Shown here one piece after another: positions 1-64,000 of a stretch of DNA of 64,000 nucleotides. The notes beneath the pieces are model-generated. The model did no database searches. It was not told the DNA's origin and saw nothing but the letters and a program-made list of their open reading frames with translations. The position numbers were made by a program, and so were the translations under genes. Within the stretch, counting starts at the first letter, position 1. Each line of letters begins with the position of its first letter. Source of the stretch: Haloarcula sp. CBA1129. GTDB lineage: Archaea; Halobacteriota; Halobacteria; Halobacteriales; Haloarculaceae. The stretch spans positions 1,302,001 to 1,366,000 of the forward strand of contig NZ_RKSM01000001.1 in assembly GCF_008729015.1 (NCBI RefSeq), in the 5' to 3' direction.

Positions 1-1
1 G

Positions 2-388
2 ACCGTCGAGGACGAACTCACCGGCCGCGAGCAGGAGCCCGACGAGCAGTTCCTGCGCTCCGTCGAGGAGAAACTCAATCTCCCCGAGGACCGCAAGGAC
101 GACTTCCGGCAGGAAGTGTCGAACTGGGTGTCCCGCCGCGCCCGCGAGGGTGACACATTCAACCCACAGGACAACGACCGCCTGCGCCGCGCGCTGGAAC
201 GCAAGCTCTGGGAAGACAAGAAACACAACATCAACTTCTCCGCGCTGGTCTCCAGCTCGGAGATGGACGACGAGGAGCGCAACCAGTGGATCGACGCCCT
301 CATCGAACAGGGTTACTCCGAGGAGGGTGCCAAGGAAGTGCTTGAGTTCGCTGGTGCGGAGGTCGCCAAAAGCGAGATGGAAGAGTAA
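2..388 (+). CDS. prkA: PrkA-family serine protein kinase, C-terminal part (cut by left edge)
   Basis: The frame is open from the left edge to a TAA at 386-388, so only about 128 C-terminal residues are visible. They are acidic and helical, ending in motifs of the PrkA kinase C-terminal region (a NPQDNDRLRRALERKLW-like stretch and a terminal SEMEE tail). PrkA proteins are AAA+ serine kinases of stress and stationary phase. The call rests largely on context, because a second PrkA-like gene, a YeaH-like gene and spoVR follow directly. The TAA overlaps the next ATG by one base, which indicates an operon. The ATP-binding part lies outside the window. Confidence 0.75.
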   Translation, partial: TVEDELTGREQEPDEQFLRSVEEKLNLPEDRKDDFRQEVSNWVSRRAREGDTFNPQDNDRLRRALERKLWEDKKHNINFSALVSSSEMDDEERNQWIDALIEQGYSEEGAKEVLEFAGAEVAKSEMEE

Positions 389-2670
389 TGACAGGCCAGG
401 AGTACATCGACCGCGCGGACGAGTCACTCGACGCTGCCTACGAGGCCCCGATGAGCCTCGCGGAGTACGTCGACACCGTCCTCGAAACGCCACAGGTCGC
501 GGCCCACGCCTCGAAGTATCTGCTTGACGCCATCGAAGCCGCGGGGACCCGGATGGTCATCGAGGAAGGCGACGAGAAGGAGCGCTACCGGTTCTTCGAC
601 GACCCGTACAACGACGGCGAGCATGCCATCCTCGGAAACACCGAGGTCTTGAACGCCTTCGTCGACGACCTCCGCTCGATTGCGGCGGGTCGGGGGAAAG
701 ACGAGAAGATCATCTGGCTGGAGGGGCCGACAGCCACGGGGAAATCCGAACTGAAACGCTGTCTCATCAACGGCCTCCGGGAGTACTCGAAGACGCCAGA
801 AGGGCGGCGCTACACCGTCGAGTGGAACGTCGCCGGAGCGGGCGGCAGCGCCACGAGTATGACTTACGGGAACGCGGCCATCGAGGACGAGGACGACTGG
901 TACGAAAGCCCCGTCCAGGCCCACCCGCTGACGGTGTTCCCCGATGACGTGCGCGCGGACCTGCTCGCCGACATCAACGAGCGCCTCGACGACCATATCC
1001 CCATTCGCGTCGACGGCCAGCTCGACCCGTTCTCTCGGGAGGCCTACGACTTCCTCGAAGAGCAGTACCGACGGCAGGGCGAAACAGACCTGTTCTCGGC
1101 GGTCACACAGCCCGCCCACCTCCGGGTGAAGAACTTCGTCGTGGACGTGGGACATGGCATCGGCATCCTCCACTCCGAGGACGAGGGCACGCCAAAGGAA
1201 CGGCTGGTCGGCTCGTGGATGCACGGGATGCTCCGGGAACTCGATTCGCGGGGCCGGAAGAACCCACAGGCGTTCAGCTACGACGGCGTCCTCTCGCAGG
1301 GTAACGGCCTGCTGACCGTCGTCGAAGACGCCGCCCAGCACGCCGACCTGCTCCAGAAGCTCCTGAACGTCCCCGACGAGTCCCACGTCAAACTCGACAA
1401 GGGCATCGGGATGGACGTGGACACGCAGCTGGTCATCATCTCGAACCCGGATCTGGAAGCCCAGCTGAACAAACACGCCGACCGAGAGGGGCAGGACCCG
1501 CTGAAGGCGCTGAAACGCCGGCTCGACAAACACGAGTTCACGTACCTGACGAATCTCTCGCTTGAGGCCCAGCTCCTGCGGCGGGAGCTGACCAACGAGA
1601 CGCGGGTCTGGGACCCCGAGTCTTGGGACGAACTGGAGACGTGGATTCAGGAGCCATTGACCATCTCGGTCCGGGACGAAGTCGAGACGGCGACCGACAA
1701 GGAGCTGGCCCCACACACCATCGAGTCCGCGGCGCTATATGCCGTCGTCTCGCGGCTCGACAGCGCCGAGATTCCGACGGGACTCGATCTCGTCGACAAG
1801 GCGCTGCTGTTTGACCGGGGCTACCTGATGGAAGGCGACGAGCGGATCGACATCGACGATTACGACTTAGAAACCACCGCCGAGGACGGCGATCACGGCA
1901 TCCCAGTCACCTACGTGCGCGACATCATCGCCGACCTGCTACACGAGCCACAGGATCGCCATCACCCCGACCTCCCGGTCGAGCACGTGCTGATGCCGCG
2001 GGACGTGCTCAACGCCGTCGCCGAGGGGCTGGAAGACGCCCCGGTGTTCTCCACCGGCGAGGCCACGGAGTACGAGGAACGGGTCGTGACTGTCAAGAAC
2101 TACATCTTCGGCCAGCAGGAACAGGACGTACTCGACGCGATGATGCGGGACAAGCGCGTCGACGAGGCGACTGTCGAGGAGTACATCGAACACGTCTACG
2201 CTTGGGAGTCCGACGACCAGATCGAGAACGAGCGCGGCGAACTCGTCGACCCGGACCCGCTGAAGATGAAGATATTCGAAATCGAGCATCTGGGTCGCTT
2301 CGACGAGAAGAACTACGACGGCAACGAGCCCGACCACGCCGTCGAGCAGTTCCGCACGGACAAGATAATCACGGCGTTGAACCGCCACGCGTGGCAGCGC
2401 CGCGACGAGGAGTTCCGCGTCAGCGACGTCAACCCCAAGGAGATTCCGGTCATCAACACAGTGCTTGGCAGCTACGACTGGGACGACATCCAGCGGACCT
2501 ACGAGGACTTCGAGCCCGGACAGTGGGACGAACCGCCGTCCGGAACTGAGACGGCCCGTGTCAAGGCGAAGACGCTGGACAACATGGTCGAGATGTTCGA
2601 CTACACGCCGGCGTCGGCCGAGCTGACGAGCCGTCACGTTATGAGTCAGGTGAGCTACAGATGGGACTGA
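388..2670 (+). CDS. prkA: PrkA-like AAA+ serine protein kinase, second copy
   Basis: A 760-residue protein with a Walker A motif GPTATGKS at residues 113-120 inside an AAA+ module and a long C-terminal region typical of PrkA/YeaG kinases. It is longer than bacterial PrkA (about 640 residues). PrkA-type enzymes phosphorylate partner proteins under nutrient or stress signals; the substrate here is unknown. The start ATG overlaps the stop of the preceding prkA by one base, and its end overlaps the next gene by 10 bases, so the cluster is very probably translated from one transcript. Two adjacent prkA paralogues may form a hetero-oligomer (inference). Confidence 0.85.
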
Positions 2671-3971
2671 AAGACGACCTCGAACGGTACCGCGACGTTG
2701 GTGAGGAGCGCCGACAGGACCTCGCCGAGTTCATCCAGTACGGCGACCTCGGCCAGTCTCGGGGCGACTCCGTCCGTATCCCTATCAAAATCGTCGACCT
2801 GCCTGAGTTCGAATACGACCAGCGCGACCAAGGCGGGGTCGGTCAGGGCGAGGGGGCTGAAGAGGGCGACCCGGTCGGCCAGCCACAGCCCCAGCCCGGC
2901 GACGGTGACGAGGACGGCGACCCCGGCGAGGAAGGCGGCGAACACGAGTACTACGAGATGGACCCCGAGGAGTTCGCCGAGGAGTTAGACGAACAGCTCG
3001 GGCTCGACCTCGAACCCAAGGGTAAGAAGGTCATCGAGGAGAAGGAGGGCGACTTCACGGACATCACACGGACCGGTCCCTCCTCGACGCTCGACTTCGA
3101 GCGGCTGTTCAAGAAGGGGCTGAAGCGAAAGCTCGCGATGGACTTCGACGAGAACTACGTCCGCGAGGCGCTCAAAGTCGACGGCTGGGGGCCGGCCACC
3201 GTCTACGAGTGGACCCGCGAGCAGAACATGCCCGTCTCGAAGGCGTGGATCGACGACGCCTACGAGGAACTGCCCGGCGACGAGAAGGCCGTCTGGGACT
3301 CCATCGAGGAGATGGAAGAAAACGTCGAGAAAGTCGAGACCTCACAGCGCATCCGTCAGGAAGGTGTCGATCAGATCCCGTTCCGCCGCGAGGACGAACG
3401 CTATCGCTACCCCGAAATCGTCGAGGAGCGCGAGAAGAACGTCGTCGTCGTGAACATCCGGGACGTCTCCGGGTCGATGCGCCAGAAGAAACGCGAGCTC
3501 GTCGAGCGGACGTTCACGCCGCTTGACTGGTACCTGACCGGGAAATACGACAACGCCGAGTTCGTCTACATCGCCCACGACGCCGACGCGTGGGAGGTCG
3601 ACCGCGACGAGTTCTTCGGCATCCGCTCTGGCGGCGGGACCCGCATTTCCAGTGCGTACGAACTCGCCGCCGAAATCCTCGAAGAAGAGTTCCCATGGAG
3701 CGAGTGGAACCGCTACGTGTTCGCGGCGGGCGACAGCGAGAACTCCTCGAACGACACCGAGGAGAAGGTCGTCCCGCTGATGGAGCAGATTCCGGCGAAC
3801 CTCCATGCCTACGTGGAGACCCAGCCCAGCGGGAACGCGATCAACGCCACCCACGCCGAGGAGGTCGAACGCTCTTTCCGCGACGCCGACAACGTCGCGG
3901 TCGCGTACGTCTCCTCGCCGGAGGACGTGGTGGACGCCATCTACGACATACTCAGTACGGAGGACCAATGA
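2661..3971 (+). CDS. YeaH/YhbH-family (DUF444, UPF0229) protein with VWA-like domain
   Basis: A 436-residue protein. The N-terminal 120 residues are low-complexity and very acidic, rich in Gly, Asp, Glu and Gln. The C-terminal half has a von Willebrand A-like fold with a metal-binding DVSGSM motif at residues 268-273. This matches the DUF444 family encoded next to prkA and spoVR in many bacteria and haloarchaea. Its biochemical role is not established; linkage suggests it is a partner or substrate of the PrkA kinases. The ATG lies inside the end of prkA and the stop overlaps the spoVR ATG by four bases (ATGA). Confidence 0.87.
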
Positions 3972-6007
3972 ACGACGATAGATTCGCGAAACAACGCATT
4001 GCCGATGACCTCGACGAACCCGTCGAGGAGGCTGGCAATCTCGCCAGAAAGCTCGGGCTGCAACCCTACCCGGTGAACTACTGGATCGTCGACTACGACG
4101 AGATGAACGAACTCATCGCCTACGGCGGCTTCCAGCAGCGCTACCCACACTGGCGCTGGGGGATGCAGTACGACCGCCAACAGAAGCAGGGCCAGTTCCT
4201 CGGCGGGAAGGCCTTCGAGATCGTCAACAACGACGACCCTTCCCATGCGTTCTTACAGGAGTCGAACACGCTGGCCGACCAGAAGGCGGTTATCACCCAC
4301 GTCGAGGCCCACGCCGACTTCTTCGCCAACAACGAGTGGTTCCGGATGTTCACCGACGGCTCCTCCCGGACGACGACCGACGACTCCGGTGAGGACCGTC
4401 GCCGCGGCCCCGACGCCGCCGGAATGCTCGCTCGCCACGGCGACACCATTCAGGAGTATATGCAGGACCCCGACATCGAACGGGCCGAGGTCGAGCGGTT
4501 CATCGACCACGTCCTCTGTCTGGAGGACAACATCGACCAGCACGTCCCCTACAGCCCGGTCGAGACAGTCCCACAGGAGTTCGAAGACATCGAAGGGGCT
4601 GACGTGACCGACCAGCTAGAGGATCTGGACCTCTCGGAGGAGGTCAAACGGCAGGTGTTCGACGAGGAGTGGCTGGACGCCCAGCGCGACGACGACGAGA
4701 ACGTCACCTTCCCCGCCGAGCCCGAGAAGGACGTGCTCGGATTCCTGCGCAAGCACGGGATGCAGTACGACGCGGACGCCGAGCGCGCCACGGAGATGGA
4801 GGACTGGCAGATGGACCTGCTCGAACTCCTCCGCCGGGAGGCCCACTACTTTGCGCCGCAGAAAATGACGAAAATAATGAACGAGGGATGGGCCTCTTAC
4901 TGGGAATCTCTGATGATGACCGGCGAGCGCTTTGCCGGCGACGACGAGTTCATCCTCTACTCGGACCACATGTCGAAGGTACTCGGGTCGGGCGGGCTCA
5001 ATCCATACAGCCTCGGCTTGGAGATCTGGGAGTACGTCGAAAACACGGAGAACCGCCGCGAGGTCATCGAGCGCCTGCTCCGCGTCGAGGGCATCACTTG
5101 GCGGAACTTCGAAGACAGCATCGACTACGAGACGGTACAGGACCACCTCGAACCGCCGGCGTGGCTCACTGACATTCCGAGCCATCTCGATGCCATCGAC
5201 CCCGAAGACCCGCGGGTCGATAGCGACGGCTTGGCGGCAGCCCGCGACGGCGCGTTCGACGTGGAGCAGTACCCGTGGAAGGTGCTGACCTACGAGGGAC
5301 TGGCCCAGCGTCACTACTCGCTGGTCAAGCCACAGTACCGTGGGTTCGTCTCCCGGGTCGGTCAGGAGGAACTAGAGCGGACCGCCCGCTACATGTTCGA
5401 CGACTCGCGCTACGACAGCGTCGAAGCGGCACTGGCTGACGTGGACTACACCCGCGGCTGGGAGCGGATGCGGGAAATCCGCGAGAGCCACAACGACGTG
5501 ACCTTCCTCGATGAGTTCCTCACTCAGGAGTTCGTCGACGACAACGACTACTTCACCTACGAGTACACCCACGCTTCCGGCGATTACCGCGTGACCTCGA
5601 CGGACCACGAGGACGTCAAGAAGAAGCTGATGTTGCAGTTCACCAACTTCGGGAAGCCCACCGTCGTCGTCGAGGACGGCAACTACCAGAACCGTAACGA
5701 ACTGCTGTTGGCCCACCAGTACAACGGCGTGATGCTCGACATCGGACAGGCGAAAGAAGTCCTCAAGCGGACCTTCGAGCTCTGGGGCCGGCCCGTGAAC
5801 CTCCTGACCATCGTCAAGGAGTTCGACGATCACGACGTGGAGGTCGCCAAGCGCCGTGATCGGGAACCCGAACCCGAGGAGGTCGGGAAGCGAATCCGCT
5901 ACGATGGCGACGACGTAACCGTCACCGACGTGGACTGGGCCGAGGTCGAACACCTCACGGCGACCGACATCGACTACAACACCAAGCCAGACGAATGGCT
6001 TGCCTGA
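3968..6007 (+). CDS. spoVR: SpoVR family protein
   Basis: A 679-residue protein recognised as SpoVR from its N-terminal [20 protein letters not shown]-type segment, the HWRWGMQYD region and the central [14 protein letters not shown] motif. The frame is open further upstream, but the ATG at 3968 is chosen because it overlaps the preceding stop by four bases and aligns with the family start. SpoVR is linked to spore cortex in Bacillus, but in archaea it simply accompanies PrkA and YeaH homologues and its reaction is unknown. It is the last gene of the four-gene cluster. Confidence 0.9.
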
Positions 6008-6090
6008 CACGGGCTTTGAACGAGGGATATCCGGCTGTCGACGGTGAGCGGAACGGTACGCTTGAGTCCCGTCCGCTCGTGAGCGAAGAT

Positions 6091-6483
6091 ATGCCAACGA
6101 ATCGGTTCACTGTCGCGACTGACGAACAGCTCTCGGTGGTCGATATCACCGACCGGGTCCGGGACGTGATTCCCGACGATGCCGAGGGGACCTGCACCGT
6201 TTTCGTCCGTCACACCACTGCAGGAATCACAGTCAACGAGGCCGAGCCGCGACTGCTCGGCGATCTTAGCGATGCACTCGGAGACCTCGTGCCGGACACC
6301 GGGTGGGACCACGACGAACTGGACGGCAACGCGGATGCACACGTCCGGGCACTGTTTGTCGGGCCGAGCGAGACGATTCCCGTCCGCGACGGGGGCCTCG
6401 ATATGGGGACGTGGCAGTCCGTGCTGCTCGTTGACTGCGACGGGCCGCGCGAACGAGCCGTTGACGTGGTCTGTCCCGACTGA
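6091..6483 (+). CDS. YjbQ-like (UPF0047) secondary thiamine-phosphate synthase family protein
   Basis: A 130-residue single-domain protein with the family signatures HTTAGITVNE near residues 44-53, a central HVRA, and GTWQ near the C terminus; the His residues form the metal or ligand site in known structures. Some members complement thiamine-phosphate synthase mutants weakly, but the true function is uncertain. An upstream in-frame extension exists; the ATG at 6091 is preferred because the conserved domain starts there. It lies 83 bases after spoVR on the same strand, so it could be co-transcribed or have its own promoter. Confidence 0.85.
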   Translation: MPTNRFTVATDEQLSVVDITDRVRDVIPDDAEGTCTVFVRHTTAGITVNEAEPRLLGDLSDALGDLVPDTGWDHDELDGNADAHVRALFVGPSETIPVRDGGLDMGTWQSVLLVDCDGPRERAVDVVCPD

Positions 6484-6502
6484 GACATCCTATCCCCGTC
6501 AG

Positions 6503-8485
6503 TCAGACAGCCTCGACCTGCTGTTCGCCGTATATCTCTGCGAGTTTCTCGCGGTACGCGCTGCGGATGTTGCGGCGCTTCTTTTTCATCGACGGTGTGA
6601 GCAAGTCGTTCTCGGCGGTCCACTCTCTGGAGACGAGTGCGAACGACTTGATCCGCTCGACGCGTTCGAGTTCCTCGTTGACCGCGTCGACTGCGGTCTG
6701 GACCCACGCGTGGACCCGTTCGTCATCGACCAGCGTTTCGGGGTCGTCGGGGAGGTCAACGCCCTCGCTGTCGGCCCACCGGCGGAGTTCCTCGAAGTTC
6801 GGGACGAGTATCGCGCCGACGAACTTCTGATCGTCGCCGACGACCATGACCTGATCGACCCGGTCGCTCGTCGCGAACTGGTCTTCGATGGGCTGTGGCG
6901 CGACGTTTTTGCCCGTGGAGAGGACGAGCAGTTCCTTGAGGCGGTCGTGATAGATGAGAAAGTCGTCGTCGGTCCGCTCGACAATGTCGCCGGTACGGAA
7001 CCACTGGGTGCCATCGATTTCCGTGAAGGCTCGCGTCGTCGCATCGGGCGCGTTCCAGTATCCTTGAGTGACGTTCGGACCGTCGACAAGCAGTTCGCCG
7101 ACAGCGCCGGTGACGTCGTCGAACTCGCTGGCGTCGATCACATCAGTATCGATGTGAACATCGACAGCAGGCAGCGGGGCTCCCAGAGTCCCGGGCCGAA
7201 TGTCTTCCGGCGGATTCACAGTCAGAACCGGCGATGTCTCCGTGAGACCGTACCCTTCGAGTATCGTCAGTCCCATCCCGAGGAACGTCTCACAGAGCGT
7301 TTTCGAGAGGCTCCCACCGCCACTGACCATGAACTCGATGTTGCCGCCGAGTCGCTCTTTGACCGTGCTGTAGACGAGGCGGTCCGCGAGCGAGTGCTTC
7401 GCAGTGAGTATCGGCCCGGGGTTGTCGGTTCGGGCGTACTCGCGGGCCACGTCCATCGACCAGTCGAAAATCCGCTTTTTCAGCGGGGATTCGCTGGCCT
7501 GTGTTCGCATATTGTCGAAAATACGCTCATAGACCCGAGGGACGCTCAGCCCGGTCATCGGTTTGACAGTCTGGAGGTCGTCGGCCAGCGTATCCGGGCT
7601 TTCGGCGTAGCTCACGGCCGCGCCGGAGGCGTACATGAAGAAATGGCCCGCAAGGCGTTCGAACACATGGGCCAGCGGGAGGAACGCTATCGAACGCGTG
7701 TCCGCGGTAACGGTCGGCAGGTCCGGCGACTTGTCCGGTCGTGGCCCGATTCGCCTGCGCGTCTGATTGACGTTCGCCCGGAAGTTGCGGTGAGTGAGCC
7801 GGACCCCTTTCGGCTGGCCAGTCGTCCCCGAGGTGTAGATGAGGCTCGCAAGGTCGTCGGGGTCGCGGTCGTCCAGCCAAGACTGGTACGCTGTTTCACT
7901 AAACGTCTCCTCGCCGCGCCTGTACACCGTTTTGAGTGTGTACACGTCCTCGCGGTCGACATCAGTGTCGTCCATGACGACGATGAACGATAGCGAGAGC
8001 TCGTCCTCGATAGCCAGAACACGCTCTAGCATCTCAGTGTTCTCCACGACGACGGCGCTCGCCTCTGGGTCCGACAGCAGATACTGCACCTGCTTCGGCG
8101 AGGAATCCGTGTACACGGTCGTCACCACCCCACCTGCCGACAGAACGGCAAAGTCACTTAGCGCCCACTCCATCCGCGTGTTGGCTAGGATGCCGACGCG
8201 GGCGTCCGCGCCGACACCGAGGTCACGAAACCCTGCGGCCAAGTATTTGACGAGATGATGCATCCGCTCGTAGCTGAGGTCGGCATAGTCGCCGTCGGGA
8301 GCCGCCGGTATCACGTCATCAGTCAGTGACCGATCGTAGACGCCACCCTTGTACAGTTGGGCCGTCGTATCGGCGTTCCGCGCAGCGCTCGCAGCGAACA
8401 TCTCACCCAGCGTGTCGTCGCCGATGACGTCATCAGTGTAGTCTGTCTCGGCCTGCCGCCAATCAAAGTGCTTTCCCGCGGTCAT
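6503..8485 (-). CDS. Long-chain acyl-CoA synthetase (AMP-forming, ANL superfamily)
   Basis: A 660-residue adenylate-forming enzyme. The P-loop YTSGTTGQPKG is at residues 217-227, followed by the GYGLTETSP motif and a WFRTGD element, the normal order for FadD/ACSL enzymes. It activates free fatty acids to acyl-CoA with ATP via an acyl-adenylate. Length fits long-chain acyl-CoA synthetases. It faces the YjbQ-like gene tail to tail and appears monocistronic. It could supply substrates to the acyl-CoA dehydrogenase and fused beta-oxidation enzyme at 10.8-14.0 kb. Chain-length preference cannot be read from the sequence. Confidence 0.9.
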   Translation of the reverse strand: MTAGKHFDWRQAETDYTDDVIGDDTLGEMFAASAARNADTTAQLYKGGVYDRSLTDDVIPAAPDGDYADLSYERMHHLVKYLAAGFRDLGVGADARVGILANTRMEWALSDFAVLSAGGVVTTVYTDSSPKQVQYLLSDPEASAVVVENTEMLERVLAIEDELSLSFIVVMDDTDVDREDVYTLKTVYRRGEETFSETAYQSWLDDRDPDDLASLIYTSGTTGQPKGVRLTHRNFRANVNQTRRRIGPRPDKSPDLPTVTADTRSIAFLPLAHVFERLAGHFFMYASGAAVSYAESPDTLADDLQTVKPMTGLSVPRVYERIFDNMRTQASESPLKKRIFDWSMDVAREYARTDNPGPILTAKHSLADRLVYSTVKERLGGNIEFMVSGGGSLSKTLCETFLGMGLTILEGYGLTETSPVLTVNPPEDIRPGTLGAPLPAVDVHIDTDVIDASEFDDVTGAVGELLVDGPNVTQGYWNAPDATTRAFTEIDGTQWFRTGDIVERTDDDFLIYHDRLKELLVLSTGKNVAPQPIEDQFATSDRVDQVMVVGDDQKFVGAILVPNFEELRRWADSEGVDLPDDPETLVDDERVHAWVQTAVDAVNEELERVERIKSFALVSREWTAENDLLTPSMKKKRRNIRSAYREKLAEIYGEQQVEAV

Positions 8486-8648
8486 GTCATACTGCAGTGT
8501 TCACTAGGCCATCCCAAATATGTGCAGGATGTTAACACCCAATTGGTTTGTCGGAGTTGATTCCATCAACGGTTTTGAAAGAAGAGGCGACGGCGGAGTG
8601 GCAAAGTGTCACACCAGAGCTTTGTCATGGTGACGACATAGCCAGCCT

Positions 8649-8858
8649 ATGGTCATCTCGACAGAACCGGCTTGGGGTGATGCTGTGGATCAGTTCGTCA
8701 AAGAGTACGAGAGCGCCATCGTGTACGCCGATATCGAGCAAGAGACAGTCCTGCACGAGGGAGCGGTTCGCGTCCTCGCAAACGGTTGGGTCGAACTACC
8801 CACAGGACGGCTCCTCTCACCAGACGCTGTCCACCACATCGATACGCAACTGGACTGA
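8649..8858 (+). CDS. Small hypothetical haloarchaeal protein
   Basis: A 69-residue acidic protein (start MVISTEPAWGD, end HHIDTQLD) of unknown function. The alternating hydrophobic/charged pattern and acidic composition look like a genuine haloarchaeal protein. A longer overlapping frame here (8548-8862) is basic and Ser/Thr-rich, as expected for a shadow frame. No cysteine, transmembrane segment or nucleotide-binding motif is visible. It stands alone between the acyl-CoA synthetase and a minus-strand zinc-finger gene. Confidence 0.6.
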   Translation: MVISTEPAWGDAVDQFVKEYESAIVYADIEQETVLHEGAVRVLANGWVELPTGRLLSPDAVHHIDTQLD

Positions 8859-8953
8859 GTAGGGCGCTGTTAGCGAAGGAATGCGACTGCTTACCGCATG
8901 AGCGAAGTTATCAACGGGCGGTCACCGTTCAGAAGACAGGTAGAACAAACGCG

Positions 8954-9133
8954 TTACTGCCACTCTAGCTGACAGTCCTCGTTACAGAAGTGGGCTGTCT
9001 CGACGCTGCCGTCTTCTATCCATGTAATGACGCGGTGTGTCACTTCGTTAGCGATAGCGTCACCGCAGGTAGCACACTCCGGTGCTTCGTCTTCGTCGAT
9101 ATCCTCGTGGTGATCTGATGTCGGGTCGACCAT
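8954..9133 (-). CDS. Small zinc-finger protein (two CxxC-type pairs)
   Basis: A 59-residue protein too short for a routine gene scan. It starts MVDPTSDHHED, has an acidic head, then a CATCG pair near residues 20-24 and an HFCNEDCQ pair near residues 48-55, suggesting a four-ligand zinc site. Composition is typical of haloarchaeal micro-proteins (pI low, ends LEWQ). Function unknown; such proteins often act as regulators or adaptor subunits. No operon partner is evident. Confidence 0.7.
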   Translation of the reverse strand: MVDPTSDHHEDIDEDEAPECATCGDAIANEVTHRVITWIEDGSVETAHFCNEDCQLEWQ

Positions 9134-9271
9134 CTTAGTTGAGAGTGTCTTTCACGCCACTTAATCCCACATACTTACACTGAACATCACGAACATACAC
9201 GAATGTCGAACCGGTAACAGAAGGCCAGCAGTGAGTCCGTGAGCCGGACGGGCGACCACTATGCGGTCCCG

Positions 9272-10453
9272 CTATCGGTCCCGTGTGACGGATTCGCCGG
9301 GGGTAGACGTCGCGCCCGATGAGAGGACAACGCCGGCGTTCAGGCTCGTGTTGATCGCCGTCTTCGCGCCGTCGCCCGCGACGACGCCGAACTTCCGCCG
9401 GCCCGTTGAGACGCGGTCACCTTTCACTGTCATCCGGACCGGGTCGCCGTCGTGGCGGAGGTTGGCGACCTGCGTTCCCGCGCCGAAGTTGACCTCACGG
9501 CCGATGACGCTGTCGCCCACATAGGACACATGGGGCACGTTCGAATCGGCCATCAAGACCGTATTTTTGAGTTCGACGCCGTGGCCGACGTGCGTGTCCT
9601 CGCCCAGAAGGGTCGCCCCGCGGACGTAGGCGTTCGGTCCGACGTGTGCGCCCGCCCGGACGAGCGCCGGTCCTTCGATAACGACGCCGGGTTCGATGAC
9701 TGCGCCCTCCTCAACGACGACCTCGCCGCGCAGGTCCGCATCGCCCCGCACCTCACCGGCGAGTCGCCGGTCCAGCTCGCCGAGCTTCCACTCGTTGGCT
9801 TCCAGTAGCTCCCATGGACGGCCCACATCCAGCCAGCGGTCGACCTCGACAGCGGTGACCGTCGACGCCTCGATTACTTTCGCGAGGACATCTGTGATTT
9901 CGCGCTCTCCGCGGTCGCTGAGTGGCACGTCCAGCCAGTCCCGCGCTTCCGCCGGGAAGACGTACGCCCCGGCGTTCGCCAAGTCCGTCGGCGGGTCGTC
10001 CGGCTTCTCGACGATGCCGGTGACGGCATCGCCCGCTGTCGACAGCACGCCGTAGCTCCGGGGGTCGTCCACCTGATAGGCGGCGACCGACGGTGCGGCG
10101 TCGAAAAGGCCACTAAGACTCGCTGCGTCATAGAGGTTGTCACCGTTGAGGACTGCGAAGGGACCGTCGAGGTACTCCTTCGCGGCGGCGACGGCGTCAG
10201 CGGTCCCCAGTTGCTCTTCTTGGACGGCGAAACTGACCGGGACGCCGTTGTACTCGTCGCCGAAGTACGAGCGGACCGCGTCGGCCTCGTAGCCGACGAC
10301 GAAGATGAGTTCGTCGGCCCCCGCTTGGATGGCCGTGTCAGCGGTGTGTGCCACCAACGGCCGGTCAGCGACCGGGAGCATCGGCTTCGGTGTGTTGTCT
10401 GTCAACGGCCGCATACGCGTCCCCTGCCCCGCCGCGAGTACAACTGCTTGCAT
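9272..10453 (-). CDS. Bifunctional sugar-1-phosphate nucleotidyltransferase/acetyltransferase-like protein (GlmU/RfbA type)
   Basis: A 393-residue protein. Residues 1 to about 225 form a nucleotidyltransferase domain starting MQAVVLAAGQGTRM with the PKPMLPV motif and an NGDN metal-binding site. The remainder is a left-handed beta-helix of hexapeptide repeats, as in GlmU-like enzymes. It would activate a sugar phosphate to an NDP-sugar, possibly with N-acetylation of the amino sugar. Haloarchaea carry several such paralogues for glycan and UDP-GlcNAc synthesis; sugar and nucleotide specificity cannot be assigned. It is monocistronic next to tRNA-Glu. Confidence 0.87.
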   Translation of the reverse strand: MQAVVLAAGQGTRMRPLTDNTPKPMLPVADRPLVAHTADTAIQAGADELIFVVGYEADAVRSYFGDEYNGVPVSFAVQEEQLGTADAVAAAKEYLDGPFAVLNGDNLYDAASLSGLFDAAPSVAAYQVDDPRSYGVLSTAGDAVTGIVEKPDDPPTDLANAGAYVFPAEARDWLDVPLSDRGEREITDVLAKVIEASTVTAVEVDRWLDVGRPWELLEANEWKLGELDRRLAGEVRGDADLRGEVVVEEGAVIEPGVVIEGPALVRAGAHVGPNAYVRGATLLGEDTHVGHGVELKNTVLMADSNVPHVSYVGDSVIGREVNFGAGTQVANLRHDGDPVRMTVKGDRVSTGRRKFGVVAGDGAKTAINTSLNAGVVLSSGATSTPGESVTRDR

Positions 10454-10559
10454 GGTCGGTCCGTTGCCCGGCCCGGAAAAATACCTACCGCTGTTGACTC
10501 GTTAGGAGAGTATAGCGACGGACAGCAGCCGCTGACTGGTTTGTTTACGACAGTAATGT

Positions 10560-10633
<74 letters not shown>

Positions 10634-10656
10634 GTACTCATCCGTTCCGGGTGGAC

Positions 10657-10667
10657 CAATTTAACCC
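10657..10667 (-). promoter_or_regulatory. TATA-like box for tRNA-Glu
   Basis: GGTTAAATT on the minus strand is centred about 28 bases upstream of the tRNA-Glu 5' end, the spacing expected of an archaeal TATA box. Assigned by pattern and distance only. Confidence 0.45.
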
Positions 10668-10790
10668 CATCGAAATAGACGCTACCTGAGGATGCGTACC
10701 ACAGGCGCGGGGCTACCGTACGCAGACTACCCCCGAGACGTCTCCAGCAAAAAGATGCGACGTATTTGCTCGGCGGGCGACTGTCCGCTA

Positions 10791-12755
10791 TTACTTCCCT
10801 TCGAAGTCCGGCTCGCCGTCGCCCATGAACGCGTTGATGCCCTCCATCACGTCGTCGGTCCCGATGAGGTGACCGAAGGCCTGTGATTCGACTTCGAGGC
10901 CGGCGTCGATGTCGTCACGGCCGGCGAGCATCGCGCGCTTGGTGAGTTTCTGTGCGACCGGCGGGCCGGCGGCCATGTCTTTGGCCAGTTCGAGCGCCTG
11001 CTCGTGGAGCGAATCGTTGTCGACGACCTCGTTGATGAAGCCGAACTCGGCCATCTCGTCGGCGTCGTAACGGTCGCCAGTGAAGATAATCTCCTTGGCG
11101 CGGCCCTCGCCGACGATGCGGGCAAGACGCTGTGTGCCGCCCCAGCCCGGCAACAGACCGAGATTGTGTTCGGGCTGGCCCAGTTCGGAGCGCTCAGAAG
11201 CCACGCGGAGGTCAGCACAGGTCGCCAATTCCATCCCGCCACCCAGCGCGTAGCCGTCGATACCGGCGACGACCGGCATCGAGCACTCTTCGAGCTTGCC
11301 GAACGTCTGCTGACCCTTGCGGGAGAGTTCGATAGCGTCCAGTGGCGTCGCGTTCGAGGCCATCGCCTGCACGTCGGCCCCGGCGGAGAACGCCTTGTCG
11401 CCGGCCCCGGTCAACAGGATGGCGCGCACCTCGTCGTCGTCTTCGAGCAGGTCGACGGCGTCGGCGAGGTCGTCCATCAGCTCGGGGCTGACGGTGTTCA
11501 TCCGGTGTGGGCGGTCGAGTTCGATGTGACCGACCATGTCGCCGGGGTATTCGACCGTGACGTTGTCGAACTCGGCGTCACCCTCGTCTTCGCTACCGTA
11601 GAAGCCACCGTCCTCTGCGGCCTCTCGAAGGCCGTCAGAGACGGCGTACCGCTCTGCCCCGGTCTCCTCGTGGGTTTCCTCGAGTGTGTCGACAAGCGCC
11701 TCAAGGCCAGTCTTGTCGGCGATCTTCGCAGGGCCGTCCGGGAAGCCGCCGCCGAGCTGGACGGCCTGATCGATGTCCGCGACGGGGGCCACGTCGTTCT
11801 CGACGAGTTTCCCGACCTCGTTTGCCATCACGGCGACGAGGCGGTGCTCGACATCCTCACGGCCGGCGTCGGTCGGAATGTCGACGCCGCCGTTCTCGTA
11901 GTCGTAGAAGCCCTTGCCGGTCTTTTTCCCGAGTTCCTCGTTCTCGACTTTTTCCTCGAGCAACGGACACGGGGCGTACGGCTCGCCCAGCACTTCGTGC
12001 ATATATTCGAGGACGTGCAGGCCGACGTCGTTACCCACCTGATCCGAGAGTTCGAACGACCCCATCGGCAGGCCCATGTCGAACTTCGTCGTCGAGTCGA
12101 CCTCGGCGATGGTCGCTACGTCGTCGTGGACGAGCCACGCAGCCTCGTTCATCAGCGGGACGAGAATGCGGTTGACGATGAAGCCCGGCGAGTCCTTGCG
12201 GACGCGGACCGGCGTTTTACCGAAGTCTTCGGCAAGCGCCTCGATGGCGTCCAGCGTCCCGTCGCTTGAGTGTGCGCCGGAGATGACTTCGACCAGCTGC
12301 ATCCGCACCGGCGGATTGAAGAAGTGCATCCCACAGAACTGCTCGGGCCGTTCGGTCACCTCCGACAGCTCCGTAATAGAGAGGCTGGACGTGTTCGTGG
12401 CGAAGATAGCGTCCTCGGGCGCGTGCGCTTCGACCTCTGTGTACACGTCCTTCTTGATCTCCATCTTCTCCGGAACGGCTTCGATGACCACGTCGACATC
12501 GCGTACCGCTTCCTCGACATCGACAAGCGGCGTCACGCGGTCCAGTGCCGCATCGGCTTCGTCCTGCGTTAGCTGGTCTCTCTCGGCCAGCTTGTTCAGC
12601 GACCATTCGATGTTGTCGTAGCCGTCCTCGACGAACTCGTCTTTGATGTCCCGCATCCGCACGTCGTAGCCTGCGAGCGCGGCCACTTCGGTAATTCCAT
12701 GGCCCATGTTCCCGGCACCGAGCACGGCGATAGTGTCAATATCCTCGAAATCCAT
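10791..12755 (-). CDS. Fused 3-hydroxyacyl-CoA dehydrogenase / enoyl-CoA hydratase
   Basis: A 654-residue bifunctional beta-oxidation protein. Residues 1-190 form an NAD-binding Rossmann domain (IAVLGAGNMGHGI), followed by the hydroxyacyl-CoA dehydrogenase C-terminal domain to about residue 385. The last 250 residues are a crotonase-fold enoyl-CoA hydratase with an AFSAGADVQ oxyanion-hole segment. The domain order (dehydrogenase first) is the reverse of bacterial FadB. An upstream in-frame ATG (12788) exists, but 12755 aligns with the dehydrogenase start. It is divergent from an acyl-CoA dehydrogenase, so both probably serve fatty-acid or branched-chain acyl-CoA oxidation. Confidence 0.92.
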   Translation of the reverse strand: MDFEDIDTIAVLGAGNMGHGITEVAALAGYDVRMRDIKDEFVEDGYDNIEWSLNKLAERDQLTQDEADAALDRVTPLVDVEEAVRDVDVVIEAVPEKMEIKKDVYTEVEAHAPEDAIFATNTSSLSITELSEVTERPEQFCGMHFFNPPVRMQLVEVISGAHSSDGTLDAIEALAEDFGKTPVRVRKDSPGFIVNRILVPLMNEAAWLVHDDVATIAEVDSTTKFDMGLPMGSFELSDQVGNDVGLHVLEYMHEVLGEPYAPCPLLEEKVENEELGKKTGKGFYDYENGGVDIPTDAGREDVEHRLVAVMANEVGKLVENDVAPVADIDQAVQLGGGFPDGPAKIADKTGLEALVDTLEETHEETGAERYAVSDGLREAAEDGGFYGSEDEGDAEFDNVTVEYPGDMVGHIELDRPHRMNTVSPELMDDLADAVDLLEDDDEVRAILLTGAGDKAFSAGADVQAMASNATPLDAIELSRKGQQTFGKLEECSMPVVAGIDGYALGGGMELATCADLRVASERSELGQPEHNLGLLPGWGGTQRLARIVGEGRAKEIIFTGDRYDADEMAEFGFINEVVDNDSLHEQALELAKDMAAGPPVAQKLTKRAMLAGRDDIDAGLEVESQAFGHLIGTDDVMEGINAFMGDGEPDFEGK

Positions 12756-12868
12756 GACATATCGTTCCACTGCCGGCCGAGGCTTCAACGTTTCTCTCGT
12801 TAGAAAACCACTCTCAAGTTTATTTCGGATTACAAACCATTAATGCATTTCACGTCAACACACCACAT

Positions 12869-14026
12869 ATGGACTTCGAACTGACAGAAGAGCAACGACA
12901 GATTCAGGACGAGATCGCCCGATTCGCGGAAAACGAAATCAAGCCCGTGGCGACCGAGTACGACACGGAAGAGAAGTTCCCCCGAGAAATCGTCGAGAAG
13001 GCCGCCGAAATGGGTCTGACAGGTGCGAACATTCCGCTGGAGTACGGCGGTGCAGGCTACGATACGCTGACAAACGCCATCATCGCCGAGGAACTGTTCG
13101 CAGCCGATCCCGGTATCGGCCTGAGCATCCAGTCGGCCGCGTTCGGTGCTGACGCCCTCATCGGGTTCGGCTCAGAGGCCCAGAAAGAGGAGTACTTAGA
13201 GCCGGTCGCGACGGGCGACGCCATCATGGGCGCAGCCATCTCCGAGCCCGATACCGGCTCAGACGTGTCGTCCGTGTCGACACAGGCACGAAAAGACGGC
13301 GACGACTGGGTCATCAACGGCAACAAAATGTGGATTACCAACGGCTCGGTCGGTGACTACTTTGTCGTGCTCTGTGAGACCGACCCGGACGCAGAGGGAC
13401 GCTACAACGGCTTCTCGCAAATTCTCGTCGAGTCCGACCGCGACGGGTTCGAGGCCGAGAAGATTACCGGAAAGCTGGGAATTCGCGCGTCGGACACGGC
13501 AGAACTCATCCTCAACGACGTGCGCGTCCCCGGGGACAACCTTGTTGGCACGCGCGGGGCCGGCTTCCTCCAGATCATGCAGTTCTTCGACGAGACCCGG
13601 ACCGGCGTGGCCGCACAGGGTGTCGGTATCGCCCGCGGAGCCGCCGAGCGCGCTCTGGAGTACGCACAGGACCGCGAGCAGTTCGGCCAGTCCATCTCGG
13701 AGTTCCAAGCCATCCAGCACAAGCTCGCCGAGATGTTCACCGAAATCGAGGCGGCACGACAGCTCACACACAAGTCCGCATGGAGCGTCGACAACGACGC
13801 CGATCAGCTCACCCAGTTGGCCTCGATGGCCAAGGAGAAGGCCTCCCGCGTCGCCGTCGAGACAGCCGACGAGGCCGTCCAGATTCACGGCGGCGCTGGC
13901 TACGTCAACGACTTCGATGTCGAGCGGTTCTACCGCGACGCCAAGATCACCCAGATCTACGAGGGGACGACCGAAATCCAGAAGAACATTATCGCCCGGG
14001 AACTGCTCGGGAAAGGCATGACCTGA
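12869..14026 (+). CDS. Acyl-CoA dehydrogenase
   Basis: A 385-residue FAD enzyme with the helical N-terminal domain starting [11 protein letters not shown], the middle beta-domain with [11 protein letters not shown], and the C-terminal four-helix domain containing the [10 protein letters not shown] motif whose glutamate is the usual catalytic base. It catalyses the first oxidation step of beta-oxidation, passing electrons to ETF. It is transcribed divergently from the fused dehydrogenase/hydratase gene with 113 bases between starts. A TATA-like TTTATTTC lies around 12819-12826. Chain-length or branched-chain specificity is not resolvable. Confidence 0.93.
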
Positions 14027-14106
14027 GCACGCTGCAGCGCTCGGCGATACTTCTGTTTCACGAACGGCCGATCCTCTCAGGCGAGACAGTGGGTAAGCGA
14101 ACCACT

Positions 14107-14117
14107 GCTTTTTAAGC
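14107..14117 (+). promoter_or_regulatory. TATA-like box upstream of the cysE leader
   Basis: GCTTTTTAAGC is a haloarchaeal-style TATA element about 27 bases before the ATG at 14143. Transcription would therefore start almost at that ATG, making the short frame leaderless and leaving about 160 bases before cysE. Assigned by pattern only. Confidence 0.4.
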
Positions 14118-14142
14118 TACTGACCAAGTAGTTGAGCCAACC

Positions 14143-14232
14143 ATGGGCGACCAAGTCCCACGCCGTGCCACTCGCCCGCTTCAGACTGGAGCCAGTTGCC
14201 GCTCTCTCCGTCGCTGTTGTTGTCCCCGGTGA
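14143..14232 (+). CDS. Possible Cys-rich leader peptide upstream of cysE (29 codons)
   Basis: A 29-codon frame starts at the ATG at 14143 and ends at TGA 14230-14232, 69 bases before cysE. The peptide contains Cys at residue 19 and a Cys-Cys-Cys run at residues 25-27, just before the stop. A TATA-like element sits at leaderless spacing upstream, and a perfect 6-bp hairpin (GGTCCG, loop of 6, CGGACC) follows at 14237-14254. Cysteine-codon runs before a cysteine biosynthesis gene recall bacterial cysteine-responsive leader peptides. The peptide is arginine-rich, unlike normal haloarchaeal proteins, so chance is a real alternative. Confidence 0.35.
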   Translation: MGDQVPRRATRPLQTGASCRSLRRCCCPR

Positions 14233-14301
14233 CTTCGGTCCGGTGATTCGGACCACGACCGACTGTCTCGTGCGCAGACGATACGCTCACCCACATACAT
14301 A

Positions 14302-14859
14302 ATGTTAGACCGACTGAAAGCGGATATCCGTACAGCACTCACAAAGGACCCGGCGGCAACGAGCGCCGTGGAGGTCGCACTGACGTACCCCGGCCTGCAC
14401 GCGATCTGGGCCTATCGGATTGCTCACTGGCTCTGGGGCCACGACCGGACGATGCTTGCCAGACTCATCTCCCATGTCACGAGGTTCCTGACCGGCGTCG
14501 AAATCCACCCCGCCGCGGAGATCGGCGAGCGGGTGTTCATCGACCACGGGATGGGCATCGTTATCGGCGAAACGGCCGAGATCGGCGACGACGTGCTCCT
14601 GTACCACGGCGTCACCCTCGGCGGCACCTCGATGCGCCGAGAGAAGCGCCACCCGACAGTCGAGGACGGCGCGACCATCGGCGCTGACGCCTCGATAATG
14701 GGGCCGATAACCGTCGGTGAGAACGCCTCCGTCGGGGCTGGCGCTGTCGTCGTCGACGACGTGCCCCCGGAGACGACAGTCGTCGGCAACCCGGCGGAGC
14801 CGGTCGGTGCTGCCGGTGTCGCCTCACCAAACCCAGACCCAATCATCGCCGACGGCTAA
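14302..14859 (+). CDS. cysE: Serine O-acetyltransferase
   Basis: A 185-residue protein with the CysE N-terminal helical segment and a hexapeptide-repeat beta-helix containing [16 protein letters not shown] and YHGVTLGGT, the acetyl-CoA and serine-binding core with the catalytic His. It makes O-acetylserine, the precursor of cysteine. It is shorter than E. coli CysE (273) but matches the short form found in many archaea and Gram-positives. There is no clear Shine-Dalgarno sequence before the ATG. A Cys-rich short frame and hairpin precede it, and a DNA glycosylase gene follows 45 bases downstream. Confidence 0.92.
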
Positions 14860-14904
14860 CGGCGACAGACACGTTCTTTTCCGTCGAGCTAGTACCACAG
14901 AGCC

Positions 14905-15516
14905 ATGAGTGACTCGCCGCACGAGGCGTTACGCGCAGACCCCGATATCGGGCCGCTCGTCGAGACACACGGGGAACTCACGCTCGATTCGGCGTCGGAC
15001 CTCTTCGAGCGGCTCGTCGTCTCGATTCTCCGCCAGCAGGTGTCGATGGCGTCGGCCGCCGCGACGCGTGAACGGCTGTTCGACACTGTCACCGTGACGC
15101 CGGGGGGCATCAAGAACGCAGACGACGAGGTGCTCCGGGACGCCGGGCTCTCACGCCAGAAGACCAGATACGTCAACGAAGTCGCCGACGCGTTTCTGGA
15201 ACACGACTACTCGCTGGCGACCTTCGAGGACGCCACCGATGAGGAAATCCACGAGGAGCTGACCGCCATCACCGGCGTCGGCGACTGGACCGCGAACATG
15301 CAACTCCTGTTCGCGTTCGGCCGCGAGGACGTGTTCCCGGTCGGCGATCTGGGCATCCGCAAAGGATTCGAAGCCGTTGTCGGCGAGGGGTACAGTCGCA
15401 CGGAGATGCGGGAGTACGCCGAGCGGTGGTCGCCGTATCGGAGCTACGCGAGCCTGTATCTGTGGCGCGCCAGCGAGGACATCGCCGAGAGTGTCGCGGA
15501 AGTGAGTGAGGACTGA
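14905..15516 (+). CDS. DNA-3-methyladenine glycosylase (AlkA-like, HhH-GPD superfamily)
   Basis: A 203-residue base-excision repair enzyme. The helix-hairpin-helix segment is ITGVGDWTANM, followed by the FPVGDLGIRKG motif whose Asp is the catalytic residue of the HhH-GPD family. SILRQQVSMASA matches the AlkA/Mag-type glycosylase core. There is no iron-sulphur cysteine cluster, which separates it from Nth/MutY. It would remove alkylated bases such as 3-methyladenine. It lies 45 bases after cysE on the same strand, probably a separate function in one transcript. Confidence 0.88.
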   Translation: MSDSPHEALRADPDIGPLVETHGELTLDSASDLFERLVVSILRQQVSMASAAATRERLFDTVTVTPGGIKNADDEVLRDAGLSRQKTRYVNEVADAFLEHDYSLATFEDATDEEIHEELTAITGVGDWTANMQLLFAFGREDVFPVGDLGIRKGFEAVVGEGYSRTEMREYAERWSPYRSYASLYLWRASEDIAESVAEVSED

Positions 15517-15546
15517 GCCGGTTCGGAGGTCGGTACCGGGGAGTCG

Positions 15547-16899
15547 CTACTCTTCGCTCTGTTCTTCTTCTTCGGTGTCCACTTCTGATTCGTCGTCTGC
15601 CCGGCGGTTCACATCGACCTGATAGTGTTTGAGAATATCCCGTCCCAGCAACAGCGGATAGTCCATATGCCCGCGGTCTTCGACGCTTGCGGTGACGGTG
15701 TGTTGGGTCCCGCCGACGCCGACGACGAGGTCGACGACCGGACGCGAGCGGCCGGACTTGAGGCTCCCGGATTTGATCTTCACGATGTCGAGAATCGGCC
15801 CCGTTCCGATTTCCGCGGCGAGTTTAGCGTCGATGCTGGTCCGGGTCGCGCCGGTGTCGGACTTCGCGAGGACGGACTTGGTCCCCTGCGTTCCGGTGAC
15901 GACGACCTCCTCGATGTAGCCCACGACGACGTTCTCCTGTGCTTTCGGCTGTGGCTTCTTCGGCGTACATGCGGGCTTGGAGTCGTCAAGTCGGTCTGAG
16001 AGCCGTTCGACAGTTTCGTCGTCGACACTCCCGCCGGCCCGCTCGATGGCGAGCTGGGCGATATAGGGGGCGGGGCTGACGCCGCTGGCCTTGAACAGCC
16101 CGCGGAACCCGGCAGTTGGGTTCACTTCGAGCACGTAGTAGCCGTCGTCGCTCTGGACGATATCGACGCCAGCGTAGTCCAGCCCGATGGCCTCGACCGA
16201 ATTGAGCGCGATTTCCCTGACCCGCTCGGGGAGCGTCCCGGTCATGTCCTCGACTTCGCCGCCGAGCGCGACGTTCGTCCGCCACTCGCCCTCGGGCGCG
16301 TAGCGGTTCATCGCGCCGACGATCTGGTCGCCGACGACGTACACGCGGAGGTCGTGGTGGCGCTGCTCGTCGTGTTCCATGTACTCCTGTAAGAAGGCAT
16401 AGCGGCCGCCGACCTGTGCGTTGACCTGATTTTCCAGATCAACCATCCACGTCCCCCCACCATGTGTGCCGATAGCAGTCTTGTACACCGCGCGATCACC
16501 GAACCGGTCCCGTTCCTCGTTCAGCAGGTCGCTGGACAGCGCAAGCAACGCGTCCGGAACAGGAACGCCGGCGTCGGCCAACGCTGCGGCGCTTGCGAAT
16601 TTATGCAGGGCCGTCGTCGCCGCCATCGGCTCGTTCAACATTGGCGCGAGCCGACTGATAGTCATCCCCAGCCCGATCCCCTCCGCCGGGTGTTCGTCGC
16701 TGGAAAGTAGTAGCCGGTTCGCGACCACGTCGACGCTTGGTTCGAGCGTCATGTCGCCGTCGGTGACGCCAATCGCGGTGTTTTCGGTCCGAAGCCACTC
16801 CGTGTCATAGCCCATCTCGTCGACCGCGTTCAGGATGGCCTTCGACTCCTTGCTTGAGTGGAGACTGAGAACGCCAACTGTGATATCCTGGTCGCTCAT
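15547..16899 (-). CDS. RimK-type ATP-grasp ligase fused to a RimB/retropepsin-like domain
   Basis: A 450-residue protein. Residues about 95-285 are an ATP-grasp ligase: IGTHGGGTWMVD is the flexible ATP loop, and a DIVQSDDGYYVLEVNPTAG-like metal-binding end follows. After a linker (KPACTPKKPQPKAQE), residues about 325-430 are a retropepsin-like RimB/DUF785 domain with the catalytic-type SDTGATRT motif and a YPLLLGRDIL segment. RimK ligases add amino acids such as glutamate to proteins or small molecules. The upstream extension to 16965 is unlikely; the ATG at 16899 starts the conserved domain. The divergent neighbour is an aspartoacylase-like deacylase. Confidence 0.88.
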   Translation of the reverse strand: MSDQDITVGVLSLHSSKESKAILNAVDEMGYDTEWLRTENTAIGVTDGDMTLEPSVDVVANRLLLSSDEHPAEGIGLGMTISRLAPMLNEPMAATTALHKFASAAALADAGVPVPDALLALSSDLLNEERDRFGDRAVYKTAIGTHGGGTWMVDLENQVNAQVGGRYAFLQEYMEHDEQRHHDLRVYVVGDQIVGAMNRYAPEGEWRTNVALGGEVEDMTGTLPERVREIALNSVEAIGLDYAGVDIVQSDDGYYVLEVNPTAGFRGLFKASGVSPAPYIAQLAIERAGGSVDDETVERLSDRLDDSKPACTPKKPQPKAQENVVVGYIEEVVVTGTQGTKSVLAKSDTGATRTSIDAKLAAEIGTGPILDIVKIKSGSLKSGRSRPVVDLVVGVGGTQHTVTASVEDRGHMDYPLLLGRDILKHYQVDVNRRADDESEVDTEEEEQSEE

Positions 16900-17013
16900 G
16901 CCCTCGCCTTCTGTCGGCCATGATATAGATGTACGGATGGGGAACGCGGTACGACCCGACCCCACAACCGTCTCGCCGGAGGGGTTTTAGCCGCCGCCTC
17001 TCGTTGTGATGGC

Positions 17014-18036
17014 ATGGACGAAGCCGAGCCGTTCACCTACGACGGGGGGATCGTTGCGCCGGGTGAGACCCGCAACGTTCGCTACACGGTCAGCGAGACG
17101 TATCTCGGTGACGCTGTCCGGATGCCGGTTACCATCGTCAACGGGGAACGACCCGGACCGACAGTGTTTCTCACCGCGGCGGCCCACGGCGACGAACTCA
17201 ACGGCATCGAGGTCGTCCGGGAGGTCGCCCACGAGTGGGACCACGAGGGGCTTGCAGGCACGCTAGTCTGTCTGCCAGTGCTGAACGTCCCGGCGTTTCT
17301 GGCACAGGAGCGATACCTGCCGATTTACGACCGGGACCTGAACCGCTCGTTCCCCGGCGACCCCGAATCGACGAGCGCGAAGCGAATGGCCCACGAGATT
17401 TTCCGGAACTTCCTCGCCCCGTGTGACGTGGGCCTCGATTTTCACACGTCCACGCGTGGTCGGACGAACATGCTTCACGTCCGGGCGGACATGGACGACC
17501 CTGCGGTTGCGCGGGTCGCGAATGCCTTCTCGTCGAACGTCATTATTTCCTCTGAAGGCCCATCGGGGTCGCTCCGTCGGGAGTTGAGCGATTCGGGCGT
17601 CCCGACAGTCACGATAGAGATGGGCGAAGCGCATCGGTTCCAGCGGCCGCTCATCGACTCGGCCTTAGAGAGTGTGCGGTCGGTGCTTGCGGAGTTCGGC
17701 CTCCGGGACTCCGACACTGTCCGGTGGCCGGGCTGGCGGACAGTCATCGACGATACCGGCGAGAAGACTTGGATCCGTGCAGACTCGGGCGGTTTAGTGG
17801 ATATGCACTACGACCGCGGCGATCTGGTGTACGAAGACGACGTAATCTGTACGATCACGAACCCGTTCAAGACGGAGAACACGCTGATGCGTGCGCCGTT
17901 TACCGGCCTCTTGGTCGGCATCCTCGAGAACCCACTGGTGTACCCCGGTAATCCGCTGTGTCACCTAGTCCGACTCGACGACCGGACACAGCGGGCTATC
18001 GAGTGGAACCGTCGGACGAACGACGACGATTGGTAA
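17014..18036 (+). CDS. Succinylglutamate desuccinylase/aspartoacylase family zinc enzyme
   Basis: A 340-residue protein of the AstE/AspA M14-like family. AAHGDELNGIEV gives the HxxE zinc ligands, an RDLNRSFPGD substrate-binding motif follows, and DFHTSTRG supplies the third zinc His. The C-terminal 80 residues form the beta-rich cap typical of the family. Such enzymes hydrolyse N-acyl amino acids or release acyl groups from amino acids. It is divergent from the RimK-RimB fusion, and RimK genes often sit beside this family, so the two may act on the same aminoacylated product (inference). Substrate not known. Confidence 0.88.
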   Translation: MDEAEPFTYDGGIVAPGETRNVRYTVSETYLGDAVRMPVTIVNGERPGPTVFLTAAAHGDELNGIEVVREVAHEWDHEGLAGTLVCLPVLNVPAFLAQERYLPIYDRDLNRSFPGDPESTSAKRMAHEIFRNFLAPCDVGLDFHTSTRGRTNMLHVRADMDDPAVARVANAFSSNVIISSEGPSGSLRRELSDSGVPTVTIEMGEAHRFQRPLIDSALESVRSVLAEFGLRDSDTVRWPGWRTVIDDTGEKTWIRADSGGLVDMHYDRGDLVYEDDVICTITNPFKTENTLMRAPFTGLLVGILENPLVYPGNPLCHLVRLDDRTQRAIEWNRRTNDDDW

Positions 18037-18135
18037 CGGTGGAGTAGTCAATTGACGAACGTCTTCGGGCGGGATTCCGGCGATACGCGTCCGTTGTAGA
18101 AACTACTATCTGTCCCCGGACTAACCCCCCAGTGT

Positions 18136-18555
18136 ATGAGTCAGTCTTACAATCGCGGCACCGTCGAGGACTTCGGACGGTGGCGGGAGTTCACGGCCGG
18201 GATGTGGGCCTGGATCTTCCACAAGTTCACCGGCTGGGTTCTCGTGGGCTACCTGTTCACCCACATCGCGGTGCTGAGCACTTCGGTCGGCGTCGATCCG
18301 GCGAGCGCACAGGCAGGCAGCGACCTCTACACCAGCACGCTCAGTGGTCTCGAATCGCTGCTGATCGTCCGGTTTCTCGAAGTCGGTCTGCTGGCCGTCG
18401 CCGTCTTCCACATCCTCAACGGGATTCGGCTGCTGATGGTTGATCTCGGCGTGGGGCTGGAATCGCAGGACAAGAGCTTCTACGCGTCGCTCCTGCTGAC
18501 CGGCGCAATCGTCATCGCAAGCGTGCCGACGTTCCTCGGGGGGAAACTAGCCTGA
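18136..18555 (+). CDS. sdhC: Succinate dehydrogenase cytochrome b subunit (membrane anchor C)
   Basis: A 139-residue membrane protein with three hydrophobic segments, the first two carrying His residues (LFTHIAV and AVFHILNG) suited to haem b ligation. It anchors complex II and, with SdhD, passes electrons to menaquinone. Start ATG 18136. The stop overlaps the sdhD ATG, showing translational coupling. Confidence 0.93.
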
Positions 18556-18920
18556 TGGCACAGCACTACTCCTCCTTTGACCGCGGCGGGCGTCGCTGGC
18601 TGTTCCAGCGGCTGACAGCGGTGTTCCTCATCGGCGTGCTCGCGTTCCACTTCATGCTGTTGCACTTCGTGAACCATGCCTCGGATATCACGTTCCTAGG
18701 CACGCAGGCCCGGATGAGTCAGGTCAGCTACTTCGCGACGATGTGGCTGTTCCTCGTGACCGCAACGTTCCACGGCGTCAACGGTGTGTACAACGCGCTG
18801 GTCAATCAGGGACTCACCGGGTCCCAGAAAAACGCAGTCAAATACATGCTCGGCATCGCTGGCCTCCTGCTCGTCGTGCAGGGGACCCGCGTGTCGCTGG
18901 CCATGACGACCCTCGTCTGA
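18555..18920 (+). CDS. sdhD: Succinate dehydrogenase membrane anchor subunit D
   Basis: A 121-residue protein with three predicted transmembrane helices. The first contains FHFMLLHFVNH and the second ATFHGVNGVYN, both His-bearing as in SdhD. It is translationally coupled to sdhC (ATG at 18555 overlapping the sdhC stop) and followed by sdhB four bases later. Confidence 0.92.
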   Translation: MAQHYSSFDRGGRRWLFQRLTAVFLIGVLAFHFMLLHFVNHASDITFLGTQARMSQVSYFATMWLFLVTATFHGVNGVYNALVNQGLTGSQKNAVKYMLGIAGLLLVVQGTRVSLAMTTLV

Positions 18921-18923
18921 ACT

Positions 18924-19811
18924 ATGAGTACGCAAATCGAACAACAGGAAACCGAGACGGAAGCCGACGAGGAGACAGAACCCGAGGTCCAGTCCCCGGG
19001 CGAGCGTCGGCGCGAACAGCGAGACGAACGACAGGCACAGGAGCAGGCCCAGCGGGAAGTCGAGGAGGAGACCCTCGACGACGAGGACACGATCACGCTG
19101 AAAGTGTTCCGCTACGACCCCGAAGTCGAGGGGAAGCAGGAACCACGCTTCGACGACTTCCGCGTCCCGTTCCACAAGGGGATGACCATCCTCGACGCGC
19201 TCATCTACGCACGGGACCACTACGACTCCTCGCTGACCTTCCGACACTCCTGCCGGCAGGCCGTCTGCGGGTCCGATGCACTGTTTGTCAACGGGCGACA
19301 GCGTCTGGGCTGCAAGACGCAGATATCCGAGCTTGAGGACCCGGTCCGTATCGAGCCGCTGCCCCATCAGGAGGTCGTGAAGGACCTCGTCGTCGACATG
19401 GAGCACTTCTACGACCAGATGGAGGCCGTCGAGCCGTACTTCGACGCCGACGAGACCCCGGACGATAAGCTCGAAGAGCAGCGCCAGACACGGGAGAACC
19501 GCGAGAAGGTCAAGATGTCCACGCGGTGTATCTGGTGTGGCGCGTGCATGTCCTCGTGTAACATCGCCGCCGGCGACAACGAGTACCTCGGCCCCGCGGC
19601 CATCAACAAGGCCTACCGGTTCGCGATGGACAACCGCGAGGGCGAGGACCGCAAGCAGGAGCGACTACGCATCATCGAGCAGGAACACGGTGTCTGGCGC
19701 TGCCAGACCCAGTTCTCCTGTACCGAAGTGTGTCCGAAAGACATCCCGCTGACTGAGCACATCCAAGAACTCAAGCGGGAAGCGGTCAAGAACAACCTCA
19801 AGTTCTGGTAG
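18924..19811 (+). CDS. sdhB: Succinate dehydrogenase iron-sulphur subunit
   Basis: A 295-residue protein. The first 50 residues are an acidic Glu/Gln-rich extension beyond the bacterial length of about 240. A plant-ferredoxin [2Fe-2S] domain follows with SCRQAVCGSD and a distal RLGCKT, with Asp replacing one Cys as in E. coli SdhB. Next come the [4Fe-4S] motif CIWCGACMSSCN and the [3Fe-4S]/[4Fe-4S] motif CTEVCPKDIP. It carries electrons from FAD in SdhA to the quinone site. Normally sdhA would follow; here a histidine kinase on the opposite strand intervenes. Confidence 0.95.
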   Translation: MSTQIEQQETETEADEETEPEVQSPGERRREQRDERQAQEQAQREVEEETLDDEDTITLKVFRYDPEVEGKQEPRFDDFRVPFHKGMTILDALIYARDHYDSSLTFRHSCRQAVCGSDALFVNGRQRLGCKTQISELEDPVRIEPLPHQEVVKDLVVDMEHFYDQMEAVEPYFDADETPDDKLEEQRQTRENREKVKMSTRCIWCGACMSSCNIAAGDNEYLGPAAINKAYRFAMDNREGEDRKQERLRIIEQEHGVWRCQTQFSCTEVCPKDIPLTEHIQELKREAVKNNLKFW

Positions 19812-19970
19812 CGCGATTCGACTGGCTAGTTTTCCGTTCGCGTTCGGAGTCCGATAGCAGTAGCGGCTGTGATTCGAGTCGAATAGCCACGCTGGCCGTG
19901 ATTCACGCCGGTCGCTACAGTGAGCGCCGGCCTCTCCAATGGGCGTAGCCAGCGACCACAGAACCGTGGC

Positions 19971-21320
19971 TCAAGTATCGCAACAGATGAACTCGAAGCG
20001 TGCACCGCCGCTTTCGCTGTTGGTCGCGATGACCTCCCAGTTGTGTGCGTCGACGATCTGTTCGACGATGCAGAGCCCGAACCCGGTGCCCTCATCGGCC
20101 GTCGAGTAGCCGGGTTCGAACAGGTCCGCGGTGCCGTCGGGGAAGCCGGTCCCGTCGTCCGTGACGTAGAACCCCCACGATTCTGTTCCGACAGTGACGG
20201 TCACGTCGTCGCCACCGTGTTCGATAGCGTTCCGAAAGAGGTTCTCCAGTAGTTCCAGCATTGCACCCTCGTCAGCTTTGATGCTGTCGTCGGTGTCGGT
20301 TTCCAGCGTCGCGTCCCGAGTGTCGACCATCGACCAAGCCCGCTGTGAAAGGGCGTTGAGATCGACTGTCTCGATCTCCGCCGGGTCGACACCCTGCTTG
20401 GCGAGCACGAGCAAGTCGTCGATGAGCGTGTACATCCGGTCGATGCTCCGCTCGGCGCGCTCGAAGTGGGCTTCTTCGCCCGTCTCACGCGCGAGTTCGA
20501 GCGAGCCATCGAGTACGTCCAGTGGGTTCCGAAGGTCGTGACTAATCGCGTCCGAAAACCGTTCGAGGCGCTGGTTCTGTCGCCTGAGTTCCTGTTCGCG
20601 CTGTTTGCGCTCGGAAATATCGCGGGTCGTCACGACGACATGGTCTTCCAGCGGGCCGCTCGCGACCTGCTTTCCACGGGATTCCGCCCAGATCCAGTTA
20701 CCATCGGCGTGTCGGTATCGGTGTTCGATGACGGCGACGTAGCCCGGCTCGTCTATCATCCGACCGAACTCATCGAGTGCGTTCGAGAGGTCGTCTGGAT
20801 GGACATATTCGAAAAGATCCGAGTTCTGCATCTCGTCTTGCTCGTAGCCGAGAACGCGTTCCACGGACGGACTAATGTACTCGACGTTGCCTTGCCCGTC
20901 GAACACAGTGAGGACGTCGGAGGTGTGCGTGACGAACTGGTGAAACTGGGCCTCGAAGCGCGGTCGGTCGCTGACATCGCGGGACGTGAACACCCGACAA
21001 TTTCGGTCCGTCTCAGTGTCCGCTGCGACGATGGTTTCGAGCCAGACCCAGTCGCCATCGACGTTCCGGAACCGGTACTCAGTCCCGTCATCTTCCCGTT
21101 CACCTGTGAGTGTGGCGAGGACGCGCTCCGTGTCCTCCGGATGGACGAGGTCCAGCCAGCTCGTGCCGACAAGCGAGTCCGCGTCGTATCCCAGCACGCG
21201 CTCGATCGCTGGGCTCACAAACCGTATCATCAACTCTCCATCAGTAACCGTCAGTACCGAGGGTGCCTCGGCTAACACCGCTTCGAAGTCGTCAGTTGAC
21301 GTGAGATACTGGTCTGGCAT
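19971..21320 (-). CDS. PAS-domain sensor histidine kinase (soluble)
   Basis: A 449-residue protein. Two tandem PAS/PAC domains occupy residues about 10-125 and 130-255, then a HisKA dimerisation domain with phospho-acceptor SHDLRNPLD and a HATPase_c domain with an NAIEHG N-box, DDGTGFP and TGFGLCIV G-boxes. There is no transmembrane segment, so it is a cytoplasmic sensor, probably of redox, oxygen or light through PAS ligands (inference). No response regulator is adjacent. It lies antisense between sdhB and sdhA, which places its promoter facing that of sdhA. Confidence 0.93.
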   Translation of the reverse strand: MPDQYLTSTDDFEAVLAEAPSVLTVTDGELMIRFVSPAIERVLGYDADSLVGTSWLDLVHPEDTERVLATLTGEREDDGTEYRFRNVDGDWVWLETIVAADTETDRNCRVFTSRDVSDRPRFEAQFHQFVTHTSDVLTVFDGQGNVEYISPSVERVLGYEQDEMQNSDLFEYVHPDDLSNALDEFGRMIDEPGYVAVIEHRYRHADGNWIWAESRGKQVASGPLEDHVVVTTRDISERKQREQELRRQNQRLERFSDAISHDLRNPLDVLDGSLELARETGEEAHFERAERSIDRMYTLIDDLLVLAKQGVDPAEIETVDLNALSQRAWSMVDTRDATLETDTDDSIKADEGAMLELLENLFRNAIEHGGDDVTVTVGTESWGFYVTDDGTGFPDGTADLFEPGYSTADEGTGFGLCIVEQIVDAHNWEVIATNSESGGARFEFICCDT

Positions 21321-21515
21321 TAGGGTCGAGACGGGTCGGTACCCGTAGTGCTACCATCTGTCGGGTCTGGTATCAGTAGTTGGTTCCTAAGTATTCACAG
21401 CGCGTGACATAGTTCCATCGGATAGGTCAAAAATACGCTTTTGCTGACAGTATATCACGCCTACAAAACGGGATGCAACCCACTAGTGGCGTAGCACTCG
21501 GTAACGCAACAGGGA

Positions 21516-21541
21516 GGCTTAAGTTTGGCTAATCCTAAGCC
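21516..21541 (+). promoter_or_regulatory. TATA-like element and inverted repeat upstream of sdhA
   Basis: GGCTTA (21516-21521) and TAAGCC (21536-21541) form a 6-bp inverted repeat that contains the TATA-like CTTAAGT, about 50 bases before the sdhA ATG at 21569. This could be both core promoter and operator. It is consistent with sdhA having its own promoter separate from sdhCDB. Pattern evidence only. Confidence 0.35.
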
Positions 21542-21568
21542 GAAACTACGCCAAGAGACACTCTCACA

Positions 21569-23395
21569 ATGTACGAACACGATGTCATCGTGGTCGGCGC
21601 GGGTGGCGCTGGCCTCAGGGCGGCTATTGCAGCGGACGAAGAGGGAGCGGACGTTGCCCTCGTGACCAAGCTCCATCCAGTTCGGAGCCACACAGGTGCT
21701 GCGGAGGGGGGAATCAACGCCGCACTGCAGGAAGGCGACTCCTGGGACCTCCACGCGTACGACACGATGAAAGGGTCTGACTACCTCGGCGACGCCCCTG
21801 CCATCGACACCTTCGCCAAGGACGCCCCGGAAGAGGTCATCCAGCTCGAACACTGGGGCATGCCCTTCTCACGTGAGGACGACGGCCGCGTCTCCCAGCG
21901 CCCGTTCGGCGGTCTCTCCTATCCGCGGACGACGTACGCGGGCGCCGAGACCGGCCACCACCTGCTGCATACGATGTACGAGCAGGCGGTCAAGCGCGGT
22001 ATCGAAGTGTACGACGAGTGGTACGTGACCCAGCTTGCGGTCACCGACCACGACGACCCCGAGGACCGCGTCTGTCACGGCTGTGTCGCCTACGATATCA
22101 AGTCCGGCGAGATTCAGGGCTTCCGGGCGAACAACGGCGTGATTCTCGCAACTGGTGGGCTGGGGCAGGCCTTCGACCACACCACGAACGCCGTCGCCAA
22201 CACCGGCGACGGCTGTGCGATGGCCTACCGCGCCGGCGTCCCGATGGAGGACATGGAGATGATCCAGTTCCACCCGACGACGCTGCCGTCGACGGGCGTC
22301 CTCATCTCCGAGGGGGTCCGCGGCGAGGGCGGCATCCTCTACAACGACGACGAGGAGCGGTTCATGTTCGAGCACGGCTACGCCAACAACGAGGGGGAAC
22401 TGGCCTCCCGTGACGTGGTCGCTCGTGCCGAACTGACGGAAGTCAACGAGGGTCGTGGCGTCGAGGACGAGTACGTCGACCTCGATATGCGCCACCTCGG
22501 CGAGGAGCGCATCCTCGACCGGCTCGAGAACATCCTCCACCTCGCGGAGGACTTCGAGGGCGTCGACGGCCTCGACGAGCCGATGCCGGTCAAACCCGGC
22601 CAGCACTACGCCATGGGTGGCGTCGAGTGCGACGAGAACGGCGAGACGTGTATCGACGGCCTCTACGCGGCCGGTGAGACCGCGTGTGTCTCGCTGCACG
22701 GCGCGAACCGGCTCGGCGGCAACGCCCTGCCGGAACTACTCGTGTTCGGCGCTCGCGCCGGCCACCACGCCGCCGGCAAGGACATGAAGACCGCCGAAAT
22801 CCAGACCGGCCCCTCCGCCAAGAGCGAGCCCGGTGACGTCGAACCGCCGGTCGATCCCGGCGCAATCGACGCCAGCAGCGACGACGTCGCTGCCGACGGA
22901 GCGGCCATCGAGCCAAAGGCGGTCCTCGAAAGCACTGTCGAGCAGGAACGCCAGCGCGTCGAGAACCTCATCGAATCCGACGGCATCAACCACGCTGAAG
23001 TCCGCGCGGACGTTCAAGAGACGATGACCGAGAACGTCAACGTGTTCCGAAAAGAGGACGGCCTGAAGCAGGCCCTTCGAGACCTCCGGACGGCACGCAA
23101 GGAGTACGAGAACGTCGCCGTCGAAGACCCATCCCGGACGTACAACACGGACCTCATCCACACCATCGAGACCCGCAACATCCTCGACGTGGCCGAGGCT
23201 ATCACGCTCGGCGCGCTCGCACGCGAGGAGTTCCGCGGTGCACACTGGCGCGCGGAGCATCAGGAACGCAAGGACGACGAGTGGATCAAGCACACGATGC
23301 TGGCTTGGAACGAGGGGCAGCCGGAACTGTACTACAAGCCCGTCATCCTCGAAGGCGACGAGGAGACCTACGAGCCGAAGGTCCGGTCGTACTGA
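21569..23395 (+). CDS. sdhA: Succinate dehydrogenase flavoprotein subunit
   Basis: A 608-residue flavoprotein with an N-terminal dinucleotide site GAGGAGLRAAIAA, the SHTGAAEGGINAA segment whose His carries covalent FAD in the family, the active-site HPTTLPSTG and RGEGG motifs, and the FAD-binding GANRLGGNALPELLVFG. It oxidises succinate to fumarate in the TCA cycle. An Ala/Asp-rich insertion around residues 405-455 is typical of haloarchaeal acidic loops. Although it belongs with sdhCDB, it is separated from them by 1.76 kb containing an opposite-strand histidine kinase. Confidence 0.96.
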   Translation: MYEHDVIVVGAGGAGLRAAIAADEEGADVALVTKLHPVRSHTGAAEGGINAALQEGDSWDLHAYDTMKGSDYLGDAPAIDTFAKDAPEEVIQLEHWGMPFSREDDGRVSQRPFGGLSYPRTTYAGAETGHHLLHTMYEQAVKRGIEVYDEWYVTQLAVTDHDDPEDRVCHGCVAYDIKSGEIQGFRANNGVILATGGLGQAFDHTTNAVANTGDGCAMAYRAGVPMEDMEMIQFHPTTLPSTGVLISEGVRGEGGILYNDDEERFMFEHGYANNEGELASRDVVARAELTEVNEGRGVEDEYVDLDMRHLGEERILDRLENILHLAEDFEGVDGLDEPMPVKPGQHYAMGGVECDENGETCIDGLYAAGETACVSLHGANRLGGNALPELLVFGARAGHHAAGKDMKTAEIQTGPSAKSEPGDVEPPVDPGAIDASSDDVAADGAAIEPKAVLESTVEQERQRVENLIESDGINHAEVRADVQETMTENVNVFRKEDGLKQALRDLRTARKEYENVAVEDPSRTYNTDLIHTIETRNILDVAEAITLGALAREEFRGAHWRAEHQERKDDEWIKHTMLAWNEGQPELYYKPVILEGDEETYEPKVRSY

Positions 23396-23434
23396 CGACC
23401 TGCCCTCCGGCTGCCGGAACGATTTCTGCGAGTG

Positions 23435-23761
23435 TCAGGGTGCGCCGACGAGCACGAACGTGCTCTCTGTATCGCCGTTGTGAATCGTTCGCTCAGCCTC
23501 CGGCGGCAGTCTGATCGCGTCGCCCGCAGTGAGGGCGACGTCTTCACCGTCAACCTCGACGGTGGCTGTCCCCTCAACAAGGACGTAGACTTCCTCGTGA
23601 CCCTCGTCGGCGTGGTCGTGCGGTTTGCCGGTCCAGCCGGCCTCACAATCGAGTATAGTGACGCCGACCTGCTCACAGTCTAACGGGTCCCTGAGGAAGT
23701 GCATCGCATCCGCGACCGGTTCCACATCGGTATAGTCGACTTTCGTGTAGCTCACGTGCAC
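23435..23761 (-). CDS. Cupin-domain protein
   Basis: A 108-residue single cupin. Motif 1 (GKPHDHADEGHEEVYVLVEG) supplies His/Glu metal ligands; motif 2 is PPEAERTIHNGD. Such small cupins bind metal or small ligands and have diverse roles, so no reaction can be assigned. It is tail to tail with sdhA, 39 bases apart. Confidence 0.85.
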   Translation of the reverse strand: MHVSYTKVDYTDVEPVADAMHFLRDPLDCEQVGVTILDCEAGWTGKPHDHADEGHEEVYVLVEGTATVEVDGEDVALTAGDAIRLPPEAERTIHNGDTESTFVLVGAP

Positions 23762-23966
23762 TTCTGTCGCCGGCCAGCCCGAAATAAGTTATTGCGGATC
23801 CGAAAGGAAGCGACTGTAAAGGGGGACACAGTTCCAATCCGGAACGTCGCCACTCAGAATTACGGACAAACGGGCAGCCAGACCGCGCTCGCATGGTGGT
23901 GCGTAAATTCGGAAACACCCGGAATCATCACTTACTTGGTTGTCAGGAACGTATTGAGGGTAGCTT

Positions 23967-24068
23967 GGAAGGGTGGCTCAGTGGTAGAGCGCTACCGACC
24001 AACATGCCAGAATCGGTTGGTGGTTACCCCGCAAAGGGCTCCGCGTGGTTCGACTCCCGCCCCTTCCA
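23967..24068 (+). tRNA. tRNA-like sequence with irregular anticodon region; possibly degenerate or element-derived
   Basis: A 7-bp acceptor stem GGAAGGG/CCCTTCC (23967-23973 and 24061-24067), a perfect D-arm GCTC AGTGGTA GAGC, and a T-loop TTCGACT with stem GCG(T)GG/CCCGC carrying one bulged T at 24046. The middle does not fold as a 17-nt anticodon arm. Instead, a 9-bp stem CTACCGACC/GGTTGGTGG encloses a 14-nt loop, and 19 nt follow before the T-arm. Total length is 102 nt, about 30 over a normal tRNA. No anticodon with a T33 fits cleanly. It may be an intron-bearing tRNA, a foreign tRNA or a pseudogene. Confidence 0.55.
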
Positions 24069-24251
24069 TTTTCCTGCGGTTCGGTGTGAGCGGATGCAGT
24101 CGGTTTCAGGGTGTCACACTGGCACGTCGGATCGGACAGTTGCGCTGCCCCAGACCTATCACACCCCGTAGACTTGGCTGCGGGCTATCAGGTAGCGAGA
24201 ACTGCCGAGTCGGAAGCCGACACCTCACAGGAAGTGGAAAGTAAGGAATGT

Positions 24252-24276
24252 GGGGGTGGGGGGTGGGGGGTGGGGG
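24252..24276 (+). repeat. Four-run G-quadruplex motif
   Basis: Four G-runs of 5, 6, 6 and 5 bases are separated by single T residues (24252-24256, 24258-24263, 24265-24270 and 24272-24276). Single-nucleotide loops make this an unusually strong predicted parallel quadruplex on the plus strand. Confidence 0.85.
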
Positions 24277-24386
24277 TGGTGCGGCACCAGTAAGGTGCCT
24301 ATCGAGAAAGAAGGGTGTAGATGTATAAAAAACCGTTGCCGATATTATCACATTCGATATTGTTGTGGAATGCTATTGCCGACGTC

Positions 24387-24406
24387 TACCCTACTGGCGT
24401 AGGGTA
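24387..24406. promoter_or_regulatory. Perfect 7-bp inverted repeat downstream of the small Cys protein gene
   Basis: TACCCTA at 24387-24393 and TAGGGTA at 24400-24406, separated by CTGGCG. It begins 37 bases past the stop of the minus-strand gene at 24444. It could be a terminator hairpin for that gene or an operator; the absence of an adjacent T-run argues against a simple terminator. Confidence 0.4.
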
Positions 24407-24443
24407 TTGGCGGAAAAGCAACGAGAGCGCGTTTGTGACGCAG

Positions 24444-24668
24444 TTACTTGTGGGTGAACAGCACGACGTTCCCGTCGTTGATAGTCGTACAGAGATCCAT
24501 CTCGAAATCGAGATTCAGGGAAGTGAACTCCTGCTTGCAGACGACCATATCGTCGAACGGTTCTTCACAGGACGGACAGGCCACAGCAGTCGTGTTCTGG
24601 TAGGAAGCGATCGCCTCGTTGTCCTCGCGCGGCGTCAACGACGAGAGGAGTTCGTCAAAATCGTCCAT
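24444..24668 (-). CDS. Small conserved haloarchaeal Cys-containing protein (DUF7385-like)
   Basis: A 74-residue acidic protein starting MDDFDELLSSLTPRED with a CPSC pair near residues 30-33 and two further Cys (VVCKQ, LCTT), plausible for zinc binding. I believe the same family occurs in many haloarchaea, sometimes labelled a flagella-cluster protein, but I cannot confirm the family number here. A longer start at 24695 is possible; 24668 is chosen because the preceding residues are out of character. Function unknown. Confidence 0.7.
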   Translation of the reverse strand: MDDFDELLSSLTPREDNEAIASYQNTTAVACPSCEEPFDDMVVCKQEFTSLNLDFEMDLCTTINDGNVVLFTHK

Positions 24669-24754
24669 GTTCGGGCAACCGCGGGCGTACGGCATAAATC
24701 ATACGCCGCCCCAGCACCAAGGCATTAAAGTTTACTTGTCGTAATACAACTACA

Positions 24755-25795
24755 ATGACTCAACCCGGTGGCGGCACGCGCTTCGCACTCGTCGCAGGAA
24801 CCACGGAAACCGCAGATCGGGCGGGAATCAGCGCCGCCGGCGCCGATCCCGAACTAATGTCGGTAACGCCCGCAGCAGACGCGGAGTTAGTGACTTACGG
24901 CACGCCAGTTCGGACGGACGTGACACCGGTCAGTCCGAGCGGCTGTCCGACGCCGGCGCTGGTGACACGGGCCGTCCGAGACGTACTGGGATTTGACATC
25001 ACAGTTGTCGACGGCGGATTGGCCGAGAAAACGGGGGCTCCAACAGTCTCTGTCGGGGCACGCCCGGGAAAGGACATCGCGGAGCAGGACCCAGTGCCGA
25101 CGGCCCACGGGGCGTTCACGGCCGCCCGACAGCTCGGTCAGGCGCTCCCGGCCGACGAGCTCTATCTGGGTGAGACCATTCCCGGCGGGACGACGACAGC
25201 GCTGGGCGTCCTTCGTGCGCTGGGCGAGACGGGAATGGTCTCCTCGTCCCTTCCGGAGAACCCCACAGAACAGAAGGAGAAACTGGTCGCTGAGGGGCTG
25301 CAGGCCAGTTCGCTGGACCCGGGCGACGCCGCAAACGAACCGAAGCGGGCGGTCCGCCGGATGGGAGACCCCGTTCTGGCAACGCTCGCTGGCCTGACCG
25401 CAGGAGCCGTCGAGAGCGATACCGCAGTGACGCTGGCCGGCGGGAGCCAGTGCATCGCCGTCGCTGCGCTGGTCCGCCACGGCGGGTACGAGGGACCGCT
25501 CGGACTCGCGACGACGAGCTACGTGGCCGACGACGAGAGCGCCGACGTACGGGCGTCGGCTGACCGACTCGACCTCGACCTGACGGTGACGGACCCCGGC
25601 TTCGACCGGAGCGACCACGTCGCGATGGAGCGGTTCGTCGCCGGCGAGGCCAAAGAGGGGGTCGGCATGGGCGGCTCGCTCGCGCTCGCCGACCGCGCCG
25701 GCATCCCGATGGCGGAGGTGCGGGACCGCTTCGCGACCATCTACGACGATCTGATCGGCGACACGCCCACAGCAACAGGCGAGGAGGGGCCGTGA
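24755..25795 (+). CDS. cobT: CobT-family nicotinate-nucleotide--dimethylbenzimidazole phosphoribosyltransferase-like protein
   Basis: A 346-residue protein of the archaeal CobT-like (UPF0284) family: an N-terminal FALVAGTTETADRAGIS segment, a central LYLGETIPGGTTTALG motif and a C-terminal GVGMGGSLALADRAG stretch. It is expected to act in cobamide (vitamin B12-type) synthesis by activating the lower-ligand base for nucleotide-loop assembly. The last codons overlap the GTG start of cobB (GTGA), so the two are translationally coupled. The exact base substrate in archaea is not settled. Confidence 0.87.
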   Translation: MTQPGGGTRFALVAGTTETADRAGISAAGADPELMSVTPAADAELVTYGTPVRTDVTPVSPSGCPTPALVTRAVRDVLGFDITVVDGGLAEKTGAPTVSVGARPGKDIAEQDPVPTAHGAFTAARQLGQALPADELYLGETIPGGTTTALGVLRALGETGMVSSSLPENPTEQKEKLVAEGLQASSLDPGDAANEPKRAVRRMGDPVLATLAGLTAGAVESDTAVTLAGGSQCIAVAALVRHGGYEGPLGLATTSYVADDESADVRASADRLDLDLTVTDPGFDRSDHVAMERFVAGEAKEGVGMGGSLALADRAGIPMAEVRDRFATIYDDLIGDTPTATGEEGP

Positions 25796-27117
25796 CGATG
25801 GAGGGGCTCGTCCTCGCCGGGACGAGCTCCGGCGTCGGCAAGACCGTTGCCACGCTGGCGACACTGACAGCGCTCGAAGACGCCGGCTACCAGCCACAGC
25901 CGGCCAAAGCCGGTCCGGACTTCATCGACCCGAGCCATCACGAGGCGCTTGTCGACACGCCCTCGCGAACACTCGACCCTTGGCTCGCGGGCGAGGACGG
26001 AATGTCCCGGACCTACTGGCGCGGCGAGGGCGACATCTGCGTTGTGGAGGGTGTGATGGGCCTCTACGACGGGAGCAAGACATCGACGGCAGCGGTTGCC
26101 GAGGGACTAGACCTCCCGGTCGTTCTGGTCGTTGATGCAAAGGCCGGCATGGAGAGCGTCGCCGCGACGGCGCTTGGATTTGCACAGTACGCCGACCGCG
26201 TTGGCGTGGACATTGATGTGGCCGGCATCCTCGCACAGCGCGCCCATGGTGGCCGGCACGCCGACGGCATCAAGAACGCACTTCCCGAGGACCTCACCTA
26301 CTTCGGTCGGATTCCGCCGATGTCAGAGCTGGAGATTCCAGACCGCCATCTCGGGCTCCAGATGGGCGCAGAAGCGGGGCTCGACCGGGATGCGCTGTCG
26401 ACGGCGGCGGAGACCATCGACGTCGAGCGGCTGGTCGACGTGGCACGGGCACCACCGGAAGTCGCCCCAGCGAAGACAGACAGCGGCAGCGCGGCGACCG
26501 ACCGCCGGGTCGCCGTCGCACAGGATAGCGCGTTCTGTTTCATCTACCCCTCGGTGCTCGAACGGCTCCAATCCGAGGCGACCGTCGAAGCGTTCTCGCC
26601 CGTCGCCGGTGACCCAGTTCCCGACGCCGACGCGATCTATCTCCCCGGCGGCTACCCGGAACTCCACGGCGAGGCCCTCGAAACCGGCGGGACGCTCGAC
26701 GAGATAGCGGACCGTGCCGCCGACGGCGTCCCAGTCTACGGCGAGTGTGGTGGCCTGATGGCGCTGGCGGAGTCGCTGACGACGACTGATGGCGACACCT
26801 ACGAGATGGCTGGGGTCCTCCCCGCAGATATCGAGATGCAAGACCGGTATCAGGCACTCGACCACGTAGAGCTAGAGGCGCAGTCAGACACCGTCGCAGC
26901 CGCATCCGGGGAACACCGGCGCGGGCACGAGTTTCACTACTCTGCCGCCGATGTCGCCGGTGACGCATCGTTCGCCTTCGATATGGTCCGCGGCGACGGG
27001 ATCGACGGCGAGCACGACGGACTCACGGAATACAACACCGTCGGTACGTATTGTCACTGCCACGGAGAAAGCGGCGCGTTCGACCGTCTGCTCGAAGTGC
27101 CTTCGAAGGATATCTGA
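25792..27117 (+). CDS. cobB: Cobyrinate a,c-diamide synthase
   Basis: A 441-residue two-domain enzyme. The N-terminal P-loop ATPase starts LAGTSSGVGKTVATLA and continues with AKAGPDFIDPSHH, the CobB/CbiA signature. The C-terminal class I glutamine amidotransferase-like domain has LPGGYPELH and the nucleophile segment YGECGGLMAL. It amidates side chains a and c of cobyrinate with glutamine and ATP. A GTG at 25792 overlaps the cobT stop by four bases; an ATG two codons later (25798) is the alternative. Length is typical (about 450). Confidence 0.92.
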   Translation: MTMEGLVLAGTSSGVGKTVATLATLTALEDAGYQPQPAKAGPDFIDPSHHEALVDTPSRTLDPWLAGEDGMSRTYWRGEGDICVVEGVMGLYDGSKTSTAAVAEGLDLPVVLVVDAKAGMESVAATALGFAQYADRVGVDIDVAGILAQRAHGGRHADGIKNALPEDLTYFGRIPPMSELEIPDRHLGLQMGAEAGLDRDALSTAAETIDVERLVDVARAPPEVAPAKTDSGSAATDRRVAVAQDSAFCFIYPSVLERLQSEATVEAFSPVAGDPVPDADAIYLPGGYPELHGEALETGGTLDEIADRAADGVPVYGECGGLMALAESLTTTDGDTYEMAGVLPADIEMQDRYQALDHVELEAQSDTVAAASGEHRRGHEFHYSAADVAGDASFAFDMVRGDGIDGEHDGLTEYNTVGTYCHCHGESGAFDRLLEVPSKDI

Positions 27118-27189
27118 CGCGGGGTCCGGCGTCGGACGCATGGCTGACTGCCCGCAACCTTTTTTTCGACAGACAGCGTCGTTCTGATA

Positions 27190-27999
27190 ATGAACGAGTT
27201 GCGCGACCTGCTCGGAGACCTGGTCGCAGACGTCGACGCCGTGTTCCTGTTTTCCCCGAACGCGTCGTTCTTCGAGGAGTTCGACGACGTCGACGAGGAG
27301 ATCGTCGTCGTCGGCCCGGAGAACACTCTCGATGCGGAGCCGTTCGTCGAGCTACCGATCGATTTCACCGACCTCGAAGGGCGTCTTCGCTTCGGGATCG
27401 AAGGCGCGTTAGAGCAGGGCATCGTCGACGAGGGCGACGAGGTGCTCTGTGTAACAGAGGTGCTTGACGGAGCCGAGAACACGGTCGTTCGGGTCCAGAC
27501 CAACGACTTCTCACCCTCCGGCGTGTACGACATGTTCGTCAACTCCAGAGCGGACGCGAGCGTCGTCCGTGATGTCTTCGAGGTCGCCATCGAACTGGGG
27601 AAGAAAGGCCAGAAGGGCAAGCCCGTCGGTGCCCTGTTCGTCGTTGGCGACGCCGGCAAGGTGATGAACAAGTCCCGGCCGCTATCGTACAACCCCTTTG
27701 AAAAGTCCCACGTCCACGTCGGCGACCCCATCGTCAACGTGATGCTCAAGGAGTTCTCGCGGCTCGATGGCGCGTTCGTCATCTCCGACGCTGGTAAGAT
27801 CGTCTCCGCCTATCGGTACCTCGAACCCTCCGCTGAGGGGGTGGACATCCCCAAGGGGCTCGGGGCACGGCACATGGCGGCCGGCGCGGTCACCCGTGAC
27901 ACCATGGCGACGGCTATCGTGCTCTCGGAGAGCGACGGGCTCGTACGGGCGTTCAAAGGCGGGGAGTTGGTCCTCGAAATCGATCCCGAGGAGTACTGA
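27190..27999 (+). CDS. dacZ: Diadenylate cyclase (c-di-AMP synthase, DacZ type)
   Basis: A 269-residue protein with an N-terminal alpha/beta domain and a C-terminal DAC (DisA_N) domain. The DGA motif is at residues 193-195 and the second motif reads GARHMAA, with RHM at residues 227-229 where bacterial enzymes usually have RHR. It condenses two ATP to c-di-AMP, a second messenger in osmotic and potassium balance. No membrane segment. Two bases downstream is an MscS-type channel gene, so the pair is an operon. Proximity to trkH fits a role in ion homeostasis. Confidence 0.92.
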   Translation: MNELRDLLGDLVADVDAVFLFSPNASFFEEFDDVDEEIVVVGPENTLDAEPFVELPIDFTDLEGRLRFGIEGALEQGIVDEGDEVLCVTEVLDGAENTVVRVQTNDFSPSGVYDMFVNSRADASVVRDVFEVAIELGKKGQKGKPVGALFVVGDAGKVMNKSRPLSYNPFEKSHVHVGDPIVNVMLKEFSRLDGAFVISDAGKIVSAYRYLEPSAEGVDIPKGLGARHMAAGAVTRDTMATAIVLSESDGLVRAFKGGELVLEIDPEEY

Positions 28000-28001
28000 G
28001 G

Positions 28002-28796
28002 ATGCAGCTTGGTTTCGACTGGGCGACGATCATTCGGCAGGTGTTCTCACCACAGGGTACGTTCGTCTTTTCGCTCGTAGTACTGGCTGTGGGCATCGTG
28101 CTCGGCTATCTTGTCTGGCGCTCGTCCCGACGGTTCATGCGCGAACTCGGTGTGCCCGAAGCGGTAGAAGGCACGCCCTTCGAGCGGACAGCGAGGGGGC
28201 TTGGCACATCGACTGTCGGTATCGTCTCGAACCTAGCGGCGCTGTTCATCTACATCACGACGGTCACCGCCGTCCTCAACATCGCACAGCTGACCGATCC
28301 GGAGCTGTACTGGGCTCGCTTTACATCGTTCCTGCCCGACCTGTTTATCGCCCTATTCGCCGTCATCATCGGCCTCATCGCGGGTGATAAGGCCAAACTC
28401 CTCGTCTCCGAGCGACTGCGCAGCGTCAAGATGCCCGAGGCGACGGTCCTCCCCGAACTCGTCAAGTACAGCATTTTCTATCTGGCGGTGCTTATCGCGC
28501 TCGGGCAACTGGGCGTCGAGACGCTCGCCCTACTCATTCTCCTCGGGGCGTACGCGTTCGGGCTCGTGTTCGTCTGCGGGCTGGCGCTGAAAGACATCCT
28601 GCAGGCCGGTGCGGCCGGTCTCTACCTGCTACTGACAGAGCCATACAGCATCGGCGACGAAATCGTCATCGGCGACCAGAGCGGCATCGTTCAGGAGGTG
28701 GATATCCTCGTCACGCGTATCGAAAGCGACGGCGAGGAGTACATCATCCCGAACAAGCGCGTGTTCAATACGGGTATCGTCCGTATCCGGAGCTAG
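28002..28796 (+). CDS. MscS-family small-conductance mechanosensitive channel
   Basis: A 264-residue membrane protein with four to five hydrophobic helices in the first 180 residues and an MscS beta-domain after them (EPYSIGDEIVIGDQSGIV, then VTRIESDGEEYIIPNKRVF). The large cytoplasmic C-terminal cage of E. coli MscS is mostly absent, making it a short form. It would release osmolytes on hypo-osmotic shock. It sits two bases after dacZ and is presumably co-transcribed with it. Confidence 0.9.
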   Translation: MQLGFDWATIIRQVFSPQGTFVFSLVVLAVGIVLGYLVWRSSRRFMRELGVPEAVEGTPFERTARGLGTSTVGIVSNLAALFIYITTVTAVLNIAQLTDPELYWARFTSFLPDLFIALFAVIIGLIAGDKAKLLVSERLRSVKMPEATVLPELVKYSIFYLAVLIALGQLGVETLALLILLGAYAFGLVFVCGLALKDILQAGAAGLYLLLTEPYSIGDEIVIGDQSGIVQEVDILVTRIESDGEEYIIPNKRVFNTGIVRIRS

Positions 28797-28802
28797 GCGG
28801 AG

Positions 28803-29321
28803 TCACGGTTCTTCAGTCGCTGCGTCGTCCTCGCTGAGCGGTTCGGCCGGGACGCCGGCGACGGTCGTTTCTGGCGGCACATCAGTAGTCACAAGCGAGT
28901 TCGCGGCGACCTGTGCGCCCGGCCCGATTTCGACGCCGGGGAGGACAATCGCGCCCGCGCCGATCATCGCCCGTTCCCCGACGACGACCTCGCCGGTTCG
29001 GAACTCCTCCTGCAGGAACTCGTGACACAGCAGCGTCGCGTCGTAGCCGATGATAGCGTGGTCTTCGACGGTGATGAGTTCCGGCCAGAACACGTCCGGC
29101 GTCGATTCGAGCCCCCAAGCGACGCCGTCGCCGACGGTGACACCGAGCCGAGAGAGAAGCCAGTTCTTCAGCCGAAGGCTCGGCGAGATACGACAGACGA
29201 GGATGACGACGTAGTTGACCATCACTCGGAGCGGATGTTTAGCGTCCGGCCACGGGAACAGCGAGTTGTGCGGGCCGGGCGTCGGGTGCTGGCTCAGTCG
29301 GTCGTGTCGTGGACCACTCAC
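28803..29321 (-). CDS. Hexapeptide-repeat acyltransferase
   Basis: A 172-residue protein with a short basic/hydrophobic N-terminal region (VMVNYVVILVCRISPSL) and a left-handed beta-helix ending in IGAGAIVLPGVEIGPGAQVAA and VPPETTVAGVPAEP, the acetyltransferase (LbH) signature. Substrate unknown; relatives modify sugars or serve as maltose/virginiamycin-type O-acetyltransferases. It faces the mscS gene tail to tail, seven bases apart, and lies 95 bases downstream of trkH on the same strand. Confidence 0.82.
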   Translation of the reverse strand: MSGPRHDRLSQHPTPGPHNSLFPWPDAKHPLRVMVNYVVILVCRISPSLRLKNWLLSRLGVTVGDGVAWGLESTPDVFWPELITVEDHAIIGYDATLLCHEFLQEEFRTGEVVVGERAMIGAGAIVLPGVEIGPGAQVAANSLVTTDVPPETTVAGVPAEPLSEDDAATEEP

Positions 29322-29415
29322 GTCCGTCGTCTACGGGGCCGCGGTAATCAAACCCGTCGGCTCCGGCAGCGGTCGCGGGGACAGGCATCGACGGCGGCCG
29401 CCGTTCGGTGGGCCG

Positions 29416-30912
29416 TCACCGCGTCCAGAACGTCGGCGTCAGAAGCACTAACACGGGCACGATTTCGATGCGGCCGACCCACATCAACAGTATCATCAGC
29501 ACTTTGCTCGACCGGGCAAAGCCCTCGTAGGTCCCGTAGGGGCCGGCCTGACCGAAGGCCGGGCCGATGTTGAAGAACATCGAGGCGGCGGCGCTGATCC
29601 CCTCGAACTCGGTTATCGGGACGCCCGCTCGCTCCCCGTCAGCGACGAGCAGGACGGTCCCGATGATAAAGAACACCATCGCGATGAGCGTGTAGGCGTA
29701 CACGTCCCGGACGGTCGTCTCACTGATAGCCTCATTGCTGAGCCGGACTGGGCGGACGCTCTGTGGGTGGGCCGAGACGTTCAGGTCCCGCCAGAACGAC
29801 TTGGTGACGACGAGCCAGCGAAGTGTCTTGATAGAACAGGTGGTGCTGCCGGCCATCCCACCGATGAACATCATGACGAACAGGACGTTCTTCGCCCCGG
29901 CCGACCAAGTGTTGAAGTCCGTCGAAGCATAGCCCGTCGTCGTGACGATAGCCGCGACCTGAAAGACAGCGTGGCGGACGGTCTCTCCTACGCTGCCGGT
30001 GTACCCCGGGTCGACCACGAGCAGGCTGGTGACAAGCAAAGAGCCGACGCCGAGAATCCCCAGATAGAATCGGAACTCCTCGCTATCTCGCAGTCGGCCA
30101 GTGTCACCACGGACGAGCGCGTACAGCAGGACGAAGTTCGTCGCGCCGACGATCATGAACAGTGTGACGGCCCACTGGACGGCCGGGGAGAACGCGCCGA
30201 TGCTCTCGGCTCGTGGGGAGAATCCGGCGGTGGCGATGGCGGTGAACGCGTGTGCAATCGCATCGAAAAGCGTCATCTCCGGTGCGAGGCCGCTGGCACC
30301 GAGTCCGGCGAGAATCAGCGCCGCCCCCGCGGTCAGTCCCAGATACAGCAGCCCGAGGATGCGCGCCGTCTGCTCGATACCGGGGGTGAGCTTCGTGACG
30401 TCATCCGTCCGCGACTCGGTCTCCATCAGCTGTGCGCCAGCGACCGAGAGCCGCGAGAGCACGGCCGTCGCGAGCAGAAGGACGCCGAGGCCGCCGAGCC
30501 ACTGGAGGACCTGCCGCCACATCAGGAGCGCCTGCGAGTGCGCGTCGAAGTCCCGGATGACGGTCGCGCCCGTGGTGGTGATGCCGCTCATCCCCTCGAA
30601 CAGGGCGTTGACCGGGCTGGCGAACACGCCCGTCCCCTCGATGTACAGCGGTATCGCGCCGACGACGGCGATAGCCAGCCACGCCAGCGAGACCGTCAGG
30701 AACGCCTCGCGGTCGTGGATGCGGTCGCGCGGGAGGCGAGCGAGTGCCGTGCCGATGCCGAGCGTCACTGCGATTGTGGCCAAGTACGGAAACGGCGACT
30801 CGGCATAAATGACGGCGACAGCGGTGGGAATCACCAGCGGAACGGCCAGCCACTGCAAGATTGCGCCGAGAACGTTTAGCGACGATCGTACGTCGACAGT
30901 AGTCAGTGCCAC
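29416..30912 (-). CDS. trkH: TrkH-family potassium uptake membrane protein
   Basis: A 498-residue membrane protein with many hydrophobic helices and the four TrkH pore motifs: GMSGITTTGATV, AIATAGFSPR, TTTGYASTDF and FNIGPAFG-type segments. It imports K+ using membrane potential, usually with a cytoplasmic TrkA regulator, which is not encoded here. Haloarchaea need massive K+ accumulation. The neighbouring dacZ could control it through c-di-AMP binding to a TrkA/RCK subunit (inference). Confidence 0.92.
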   Translation of the reverse strand: MALTTVDVRSSLNVLGAILQWLAVPLVIPTAVAVIYAESPFPYLATIAVTLGIGTALARLPRDRIHDREAFLTVSLAWLAIAVVGAIPLYIEGTGVFASPVNALFEGMSGITTTGATVIRDFDAHSQALLMWRQVLQWLGGLGVLLLATAVLSRLSVAGAQLMETESRTDDVTKLTPGIEQTARILGLLYLGLTAGAALILAGLGASGLAPEMTLFDAIAHAFTAIATAGFSPRAESIGAFSPAVQWAVTLFMIVGATNFVLLYALVRGDTGRLRDSEEFRFYLGILGVGSLLVTSLLVVDPGYTGSVGETVRHAVFQVAAIVTTTGYASTDFNTWSAGAKNVLFVMMFIGGMAGSTTCSIKTLRWLVVTKSFWRDLNVSAHPQSVRPVRLSNEAISETTVRDVYAYTLIAMVFFIIGTVLLVADGERAGVPITEFEGISAAASMFFNIGPAFGQAGPYGTYEGFARSSKVLMILLMWVGRIEIVPVLVLLTPTFWTR

Positions 30913-30967
30913 GGATGCTCACCGCCCGCTGTGATGCTGTGCGACAGTTGGTGCTGCCACCACGCGC

Positions 30968-32320
30968 TCAGTCCGCGCCACCGCGGATGTCGTTCATGTG
31001 ATCGATACGTTGCTGGACGAGGTCGGCTTTGCCGATGTCGTGGCGGACCCGAAGGCCCTCCGTACCGGCCCGCTGGAGCGCCTCCTCGGCGATGGCCTCC
31101 GCGTCGCTAACCGTCGCTGCCAGTCCGACAACGGCGTAGGACCGCGACGTGGTCGTGTAGATGCCGTCCTCGCGGTCGTCGACGCTGGCGTAGAACAGCA
31201 GGGCCTCGGGGGCTGTCTCCGCGTCCTCGTTGGACTGGGCGCGGTGGTCGTTGACGACTTCAGCGATAACGTCGTCGTCGATGGTCACCTTTGCCCCGGC
31301 ATCGGGGTCGGTCGGGTAGCCGTCCGGGACGGCGTACTTGCAGACAGTCGCCATCGGCCGGAAGGAGAGCTGTGGCAGGGGTTCCTCGTCGCGGGCGGCG
31401 GTCAACACGTCGAGGAAGTCCGTGTTGAGTACCGGGAGCGTGTTCATCGCCTCGGGGTCGCCAAAGCGGGCATTGAACTCCACGACGCGTGGCCCGGTCT
31501 CTGTGAGCATGAACTGGCCGTAGAGAACGCCCTTGTAGCCGTCGAGGGCCTCCACGGTAGCCCGGAGCACGTCGACAGCGTCCATGTAGTCGTCCTCGTC
31601 CATGAACGGCAGGTGGAGGCTAGAATCGGAGTAACTCCCCATCCCACCGGTGTTTGGCCCCTCATCGCCCTCGTAGGCGCGCTTGTGGTCCTGCACCGCT
31701 GGCGTGACGCGCAACTGACCGTTAGCAACGAACGCCTGAACAGTGAACTCCTCGCCGACGAGACGCTCTTCGAGGACGACGCGGCCGTAGTCGGCGTTCC
31801 GGAGGTACTCCTTGGCCTCCTCGGCGGTACACTGGTCGCCGATGACCCGGACGCCCTTGCCGCCGGTGAGGCCGGCGGGTTTGACCGCGAGGTCGCCGTC
31901 GTACTCGTCGATGTACTCGCAGGCGGCGTCCATGTCTTCGAACGTCTCGAAGTCCGGGCAGCCGGGGATGTCGTGTTCCCGCATGAACCGCCGCTGGAAC
32001 GCCTTGTCGGTCTCGATGCGGGCCTCCTGCTCCTGTGGCCCGAAGGTGTAGACGCCAGCGTCGTCCAGCGCGTCGGCGACCCCCGCGGCGAGTGCTGCCT
32101 CGGGGCCGATAACGGCCAGCGTCGCGTCGACCTCCCGGGCGTAGGTCGTCACGGCCTTCGGGTTGGTCGTATCGAGTGCCTCGAAGCCGTCGGCGAGGGC
32201 GACGATACCCGGGTTCCGGTTGCTAGCACAGGCGTATAGCTCTCCCGGCGAGTCCGTGAGCGAGCGCGCAATCGCGTGTTCCCGGCCGCCGCCACCCACG
32301 AGCAGCACTGTCTCTGACAT
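30968..32320 (-). CDS. purD: Phosphoribosylamine--glycine ligase
   Basis: A 450-residue ATP-grasp enzyme: N-terminal VLLVGGGGREHAIA, the LTGGKGVRV ATP-grasp loop, EFTVQAFV, and the VVEFNARFGDPEA metal-binding motif. It catalyses the second step of de novo purine synthesis. Length is slightly above the bacterial 430 because of acidic loops near the C terminus. It is upstream of trkH on the same strand with a 55-base gap, but probably an independent unit. Confidence 0.95.
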   Translation of the reverse strand: MSETVLLVGGGGREHAIARSLTDSPGELYACASNRNPGIVALADGFEALDTTNPKAVTTYAREVDATLAVIGPEAALAAGVADALDDAGVYTFGPQEQEARIETDKAFQRRFMREHDIPGCPDFETFEDMDAACEYIDEYDGDLAVKPAGLTGGKGVRVIGDQCTAEEAKEYLRNADYGRVVLEERLVGEEFTVQAFVANGQLRVTPAVQDHKRAYEGDEGPNTGGMGSYSDSSLHLPFMDEDDYMDAVDVLRATVEALDGYKGVLYGQFMLTETGPRVVEFNARFGDPEAMNTLPVLNTDFLDVLTAARDEEPLPQLSFRPMATVCKYAVPDGYPTDPDAGAKVTIDDDVIAEVVNDHRAQSNEDAETAPEALLFYASVDDREDGIYTTTSRSYAVVGLAATVSDAEAIAEEALQRAGTEGLRVRHDIGKADLVQQRIDHMNDIRGGAD

Positions 32321-32471
32321 ACCCGAAGGCCGGATGGGCTTTCACGTAAGTATTGTCTTTTCGCCGGTTCTCACTGACAGCGACGGCCATCTCTGTGCTG
32401 GGAGGACCCGTGTCCGAACCGCTGGACGGATACCGGGAATTACTTGTCCCAGTCTCGTGACACGAGGTTGC

Positions 32472-32735
32472 ATGCCCTCTACCCGCCCGTTTGTCGATCC
32501 CGCTACAGGAGAACTGAACACAGCCCTGCTTCTCTCCGAAATCGTTCCGCTTGCGAAGCTCATCGGCGTGTTCGTCGCCGGGAGCCTCGTTCCCTACACC
32601 ATCGTCTTCTTCGGATCGGAGAGCTCCGTTCTGGGTGCGCTACTTGCCCTTGTTGGCGATTTCATCCTCGCGGTTGGGGCCGGAATCGTCCTGTTGTATG
32701 TCGTCGCTCGCGGGATCCAATTGTCCAGCGAGTAG
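32472..32735 (+). CDS. Small two-helix membrane protein, hypothetical
   Basis: An 87-residue protein with two hydrophobic helices (LAKLIGVFVAGSLVPYTIVFF and ALLALVGDFILAVGAGIVLLYVV) linked by a short polar turn. Start ATG at 32472. Function unknown. It lies between divergent purD and a DUF255 protein gene 44 bases downstream on the same strand. Confidence 0.7.
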   Translation: MPSTRPFVDPATGELNTALLLSEIVPLAKLIGVFVAGSLVPYTIVFFGSESSVLGALLALVGDFILAVGAGIVLLYVVARGIQLSSE

Positions 32736-32779
32736 CTACTGTCGGGCCCCTTTTCACCGCGGCGCTCCCAGTCGCAGGT

Positions 32780-34933
32780 ATGAGCGACGCGACGGACCCG
32801 ACGGCCCGAAACCGACTCGACGAGGCAGAGAGCCCGTATCTCCGCCAGCACGCGGACAATCCCGTCAACTGGCAGCCGTGGGACGAAACGGCCTTAGAAG
32901 CAGCGAAGGAACGGGACGTGCCCATCTTCCTCTCTATCGGCTACGCGGCGTGTCACTGGTGTCACGTCATGGAAGAGGAGAGCTTCGAGAACGAAGCCAT
33001 CGCCCAGCAACTCAACGAGAACTTCGTCCCGATAAAGGTCGACCGCGAGGAGCGCCCGGACCTCGATTCGGTGTACATGAGCATCTGCCAGCAGGTGACC
33101 GGCGGCGGTGGCTGGCCGCTGTCGGCTTGGCTCACGCCAGAGGGGAAGCCGTTCTACGTCGGGACGTACTTCCCGCCCGAGGAAAAGCGCGGCCAGCCGG
33201 GCTTTGGCGACCTGCTCCAGCGCCTCGCGGGCTCGTGGTCGGACCCCGAACAGCGCGAAGAGATGGCGAACCGTGCCCAGCAGTGGACCGAGGCCATCGA
33301 AAGCGACCTCGAAGCGACGCCGGCCGACCCCGAAGACCCCGCCGAAGACATCATCCAGACCGCAGCGACCATCGCCCACCGCGGCGCGGACCGACAGGAC
33401 GGTGGCTGGGGTTCTGGCGGGCCAAAGTTCCCCCAGAACGGGCGGTTGCACGCATTGCTTCGGGCCCACGCAGATGGTGGTCAAGAGGACTACCTGACCG
33501 TCGTCGAGGAGACGCTGGACGTGATGGCCGACCGGGGGCTGTACGACCACGTCGGCGGCGGCTTCCACCGCTACGCGACGGACCAGCAGTGGGCCGTCCC
33601 TCATTTCGAGAAGATGCTGTACGACAACGCAGAGATTCCCCGCGCTTTCCTCGCCGGCTATCAGGCTATCGGGTCGGAGCGCTACGCGTCGGTCGTTCGG
33701 GAGACGTTCGAGTTCGTCCAGCGCGAACTCCAACACCCCGACGGGGGCTTTTTCAGCACGCTGGACGCGGAGAGTGCCCCAGTCGACGACCCCGAGGGCG
33801 AGACAGAAGAAGGATTGTTCTACGTCTGGACGCCCGAACAGGTCCGTGATGCCGTCGACGACGAGACCGACGCGGACATCTTCTGTGACTACTTCGGCGT
33901 CACGGAGCGGGGCAACTTCGAGGGCGCAACGGTGCTCGCCGTCCGAAAACCGATGTCGGTGTTGACCGAGGAGTACGAGCGAAGCGAAGACGAAATCACG
34001 GCGAGCCTCCAGCGCGCTCTGAACCAGACGTTCGAGGCTCGCAAAGAGCGTCCCCGACCAGCCCGCGACGAGAAGGTGCTGGCCGGCTGGAACGGCCTGA
34101 TGATACGGTCGCTGGCCGAGGGCGCTATCGTGCTGGACGACGCCTACGCAGACGTTGCCGCCGACGCCCTCTCGTTCGTCCGCGAGCACCTGTGGGACGC
34201 CGACGCGAACCGGCTCAGCCGTCGGTACAAGGACGGCGACGTGGCCATCGACGGGTATCTGGAGGACTACGCGTTCCTCGGCCGCGGCGCGCTGACGCTG
34301 TTCGAGGCGACCGGCGACGTGGAACAGCTGTCGTTCGCGATGGACCTCGGGGACGCAATCACCGAGGCGTTCTGGGACGAGGACGAGGGGACGCTGTTTT
34401 TCACGCCGACCGGCGGCGAGTCGCTGGTCGCCCGCCCGCAGGAACTCACTGACCAGTCGACCCCCTCCAGTACCGGCGTCGCGGTCGACCTCCTCTTGTC
34501 GCTGTCCCATTTCAGCGACGACGACCGCTTCGAGACGGTCGCCGAGCAGGTCATCCGGACCCACGCCGACCGGGTCTCCTCGAACCCGCTCCAACATGCC
34601 TCGCTCACGCTGGCGACGGACACCTACGAGCAGGGCGCGCTGGAACTCACACTAGTTGGCGACCAGTCAGCGTATCCGAGCGAGTGGACAGAGACCCTCG
34701 CCGAGCGCTACATTCCGCGCCGTTTGCTGGCCCACCGGCCGGCCGACGACAGCGAGTTCGACCAGTGGCTCGACGCGCTGGAGGTGGAGAAGTCACCGCC
34801 GATTTGGGCCGGCCGCGAACAAGTCGACGGCGAGCCGACGGTGTACGCCTGCCGGAACTTCGCCTGCTCGCCCCCGAAACACGACCTCTGGACGGCGCTG
34901 GACTGGGGCACAGAGGCTGACGGCGCGGAGTAA
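32780..34933 (+). CDS. DUF255/YyaL-type thioredoxin-domain protein (SPATA20 family)
   Basis: A 717-residue protein. The N-terminal 170 residues are a thioredoxin-like DUF255 domain with HRYLRQHADNPVNW-type opening, YAACHWCHVME as the redox motif, and VDREERPDLD. The rest is an (alpha/alpha) barrel-like region resembling N-acylglucosamine epimerase folds, with FPQNGRLHALL, VGGGFHRYATD and AGWNGLMIRSLAEGA. Members occur across all domains but the activity is undefined. The ATG at 32780 is chosen over an upstream in-frame start that would overlap the preceding gene. It precedes a thioredoxin-like gene on the opposite strand. Confidence 0.9.
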   Translation: MSDATDPTARNRLDEAESPYLRQHADNPVNWQPWDETALEAAKERDVPIFLSIGYAACHWCHVMEEESFENEAIAQQLNENFVPIKVDREERPDLDSVYMSICQQVTGGGGWPLSAWLTPEGKPFYVGTYFPPEEKRGQPGFGDLLQRLAGSWSDPEQREEMANRAQQWTEAIESDLEATPADPEDPAEDIIQTAATIAHRGADRQDGGWGSGGPKFPQNGRLHALLRAHADGGQEDYLTVVEETLDVMADRGLYDHVGGGFHRYATDQQWAVPHFEKMLYDNAEIPRAFLAGYQAIGSERYASVVRETFEFVQRELQHPDGGFFSTLDAESAPVDDPEGETEEGLFYVWTPEQVRDAVDDETDADIFCDYFGVTERGNFEGATVLAVRKPMSVLTEEYERSEDEITASLQRALNQTFEARKERPRPARDEKVLAGWNGLMIRSLAEGAIVLDDAYADVAADALSFVREHLWDADANRLSRRYKDGDVAIDGYLEDYAFLGRGALTLFEATGDVEQLSFAMDLGDAITEAFWDEDEGTLFFTPTGGESLVARPQELTDQSTPSSTGVAVDLLLSLSHFSDDDRFETVAEQVIRTHADRVSSNPLQHASLTLATDTYEQGALELTLVGDQSAYPSEWTETLAERYIPRRLLAHRPADDSEFDQWLDALEVEKSPPIWAGREQVDGEPTVYACRNFACSPPKHDLWTALDWGTEADGAE

Positions 34934-34936
34934 GAG

Positions 34937-35326
34937 TTACGCCATCGCGTCTTCGATCTGGTCGGCGAGATACACCGCGATAGGAACCGGTTCCTCCTCG
35001 ACGAAGCGGGCGATCTCCTCGCCGTCGCGTTCGACGACGACCGTCGGAATCAGTTCGATGTCGTACGCCTCGACCTGCGGCCCGGTCTTCGAGCCGTCGT
35101 CTTCCTTCTCGACGGGGTAGTGGTGAATTTGCTCGGCAGGAACCCCGGCGGCTTTCAGGGCCGCCCCGAAGTCGGGAAGCTGTGCCCGGCAGTCCTTGCA
35201 CCAGTCGCCGCCCCAGATCTTGTACTCGAACTCGTCGGCATAGCGTGTGAGAACGTCGACAGTGTCGGAGTAGGCGTCTTCGACCCACACCGGGTTCGGC
35301 TCCATGGTTTCGAGCGTCTGACTCAT
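34937..35326 (-). CDS. Thioredoxin-family protein with WCKDC active site
   Basis: A 129-residue single-domain thioredoxin fold. The active-site segment is GGDWCKDCRAQLPDF, a CxxC variant (CKDC) instead of the usual CGPC, followed by the cis-Pro loop ELIPTVVVERDG. Likely a cytoplasmic disulphide reductase or peroxiredoxin partner. An upstream start (35368) would add an untypical tail; the ATG at 35326 is preferred. It converges with the DUF255 gene, stop codons three bases apart. Confidence 0.88.
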   Translation of the reverse strand: MSQTLETMEPNPVWVEDAYSDTVDVLTRYADEFEYKIWGGDWCKDCRAQLPDFGAALKAAGVPAEQIHHYPVEKEDDGSKTGPQVEAYDIELIPTVVVERDGEEIARFVEEEPVPIAVYLADQIEDAMA

Positions 35327-35437
35327 AGCTGGCTGTATGTATTCAGGGGGCTTGAAATCCCCGGCCACGGATTTCGCGGTTCAGACCGGCTTTAGCGGAT
35401 AAATCGATGTTTCAGTCGGGACAGGGGGACAGACGCG

Positions 35438-37585
35438 CTATCGGTCGACTGGAACGGTCGTCCGAATATCCCGTGATGACCGGCCGATTTCGACGGTGTA
35501 CGTTCCGGTGTCGACCGTCCAGCCGGAATCCGGGTCGTACCGCGAGAACGCGAGATCGTCGAGTGCCAGTTCCACGGTCTGCCGTTCACCGGCGTCCAGT
35601 TGCACGGCTTCAAACCCAGCGAGCTCACGCGACGGGCGGGCAACGCCGTCCACGGATGGCGGTCGGACGTAGGCCTGAACGACTTCCCGGCCCGGCCTGT
35701 CGGCGACGTTCTCGACAGGGACGGCGACAGTCTGCTCGTCCGTAGTTTCGGCCTCCCCGTACTCAAAGGAGGCATACGAGTGCCCGTGGCCGAACGGGTA
35801 GGTCGGGTCCGTCTCGGCGTCATCGAAGTGCCGGTAGCCGACGAACACGCCCTCGTCGTAGTGGGCTTCGTCGTCGACACCGGGGTAGCGGCGCTCAGCC
35901 CCTGCGGTCGGGTACTCGCCCGCCGGCGCGAACGTCACTGGCAGCCGGCCGCTCGGGTCGCGGTCGCCGTAGAGGACGGCCGCCGCTGCATCGCCGTCGG
36001 CTTGGCCCGGATACCACTGTTCGAGGACCGCAGCTACGTCCTCCCGCCACGGAAGTTCCACGGGGCCACCGGACCTGACGACGACCACGGTGTTCTCGTT
36101 GGCCGCGGCGACAGCCGAAACGAGTTCGTCTTGCCGTCCCGGCAGCGCCAGTGACTCGCGGTCCCGTGCCTCCGTCGTCGCGTCGCGGACGAACACGACG
36201 GCGACATCGGCGGACGCGGCCGCTTCGGTTGCATCGTCGAGCGACGGCTCCCGTTCGACGGTCTCCTCGGCCGCCTCGTCGGCTTCCTCGTCCTCGCCGA
36301 CGAACGGCAAGAGGTCGAACAGCGAAACGGACTCGATCCGTGGGACGCCGAACGCCGTCGTGACTGCGCCCTCGGCGCGAGATTCGACCCCATCCACCGG
36401 AGTCACCGAGTGAATCGGCGTCGTCTCGGAGGAGCCGCCACCGCCCAGTTTCGGTTCGTCGACGGACGGTCCGATGACGGCCACGTCCGCCCCGTCGTCG
36501 AGCGGCAGGACGCCGTCGTTATCGAGCAGCACGGTTCCGCGAGCCGCCACGTCCGCGGCGATGTCCCGGTGTCGCTGGCTGTCGAGTTCGCCCGCGTTGT
36601 CGTCCTCTCTCCCGCCTTCCGCGGTCGCCTCGTCGCCGCCCAGCCGCCCGAACCGGTCCATCTGTCCGAGAACCCGCCGGACCATGTCGTCCAGCCGGTC
36701 GGCCGGAACCGCGCCACTGTCGATGGCCTCCGCGAGCGGGTCACCGAACAGGCCCGCGTGCGTCGCGTCCGGGATGCCGTCGGGCCACTCGATGGCCGCC
36801 GATTCGTCGCCGTCGGCCTCAGCCGCTCCGGGGGCCGGCACGCCGGGCATCTCCAAGTCCAGCCCCGCGTTCGCCGCGCCGACGGTACTTTCCAGTCCGT
36901 ACCAGTCCGAGACGACGTAGCCGTCGAACCCCCACTCGCCTTTGAGCACGTCGCCGACGAGGCGCTCGTGGTCGCTCATGTGGGTTCCGTTGACGCGGTT
37001 GTACGCCGTCATCACCGACCCGACGCCGGCGTCGACGGCCGCGCGGAACGGCGGGAGATACAGCTCCCGAAGCGGCCGCTCGTCGACCTCGGCGCTGACG
37101 GTGGTGCGGTGTGTCTCTTGATTGTTGGCGACGAAGTGTTTCACCGTGGCGACGATGTCTTCGGACTGGATGCCGTCGATAAGGCCGACCCCGACAGCAC
37201 TGGCGTGAACGGGGTCCTCGGAGAGATATTCGAAGTTGCGACCGCAGTGTGGCACCCGGATGATGTTTGCCCCGGGCGCGAGCAGTACGTCCTGACCGAG
37301 CGCCGTGGCTTCGCGGCCCATCGCCGCCCCCTGTCGCTGGGCGAGGTCGGGGTCGAACGTCGCGGCGGTCGCAATCGACGCCGGAAATGCAGTCGCGCGT
37401 TGCCCCTCGGCGCGGATTCCTAGCGGCCCGTCGACGAGGCGAAACGGCGGAATCCCGGCCGCCTCGACGCCCGAAAGGTACCCCGTTGCTGTGCCCTCCG
37501 GGTCGGCTGCGCCGCGAACGAGAGCCAGTTTCTGTGTACGGGACAGCCGGGCGAGCAGCGCTTCGATGTGGTCGGCATCGGTCAT
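35438..37585 (-). CDS. Glycoside hydrolase family 3 beta-glucosidase
   Basis: A protein of about 715 residues. The N-terminal TIM barrel contains KHFVANNQETHR and the nucleophile motif VVSDWYGLES; the C-terminal alpha/beta sandwich has AVIGPSVDEPK and later a fibronectin III-like domain (VENVADRPGREVVQAYV). No signal peptide or Tat motif is seen, so it probably acts inside the cell on short beta-glucosides. An Asp/Glu-rich insertion around residue 440 looks like a haloadaptive loop. The in-frame GTG/ATG at 37597 is an alternative start. Confidence 0.9.
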   Translation of the reverse strand: MTDADHIEALLARLSRTQKLALVRGAADPEGTATGYLSGVEAAGIPPFRLVDGPLGIRAEGQRATAFPASIATAATFDPDLAQRQGAAMGREATALGQDVLLAPGANIIRVPHCGRNFEYLSEDPVHASAVGVGLIDGIQSEDIVATVKHFVANNQETHRTTVSAEVDERPLRELYLPPFRAAVDAGVGSVMTAYNRVNGTHMSDHERLVGDVLKGEWGFDGYVVSDWYGLESTVGAANAGLDLEMPGVPAPGAAEADGDESAAIEWPDGIPDATHAGLFGDPLAEAIDSGAVPADRLDDMVRRVLGQMDRFGRLGGDEATAEGGREDDNAGELDSQRHRDIAADVAARGTVLLDNDGVLPLDDGADVAVIGPSVDEPKLGGGGSSETTPIHSVTPVDGVESRAEGAVTTAFGVPRIESVSLFDLLPFVGEDEEADEAAEETVEREPSLDDATEAAASADVAVVFVRDATTEARDRESLALPGRQDELVSAVAAANENTVVVVRSGGPVELPWREDVAAVLEQWYPGQADGDAAAAVLYGDRDPSGRLPVTFAPAGEYPTAGAERRYPGVDDEAHYDEGVFVGYRHFDDAETDPTYPFGHGHSYASFEYGEAETTDEQTVAVPVENVADRPGREVVQAYVRPPSVDGVARPSRELAGFEAVQLDAGERQTVELALDDLAFSRYDPDSGWTVDTGTYTVEIGRSSRDIRTTVPVDR

Positions 37586-37626
37586 ACCGTAGCTCACGGG
37601 CGAACGGGCCTTAGAGTATCGACTGC

Positions 37627-39345
37627 TCAGGACGGTATCTCGGACGCCCGCTCCGGCTTCGCTTCGAGTCCCGAGACAACGAGCTTCGCGCCGCCCGAGT
37701 GGCTGTCCGTCATTTCGACGTCCCAGCCGTGGGACTCGACGACGTGCTGGACAATGGCCAGTCCGAGGCCAGTCCCCGACTCGGAACTGGTAACACCGTG
37801 TGTGAACACCTCCGCTCGATCCTCAGGTGGCACACCCGGACCGTCGTCACTGATTGTGAACCCGTCAGTGGTCGCGTCGACGCGGACCGTCACCGATGCG
37901 CCGCCGTGTTCGGCGCTGTCGCCGGACTCCGTCCGGCTGCTTGTGGAACCGTGTTCCACACTGTTCCGGAACACGTTCTCGAACAGTTGAAGGAGCTGAT
38001 CGCGGTCGCCCAGCACCTCGCGGTCGTCGTCAATCTGGAGCGTCGCTGGCCCGGTGTCGACGTGGGCCCAAGCCGCCTTCGCCAGCGCCGAGAGCTGTAG
38101 CTCGACCACTTCGGTCGTCTTCTCGTCCCGGGCGAAGGCGAGCACCTCGTCGATGAGACTGCTCATCCGGTCGTGTGCCGCTTCGACGCGGTCGAACTCC
38201 TCGGGGTCGTTGCGCTCCCGGGCCAGCGCCAGTCGGCCAGAGGCCACGTTCAGCGGGTTCCGGAGGTCGTGCGAGAGGACGGCGGCGAACTGGTCGAGCT
38301 GTTGGTTTCGGCGCTCCAATTCCCGCTCGCGCTCTTTCTGTTCGGTTATCTCGTGGATGAGAAACACGCGCCCGACAAGCGCGTCGCGGGAGTCATACAG
38401 CGGCGAGAGATGCACGTCGAAGAACCGATTGTTTTGCTCGATGATGGCCTGTGTTTCCTCGGCGTGGTCGTTCAGACCGCGGTACTTTTCGAGGAGCTCC
38501 GGCGACGTTTCGAGCGCGTCCCCCACGGATTTGCCGACGATAGTCTCGTCTCCGAGTAGTTGGCGGCCGGCGTCGTTTGCCTCGATTATCGTATCGTTCG
38601 TGTCGACGACGAACACAGCGCTGTTGAGTGACTCGACGACTTCTCGGTATGCGACCGGCGAGATGTCCAGTAGCCGCCCCCTGAAAAACGCCCACGAGAT
38701 AGTCAGTCCAGTCCCTGCCAGCAACAGCGGCGTGAGTTCAAGCACGGTGTCGCTGAAGACGCTGAGAACGCTTCCGAACCACGGGAGGAAGATAGAGAAC
38801 AAGATGGCATACACCTGCTTTCCGTAGAGGTCCCCGGAGTCGAGTGCGTAGTGAACGATGAGTCCACTCGAAACGGCGATGAGGGCATAGGAGTACACGA
38901 GATGGCCCCAGAACACCGGCCCGCCAACGATTTCCCAGCCGTATATGCCTGTTCCCGTCGGACCGGACACGGTGTATATTAGCCCGTCGGGGCCGGCAAG
39001 CAGCGCGGTGAAGAACACGATGGGCTCGACACTCAGGAGTGCGTAGGTCCACCGATTGAGATACCGGTCACGGTTGGTGTAGGCCAGCGAGAACACGAAT
39101 AGACCGGCTATCGTGGGCATCACACCGACGTACAGGCCATATGCGAAGAAGAGAGCCACATCGGTCCCGCGTGTCAAGACGCCAGCCGCGACACAGAGGT
39201 CCCATATCGAGAGCCCGGCAAGCAGGACCGAGAGCGAGGTCCCGCCGGTGTAGTCGCGCCGCCCCCAAGCGTACACCGACAGCGATCCGAGTACGATGGC
39301 CACGATAAGCAAGAGGAAGGCGTACGCAACGAACAGCGTGGCCAT
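37627..39345 (-). CDS. Membrane sensor histidine kinase with 7-helix N-terminal domain and PAS
   Basis: A 572-residue kinase. Seven hydrophobic helices occupy residues 1 to about 225 (7TM/16TM-type sensor), followed by a PAS domain (VVDTNDTIIEANDAGRQLLG), HisKA with SHDLRNPLNVASG, and a HATPase_c domain (NVFRNSVEHG, DDGPGVP, TGLGLAIV). It senses a membrane or external signal. An N-terminal extension to 39477 is rejected because the first helix starts at the ATG at 39345. No cognate receiver is adjacent; the HalX regulator at 41.2 kb is the nearest candidate. Confidence 0.93.
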   Translation of the reverse strand: MATLFVAYAFLLLIVAIVLGSLSVYAWGRRDYTGGTSLSVLLAGLSIWDLCVAAGVLTRGTDVALFFAYGLYVGVMPTIAGLFVFSLAYTNRDRYLNRWTYALLSVEPIVFFTALLAGPDGLIYTVSGPTGTGIYGWEIVGGPVFWGHLVYSYALIAVSSGLIVHYALDSGDLYGKQVYAILFSIFLPWFGSVLSVFSDTVLELTPLLLAGTGLTISWAFFRGRLLDISPVAYREVVESLNSAVFVVDTNDTIIEANDAGRQLLGDETIVGKSVGDALETSPELLEKYRGLNDHAEETQAIIEQNNRFFDVHLSPLYDSRDALVGRVFLIHEITEQKERERELERRNQQLDQFAAVLSHDLRNPLNVASGRLALARERNDPEEFDRVEAAHDRMSSLIDEVLAFARDEKTTEVVELQLSALAKAAWAHVDTGPATLQIDDDREVLGDRDQLLQLFENVFRNSVEHGSTSSRTESGDSAEHGGASVTVRVDATTDGFTISDDGPGVPPEDRAEVFTHGVTSSESGTGLGLAIVQHVVESHGWDVEMTDSHSGGAKLVVSGLEAKPERASEIPS

Positions 39346-39426
39346 TAGCGTATAATCCGTCCCAGCGACTAAATGGGTTCCGCCCAGTTCGAGGGATTTA
39401 CCCACTCGCTCGGCATACCGGCGGGT

Positions 39427-39696
39427 ATGCCTGTCGACAAGCAGGAGTTCGACGAGATACTGTCGTTCGAGCTCCACGAACCCGCAGACATTCTCGACCC
39501 CGACAAACTGTACACTATCCCGGAACTGGCTCGCATCCTGCAGGGCCTCCCGGCAGACGCCGAACTCAGCGAGGCCAACGAGTCGGTGTTCATCGACTGG
39601 GCGATTCCGTGGATGATCTTCAATCAGGACGACCTCGTGATTGCCGACCCGCAGAACGACGATGTCGTCGGACTGTACGGCCTCGCCGAGTCATGA
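39427..39696 (+). CDS. DUF5827-like small acidic protein
   Basis: An 89-residue acidic protein (start MPVDKQEFDEILSFELHEPA) with a LYTIPELARILQGLPADAEL segment and a FIDWAIPWMIFNQDDLVIADP core, the pattern I associate with haloarchaeal DUF5827. A start at 39373 is possible, but the family pattern begins at 39427 and a TATA-like GATTTACC lies about 24 bases upstream. Its stop overlaps the ATG of the next gene (ATGA), so the two are coupled. Function unknown. Confidence 0.75.
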   Translation: MPVDKQEFDEILSFELHEPADILDPDKLYTIPELARILQGLPADAELSEANESVFIDWAIPWMIFNQDDLVIADPQNDDVVGLYGLAES

Positions 39697-40517
39697 AACT
39701 GCTCGTCGCCGGCAGTGACCGGGTCGACGCGGGCAAGACCACGTTCAGCGTCGGCCTGCTTTCCCGGACCAGCGCACAGGGGTTCAAGCCCAGAGCGGGC
39801 AACAACTACTGGTTCGACCACGACGACTTCGAACGGGCGACAAGCGAGGGGCGGCTGTACGGCAAGGACGCCAAGCGCCTCGCCGCCGCATCCCCGGGTG
39901 ACGTAGTGCCCGAAGAGATCAACCCGATCCATCGGCTGTGGCATCCCTCGCCGGGGGCCGAGACGGGCCTGCTCGGCAAGGAAAACCAGCAGTTCGTCGT
40001 CGACCGTGTCGGCCGTCCGAGCTCCGAAACCGGTATCGAGTACGTCGTCAACGGGACCGTCGACTTGCCGGAGTCCGTTTCCGACCGGCTCCCGCTCGCC
40101 AACGCACCGCGAGTTACCTCAATCGCGGATTTCAACGACCTGATGCGGGTGATGCACGTCGAAGCACTGGATTCGGTCGCCGCGGACATCGAAGCGGCAG
40201 ACCGGGCGGTCGTCGAATCGTACGGCGACGTGGCCCGGCCGCTGTCGGGCATCGAACCGGACGCCGTGGCCGTCGTCGAACCGGGCCGGGCTCGTATCTA
40301 CGACGGCGACCGGTACAGCAAGGCCTGTCAAATCGCTACTGGCGGCCCCGGCGACGGCCAACTGGAGGAACGGGTGCCAAACGTCGTCGACCTCATCGAA
40401 CAGGTCGGGGCGGTGCGGCTACCGGCACTCGACAGCGACCAGCGCAGCGACCCGGCGGCTGTCGCGGACGCGTACGGCCACGCGTACGACGCACTGCTTG
40501 CCTGTGCGTTCGACTGA
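39693..40517 (+). CDS. P-loop ATPase, haloarchaeal family, function unknown
   Basis: A 274-residue protein opening MKLLVAGSDRVDAGKTTFS, a deviant Walker A (residues 7-17) like those of DTB synthetase or MinD-type NTPases. It has GFKPRAGNNYWFDHDD and LYGKDAKRLAAASPG segments that resemble a dethiobiotin synthetase-like substrate pocket. The C-terminal half has no recognised motif. It is coupled by a four-base overlap to a DUF5827-like gene, so the two probably act together. The exact reaction cannot be inferred. Confidence 0.75.
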   Translation: MKLLVAGSDRVDAGKTTFSVGLLSRTSAQGFKPRAGNNYWFDHDDFERATSEGRLYGKDAKRLAAASPGDVVPEEINPIHRLWHPSPGAETGLLGKENQQFVVDRVGRPSSETGIEYVVNGTVDLPESVSDRLPLANAPRVTSIADFNDLMRVMHVEALDSVAADIEAADRAVVESYGDVARPLSGIEPDAVAVVEPGRARIYDGDRYSKACQIATGGPGDGQLEERVPNVVDLIEQVGAVRLPALDSDQRSDPAAVADAYGHAYDALLACAFD

Positions 40518-40538
40518 AACTGTGCGCTCAGCGCGATC

Positions 40539-41114
40539 TCAGAACTTCGCGGCCTGCAACGCCAGTTCGATGTCCTGATACGGCGCGTCGGTGACACTCG
40601 GTCCGTGGCCGGTGTGCATCTCCTGTAAGTCCTCGGCAACAACCGACAGCACCCGCTCGATGCTGCCGACGAGCAGGTCGCGGTCGCCCTCTTCGAGATC
40701 GGTCCGGCCGAAGCTGCCATTGGCGAACACGAGATCACCGGCGAACAGGACGCCGGCGTCTGCCGAGTAGAAGCAGAGGTGGTCGTTCTTGTGGCCGGGT
40801 GTGTGCAGCGCCCGGTAGTCGTGGTCGCCCAACTGTATCGTCCCGTCGTCGGCGATAGCGTGCTCGACGCCGTCCTGCTCAGTGTCGTAGCCGTACACCG
40901 GAACATCGAAGGCGTCGACGACGCTGTCGAGGTTCTCGACGTGGTCGTAGTGGGTGTGGGTGACGGCAACAGCGTCGATATCGTCGACGTGTTCTTCGAC
41001 AGCCGACACCACGTCGAACTCGTTGCCGACATCGACCAGCACGGTTCGGTCCCCGGTGACGAGGAACACGTTGCTCGTGAAGGCCTGCTGTCCACGGGCG
41101 AGATTTCGAATCAT
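40539..41114 (-). CDS. Metallo-beta-lactamase-fold hydrolase
   Basis: A 191-residue MBL protein. The zinc motif THTHYDHVENL provides HxHxDH, and later segments LHTPGHKNDH and THGPSVT-like supply the remaining ligands. Size and motif set resemble glyoxalase II-like or general MBL hydrolases. Upstream starts exist (41135, 41216) but the ATG at 41114 begins the first beta strand (MIRNLARGQQAFTSN). Substrate not known. It is monocistronic, divergent from the HalX regulator. Confidence 0.88.
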   Translation of the reverse strand: MIRNLARGQQAFTSNVFLVTGDRTVLVDVGNEFDVVSAVEEHVDDIDAVAVTHTHYDHVENLDSVVDAFDVPVYGYDTEQDGVEHAIADDGTIQLGDHDYRALHTPGHKNDHLCFYSADAGVLFAGDLVFANGSFGRTDLEEGDRDLLVGSIERVLSVVAEDLQEMHTGHGPSVTDAPYQDIELALQAAKF

Positions 41115-41236
41115 TACCCGTCTATTTGCCGTCATCCCGGATGTGGGTATCGTTCTGTCACCGGCCGAAACGCGCTGCACGCCCGCACCCACAGGGCTAT
41201 GTACGTGGATATGCAAACGGGGGATAGTAGAACATT

Positions 41237-41821
41237 ATGTCAGATTCGGACCTACCTGTGGTACTTATCGTCGAAGACGAACCAGATGTTGCCGAGACGT
41301 ACAAACTGTGGCTGCAACAGGAGTACGAGGTCCGCATGGCACAGAACGGCGACGAGGGCCTAGAGCAACTGGACGCGACTGTCGACGTGGTGCTGCTCGA
41401 CCGGATGATGCCCGGACTTTCCGGAGACGAAGTACTCGAACGCATTCGCGAGCGTGATCTTGGCTGTCGGGTGGCGATGGTCACCGCTGTCGAGCCGGAT
41501 TTCGATATTCTGGAGATGGGCTTCGACGCGTACCTCTCGAAACCGATTCGGAGCGAACAGCTCCACGAGACGGTCGACAATCTGCTCGACCGCTCCGAGT
41601 ACGACTCTCTGCTGCAGGAGTACTACGCACTCGTCGAGAAGCAGGCGACGCTCGAGGCGACGAAATCGAGCGCGGAACTGGCGGAGAGCGACCAGTACGA
41701 CGAACTGACCCAGAGAGTCGCGGAGATGCGAGACGACCTCTCGGACACACTCGGTGGCATCGAAGACGACTCCGATTTCATCGCAACGCTTCGCGGACTG
41801 AGCGACGATGAAGACAACTGA
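41237..41821 (+). CDS. Response regulator with HalX output domain
   Basis: A 194-residue protein. The receiver domain has VEDEPD, phospho-acceptor Asp55 in LLDRMMPG, and the KP pair in YLSKPI near residue 101. The C-terminal 70 residues form a coiled helical HalX domain (LLQEYYALVEKQATLEATKSS), specific to haloarchaea and thought to be regulatory, without a DNA-binding fold. It overlaps the next gene, which encodes a RecA-like ATPase, so the two are one operon. Confidence 0.92.
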   Translation: MSDSDLPVVLIVEDEPDVAETYKLWLQQEYEVRMAQNGDEGLEQLDATVDVVLLDRMMPGLSGDEVLERIRERDLGCRVAMVTAVEPDFDILEMGFDAYLSKPIRSEQLHETVDNLLDRSEYDSLLQEYYALVEKQATLEATKSSAELAESDQYDELTQRVAEMRDDLSDTLGGIEDDSDFIATLRGLSDDEDN

Positions 41822-41831
41822 GCGACAAACA

Positions 41832-42491
41832 ATGTATGATCTCACCTCAGTACTAGAGTTCGATGCGCTCAGTGAGGTCCGGCCAGGGTCCAGCATCCTG
41901 ATCTCCGGCCCAGCAATGAGCGGGAAGGACCGACTCGCATACGATATTCTCGCCGACGGTCTGCGCGAGGGGGACGGCGCAGTGGTCGTGACGACCGGTG
42001 ACGGCGCGGGCAGCGTCGTCGAGGAGTTCCGGTCGCTTGTGCCCGACCTCAACGACTCCCAGCTCGGCGTCATCGACTGCCGTGGCGAGGGTGGCACGGA
42101 CGAGGACGCAATCGGGAACGCCCACGTCCATCACGTTTCCTCCCCCGGCGACCTCACCGGTATCGGTATCGGCATCACGAAGGCGCTGGAGGGGCTGCAC
42201 AACGCCGGCAACGAACAGGGCCGTCTGGCTCTCGTGTCGCTGTCGACGATGCTGACCTACACGGACAAGAAGACCGTGTTCAAGTTCTGTCACGTACTGT
42301 CATCGCGGCTGGACTCCGCGGGCTACATCGGTGTGTTCACCATCGACTCGGGAGCCCACGACGACCAGACGCTGCAGGTCATCAAGCAGGCCTTCGACGG
42401 GATGATCGACGTGCGCGACGCCGAGGGCGGCGGCCGCGAAGCCCGCGTGCTCGGACTGGCTGGCGAGCCAACTGATTGGCAGGATATCTGA
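41832..42491 (+). CDS. RecA/RAD55-like ATPase-fold protein partner of the HalX regulator
   Basis: A protein of about 219 residues with a RecA-superfamily core. SILISGPAMSGKDRLAYDIL is a Walker A-like segment with Lys and Asp in place of Lys-Thr/Ser, and a Walker B-like hydrophobic strand occurs at GRLALVSLSTM. Residues resemble the GvpD/KaiC/RAD55 signalling ATPases found beside haloarchaeal response regulators. An alternative start at 41808 would overlap the upstream stop. The altered P-loop may reduce ATP hydrolysis. It is likely a signalling effector rather than a DNA repair protein (inference). Confidence 0.78.
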   Translation: MYDLTSVLEFDALSEVRPGSSILISGPAMSGKDRLAYDILADGLREGDGAVVVTTGDGAGSVVEEFRSLVPDLNDSQLGVIDCRGEGGTDEDAIGNAHVHHVSSPGDLTGIGIGITKALEGLHNAGNEQGRLALVSLSTMLTYTDKKTVFKFCHVLSSRLDSAGYIGVFTIDSGAHDDQTLQVIKQAFDGMIDVRDAEGGGREARVLGLAGEPTDWQDI

Positions 42492-42573
42492 TTACGTCGC
42501 CATCCACAGGCGGTCCGAACCCCGTGTCGGTCCGGGAAGGAAGTATTTTGCCGCTCCGGGACACCCACCCGAT

Positions 42574-43317
42574 ATGGACGTAAAGCTGCTCGAAGCGACA
42601 GACGACCCCGAGGATCTCATCTGCAAGGCAGCACGCAACGACTACAGCGACACCTCCGTCGGCAGCCAGTCGTTCGAGGCGACGATGGCTGAGGTCGACG
42701 GCGATACTCTTGATGACAAAAAGGAGACGCTCATCGGACATCTGCTCGACCACGGCCACTTCGGCCCCTTCGAACACGCGCAGGCGACGTTTGCCGTCGA
42801 AGGTGTCTCACGGTCCTGTATGGCCCAGATTACTCGTCACCGACACGTCTCATTCGACGTGCAGTCGATGCGGTACGTCTCCTTCGACGACGTCGACCCC
42901 GAAGCCGTCCGTGAAGGTGAGCTGGTCGTGACACCGCCATCCGCGATAGATCCGGATTGGGTCGGCCGGAACCAGCAGAAAGCGAGCGTCTCCGAGGCTG
43001 AGTTCGAGAAACGAACGGAGATATTCAAAGACACCATCGAGCAGGCGGTCGAATCGTATCAGGACCTGCTCGACCTCGGAATGCCGCCGGAGGATGCCCG
43101 CTTCGTGCTGCCAATCGGGACCAAGGTAAACATCGTGATGTCGATGAACGCCCGGATGCTGATGCACGTCGCGGATATGCGAGCCGCAGCGGACGCACAG
43201 TGGGAGATTCGGGAGATGACCGAGGAGATGCTTGATCTGGCGGCCGACTGGTGCCCCAAGACCTTCGAGTACTACGAGCGAGAGATGAAGGGACGCAAGA
43301 ACCGACTCGCTCCCTGA
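42574..43317 (+). CDS. thyX: FAD-dependent thymidylate synthase
   Basis: A 247-residue protein with the ThyX signature at ITRHRHVSFDVQSMRY, which carries the conserved RHR and spaced Ser residues needed for dUMP and FAD binding. It makes dTMP from dUMP with methylene-tetrahydrofolate and NADPH. It lies 82 bases after the RecA-like gene on the same strand, probably a separate unit. Confidence 0.94.
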   Translation: MDVKLLEATDDPEDLICKAARNDYSDTSVGSQSFEATMAEVDGDTLDDKKETLIGHLLDHGHFGPFEHAQATFAVEGVSRSCMAQITRHRHVSFDVQSMRYVSFDDVDPEAVREGELVVTPPSAIDPDWVGRNQQKASVSEAEFEKRTEIFKDTIEQAVESYQDLLDLGMPPEDARFVLPIGTKVNIVMSMNARMLMHVADMRAAADAQWEIREMTEEMLDLAADWCPKTFEYYEREMKGRKNRLAP

Positions 43318-43515
43318 CAGTTCCGAGGCTTTACGCGGCGGTTCGGGGCGACGGTCTCCGGCCGCTGGCGTCGACAATTGTTGAATCGACCTTGATACTC
43401 ACAAAGGCAATACCGAGACACGAGTCGTTTTGTTGCGTAAACAGTCGAAGCCCAGAGTATCAAAAGACGAAACGAGTACGACACATTCATTACCGCACAT
43501 CCTAGATGAACAATC

Positions 43516-43689
43516 GTGTCTTACGAGGTTGAACGTCCCACCCGTCGGTCGGGAACTGCGTCTGATGTGATGTGTGCTGTCGACGATGTCGACGGCCAGC
43601 GGCGGTTCGTCATCGCCGATATTGCCCACGATGACACTTGGATTTCGATGGTAGCGGACGAGACCTGTACACTTACGGCCTGGCGATAG
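43516..43689 (+). CDS. Small haloarchaeal protein, GTG start (DUF7556-like)
   Basis: A 57-residue acidic frame from GTG 43516 to TAG 43687-43689: starts (V)SYEVERPTRRSG, contains MCAVDDVDGQRRFVIADIAHDD and ends TCTLTAWR. The hydrophobic/acidic alternation is typical of a real haloarchaeal beta-rich domain. The family name is from memory and should be checked. It would be missed by ATG-only gene calling. Function unknown. Confidence 0.6.
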   Translation: MSYEVERPTRRSGTASDVMCAVDDVDGQRRFVIADIAHDDTWISMVADETCTLTAWR

Positions 43690-43741
43690 CGGACGACCAC
43701 CGGCTGAAAAGTTTTTGTTGACTGCTCTGTGACGTACGAGT

Positions 43742-44146
43742 ATGGAATACGACGACATGCTTGACCGGGCGATGGAAGAGACGCCAGAGATCGACGGCAC
43801 GAGCGAGCGGTTTGAGGTCCCCGATCCGGACGTCCGGCAGGAAGGCAACGTCACTGTCTACGAGAACTTCCAGTCGACGTGTTCCCGACTCGGACGCGAG
43901 GACGAGCATGTAATGAAGTTCCTCCAGAACGACCTCGGAACGAGTGGGCACATCGACGAAAGCGGGCGGGCGCGACTGACTGGCGAGTTCGACGCCGACC
44001 GCATCGGGGCATCCGTCGACGAGTACGTCGACGAGTTCGTGCTCTGCTCTGAGTGTGGGCTGCCGGACACGCAACTAGAACGGGAGCAGGGGGCGCTGTT
44101 GCTCCGCTGTGAGGCGTGTGGCGCACGCTCGGCGACGAGCGAGTAG
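43742..44146 (+). CDS. Translation initiation factor aIF2 subunit beta (or aIF2-beta-like)
   Basis: A 134-residue protein with the IF2-beta/IF5 fold: KFLQNDLGTSGHID is the family core and the C-terminal zinc ribbon has CSECGLPDTQ and CEACGARS. It belongs to the heterotrimeric aIF2 that brings initiator tRNA to the ribosome. Length matches archaeal aIF2-beta (about 135-140). Followed on the opposite strand by a small zinc-finger gene whose stop codon begins one base downstream. Confidence 0.93.
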   Translation: MEYDDMLDRAMEETPEIDGTSERFEVPDPDVRQEGNVTVYENFQSTCSRLGREDEHVMKFLQNDLGTSGHIDESGRARLTGEFDADRIGASVDEYVDEFVLCSECGLPDTQLEREQGALLLRCEACGARSATSE

Positions 44147-44326
44147 TTACTGTAGCCCTTTCAGCGTCTGCAAGTCGTTTTCCGTGCGGGTGAAAACGGC
44201 GAGCCGATGGCTCGCGTGACAGTTCGGACAGTGAAACGTGGTGTCGTGTCGCGGCAGGTCCGTCGGCGTCGACTCCCAGTCTTTCTTACACTCAGGACAG
44301 AGCAATCGCACGTACGCTTCCTCCAT
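44147..44326 (-). CDS. Small zinc-ribbon protein (59 residues)
   Basis: A 59-residue protein starting MEEAYVRLLCPECKKDWES with a CPEC pair at residues 10-13 and a CPNCH pair near residues 33-37, a classic four-Cys zinc ribbon, with a C-terminal basic/polar tail ending LKGLQ. Its stop lies directly after the aIF2-beta stop on the other strand. Such ribbons bind nucleic acid or serve as protein contacts; function unknown. Confidence 0.75.
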   Translation of the reverse strand: MEEAYVRLLCPECKKDWESTPTDLPRHDTTFHCPNCHASHRLAVFTRTENDLQTLKGLQ

Positions 44327-44399
44327 GTATGTTACTCACACACATATCCAATCATAAAAAGCCTTGGCGTCTCCCCAGTAGTCTGCCTTCACCCGGACA

Positions 44400-45368
44400 T
44401 CAGGCCGGAAGGTCCTCGGCTTCAAGGAGTTCCTTGTACCGGTTTCGGATGGTCACTTCGGAGATATCAGCGACGTCGCTGACCTGACTCTGTGTGACTT
44501 TCTCGTTGGTCAGCAATGCGGCGGCGTAGACGGCCGCGGCGGCGATACCGACCGGGGATTTCCCGGAAAGCATCCCCGACTGGCGGGCACCTTCGACGAG
44601 GTCCCGGGCCTGTCGCTGGGTCTCCTCGCTAAGTCCGAGGTCCGAGATGAACCGCGGGAGGTAGTGTTCCGGGTCCGCCGGCTGGACCTCGAGGCTGAGT
44701 TCCCGGACGATGTACCGGTAGGTCCGTGTGAGCTCCATCTTCTCGACGCGGGAGACACGGGCCATCTCGTCCAGTGACCGGGGATTCCCAGCCATTCGAG
44801 CGGCCGCGTACAGCGCGGCGGTCGCGACGCCCTCGATCGAGCGGCCGGGAAGGAGGTCATCACCGAGCGCGCGGCGGTAGATGACGCTGGACGTCTCGCG
44901 GACGTTCTGGGGGAGTCCCAGCGCGGACGCCATGCGGTCGATTTCGCCCAGCGCTTGTTTGAGATTTCGCTCTTTGGAGTCACGGGTCCGGAACCGCTCG
45001 TTCCACGTGCGGAGTCGCTGCATCTTCTGGCGCTGCTCGCTGGAGAGGGAGCGCCCATAGGCGTCCTTGTTCTGCCAGCCGATGTTAGTCGAGAGCCCTT
45101 TGTCGTGCATCATGTTCGTCGTCGGTGCGCCGACGCGGGACTTGCGGTCCTTCTCTGCGGAATTAAACGCACGCCATTCCGGCCCGTGGTCGATCTCGTC
45201 TTCTTCGACGACCAGTCCACAGTCCTCACAGACTGTTTCACCGTGTTCGGTGTCCGTAACGACGCTCCCGCTACATTCGGGGCAGTTCTCTACAGCCTCC
45301 TGCTCTGTCGATTCAGTCAGTTGCTCGTCTCGTTTTCGTGTGCTTGTCCGCGTTGTTGATTCACTCAT
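44400..45368 (-). CDS. tfb: Transcription initiation factor TFB (archaeal TFIIB)
   Basis: A 322-residue protein. The N-terminal zinc ribbon has CPECSGSVVTDTEHGETVC-type ligands and CEDCGLVV, followed by the B-reader/B-linker (GPEWRAFN) and two cyclin-fold repeats, the second with TQSQVSDVADISEVTIRNRY. It bridges TBP on the TATA box to RNA polymerase. Haloarchaea have several TFB paralogues; this copy cannot be assigned to a regulon. Two TATA-like elements precede it. Confidence 0.96.
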   Translation of the reverse strand: MSESTTRTSTRKRDEQLTESTEQEAVENCPECSGSVVTDTEHGETVCEDCGLVVEEDEIDHGPEWRAFNSAEKDRKSRVGAPTTNMMHDKGLSTNIGWQNKDAYGRSLSSEQRQKMQRLRTWNERFRTRDSKERNLKQALGEIDRMASALGLPQNVRETSSVIYRRALGDDLLPGRSIEGVATAALYAAARMAGNPRSLDEMARVSRVEKMELTRTYRYIVRELSLEVQPADPEHYLPRFISDLGLSEETQRQARDLVEGARQSGMLSGKSPVGIAAAAVYAAALLTNEKVTQSQVSDVADISEVTIRNRYKELLEAEDLPA

Positions 45369-45399
45369 GATTTGAAGTCCTGTTCTGCCGGGTGCAGAA

Positions 45400-45458
45400 A
45401 TATTAAGACGTTTTGGGGAAACTGTCTTACCCTATAGTTAGTCCGTAAAGTATATAAA
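45400..45458 (-). promoter_or_regulatory. Two candidate TATA boxes upstream of tfb
   Basis: On the minus strand, TTTATATA at 45451-45458 would start a transcript with a leader of about 60 bases, and CTTAATATT around 45400-45408 would start one nearly leaderless. Dual promoters are plausible for a general factor gene. Assigned by pattern only. Confidence 0.4.
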
Positions 45459-46024
45459 TCTTTCGGCGATTTTCGGCAGGAACCACGGGACTGCGGCGTG
45501 ATACGAGATGACATGGCTCCCAATAGGGGTACATAACATTGGTGGTCATTGCTGCCTGCCATGCATAACAAATAATTGAGGGACTGCAGTGCCGTGTGGC
45601 TCCGTCGGTGCACCGCCGAACGACCGGACCCCGTCCTGCTACAGCCGCCTCGGATCGGTCGGGAGCAACAAGCGAATCCCGGAGTTACCGGATCAGCGAG
45701 AGCCACAGTGTGGTTCCGCACATCGTGGGGGAGTGATGGGATATAAAAAACGATGTTACCAGTTAACATTATTTAGGTATTATTACGTACTATATACGTA
45801 CAGTGACAACAGCATCTATTCATCAGAGGGGCCAGCGAGCGATCAATCGACGCTGATTCCGGCCAGAAACACCGGCCCACCCGGCCCGGTATCGCGACGA
45901 CCGTGGTTGCACGGCCAGCGACAGGAGCAGCGTGTTACAATAGCACAGCGACCTGCGGGTCAAACACGTAGTAGACGGCAGAATCCGCTATCAGCACCCA
46001 GTGGCGGACGGTCAGTCCGTGGTT
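45459..46024. other. Long intergenic region between tfb and the DUF357 gene, with AT-rich dyads
   Basis: About 570 bases with no credible gene. The frames present (for example 45365-45769 minus and 45589-46035 plus) have non-haloarchaeal, Ser/Arg/Cys-rich composition. An AT-rich block at 45740-45805 holds a TATA-like GATATAAAAAA, an inverted repeat ATGTTA CCAGT TAACAT (45753-45769) and a second dyad TACGTA CTATA TACGTA (45784-45800). This looks like a regulatory region or promoter for an unannotated RNA. Confidence 0.55.
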
Positions 46025-46309
46025 TCAGACAGTGAACAAGTGCCCCTCAGTCGGAACATCGAAGAGTCCGACCCGTGCGCCCGCATCCAGCCACGCGTGC
46101 CCGTACGAGAACGACGCGAGAGCGTTGACCAGATCGTCGTCGTCCATGAAATGGCGACCGTCCGCCAGATACGACGCCGCCATCTCCTCGCACTCTAGGG
46201 CGGCGTCGTGCATCGGCGTCCCTTCAGGTGGCGCGACAGATGCCGCATCGAGTGCGTCCGCAAGCAGTCCTTCATAACGGTCAGTCTTCTCTTCGATATC
46301 GGCGGCCAT
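46025..46309 (-). CDS. DUF357 family protein
   Basis: A 94-residue acidic, all-helical protein (start MAADIEEKTDRYEGLLADAL) with the DUF357 core CEEMAASYLADGRHFMDDDDLVNALASFSYG, archaea-specific and of unknown function, resembling TPR-like helical hairpins. An upstream start (46378) adds a Cys/Arg-rich tail and is rejected. It is divergent from trxB by 101 bases. Confidence 0.85.
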   Translation of the reverse strand: MAADIEEKTDRYEGLLADALDAASVAPPEGTPMHDAALECEEMAASYLADGRHFMDDDDLVNALASFSYGHAWLDAGARVGLFDVPTEGHLFTV

Positions 46310-46410
46310 ACCCCAAGCAAACCTCGGGAGCGGCCTAAGCGTGTCGTCACAGTTCGAGTTCGGCGCACGACAACACAAGCTAAATACGGCCCGGTAGTCT
46401 AACTTGGCTA

Positions 46411-47460
46411 ATGACAGAATCGGTCGAACACCGACGACTCATCGTCGCTGGCACGGGCGCAGCGGGACTGACAGCGGCCATCTATGCCGCCAGAAGCAAC
46501 AACGACCCACTCGTTCTAGAAGGCGATGAACCGGGCGGGCAGCTCACGCTGACCAGCGAAGTCGAGAACTTCCCCGGCTTCCCAGAGGGGCTCTCCGGAC
46601 CGGATCTCATCAACAACATGAAGGAGCAGGCCGAACGGTTCGGCGCTGAACTCGAACACGGTATCGTCGCCGACATCGACGACAGTGAGCGACCGTTCCG
46701 CGTGGAACTGTCCAACGGCGATGTCTACACCTGCGACGCTTTCATCGCCGCCTCCGGAGCCAGTGCCCGTACACTGGGCGTTCCGGGTGAGGACGACCTG
46801 ATGGGCTACGGCGTCTCGACGTGTGCGACCTGCGACGGCGCGTTCTTCCGCGGCGAGGACATGCTCGTCGTCGGCGGCGGCGACGCAGCTATGGAGGAAG
46901 CGCATTTCCTCACGAAGTTCGCCGACACCGTCTACATCGCACACCGCCGCGAGGAGTTCCGCGCCGAGGACTACTGGATCGACCGCGTCCAGCAGAAGGT
47001 CGACGAGGGTGAGATCGAGATTATGCGGAACACCGAACTGCTGGAAATGCACGGTTCCCCCGAGGATGGCGTCGATCACGTCACTCTCGCACAGAACGAC
47101 GAGGGCCATCCCAGCGAGAAACTCGACGACTCCGACACCGAAACCTTCGACTTCGACGTGGGCGCCGTCTTTATCGCCATCGGCCACACGCCAAACACCA
47201 ACTACCTCGAAGACACCGGCGTCGAACTCGACGACACCGGCTACATCCAGACCCACGGCGGTACCGGCGGCGACCAGACCGCCACTGACGTCGACGGTAT
47301 CTTCGGTGCTGGCGACGTTGTCGACTACCACTACCAGCAGGCCGTCACCGCCGCCGGGATGGGCTGTAAGGCTGCCATCGACGCCGACGAGTACCTCGAA
47401 TCACAGGCCGAAGCCGCTGCCGAGGCGGAGTCCGAAGCCGCCGCGGAAGCCGACGACTAG
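46411..47460 (+). CDS. trxB: Thioredoxin-disulphide reductase
   Basis: A 349-residue flavoprotein: FAD site AGTGAAGLTAAIYAARS, redox pair CATCDGAFF at the expected position, an NADPH site VVGGGDAAMEEA and the C-terminal GDVVDYHYQQAVTAAGMG motif. It reduces thioredoxin using NADPH. The C-terminal tail (about 25 residues of Ala/Glu/Asp) is a haloadaptive extension. A TATA-like TAAATAC at about 46381 lies 30 bases before the ATG, consistent with a leaderless message. Nearby thioredoxin-fold proteins (34.9 kb) are possible partners. Confidence 0.95.
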   Translation: MTESVEHRRLIVAGTGAAGLTAAIYAARSNNDPLVLEGDEPGGQLTLTSEVENFPGFPEGLSGPDLINNMKEQAERFGAELEHGIVADIDDSERPFRVELSNGDVYTCDAFIAASGASARTLGVPGEDDLMGYGVSTCATCDGAFFRGEDMLVVGGGDAAMEEAHFLTKFADTVYIAHRREEFRAEDYWIDRVQQKVDEGEIEIMRNTELLEMHGSPEDGVDHVTLAQNDEGHPSEKLDDSDTETFDFDVGAVFIAIGHTPNTNYLEDTGVELDDTGYIQTHGGTGGDQTATDVDGIFGAGDVVDYHYQQAVTAAGMGCKAAIDADEYLESQAEAAAEAESEAAAEADD

Positions 47461-47526
47461 CGCACCTGTTTCTGCGGTCGTCCCCACATCCACAGACCCT
47501 TTAGGATAGCCCCCGGAGTCAATGAC

Positions 47527-47814
47527 ATGGCAACTGACACTGTCACGCTGACTATCGACGACGGCGAGGAGAGCGACGAACTCACAGTCCCGAGCGAACT
47601 CGTGGACATCCTCCGAGAGTCACCGGACGAGACGGACCCGCAGGTCGTCGGCGATATCGCGATGTTCGGCATGACCCAGCGGATTCACAGCGCGGTCCAC
47701 CACGCGCAGGGCGAACCGGACGAACAGATCGTCGCGCTCGAAGAGGAGACAAGCGAACTGTTCGAGGAGCGCTTCGGCCAGTCCTTCGCCGAGCTGACCG
47801 GTCACGACCACTAA
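47527..47814 (+). CDS. Small acidic haloarchaeal protein (DUF7545-like)
   Basis: A 95-residue, very acidic protein (start MATDTVTLTIDDGEESDEL, end SFAELTGHDH) predicted alpha/beta without Cys. The family name is from memory. Stand-alone gene, 66 bases after trxB on the same strand, possibly co-transcribed. Function unknown. Confidence 0.75.
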   Translation: MATDTVTLTIDDGEESDELTVPSELVDILRESPDETDPQVVGDIAMFGMTQRIHSAVHHAQGEPDEQIVALEEETSELFEERFGQSFAELTGHDH

Positions 47815-47835
47815 TTTCGCCGACCGTCGCAGGTT

Positions 47836-48495
47836 CTAAAACTGCCAGTGAAGTAACACGCCGTCATCGACCTGTTCGACGCCGGCCAGCTCCGGCTCCG
47901 GAAAGTCCTCGATGAAGCCGTCGCCGTCGGCTAGCGTCGGCGCGTCCCGGCCACCGATGACCTTCGGACCGATGTAGACGAACAGCTCATCGACCAGCGC
48001 CTCTTCGAGGAGGCCGAAGATGAGTTCCCCGCCGCCTTCGACCATGAGCTGGTCGATACCGTCACCCTCCAGTTTCGCGAGCGTCGTTGTGAGGTCGACA
48101 CGGTCCTCGCCGGCGGCGATGACGTACGCGCCGGCCTCTTCCATCTCCTCGATGAAATCGGGCGGCGCGGCTTCACTGACGAGGAGGTAGGTCTGGGCGC
48201 GGCCGTCCAGCACTGTGGCGTCCGGTGGCGTTCGGATGCGGGAGTCGGCGACGACGCGCGCGGGATTTTCGGGGTCGCCGCGGTCGGTCCGGGCAGCGCG
48301 GCGGTCGGCGTCGTCGACGGTCAGTGAAGGATCGTCGGCGAGGATCGTGCCCACACCGACCATCACCGCGTCGCTGTCGGCGCGAAGCTGGTCGACGCGG
48401 TCGAAGTCGTCCGGGCCGGAGATAGCGATCTGTTCGCGGCGGCGAGAAGAGAGCTTCCCGTCGACACTCATGGCGGCGTTGACGACGACGTGCAT
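47836..48495 (-). CDS. 2,5-diamino-6-ribosylamino-pyrimidinone 5'-phosphate reductase (RibD-C/ArfC type)
   Basis: A 219-residue RibD_C (dihydrofolate-reductase-like) protein: MHVVVNAAMSVDGKLSS opening, VMVGVGTILADDPSLTV, and the LMVEGGGELIFGLLE motif near the C terminus. In archaea this reductase acts after ArfB in riboflavin (and F420) synthesis. No fused deaminase domain is present, so it is the stand-alone form. Converges with the small acidic gene (47814). Confidence 0.88.
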   Translation of the reverse strand: MHVVVNAAMSVDGKLSSRRREQIAISGPDDFDRVDQLRADSDAVMVGVGTILADDPSLTVDDADRRAARTDRGDPENPARVVADSRIRTPPDATVLDGRAQTYLLVSEAAPPDFIEEMEEAGAYVIAAGEDRVDLTTTLAKLEGDGIDQLMVEGGGELIFGLLEEALVDELFVYIGPKVIGGRDAPTLADGDGFIEDFPEPELAGVEQVDDGVLLHWQF

Positions 48496-48539
48496 ACTCG
48501 TTCGTGCCGGTGACCGACCAAACGGCTTTTGGGTTACGC

Positions 48540-48998
48540 TCAGGTGGTGGGCGTCTCAGGGCGCTTCGAGAGCTTCCGGACATCGAGCTTCTTGACTGTG
48601 CTGTCGGCAGTTTTCAGCGTCAGCACCGTCTTTTTCAGTACCAGTTCCTCGACATCGAGCGTTGTTTCGCTGGTCCAGCCCCGGAGCCTGACCATCCCTT
48701 CCTCGTCGATTTCGAGGAACGTGCGAGGCTTGCGCTGAGAGCCCATCGTCCACTCCTCGTCGCCGACGGAGAGTTCCTGCCCGCCGCTTTGCGACCAGCG
48801 GAACACGCAGGCGAACTGCTCGCGGGGTTCGTCACCGCGGTCGTGGTCGACGCGGGTCCACTGCTCGAAGTCGACGCCGAAATGGGCGGCCCACAGTTCC
48901 AGATACTCGAAATCGAACTTCTTCTTGCCGCCGCTGTCTCGCCCGCTCCGCCAGATGACGTGGGCTTCCGACGGCTTCGATCCGAACATACTGCCCAT
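48540..48998 (-). CDS. Conserved haloarchaeal protein, function unknown
   Basis: A 152-residue acidic protein starting MGSMFGSKPSEAHVIWRSG (ATG at 48989 is an alternative start). It has many aromatic residues (FDFEYLELWAAHF, FEQWTRVD) and alternating beta-like segments. Two Trp-rich blocks suggest a beta-barrel, but no catalytic or metal motif is visible. I do not recognise the family. It is followed on the same strand by the RibD-C reductase. Confidence 0.65.
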   Translation of the reverse strand: MGSMFGSKPSEAHVIWRSGRDSGGKKKFDFEYLELWAAHFGVDFEQWTRVDHDRGDEPREQFACVFRWSQSGGQELSVGDEEWTMGSQRKPRTFLEIDEEGMVRLRGWTSETTLDVEELVLKKTVLTLKTADSTVKKLDVRKLSKRPETPTT

Positions 48999-49241
48999 CG
49001 TCAGGCACCCGCGAGGTTGCGCCTATTATTAATGTCGATATCGCCGATCCCAACTAACCGAGAATCCCCAATAGCGGATTTTTTGACCGTCTGAAACGTT
49101 CCAACACAGTCAGCGCCCATACCGTGAGAGATTACAGTATCATAAATAAGAATTGTGGGCGATTTTGCCCTGCTGTGAATGACTGTGACACGCACGGCTG
49201 GCCGAAAACGCTTTTGAGTGCTCCCACCGAACCGTCGGTCG

Positions 49242-50522
49242 ATGTCTCTCGAAGACCATGCCGAGGAGCTCGCCTCCGACCTCGGTGTTGACAAAGAGGA
49301 GGTCACACGCGACTTGGAAAACCTCGTCAACTACTCCGTCCCGATGGACGAGGCCAAGCAGAGCCTCAGACGGAAGTACGGCGATGGCAGCTCCGGCAAC
49401 GACGGAACGCCGTCGAGCAAGGCCATCAGCGAGGTCTCGACCGACGACTCGAACGTGACAGTCACCGCCGTGGTGCTCACGTCGGGTCGCCGGTCCATCC
49501 AGTACAACGGGGAACAGCACGTCATCCGCGAGGGCGAACTCGCCGACGAGACGGGGAAGATATCCTACACAGCTTGGGACGGTTTCTCCGGAGACCTCCA
49601 GCCGGGCCAGACCGTCCGGCTCGGCAACGCCGGCGTCCGCGAGTGGGACGGCCGGCCGGAGCTCAATCTGGGCGACAGCACCGACCCCGAGGTCGTCGAC
49701 GAAACCCTCGACATCGACTACGATGTCGGTGGCCGCGCTGCGCTGCAGGACCTCGCACCGGGCGACCGCGGTATCACTGTCGAGGTGCAAGTACTGGAGT
49801 GCGAGCAGAAGGTCATCGACGGCCGCGACGGCGAGACGACGATTCTCAGCGGCGTCCTCGGCGACGAGAGCGGCCGGCTCCCCTTTACTGACTGGGAACC
49901 CCACGATGAAATCGAGGAGGGCGCATCCGTGCGCCTCGAAGAGACGTTCGTCCGCGAGTTCCGTGGCGCACCATCGGTGAACGTCTCCGAGTTCTCAGCA
50001 GTGACCGCGCTGGACCGCACGGTCGAGGTGGCCGAAGACGCGCCGCGGCTGTCGATCCGCGGGGCCGTCGAGAGCGGCGGCCTGTTCGACGTGGAGCTGG
50101 CCGGCAACGTCATCGAGGTGCGGGACGGCTCCGGTCTCATCGAGCGCTGTCCCGAGTGTGGCCGCGTCGTCCAGAACGGCCAGTGCCGCTCTCACGGCGC
50201 TGTCGAGGGCGAGGACGACCTGCGGACGAAAGCCATTCTCGACGATGGAACCGACACCGTCACCGCGGTACTTGACGACGAGCTGACTGCCCGAGTGTAC
50301 GGCGGTGACCTCGACGACGCCCGCGAGCACGCCCGCGACGCGATGGATAAAGAGGTGGTCGCTGACCGCATCGCCGACCGCATCGTCGGCCGCGAGTACG
50401 TCGTCCGCGGGTCACTGTCGGTCGACGAGTACGGCGCGAACCTCACTGCCTCGACCTTTACCGAGGCCGACGACGACCCGGCGACGCGTGCGCAGGCCCT
50501 GCTACAGGAGGCGGACACATGA
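49242..50522 (+). CDS. rpa1: Replication protein A, large subunit (haloarchaeal RPA1-like)
   Basis: A protein of about 426 residues with repeated OB-fold segments (VRLGNAGVREWDGRPELNLG and VRLEETFVREFRGAPSVNVS are matching strands) and a C-terminal zinc finger with CPECGRVVQNGQC and a following His (residues about 301-317). It binds single-stranded DNA in replication and repair. The start ATG is 49242; an upstream in-frame start adds eight residues. The next gene's start overlaps its stop, and a calcineurin-like phosphoesterase follows, the arrangement described for rpa1-rpap1-rpe in Haloferax volcanii. Confidence 0.88.
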   Translation: MSLEDHAEELASDLGVDKEEVTRDLENLVNYSVPMDEAKQSLRRKYGDGSSGNDGTPSSKAISEVSTDDSNVTVTAVVLTSGRRSIQYNGEQHVIREGELADETGKISYTAWDGFSGDLQPGQTVRLGNAGVREWDGRPELNLGDSTDPEVVDETLDIDYDVGGRAALQDLAPGDRGITVEVQVLECEQKVIDGRDGETTILSGVLGDESGRLPFTDWEPHDEIEEGASVRLEETFVREFRGAPSVNVSEFSAVTALDRTVEVAEDAPRLSIRGAVESGGLFDVELAGNVIEVRDGSGLIERCPECGRVVQNGQCRSHGAVEGEDDLRTKAILDDGTDTVTAVLDDELTARVYGGDLDDAREHARDAMDKEVVADRIADRIVGREYVVRGSLSVDEYGANLTASTFTEADDDPATRAQALLQEADT

Positions 50523-52249
50523 GCGAGTCCGGAGACAGCGGCCCCGGCCGCCGGGAGGTCGCCCATCGGCTGTTCGCCGCGGAGTTCGACGACGCCGACT
50601 TCTCCTACTCCGAGTCCGACGAGGAGCGTGCGCCGAACTACGTCGTCACGCCGACCGGCGCGCGGGTCAACCGCCTGTTCCTCGTCGGCGTCCTCACCGA
50701 ACTCGAACAGGTCAACGACGACGTGCTGCGCGCCCGTGTCGTGGACCCGACCGGCCCGTTCGTCATCTACGCTGGCCAGTACCAGCCCGACGAGCTGGCG
50801 TTCCTCGAAGCCGCGGACCCGCCGATGTTCGTCGCCGTCACGGGCAAGGCCCGCACCTTCCAGCCCGACGACAGTGACCGGGTGTTCACCTCGGTCCGAC
50901 CCGAAAGCATCAGCGAAGTCGACGCGGACACGCGGGACCGCTGGGTCGTCCAAGCCGCCGAGCAGACCGTCTCGCGCATCGGACAGATGGCCAGCGCGAA
51001 ACAGACCGGTCTGGCCGGGGACGAACTCCGCGTTGCGTTGCTTGATCAGGGCATCGACGAGAGCGCGGCGGCCGGCATCACGCTCGCGCTGGACCACTAC
51101 GGCACGACCGGCGACTACCTCGACGCGCTCCGAACGACAGCCCTCGACGCCGCTCGCGTTGTTTCCGGTGACACGGACGAAGCGGCAGGGCTGTCGCTGT
51201 CACCGGACGACGGGGCCGACGACCCGATTCCGCTGCTTGCCTCCCTCGACCTCGATACTGACGAGTCCACCCCGGAGACGACGGGCGAAGAAAGCGACGC
51301 GACAGCCGAATCTGGGTCGCCATCGAAGACAACGACCGCCGACGCGGAAGCGACCGAATCGACGGAAGACGAGGATGCCGATGCGGCTCAGGCGGGTGCG
51401 CCCGCGGACGCCGCCGACGCCGAGCCCGCGCCCGACTCGCCCGGCGCACCCGCCGGCGACGAGTCCCCCGGGCCGACTGCCGATGCGGCCACCACCGACG
51501 CCCCGGCAGAAACCCCAGACACCGCGGCCGATGCCGGAGCCGACGAGACGACCGCCGGTGACGACGGACCCACAACGCCCACATCGAGCGAGCCCGTGGA
51601 CGAATCTCCGGCATCGAGCGAGCCGGCGATAGACACCGATTCGACGGGAGAAGACGAGCCGGAACCGTCATCCGAACCCGACAACGGCGACGACCTCGGC
51701 GACTTCGACACCGAATTCGAACTGGATGACGGCGAGCGCGAGGAAATCGAACAAGAGTACGGCACTGACTTCCAGAGCGGGACCGAAGTCGATGAGCCCG
51801 GCGAGGCCGGCATCGAAACGCCGGACCCAGAAGACCTTGCTGACGCGGCACAGGCGGGTGCGCCCGCGGACGCCGCCGACGCCGAGCCCGCGCCCGACTC
51901 GCCCGGCGCACCCGCCGGCGACGAGTCCCCCGAGCCGACTGCCGATGCGGCCACCACCGACGCCCCGGCAGAAACCCCAGACACCGCGACCGATGCCGGA
52001 GCCGACGAGACGACCGCTGGCGAGTCCGCCGGTGACGACGCGCCCGCTGAGGACGTTGATATCGAAGACGCCGTCATGGAGGTCATGGACGAACTCGACG
52101 ACGGCAGCGGCGCCGACCGCGAGGAACTGCTGGCGGCGGTCGTCGACCGCTACGGGGCTGACGCCGACGCGGTGGACAACGCCATTCAGGACGCCCTGAT
52201 GGGCGGTCGGTGTTACGAGCCCGACGACGGCAAGCTCACGCCGATATAA
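50519..52249 (+). CDS. rpap1: RPA-associated protein (COG3390) with duplicated acidic linker
   Basis: A 576-residue protein. Residues 1 to about 230 form an OB-fold-like domain (YSESDEERAPNYVVTPTGAR, FLVGVLTELEQVN). Then comes a low-complexity Ala/Asp/Glu/Pro/Thr linker containing a 154-codon-spaced near-perfect duplication (DNA 51389-51555 and 51851-52017). The last 55 residues (VMEVMDELDDGSGADREEL) are a winged-helix-like end. It partners RPA1; start ATG 50519 overlaps the rpa1 stop by four bases. The repeat makes it longer than typical family members. Confidence 0.85.
   Translation: MSESGDSGPGRREVAHRLFAAEFDDADFSYSESDEERAPNYVVTPTGARVNRLFLVGVLTELEQVNDDVLRARVVDPTGPFVIYAGQYQPDELAFLEAADPPMFVAVTGKARTFQPDDSDRVFTSVRPESISEVDADTRDRWVVQAAEQTVSRIGQMASAKQTGLAGDELRVALLDQGIDESAAAGITLALDHYGTTGDYLDALRTTALDAARVVSGDTDEAAGLSLSPDDGADDPIPLLASLDLDTDESTPETTGEESDATAESGSPSKTTTADAEATESTEDEDADAAQAGAPADAADAEPAPDSPGAPAGDESPGPTADAATTDAPAETPDTAADAGADETTAGDDGPTTPTSSEPVDESPASSEPAIDTDSTGEDEPEPSSEPDNGDDLGDFDTEFELDDGEREEIEQEYGTDFQSGTEVDEPGEAGIETPDPEDLADAAQAGAPADAADAEPAPDSPGAPAGDESPEPTADAATTDAPAETPDTATDAGADETTAGESAGDDAPAEDVDIEDAVMEVMDELDDGSGADREELLAAVVDRYGADADAVDNAIQDALMGGRCYEPDDGKLTPI
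51389..51555 (+). repeat. 167-bp direct repeat, copy 1 (inside rpap1)
   Basis: This segment matches 51851-52017 at a constant offset of 462 bases (154 codons). Only two mismatches are seen, at 51471 (G versus A) and 51527 (G versus A). Both change amino acids, Gly to Glu and Ala to Thr. Confidence 0.9.
51851..52017 (+). repeat. 167-bp direct repeat, copy 2 (inside rpap1)
   Basis: Second copy of the repeat at 51389-51555. The in-frame spacing preserves the reading frame, and the near identity at DNA level points to a recent duplication or ongoing gene conversion in the linker of the RPA-associated protein. Confidence 0.9.
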
Positions 52250-52335
52250 CACGAACAGCGGTTCACAGCCGGTTCCGAGAGCGACCGGGAACCGAGCCGC
52301 GGTGCTTTTCTCGCCAGACAGCCAACACAGGAGCG

Positions 52336-53085
52336 ATGCGTGTCGAACCGCTTCCCGACGTTCCAGCGGCTACCGTTGACACCGACGGGGAGCGACTGCT
52401 GGCGGTGGCCGACTACCACGCTGGCATCGAGGCGGGGCTCAGATACGAGGGCGTTGAACTCCAGTCGGCCGCCGAGGACCGCCGTGAACGACTGCTGGAG
52501 TGTCTGGACCGCGCCCGGGCCGACCGGCTAGTGGTCGTCGGCGATCTGGGCCACGCCATCGGCGACCCCTTCGAGGACGAACGGGCGGAATTCCAAGCAC
52601 TGTTCGACACCCTCGATGTGCCTGTGACACTGGTGAAAGGGAACCACGACGGCAGTCTGGAGCCGGTCCTGTCTGACCTCAACGCCGATATCGAGGTGAC
52701 GCCGGGACATGGCACCCGTATCGGTGCTGTCGGGTTCGCCCATGGCCACACTTGGCCTTCGCCGGACGTGCTCGACGCCGATGTCGTCTGTGTCGGCCAC
52801 GAACATCCGGTCGTCCGGTTGGAAGACAGTGTCGGCGGCACTCAGAAGGAGCGGGCTTGGCTCCGCGGCTCGCTCGTTGCCGGCCCCTTCGCCGAGCAGT
52901 TCGACCAGCCGGTCGAGGACACACCGGATATCGTCGTCTTCCCGGCGTTTAACGACCGCTCCGGGGGGACGTGGGTCAACGTCGACGGGCAGGAATTTCT
53001 GGCTCCGTTCCTGCCAGAGGGCATGACAGATGTCGAGGCGTTCCTGCTCGATGGCACGCGGTTGGGGGCCTACCGGCAGGTCTGA
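52336..53085 (+). CDS. rpe: Calcineurin-like phosphoesterase of the RPA operon
   Basis: A 249-residue metallophosphoesterase: ADYHAG, VVVGDLGH, LVKGNHDGS and GHEHPVVRL supply the di-metal ligands. Third gene of the rpa operon, 86 bases after the RPA-associated protein. In Haloferax the homologue (rpe) accompanies rpa1; a role in processing DNA ends or nucleotides is suspected but unproven. ATG at 52336 is chosen because the conserved fold begins soon after it. Confidence 0.9.
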   Translation: MRVEPLPDVPAATVDTDGERLLAVADYHAGIEAGLRYEGVELQSAAEDRRERLLECLDRARADRLVVVGDLGHAIGDPFEDERAEFQALFDTLDVPVTLVKGNHDGSLEPVLSDLNADIEVTPGHGTRIGAVGFAHGHTWPSPDVLDADVVCVGHEHPVVRLEDSVGGTQKERAWLRGSLVAGPFAEQFDQPVEDTPDIVVFPAFNDRSGGTWVNVDGQEFLAPFLPEGMTDVEAFLLDGTRLGAYRQV

Positions 53086-53104
53086 CCCGGATGTCCGTCT
53101 CCGC

Positions 53105-53953
53105 CTAGACTTCCGAGAGCGCCGTTTCGAGCTCGTCGACCAGTTCGGTATTACCGAGGAACGTGGGCGTCCGGTCGTGGATGCCGTCCGGTTCGACGTC
53201 AAGCAAGGACTGGGAGCCGTCGCTGGAAGCCCCGCCGGCCGCCTCGACGAGGTACGCGAGCGGCGCTGATTCGAAGTGGACTCGAAGCTTGCCGTTTGGA
53301 TACCCCGTCGTCTCGGGATAGCCGAACAGCCCGCCATACTCGAGCACCTGAGCCAGATCGGCGACGGTCGCGCCGCCGTAACGGAGCTTCAGGTCCCGCT
53401 CGAACGACTGCGCGATATCATTGAATGCATCGCTTCGCTCGCCGGTCTTGCCCGCTAATCCGACCACCGTCGCCTCCGCCGGCAGTTCGAACTGCCCCCA
53501 GCGCTCGCTGTGACCGTCTCGGAGGAGGTGTTCCTGAACGACCTCGCGGTCGGACCGTGCAATAGTCAGCGTCGTGTATGGGCCGTACAGCACCATCAGC
53601 GACGCGACCATTTCCCGGCCTGCCGCGGGCAGCTCAGCGTCGTAGACTCCGATTATCGTCCCTACGGAGTTGTTCGAGGCGAGGTTCGAGGAGCCATCGA
53701 GCGGATCGATAGCGATGCTGTAGCCCTCACCACAGTCGACCACGTCGCTACGCTCCTCGCTCGCATATGCGCCGATACCGTCGATATACGCGAGGGCGTC
53801 GAAAAACAGGTCGTCGGCCCACACGTCACCACCGACCTGTTGCTCCCCGCTTGGGTTCTCGCCGGCCGATCTGTTGGCGTAGTTCGCCAGATTGCCGCTG
53901 ACATAATGCGCCGTATCCTTCACCGCCCGTTCGATCTCATCGAGCGTGTTCAC
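53105..53953 (-). CDS. fbp: Fructose-1,6-bisphosphatase, class I
   Basis: A 282-residue enzyme with the FBPase metal and phosphate motif [13 protein letters not shown] and [13 protein letters not shown]-terminal [20 protein letters not shown] is the usual substrate end. It hydrolyses fructose-1,6-bisphosphate in gluconeogenesis. It converges with the rpa operon (20 bases between stops). Confidence 0.94.
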
Positions 53954-54127
53954 AGGCCATCACCGGCCGCAGTTGCACAGGCGTCAGTCATAGTTCCACA
54001 TATTCCGGGGCAGCGACATAAGGCTGTACCCGTCTCCCTCACAACGCTCGCAGGCTCTGATTACCGACGGCGTACGAGAGGGGGTGACACAACGTGTTTA
54101 ACCCGGTGTAGTCGCTAGTGAGAGGCG

Positions 54128-56962
54128 ATGACTGACGGGGTCGCTCGCGGCGATGACGCCTTCACTGCGCTCGGACCAGCCGTCCGCAGTGCGCTCTCCG
54201 AGCGTGGCTTCACGACACCGACCGACCCCCAGCGGAAGGCGATTCCGGCCTTAGCCGACGGGCAGGACGCGCTGGTGGTCGCCCCCACCGGAACAGGAAA
54301 GACGGAGACGGCGATGTTGCCGGTCTTCGACGCGCTGGCCGAATCTGAGGACCGCTTTGGCATCGGCGCGCTGTACATCACGCCGCTTCGGGCGCTCAAC
54401 CGCGATATGCGCCAGCGACTCGACTGGTGGGGGGAGACGCTAGGGCTGGAGGTGGACGTTCGCCACGGCGACACGACGGACTACCAGCGCCAGAAGCAGG
54501 CCAACGACCCGCCTGACGTGCTCGTGACCACGCCCGAGACGCTGCAAGCGATGCTCACCGGGTCGAAGCTCCGGACGGCGCTCGAAGACGTGGAACATAT
54601 CGTCATCGACGAGGTTCACGAACTCGCCGCGGCCAAGCGCGGCGCACAGCTGACAGTCGGCCTCGAACGGCTCCGGGAGCTGTCCGGGCAATTCCAGCGG
54701 ATCGGCCTCTCGGCGACCGTCGGCGACCCCCACGAGGTCGGCCGGTTTCTCACCGGTGGCCGGACGTGTGCCATCAGAGAGGTGGACATCGGCAGCCGGC
54801 TCGACATCGAGGTGGTCCGTCCCCAGATCACCGACCGCGACGAGGAACTGTCGAGCGCGCTTGTCACCGACGCCAGCACCGCGAGCCACGTCCGCTACAT
54901 CGCGGACCTGATAGACGACCACGAGTCCGTTCTGCTGTTCGTCAACACCCGCCAGACCGCCGAGGCACTGGGCTCGCGGTTCAAGGAACTCGGGACCGAC
55001 CTCGGCGTCCACCACGGCTCGCTGTCGAAAGAAGCGCGGATCGACGTGGAGGACCGCTTCAAGGCCGGCGACCTCGACGCGCTGCTGTGTACGTCTTCGA
55101 TGGAACTGGGCATCGACGTGGGCCACGTCGACCACGTCGTCCAGTACGGCAGCCCCCGGCAGGTGTCCCGCCTCGTCCAGCGGGTCGGCCGTGCCGGCCA
55201 CCGCCGCGACCTCGTGTCTTCGGGCACAGTCGTCACCACCGACACCGACGACACGCTGGAGGCGCTGGCGATAGCGAGACAGGCCGAAGCTGGCGATGTC
55301 GAGCCGGCAGAAATCCACGACGGGAGCCTCGACACGGTCGCCAACCAAATCGCCGGGCTGGTGATGGACACCGGCGAAATCCGGGCGATGCGGGCCTTCG
55401 AGATACTGACCCGGGCGTACCCGTTCCGAGATCTCGACGAGGCCCAGTTCAAGCAAGTGATCGAGGAACTCGCGGCGAACAACGTCATCTGGCTCGACGA
55501 AGGGAAAGACACACTGGAGAAGCGCCGCGGCACGTGGCAGTACTTCTATCAGAACCTCTCGATGATCCCAGACGAGGCCACCTACGACGTGGAAGACGTG
55601 GCTTCGGGCCAGCAGGTCGGAACCCTCGACGAGAAGTTCGTCGTCAACTTCGCCACGCCCGGCGAGGTGTTCGTCCAGCGCGGGGAGATGTGGCGCATCA
55701 CGAACATCGACGAAGAGGAGGAGGTCGTGACTGTCTCGCCTATCGAGGACCCCGCCGGCGAGGTCCCATCGTGGGTCGGTCAGGAAATTCCGGTCCCGAG
55801 GGCCGTCGCCGCGGAGGTCGGCGAACTCCGCCGCGTGGCTGGCCGACAGTTACAGGACGGTGCGGAAACGGATGCGGTCGCCAGAGATGTGGCGACTCGC
55901 TACGCCGCCGGGCCAGAGACCGTCGCTGACGGCCTTTCGCAGGTCGAGAAGCACGAGGGACCGATTCCCGACGACACGACGGTCGTGGTGGAGTTCCACG
56001 GCCGGGAGGTCATCGTCAACGCCTGCTACGGCCACAAGATCAACGAGACACTGGGACGAGTCCTCTCGGCGCTGCTCGGCCAGCGGGCTGGCTCGTCGGT
56101 CGCGATGGACGTCGACCCCTACCGGATTACGCTGGAGGTCCCACGGCGTATCACCGCCGGCGACGTCATCGAGGTCATCGAGGACACTGACCCCGACCAC
56201 CTCCCGGCGCTGATCGAACTCAGCCTCAAGAACGCCGACGCGCTGAAGTTCAAACTCGCACAGGTCGCGACGAAGTTCGGCTCGCTCAAACGCTGGCGCG
56301 GCCGTGGCTCGACTGACTTCGGCCGCGACCGTCTGCTGGCCGCGCTGGAGGACACGCCGATGTACGATGAGGCCCTGCGCGAGGTGCGCCACGAAGACCT
56401 CGCCATCGAGGCGACAGCCGACCTCCTCCGGGACATCCAGAGCGGTGACGTAGCCCTCGAAACGGTGGGCGAGCACACGCCCATCGGGACCGGCGGCAGT
56501 TCCTCCGGGCGGGAACTCCTCTCGCCGGAGAACGCCGACGCCAGCGTCATCAAGACCGTCAAGGAGCGGATTCAGAGCGACCGCGTCATCCTCATGTGCC
56601 TGCACTGTAAGGACTGGGACCGGAAACAGCAGGTCAAGCGGGTGCGCGACCAGCCGTCGTGTCCGCAGTGTGGATCGACTCGCATCGCCGCGCTGAATCC
56701 TTGGGCCGAAGAAGTCGTCTCGGCGGTTCGGACCGACACCAAGGACGAGGAGCAGGAGAAGATGACCGAGCGGGCCTATCGCTCGGGCTCGTTGGTCCAG
56801 AGCCACGGGAAGCGGGCGGTAGTCGCGCTGGCCGCCCGCGGCGTCGGGCCGCACAACGCCGCCCGCATCATCAACCGCCTCCGAGAGGACGAAGACGAGT
56901 TCTACCGCGATATCCTCCGGCAGGAGCGAGAGTACGCGCGGACACAGTCCTTTTGGGGCTGA
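54128..56962 (+). CDS. lhr: Lhr-type DEAD/DEAH helicase
   Basis: A 944-residue helicase. Motif I is APTGTGKTETA, motif II DEVHEL, motif III SATVGDP, and the second RecA lobe has LLFVNTRQTAEALGSRF and QRVGRAGHRRD. A long C-terminal Lhr region (WH and beta-barrel domains) includes a zinc-like site CLHCKDWDRKQQ and CPQCGSTR around residues 825-855. Lhr proteins unwind DNA or RNA:DNA hybrids in repair. It converges with the Spo0M-like gene (24 bases). Confidence 0.92.
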   Translation: MTDGVARGDDAFTALGPAVRSALSERGFTTPTDPQRKAIPALADGQDALVVAPTGTGKTETAMLPVFDALAESEDRFGIGALYITPLRALNRDMRQRLDWWGETLGLEVDVRHGDTTDYQRQKQANDPPDVLVTTPETLQAMLTGSKLRTALEDVEHIVIDEVHELAAAKRGAQLTVGLERLRELSGQFQRIGLSATVGDPHEVGRFLTGGRTCAIREVDIGSRLDIEVVRPQITDRDEELSSALVTDASTASHVRYIADLIDDHESVLLFVNTRQTAEALGSRFKELGTDLGVHHGSLSKEARIDVEDRFKAGDLDALLCTSSMELGIDVGHVDHVVQYGSPRQVSRLVQRVGRAGHRRDLVSSGTVVTTDTDDTLEALAIARQAEAGDVEPAEIHDGSLDTVANQIAGLVMDTGEIRAMRAFEILTRAYPFRDLDEAQFKQVIEELAANNVIWLDEGKDTLEKRRGTWQYFYQNLSMIPDEATYDVEDVASGQQVGTLDEKFVVNFATPGEVFVQRGEMWRITNIDEEEEVVTVSPIEDPAGEVPSWVGQEIPVPRAVAAEVGELRRVAGRQLQDGAETDAVARDVATRYAAGPETVADGLSQVEKHEGPIPDDTTVVVEFHGREVIVNACYGHKINETLGRVLSALLGQRAGSSVAMDVDPYRITLEVPRRITAGDVIEVIEDTDPDHLPALIELSLKNADALKFKLAQVATKFGSLKRWRGRGSTDFGRDRLLAALEDTPMYDEALREVRHEDLAIEATADLLRDIQSGDVALETVGEHTPIGTGGSSSGRELLSPENADASVIKTVKERIQSDRVILMCLHCKDWDRKQQVKRVRDQPSCPQCGSTRIAALNPWAEEVVSAVRTDTKDEEQEKMTERAYRSGSLVQSHGKRAVVALAARGVGPHNAARIINRLREDEDEFYRDILRQEREYARTQSFWG

Positions 56963-56985
56963 GGGCGGCAAAGCACGCCAGAGAA

Positions 56986-57723
56986 CTAACTCAGTTCCCG
57001 AATTGCCTCTCCGAGCTGTGACTCGATAGTGTCAGGGTCAGGGGCTTCTATCGTAAGTTTCGTGTGTCGCTCGTCAGCGTCAGTCATCTCCGAGAGCAGT
57101 CCGGCACTGCGGTCGACCTCCACGTACACTGTGAGCCCATCGTCGTCGAACACCGGGATGATTTCGACCTCGTCGACCCGGCCGGAGAACTCGCCGCGCT
57201 GGGGCCGGAACTCGAACTCCTGAACGAAGTTCGCCGAAGTGGTGAACAGGCTCCCGGCCGTCGCTTCACAGGCCGAGGAATGAAGCGTAAAGCCGAGCGA
57301 ATCGAGCGCGTCGAACACCGCCTGCGTGCGGTGTGTCGGTTCGACCTCGATGTAATCCTCGTCGCCGGGGTCAACCGCCATTGAGATATCGAGACCCGTC
57401 TCGATTTCGACAGCGGTCGAGCGCGTGGTTACCGGCGTCTTCCGGGGAATATCGATAGTGGTCTCGAAGCGACGTTCCTCACCCGCCTCGATAGTGAACG
57501 GCTCGGTGAGTTGCCACTGGTCGATGATAGCGTCCTTATATCCCTCGTCGGACTTGTATTCCGTTTCCAGCGCGAAATAGACGGCGTCGATTTCCTGATC
57601 CGTCGATCCGCCCTCGACGCGAATCTCGGCATGGACAGAGTCACCGGCTCTGACGGTCTCTGTCGGCAGCACTGTGTCTACTGTGGCCGACCCGATACCG
57701 ATTCTGGAGAGCACGTCTTTCAT
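56986..57723 (-). CDS. Spo0M/arrestin-fold protein (SpoM-like)
   Basis: A 245-residue protein starting MKDVLSRIGIGSATVDTVL, with repeated beta strands (IRVEGGSTDQEIDAVYFALE, EERRFETTIDIPRKTPVTT) matching the Spo0M arrestin-like fold. Bacterial Spo0M controls sporulation and cell envelope; in haloarchaea the role is unknown. Monocistronic. Confidence 0.85.
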   Translation of the reverse strand: MKDVLSRIGIGSATVDTVLPTETVRAGDSVHAEIRVEGGSTDQEIDAVYFALETEYKSDEGYKDAIIDQWQLTEPFTIEAGEERRFETTIDIPRKTPVTTRSTAVEIETGLDISMAVDPGDEDYIEVEPTHRTQAVFDALDSLGFTLHSSACEATAGSLFTTSANFVQEFEFRPQRGEFSGRVDEVEIIPVFDDDGLTVYVEVDRSAGLLSEMTDADERHTKLTIEAPDPDTIESQLGEAIRELS

Positions 57724-57897
57724 TGGTAGTGTGCAATTCGACCGTCATATAGTATAAAGTTCAGGGGAGACCACTGGCGAAAGAATCGCGGAGGCGTGGG
57801 CATGCGAATACGTCTGAGCGCAGGAGGGAAGGTCCAGTTGGACGGTCTCACCACTACACAGCCTCTGAGCTGTCGATTTGTGAGAGAAGCATACCGA

Positions 57898-59034
57898 TCA
57901 GTCGTCGGACAGAGTCTGCCCGATCATGACGACGCCGGCCGTGTTGCCGTCCAAGTCGGTCAAACAGCGGCCGTGGAACTCATACGTACGGCGGTGACCA
58001 TCGTCGGTGCGTAGATCGGCCGTGACGGTGGCCCGACCGTGACTGATAGACCGGTCAACCGCGTCGGTGATCGCCTCCCGCTCGGCTTCGGGAAACAGGT
58101 CGGTGAGCAGCATCCCTTCGGCTGCCTGCCCGGTGTGGCCTGTGACCGCACCTGCTCGCTCGTTGCAGTGCTCGACGCGACCCTCTGCACCAATGACGAA
58201 CAGTGGGTCCTCCAGCGCATCGAGCGCATGCTGCATGACTGTACGCTCCTCCAGCAGTTCCTGTTCGCGGTTGTGTCGCTCGGTGATATCAGTAAAGGCG
58301 ATGACGAGCTGCTCGACTTCGTCGTCCTGAATAATCGGCGTGGCACTGACCACATGGACGACTTCGCCAACCGGATGGGTGAGCGTCACCGTGTACTCAA
58401 TTGTCTCTCGGGTGGCGACGCATTTCCGATACGCGCCGGCGACTGCCCTGCCGTTCTCGTAGCCAAGCGCCTCCAGCGGGGTTTTGCCGATGAGTTCCGA
58501 CTCTGCAAGTCCGGTGAACTCAAGCACCCGTGAGTTACATCGTCGGAATCTGAACCCGCCTTCTTCGACATCGACGAGGAGGAGTCCGTTCCGCGTGTTC
58601 TCGAAGACAGCGGCGTACTCTTCTTTAGTCTCCTGCAGTTGTTTTTCCGAGCGATACTGCGCGACAACATTATCGATTCGGTTGGCCAAGAGCTCGTACT
58701 GCTCGGTCCCGGATTGTTTCTGCAGGTAGTCGGTCGCACCGGCGGAGATGGCGTCACTGGCGACTGCTTCGCTTCCCCGTCCGGTGAATAGAATGAACGG
58801 CAGTTTCGAATGTTTTTCTCGGACAGCCCGCAGAAACTCAAGCCCATCCATTTCGGGCATTTCAAAGTCAGAAACGATGCAGTCAGGGAGAGAGCCGTCG
58901 AGAGATTGGAGCCCCTCGGCGGCACTTGTGGCAGTCTCGACGGTGAACCGGTCATCTTTTCGTTCGAGCAACTCGGCCGTTAGTTGCGCGAATCCCTGGT
59001 CATCATCTACATGTAAAATGCCAACGTCCCCCAT
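57898..59034 (-). CDS. Receiver-PAS-PAS signalling protein without kinase or effector domain
   Basis: A 378-residue protein. Residues 1-120 form a response-regulator receiver (ILHVDDDQGF, phospho-acceptor in CIVSDFEMPEMDG, later Lys in YLQKQSG). Two PAS/PAC domains follow (VFENTRNGLLLVDVEEGGF and LDALEDPLFVIGAEG). It has no HisKA/HATPase, GGDEF or DNA-binding domain. It could be a phosphorelay intermediate or modulate a histidine kinase. The ATG at 59034 is preferred over the upstream GTG at 59040. Confidence 0.88.
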   Translation of the reverse strand: MGDVGILHVDDDQGFAQLTAELLERKDDRFTVETATSAAEGLQSLDGSLPDCIVSDFEMPEMDGLEFLRAVREKHSKLPFILFTGRGSEAVASDAISAGATDYLQKQSGTEQYELLANRIDNVVAQYRSEKQLQETKEEYAAVFENTRNGLLLVDVEEGGFRFRRCNSRVLEFTGLAESELIGKTPLEALGYENGRAVAGAYRKCVATRETIEYTVTLTHPVGEVVHVVSATPIIQDDEVEQLVIAFTDITERHNREQELLEERTVMQHALDALEDPLFVIGAEGRVEHCNERAGAVTGHTGQAAEGMLLTDLFPEAEREAITDAVDRSISHGRATVTADLRTDDGHRRTYEFHGRCLTDLDGNTAGVVMIGQTLSDD

Positions 59035-59234
59035 ATACACTCACAGGGGCGGAATGGATTATTTCTTTCCATGGTTCAGCTCGAACGCGACATCGGGAGA
59101 GTCGCTGCAGATGCAGTAATTTAGCCAGCAGGTCGCGCTGCAACGTAGCTATCCCCCGAACTGTTCAGCCGCTTCTGATAGTTGGGACATGAGTTAGCCG
59201 GGTCACTCAAACCGCTTGGCCTGCAACGGGACGT

Positions 59235-59843
59235 ATGACCGAGTGGCGCGACGCGTCGGACCCCACCTGCCCGGAGTGTGGCGAGCCGCTGGAGCCGACA
59301 GCGATGGCTTGTCCACACTGTGACGCGTCGCTACTTACCGACGAACAGACGGAGATGCTTGATGAGCGTCTGACCGAGACGCTTGAGTCGATGGATTCCG
59401 GTGCGCCGACGTGGGCGGTCACGCTCACCGGGCTCTCGCTTGGCATCGCCATTGCGCCGCTCGTGCTGTATGCCGTTGTCATCCTCGTCGGCAATCTCTC
59501 GCTTTCCGTTACCGCCGGCGTCCTGCTGGCCGGCTGGCTCGGCCCGGCCGCGTATCTCTCGCGGCTGCGCAACCCCAGCGAGGTACTGGCCCGGGGGCTG
59601 TATCTCGTCGTCGCCGGCGTGGCTGTGGTCGTGCTCGCAGTCGGCTACGAAGTCCTCCTGTCGGATGGTCCATCAGTCGTCTCGCAGGAGACTGCACTCG
59701 TGTCGCTCGGCCTTGCGATTCCAGCAGCGCTGGGGGCGCTCATCGCGCGCCGCGCGGCTCGGCGAGCCGACCGGCAAGCGCGCGGGGAGCCGGGGCCGCT
59801 GCACGACCGCTTCGGTATCGACGACGACGAGCCCGATAACTGA
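59235..59843 (+). CDS. Zinc-ribbon membrane protein, function unknown
   Basis: A 202-residue protein. An N-terminal zinc ribbon (CPECGEPLEPTAMACPHC, residues 11-28) precedes about four hydrophobic helices. The last residues are Arg/Asp-rich and cytoplasmic-like (RRAARRADRQARGE). Topology suggests a membrane sensor or regulator. 35 bases before the MutS-like gene on the same strand. Confidence 0.8.
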   Translation: MTEWRDASDPTCPECGEPLEPTAMACPHCDASLLTDEQTEMLDERLTETLESMDSGAPTWAVTLTGLSLGIAIAPLVLYAVVILVGNLSLSVTAGVLLAGWLGPAAYLSRLRNPSEVLARGLYLVVAGVAVVVLAVGYEVLLSDGPSVVSQETALVSLGLAIPAALGALIARRAARRADRQARGEPGPLHDRFGIDDDEPDN

Positions 59844-59878
59844 AAACGCCTAAGCGGGCCGCCCGCATCCACCCGTCC

Positions 59879-61636
59879 ATGCGACTGGAGGAGTACTGGG
59901 GCATCGGCCCGAAGACGTCCGAACTGCTCACCGCGGAGCTGGGCGTCGAGCGGGCTATCGAGGCCATCGAGTCGGCGGATACACGAGCGCTAACCACGGC
60001 TGGCCTCTCCCGGGGGCGCGCAACGCGCATCCTCCGGCGAGCAACCGGAGCCGAGTCGATGGACCTGCTCGCCACCAGAGACACCCGCGACGTGTACAAG
60101 GAACTGCTCGACCTCGCCGAGGAATACGCGGTCACGGCGGCTGCGGCCGATAGCATCCGAGTGCTGACGCCGCTGCCGACCCGCGAGGCGATGGACGAGC
60201 GGCTGGACGACGTGCTCGAAGCACGGGACACGTGGGCCGGCATCTCCGAAGACGATCAGCGGGCCGTCCTCGATGCGTTCGACGCGTACGACGCCGACGG
60301 GGGCGAACTGGCCGCAGTCGACGTGGCGCTCGCGCTTCGAGACACCGGCATCGAACGCGGCGTATTCGAACCGCTTGCGGCCCTCGACGGCGAGACGCTG
60401 TCGGCCGGCCGGGCAGCACTCGCCGGCCTCGCGGGCGACGGTGACGCCGTCGGCGAAGGCGCTGACGAGGAACTTGACCGCCTGCGCGACCAACTCGGGC
60501 AGATCGAAGACCTCGCAGCGGCGTCGATGGAGGTCGTCGAGGCCGTTCAGGAAGGTGCACGACGGCCCGACGAGTTTCAGGACGCGCTGGTCCGGCACGT
60601 CACGAGCGAGACTGGCATCGACGCCGCCAGAGTTCGGGACGCGATGCCACGCGAGGCGACCGACGCGCGAGACTTCGTCGACGTAGCGCTCAGAGAACTC
60701 CGAAGTACGCTGCGAAGCGATGTACAGGAGCGAGAGGACGCGGTCGCCGGCCGACTCGAGGACGACCTCGCCGATGCCCGCGAGGACATCGACGCCGCAA
60801 TCGAAGCGGTAGACGACATCGCGTTTTCCGTGTCACTTGCCCGCTTCGCCATTGCGTTCGATCTCACGCGGCCCACCTTCGTCGAGGATCGCAAAACCAT
60901 CGCGGTGAAGCGTGCCAGGAACCTCACCATCGCCGAGGTGGAGAGCGTCCAGCCAGTCACCTACGCTATCGGCGACCACACGCTTGATCTCGACCGGGCG
61001 AACCAACCACCGAGCGGCGACCGGGTGGCTGTCCTGACCGGCGCGAACTCCGGCGGGAAGACGACTCTGCTGGAGACGCTGTGTCAGGTGCAACTGCTCG
61101 CACAGATGGGGCTTCCGGTCCCCGCAGAGGCCGCCGAAGTGGGCATCGTCGACACCGTCGTGTTCCACCGCCGGCACGCCTCGTTCAACGCCGGCGTCCT
61201 CGAATCGACGCTGCGCTCGGTCGTGCCGCCACTGACCGAGAGCGACCGGACGCTGATGCTCGTCGACGAGTTCGAGGCCATCACCGAACCCGGCTCCGCC
61301 GCCGACCTGCTGCACGGGCTGGTGACGCTGACCGTCGACCGCGACGCACTGGGCGTGTTCGTCACGCACCTCGCGGACGACCTCGAACCCCTGCCCACCG
61401 AGGCCCGCGTCGACGGCATCTTCGCCGAGGGACTCAATCAGGACCTCGACCTGCAGGTCGACTATCAGCCCCGCTTCGGGACCGTCGGGAAATCGACGCC
61501 GGAGTTCATCGTCTCCCGACTCGTCGCCAACGCGAGCGACCCCGTCGAGCGCAACGGGTTCGAAACGCTCGCCACGGCCGTCGGCGAGGAAGCGGTCCAG
61601 CGGACGCTCTCGGACGCGCTCTGGACCGACGAGTAG
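59879..61636 (+). CDS. MutS-like DNA mismatch repair-type ATPase with N-terminal HhH
   Basis: A 585-residue protein. Residues 1-60 contain a helix-hairpin-helix segment (YWGIGPKTSELLT), then a long coiled/helical core, and the C-terminal MutS ATPase: GANSGGKTTLLETL (Walker A), LMLVDEF-type Walker B and the FVTHLADDL switch region. There is no N-terminal mismatch-recognition domain and no Smr endonuclease, so it resembles archaeal MutS5/MutS2-like proteins. Exact repair role is not defined. Confidence 0.88.
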   Translation: MRLEEYWGIGPKTSELLTAELGVERAIEAIESADTRALTTAGLSRGRATRILRRATGAESMDLLATRDTRDVYKELLDLAEEYAVTAAAADSIRVLTPLPTREAMDERLDDVLEARDTWAGISEDDQRAVLDAFDAYDADGGELAAVDVALALRDTGIERGVFEPLAALDGETLSAGRAALAGLAGDGDAVGEGADEELDRLRDQLGQIEDLAAASMEVVEAVQEGARRPDEFQDALVRHVTSETGIDAARVRDAMPREATDARDFVDVALRELRSTLRSDVQEREDAVAGRLEDDLADAREDIDAAIEAVDDIAFSVSLARFAIAFDLTRPTFVEDRKTIAVKRARNLTIAEVESVQPVTYAIGDHTLDLDRANQPPSGDRVAVLTGANSGGKTTLLETLCQVQLLAQMGLPVPAEAAEVGIVDTVVFHRRHASFNAGVLESTLRSVVPPLTESDRTLMLVDEFEAITEPGSAADLLHGLVTLTVDRDALGVFVTHLADDLEPLPTEARVDGIFAEGLNQDLDLQVDYQPRFGTVGKSTPEFIVSRLVANASDPVERNGFETLATAVGEEAVQRTLSDALWTDE

Positions 61637-61783
61637 CGTTACGCCGTGCCGGCGTTTGGCTGTGCTTCGCGGTCGACTGCCTCGGCGACGTTGTCACGCA
61701 GTTGGGGACCTGCGCCGAGCGGATACCCAGCTCTAGTTACTGGTTTCGGGAAGGCTGGGAATAGATTAGTTGGAGGGCCGCGC

Positions 61784-62095
61784 TCACGCGTCACCGGCCA
61801 CGTCGACGCGGTTGACCGCCATCACGCCGAACCCATCCTGCAGGAGTTCAGTGCGGCCGTCGGCAGTGTTCCGTTCGTCGTTGACCCGCAGCGTCAGCGA
61901 CACGTCGGCGTCGACCCGGATGTCGGTCCAAGTCGGCCGCACGCTCGTCACGCGGTCGACGGCCACGTCTTCGACGCCGTCGACGGCCGCGAGGACACCG
62001 GCGACACCGGCTTCGAGGGTCTCGGACCCGCCACGCGGGACGCGCAGTGATACGTCGGCCGATACCTCGGTCGGGGGAGTCGCCTGCAGCGACAT
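61784..62095 (-). CDS. Small hypothetical haloarchaeal protein
   Basis: A 103-residue protein starting MSLQATPPTEVSADVSLRVP, with alternating beta strands (DVSLTLRVNDERNTADGRTEL) and an acidic end. The upstream in-frame start at 62134 lies in the structured non-coding region and is rejected. Composition is haloarchaeal and coding-like. Function unknown; downstream of the structured RNA candidate on the minus strand. Confidence 0.65.
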   Translation of the reverse strand: MSLQATPPTEVSADVSLRVPRGGSETLEAGVAGVLAAVDGVEDVAVDRVTSVRPTWTDIRVDADVSLTLRVNDERNTADGRTELLQDGFGVMAVNRVDVAGDA

Positions 62096-62138
62096 AACGC
62101 CGACGGCCGGAGTCGAACCGGGCCCGGAGGGCACTCAC

Positions 62139-62533
62139 CGGTCGAGTCGCGTCGGTCGGGGGCTGCGCGAGGTGTGGCGGGCGCGTACGTCCGGCCCGGA
62201 AGGGCCGGTACAGGATTCCCACACCAGAAGGATGGAGAACCCGAGGGCTGGACAGCGAGATAGCAACACGAGACAGTACAGGCTCAGGGGCGAGTGACGG
62301 CACACCGACAGGCCACACTGGGCGGTGCAGACCTATCAGACGGAGCCGCCGAGCGGGAGGGAAAGCCCCATCGCTCGACAGTGAGCCGTGCCGAATCGCC
62401 GCCGCAGTGCGGCGTCCGTGAGTGGGACGCCGGTCCCACGGCGGCGAACCAGTCTATGGTGCCACGGGCGGAATCTTCACCGAGCGGGTGTCCGCGGCGG
62501 CCCGTCCCCCGATAAGGGGTGCATACTCGACCG
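62139..62533. ncRNA. Candidate structured non-coding RNA, identity unresolved
   Basis: About 395 bases with no convincing coding frame, bounded by a 9-bp closing helix CGGTCGAGT (62139-62147)/ACTCGACCG (62525-62533). Inside are TCGGGGG/CCCCCGA (62156-62162/62506-62512), GGTGTGG/CCACACC (62171-62177/62219-62225), CCGGCCC GGAA GGGCCGG (62191-62208), a 6-bp stem CGAGCG/CGCTCG (62350-62355/62372-62377) and GTGGGAC GCCG GTCCCAC (62422-62439). The GGAA (GNRA) tetraloop reads in the plus direction, but the only nearby TATA-like element points to the minus strand. RNase P and SRP signatures were not found by eye. Confidence 0.5.
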
Positions 62534-62668
62534 TAGCGTCGAGGCTACGTTCGATGGCCGACCGCCCGCTGTACAGCCAGCGAGCGAACGACGTTGGCGC
62601 GGGAACGGGGATTGCGTAGGTCATGGGTCACCACGTCGGTGAAAGCGACGTATCTACGACCAGAACCG

Positions 62669-62682
62669 GTGATATATTAAAT
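62669..62682 (-). promoter_or_regulatory. TATA-like element upstream of the structured region (minus strand)
   Basis: On the minus strand, TTTAATATATC at about 62671-62682 would start transcription near 62650, reading through the structured stretch toward the gene at 62095. Pattern evidence only. Confidence 0.35.
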
Positions 62683-62754
62683 CTGTTTCAGACGTGGTAC
62701 CAAATATCAAGCGATTCAGTAATCACTGGCGCGGTATCGAACGACAGCACGGTG

Positions 62755-63999
62755 TCAGTCGGCCGCCGTCGGTTGCTGTGGCGTCGCCGGTCCCTCAGCG
62801 CTCGCCTCGCTGTGTGACGCGGTGCCCGCCAGCGCCCGCGTCGAGTTCCCGACGACGAGCAGGCTACTGGCCGTCATCGCTAGCGCCGCAAACAACGGGT
62901 TCAGGACGCCGAACAGCGCCAGCGGGAGCGCCACGGCGTTGTAACAGAACGCCCATGCGAGGTTCTGGCGGACCCGGGTGCGGGTCGCGGCCGTCACCGC
63001 GAACACGTCTGGGACGGCCCGTAGGTCGTCCGACGTGACGACCGCGTCGGCCGCGTCGGCGGCCAGCGACGTGCCCGAGGCCATGGCGATGCCGAGGTCA
63101 GCGGCCGCGAGCGCGGGGGCGTCGTTGCTCCCGTCGCCGACCATCGCGACGGTCCCGCGGGACTGCAGTCGCTCGACGACTTCGGCTTTCGCCTCCGGTG
63201 GAACGCCGGCGAACACCTCGTCGACGCCGTCGTGGCGCTCGAACGGTGCGGCGGCCTCGGGACCGTCGCCGGTGATGACGACGACATCGCGGTCGCGGGC
63301 GAGCGTCGAGACGACCGACTCCCAGTTCGGGCGGAGCCTGTCGCCCGCGACGAGGGCGTCCCGCGCCGCGCCGTCCCAACCGACGAGCGCGGGGATGCAG
63401 CCGTTCGCGGTCGCGCGCTCACACCGACTCCGGAGGTCGGCCGGCACGTCGAGGCCGAGGTCGTCGAACAGTGCCGGTGACCCGACAGCGACGCGGTCCC
63501 CATCGACCGTGGCGCTGACGCCCCGCCCCGGGTGTTGTTCGAACCCGGAGACGGCGGCGTCGGGAACCGGGATGGCGTCGGTCACCGCCTCGGCGACGGG
63601 ATGGTCCGCGAACTGCTCGACCGCAGCCGCGCGAGCCATCGCCCGCTCGTCGGCCCGCTCCAGCAGTTCCATCTCGCCGGTCGTCAGCGTGCCCGTCTTG
63701 TCGAAGGCCACCACGTCTGCGTCGGTCGCCGTTTCGAACACCGCATCGCCGGTGACGACGGTCCCGCCGTCCAGCGCCCGACGGATGCCCGCCGCGGTCG
63801 CCAGTGGCGTCGCCAGTCCCAGCGCACAGGGACAGGAGACCACGAGCACTGCCAAGCCGGTCAGCATCGCATCCGTAGGTGTTGCCCCAGCGGCCAGATG
63901 CGCGCCGGTGGCAAGAACGGCCAGCACGACCACCAGCGGGACGAAGACGGCGGCAATGCGGTCGACGAGACGCTGAACGCCGCCGCGGGTGCTCTGGAC
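62755..63999 (-). CDS. copA: Copper-type P-ATPase (P1B), partial at right edge
   Basis: 415 codons are visible before the right edge; the N-terminal part is outside the window. The protein shows the membrane CPC motif VVSCPCALGLATP, the phosphorylation site DKTGTLTTGE and the hinge MVGDGSNDAPALA. These mark a heavy-metal (Cu+ or Ag+) exporting P1B-1 ATPase. The C terminus carries an Ala-rich tail ending at TAD. It lies 223 bases beyond the closing helix of the structured RNA candidate. Confidence 0.93.
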   Translation of the reverse strand, partial: VQSTRGGVQRLVDRIAAVFVPLVVVLAVLATGAHLAAGATPTDAMLTGLAVLVVSCPCALGLATPLATAAGIRRALDGGTVVTGDAVFETATDADVVAFDKTGTLTTGEMELLERADERAMARAAAVEQFADHPVAEAVTDAIPVPDAAVSGFEQHPGRGVSATVDGDRVAVGSPALFDDLGLDVPADLRSRCERATANGCIPALVGWDGAARDALVAGDRLRPNWESVVSTLARDRDVVVITGDGPEAAAPFERHDGVDEVFAGVPPEAKAEVVERLQSRGTVAMVGDGSNDAPALAAADLGIAMASGTSLAADAADAVVTSDDLRAVPDVFAVTAATRTRVRQNLAWAFCYNAVALPLALFGVLNPLFAALAMTASSLLVVGNSTRALAGTASHSEASAEGPATPQQPTAAD

Positions 64000-64000
64000 C

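Follow-up and report, generated by a model that had tools for sequence, protein, structure and literature searches.

A cysteine-rich frame before cysE

Does the short, Cys-rich, hitherto unlisted frame that stands directly before cysE in Haloarcula sp. CBA1129 sense cysteine on behalf of that gene? Serine O-acetyltransferase (CysE) catalyses the first committed step of cysteine synthesis, and the frame lies in the window (the whole 64-kb stretch of DNA analysed here) at a spacing that suggests a leaderless message. The relevant features are as follows:

14109–14115, plus strand: TATA-like promoter box TTTTTAA, beginning 34 nt 5' of the ATG at 14143
14143–14232, plus strand: leaderless short frame of 29 codons and a stop, proposed cysteine-sensing leader peptide
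14197–14199, plus strand: isolated Cys codon (residue 19); of 12 aligned relatives with 29 codons, 10 also have Cys here
14215–14223, plus strand: three consecutive Cys codons, TGT TGT TGT (residues 25–27), the proposed sensor
14233–14301, plus strand: 69-nt spacer between the leader stop and cysE
14237–14254, plus strand: 6-bp hairpin GGTCCG-GTGATT-CGGACC just after the stop, lineage-restricted
14302–14859, plus strand: cysE, serine O-acetyltransferase, the proposed regulated gene, which exceeds the curated cut-off of the cysE equivalog TIGR01172 (E 5.4e-73)

An earlier note on this DNA had placed the frame, its four Cys residues, the box, the hairpin, the 69-nt gap, and the cysE start, all of them correctly. 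The frame encodes MGDQVPRRATRPLQTGASCRSLRRCCCPR, with the tail ...RRCCCPR immediately before the stop. Given the known spacing of archaeal TATA boxes, a box 34 nt before the ATG predicts a transcription start at or near the leader ATG; initiation is expected at 14143 or within about 5 nt before it. cysE follows the leader directly. Since the spacer contains neither a promoter-like box nor a Shine-Dalgarno sequence, cysE most likely is read from the mRNA that begins at the leader.

An alternative frame, 14132–14302, was rejected because stops break it in 7 of 12 relatives. The curated RNA families of Rfam, riboswitches and the T-box included, gave no match at E ≤ 1 across 13900–14950. The upstream gene (12869–14026) encodes an acyl-CoA dehydrogenase and ends 116 nt from the leader ATG; it is a common, not a constant, neighbour of cysE in the family.

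Our reading, drawn from sequence comparison and held at a probability of about 0.82, is that the frame acts in cis on cysE, as a leader peptide that senses cysteine.

Conservation among close relatives

All 14 distinct sequences from close Haloarcula relatives share four properties: the start ATGGGCGA; a length of 28–30 codons; a stop at the same place; and two to five Cys clustered in the latter half of the frame. The stop codon itself switches freely among TGA, TAG, and TAA while its position stays fixed, and length changes within the frame are always whole codons. Cys codons swap between TGT and TGC, and the cluster can shift by one codon (for example, RCCCRPQ in L003 and SCCCCR in L008). 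One genome of the same genus, L017, has no leader before cysE.

The remainder of the peptide behaves differently from the Cys cluster. Across 12 leader sequences of equal length, variable sites are distributed 17/17/17 over the three codon positions, and pairwise differences number 361, 381, and 350, respectively. With no third-position excess, the leader body appears to be free of protein-like constraint. Such even variation is expected if only codon identity at the Cys run matters.

Two classes of the proposed leader in the haloarchaea

The wider comparison covered 94 haloarchaeal cysE loci, of which 46 carry a class A leader, 14 carry a class B leader, and 34 have none. Class A, to which the window belongs, is defined by a leaderless-spaced ATG, a frame of 23–32 codons, Cys codons near the end, and a stop before cysE. 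This anatomy recurs, with a body that cannot be aligned, beyond the close relatives: the genus adds 11 genomes, and other genera, among them Halosimplex and Halorientalis, have it too; Haloarcula rara (L019/L032) is one carrier. Immediately before the stop, class A frames read ...RRCC, ...CCRC, ...ACRCCC, ...AACCCCC, ...RRCCC, ...GCRCQ, and similar; the tail is ...VRRCCC in Halosimplex pelagicum (L036) and ...RRGCCRC in Halorientalis pallida (L037). Two class A members, L023 and L128, have isolated Cys only, with neither CC nor CxC. The distance from the leader stop to cysE is 32–88 nt (median 69), mostly 48–88, the value of 32 occurring only in L019.

The promoter assignment holds across the class. 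An A+T hexamer (6/6) lies 20–40 nt before the leader ATG at 38 of 45 class A loci, and the remaining seven have a 5/6 match. At the same distance before cysE itself, a 6/6 box is found at 0/45 loci, and GGAG, GAGG, or AGGA at −18 to −4 of cysE likewise at 0/45. Moreover, the 45 class A cysE genes together contain only 10 Cys codons. A nearly Cys-free enzyme fits a gene that is needed when cysteine is short.

Class B comprises 14 loci, from the Natrialbaceae (Natrinema, Natrialba) and two other families, with the same promoter spacing. Cys occupies codon 22 in all 14, and the cluster falls within codons 21–24 (RCCR or CCC, but one C alone in L053, L109, and L175). These frames run past the Cys codons into cysE, out of register with it, and end after 4, 8, or 20 nt of overlap. 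Overlaps of this kind are seen in L028, L047, L093, L096, L110, L168–L170, and L178.

The earlier note had asked to see the same anatomy in relatives. Far beyond Haloarcula, relatives keep the frame with its length, leaderless spacing, and Cys cluster; the hairpin is kept only in part, even within Haloarcula (see L122 and L010, below). The note's reading of a cysteine-sensing leader is thus supported: what is conserved is the frame with its spacing and Cys run, and its association with cysE.

On a cysE tree of 94 rows, leaders are confined to one of two large groups, the other (15 rows) having none, and the class labels require 11 changes compared with 39 in shuffles. The simplest reading of this distribution, on a tree whose root split is weakly supported, would be one gain, several losses, and a switch between classes A and B. 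The leader stays with cysE where the acyl-CoA dehydrogenase neighbour is absent or farther off. Some members that lack a leader (L172 and L174, for example) have a promoter-like box close before cysE.

Codons, a nucleotide motif, or a protein?

Is it the Cys codons that are kept, or a nucleotide string that happens to encode them? In the last ten codons of 45 class A loci, TGY triplets average 2.76 in the leader frame, and 0.02 and 0.07 when the alternative frames are read; at least two in-frame TGY occur at 43 of the 45 loci, and at 0/45 for the other frames. A string similar to GTCGCTGTTGT does recur in many members, as it would if this were the core of a DNA or RNA motif bound by a regulator, the Cys coding being incidental. 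That reading is very hard to reconcile with Cys that is retained through different nucleotides (TGCTGCTGTTGCTGC in L143, GGCTGTCGCTGTCAG in L127), with exchanges of TGT for TGC and shifts by whole codons, or with TGY being 40–120 times commoner in frame than out of frame, and we regard it as highly improbable.

Equally improbable, in our judgement, is a functional Cys-rich microprotein, such as a metal binder, that merely precedes cysE. Haloarchaea do contain many Cys-containing zinc-finger micro-proteins (PMC10716476), but these are recognized by two C(P)xCG motifs in a conserved protein, and the leader has no CPxCG pair. Its body drifts with no third-position excess, and the Cys run comes 0–3 residues before the end in the majority of class A frames; class B carries it mid-frame.

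Chance expectation and other targets

The earlier note had allowed that so short and Arg-rich a peptide might be a product of chance, and the genome is indeed G+C-rich. An exhaustive frame scan covered 2.46 of the 4.05 Mb of this genome. Under strict rules (ATG frames of 15–60 codons whose distance to a downstream ORF, itself at least 100 codons long, is 20–150 nt), CC or CxC falls within the last 8 residues of 23 among 3870 short frames (0.6%). When a 6/6 A+T hexamer at promoter distance is required as well, 80 frames remain, and the single one with a Cys tail is the cysE leader. Looser rules (8–60 codons, −30 to 200 nt from the ORF) give 5 Cys tails in 249 promoter-linked frames, the cysE leader included. 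A chance open frame with no function is contradicted by every conservation and frame test, and we consider it extremely improbable; the genome-wide frame counts, the conservation, and the in-frame Cys codons do not bear out the note's caution.

A census blind to cysteine gave the same picture. Upstream ATGs were chosen solely by a 6/6 A+T box 20–40 nt before them, which yielded 44 of the 94 cysE loci. The boxed frames have CC or CxC at residues 18–32 in 41 of these 44, and the other three (L023, L053, and L128) have an isolated Cys within the same interval; L169 has two boxed ATGs, the second of which opens the Cys frame. Upstream frames of non-haloarchaeal cysE genes are at background level (3/369).

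Pattern searches were made without reference to cysE. A box, an ATG, and TGYTGYTGA were sought in 57 genomes of the family: 30 places matched, six of them true in-frame frames that end in CC and a stop. Five of the six stand directly before cysE, four in genomes new to the analysis; the remaining one, which overlaps a longer ORF, has the look of a chance match. With a looser whole-genome pattern there were 42 matches, compared with 66 in a reversed control, and thus no excess; among 30 loci read from it, an in-frame Cys tail occurs only at cysE. A search for CCC and a stop under strict spacing came back empty across 145 genomes of the order, so no wider regulon is seen.

PALP/cysK-like genes were considered as further targets and rejected, as no such frame lies upstream of them in this genome; the near miss, a frame of 19 codons upstream of the PALP gene at C1:3101259, contains no Cys. 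Two side observations may be recorded. At G000:C1:900255 (minus strand), a frame of 15 codons, MILVTCCCPLQYSNE, has three consecutive Cys and an A+T box and stands 84 nt before a 131-codon ORF. The small contig C5 and chromosome C1 have in common the start of one PALP-family gene and its upstream sequence (L210, G000:C5:1096; L207, G000:C1:1440668), either a recent duplication or an assembly leftover.

A proposed route from stalled ribosome to cysE expression

We infer the translation of the leader, the stalling, and the direction of the response as follows. The mRNA would begin at the leader's own AUG and carry both frames. With cysteinyl-tRNA plentiful, ribosomes would pass the Cys run and exit at the stop, and cysE would be held down; with cysteinyl-tRNA scarce, a ribosome would stall on the Cys codons, and cysE expression would rise. 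Because the class A Cys codons are last or nearly so, their side chains presumably are still inside the ribosome at termination, and so would not act as free thiols. The quantity sensed would then be the rate of decoding, that is, charged tRNA-Cys.

How such a stall would be passed on to cysE is less certain. In the window, the element just past the leader stop is the 6-bp hairpin, possibly a pause or termination element. Wherever a relative has both arms, the central four pairs are kept; L122 has lost the 5' arm, L010 has a reduced stem, and covariation is no better than in shuffles. The 64-kb window contains 236 perfect 6-bp hairpins, or about 0.25 expected per 69 nt, so the hairpin taken alone is not unusual. 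Partial conservation even within Haloarcula, shuffle-level covariation, and commonness led us to reject it as an essential, conserved part of the leader. The whole leader folds no more strongly than shuffles (z-score +0.5), and this, together with the hairpin's loss in L122 and reduction in L010, leaves no sign of the classical pair of mutually exclusive terminator and antiterminator hairpins.

The more divergent class A loci have something else. A T/C tract (TTCTC, TCTTTTC, and similar) lies at most 24 nt after the stop in 29 of 33 of them, and the next 24 nt contain one in 0/33. In the clade to which the window belongs, the small hairpin follows the leader stop and the tract is missing; loci outside the clade that have the tract include L016, L018, L036, L132, and L155. 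The motif for intergenic termination in Haloferax volcanii combines a T stretch with a TC dinucleotide, and a reporter put termination at 95% for a T5C sequence and at 59% for one hairpin (PMC7237163). A T/C tract after the stop, set beside these tested terminators, favours premature termination as the output.

Provided that the leader is real, we therefore take a transcriptional output as the most likely for class A, the window included, at roughly even odds. Polymerase would be prone to termination at the T/C tract (in Haloarcula, at the hairpin) just past the leader stop, unless a ribosome held on the Cys codons right behind it blocked this, perhaps by excluding FttA/aCPSF1. Steric exclusion between the ribosome and FttA on archaeal polymerase has been proposed (PMC11616081). 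Translational coupling in H. volcanii fades beyond about 30 nt, as Huber et al. 2023 are cited in PMC12548453; the usual class A gap of 48–88 nt argues against simple termination and reinitiation.

For class B, overlap with cysE makes occlusion of the start the easier explanation: ribosomes translating through the leader would cover the cysE start, and a stall upstream would free it. Could the same sensor have a translational output in all species, controlling access to the cysE start by RNA pairing or occlusion, with no transcription termination? Three observations would suit this: the class B overlap itself; a consensus helix between the Cys run (alignment columns 74–81) and columns 120–128, in which 96.9% of cells are paired and which 4 of 500 shuffles equal, the structure having been derived from the same alignment; and the description of mycobacterial polycysteine leaders, in the account given by PMC13236596, as translation attenuators. 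Covariation in the helix is weak, the folding z-score is +0.5, and no class A locus (0/45) offers a Shine-Dalgarno sequence to hide. We view a translational output throughout as a doubtful but real alternative.

Returning to a transcriptional output for class A, we offer tentatively, at somewhat less than even odds, a specific form of it: an attenuator with no alternative-hairpin switch, in which a ribosome stalled some 22–27 codons from the RNA 5' end would shield polymerase from termination at the T/C tract. A second lineage would have turned this leader into an overlapping, translational switch.

Relation to known leaders

In mycobacteria, polycysteine leaderless short ORFs are described as cysteine-responsive attenuators (Canestrari et al. 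2020, doi 10.1111/mmi.14498, as reported in PMC9094748, PMC9031893, and PMC13236596), and were first proposed in PMC4633059. The cysE leader resembles them, so far as those accounts describe them, in several respects: a leaderless AUG at a promoter-set distance (the box at −34, the start predicted); a short frame with consecutive Cys codons near its end; a place upstream of a cysteine or sulfur gene; and conservation among relatives. On the same accounts, it differs in its archaeal transcription and ribosome, in the absence of Rho (to our knowledge, archaea have none), in its single target, cysE, and in its two architectures, with the stop before cysE or the frame overlapping it. An origin independent of the mycobacterial leaders is likely.

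Like the trpL, hisL, and ilv attenuators, the cysE leader is short and rich in codons for the product of the pathway, and a response to charged tRNA is expected. Unlike them, it has a leaderless start and no conserved pair of terminator and antiterminator hairpins, with a T/C tract or a small hairpin instead. uORFs have been seen by mapping of transcription start sites in long 5'-UTRs of H. volcanii (PMC4983044). These too are short frames upstream of haloarchaeal genes; unlike the Arg-rich cysE leader, they have low isoelectric points, and we found none described there as sensing an amino acid. In the open-access literature, to which this statement is limited, our searches turned up no archaeal leader peptide described as sensing an amino acid. 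The cysE leader thus is apparently an unreported archaeal form of a control known in bacteria.

Mycobacteria and haloarchaea are both rich in leaderless mRNAs. Leaderless polycysteine leaders common to the two would suggest that this sensor was taken into use convergently. If the proposal is true, the cysE leader would also provide a compact natural test system for the proposed mutual exclusion of ribosome and FttA on polymerase (PMC11616081), and archaea would sense a metabolite through transcription-translation coupling or through the position of a ribosome on the mRNA.
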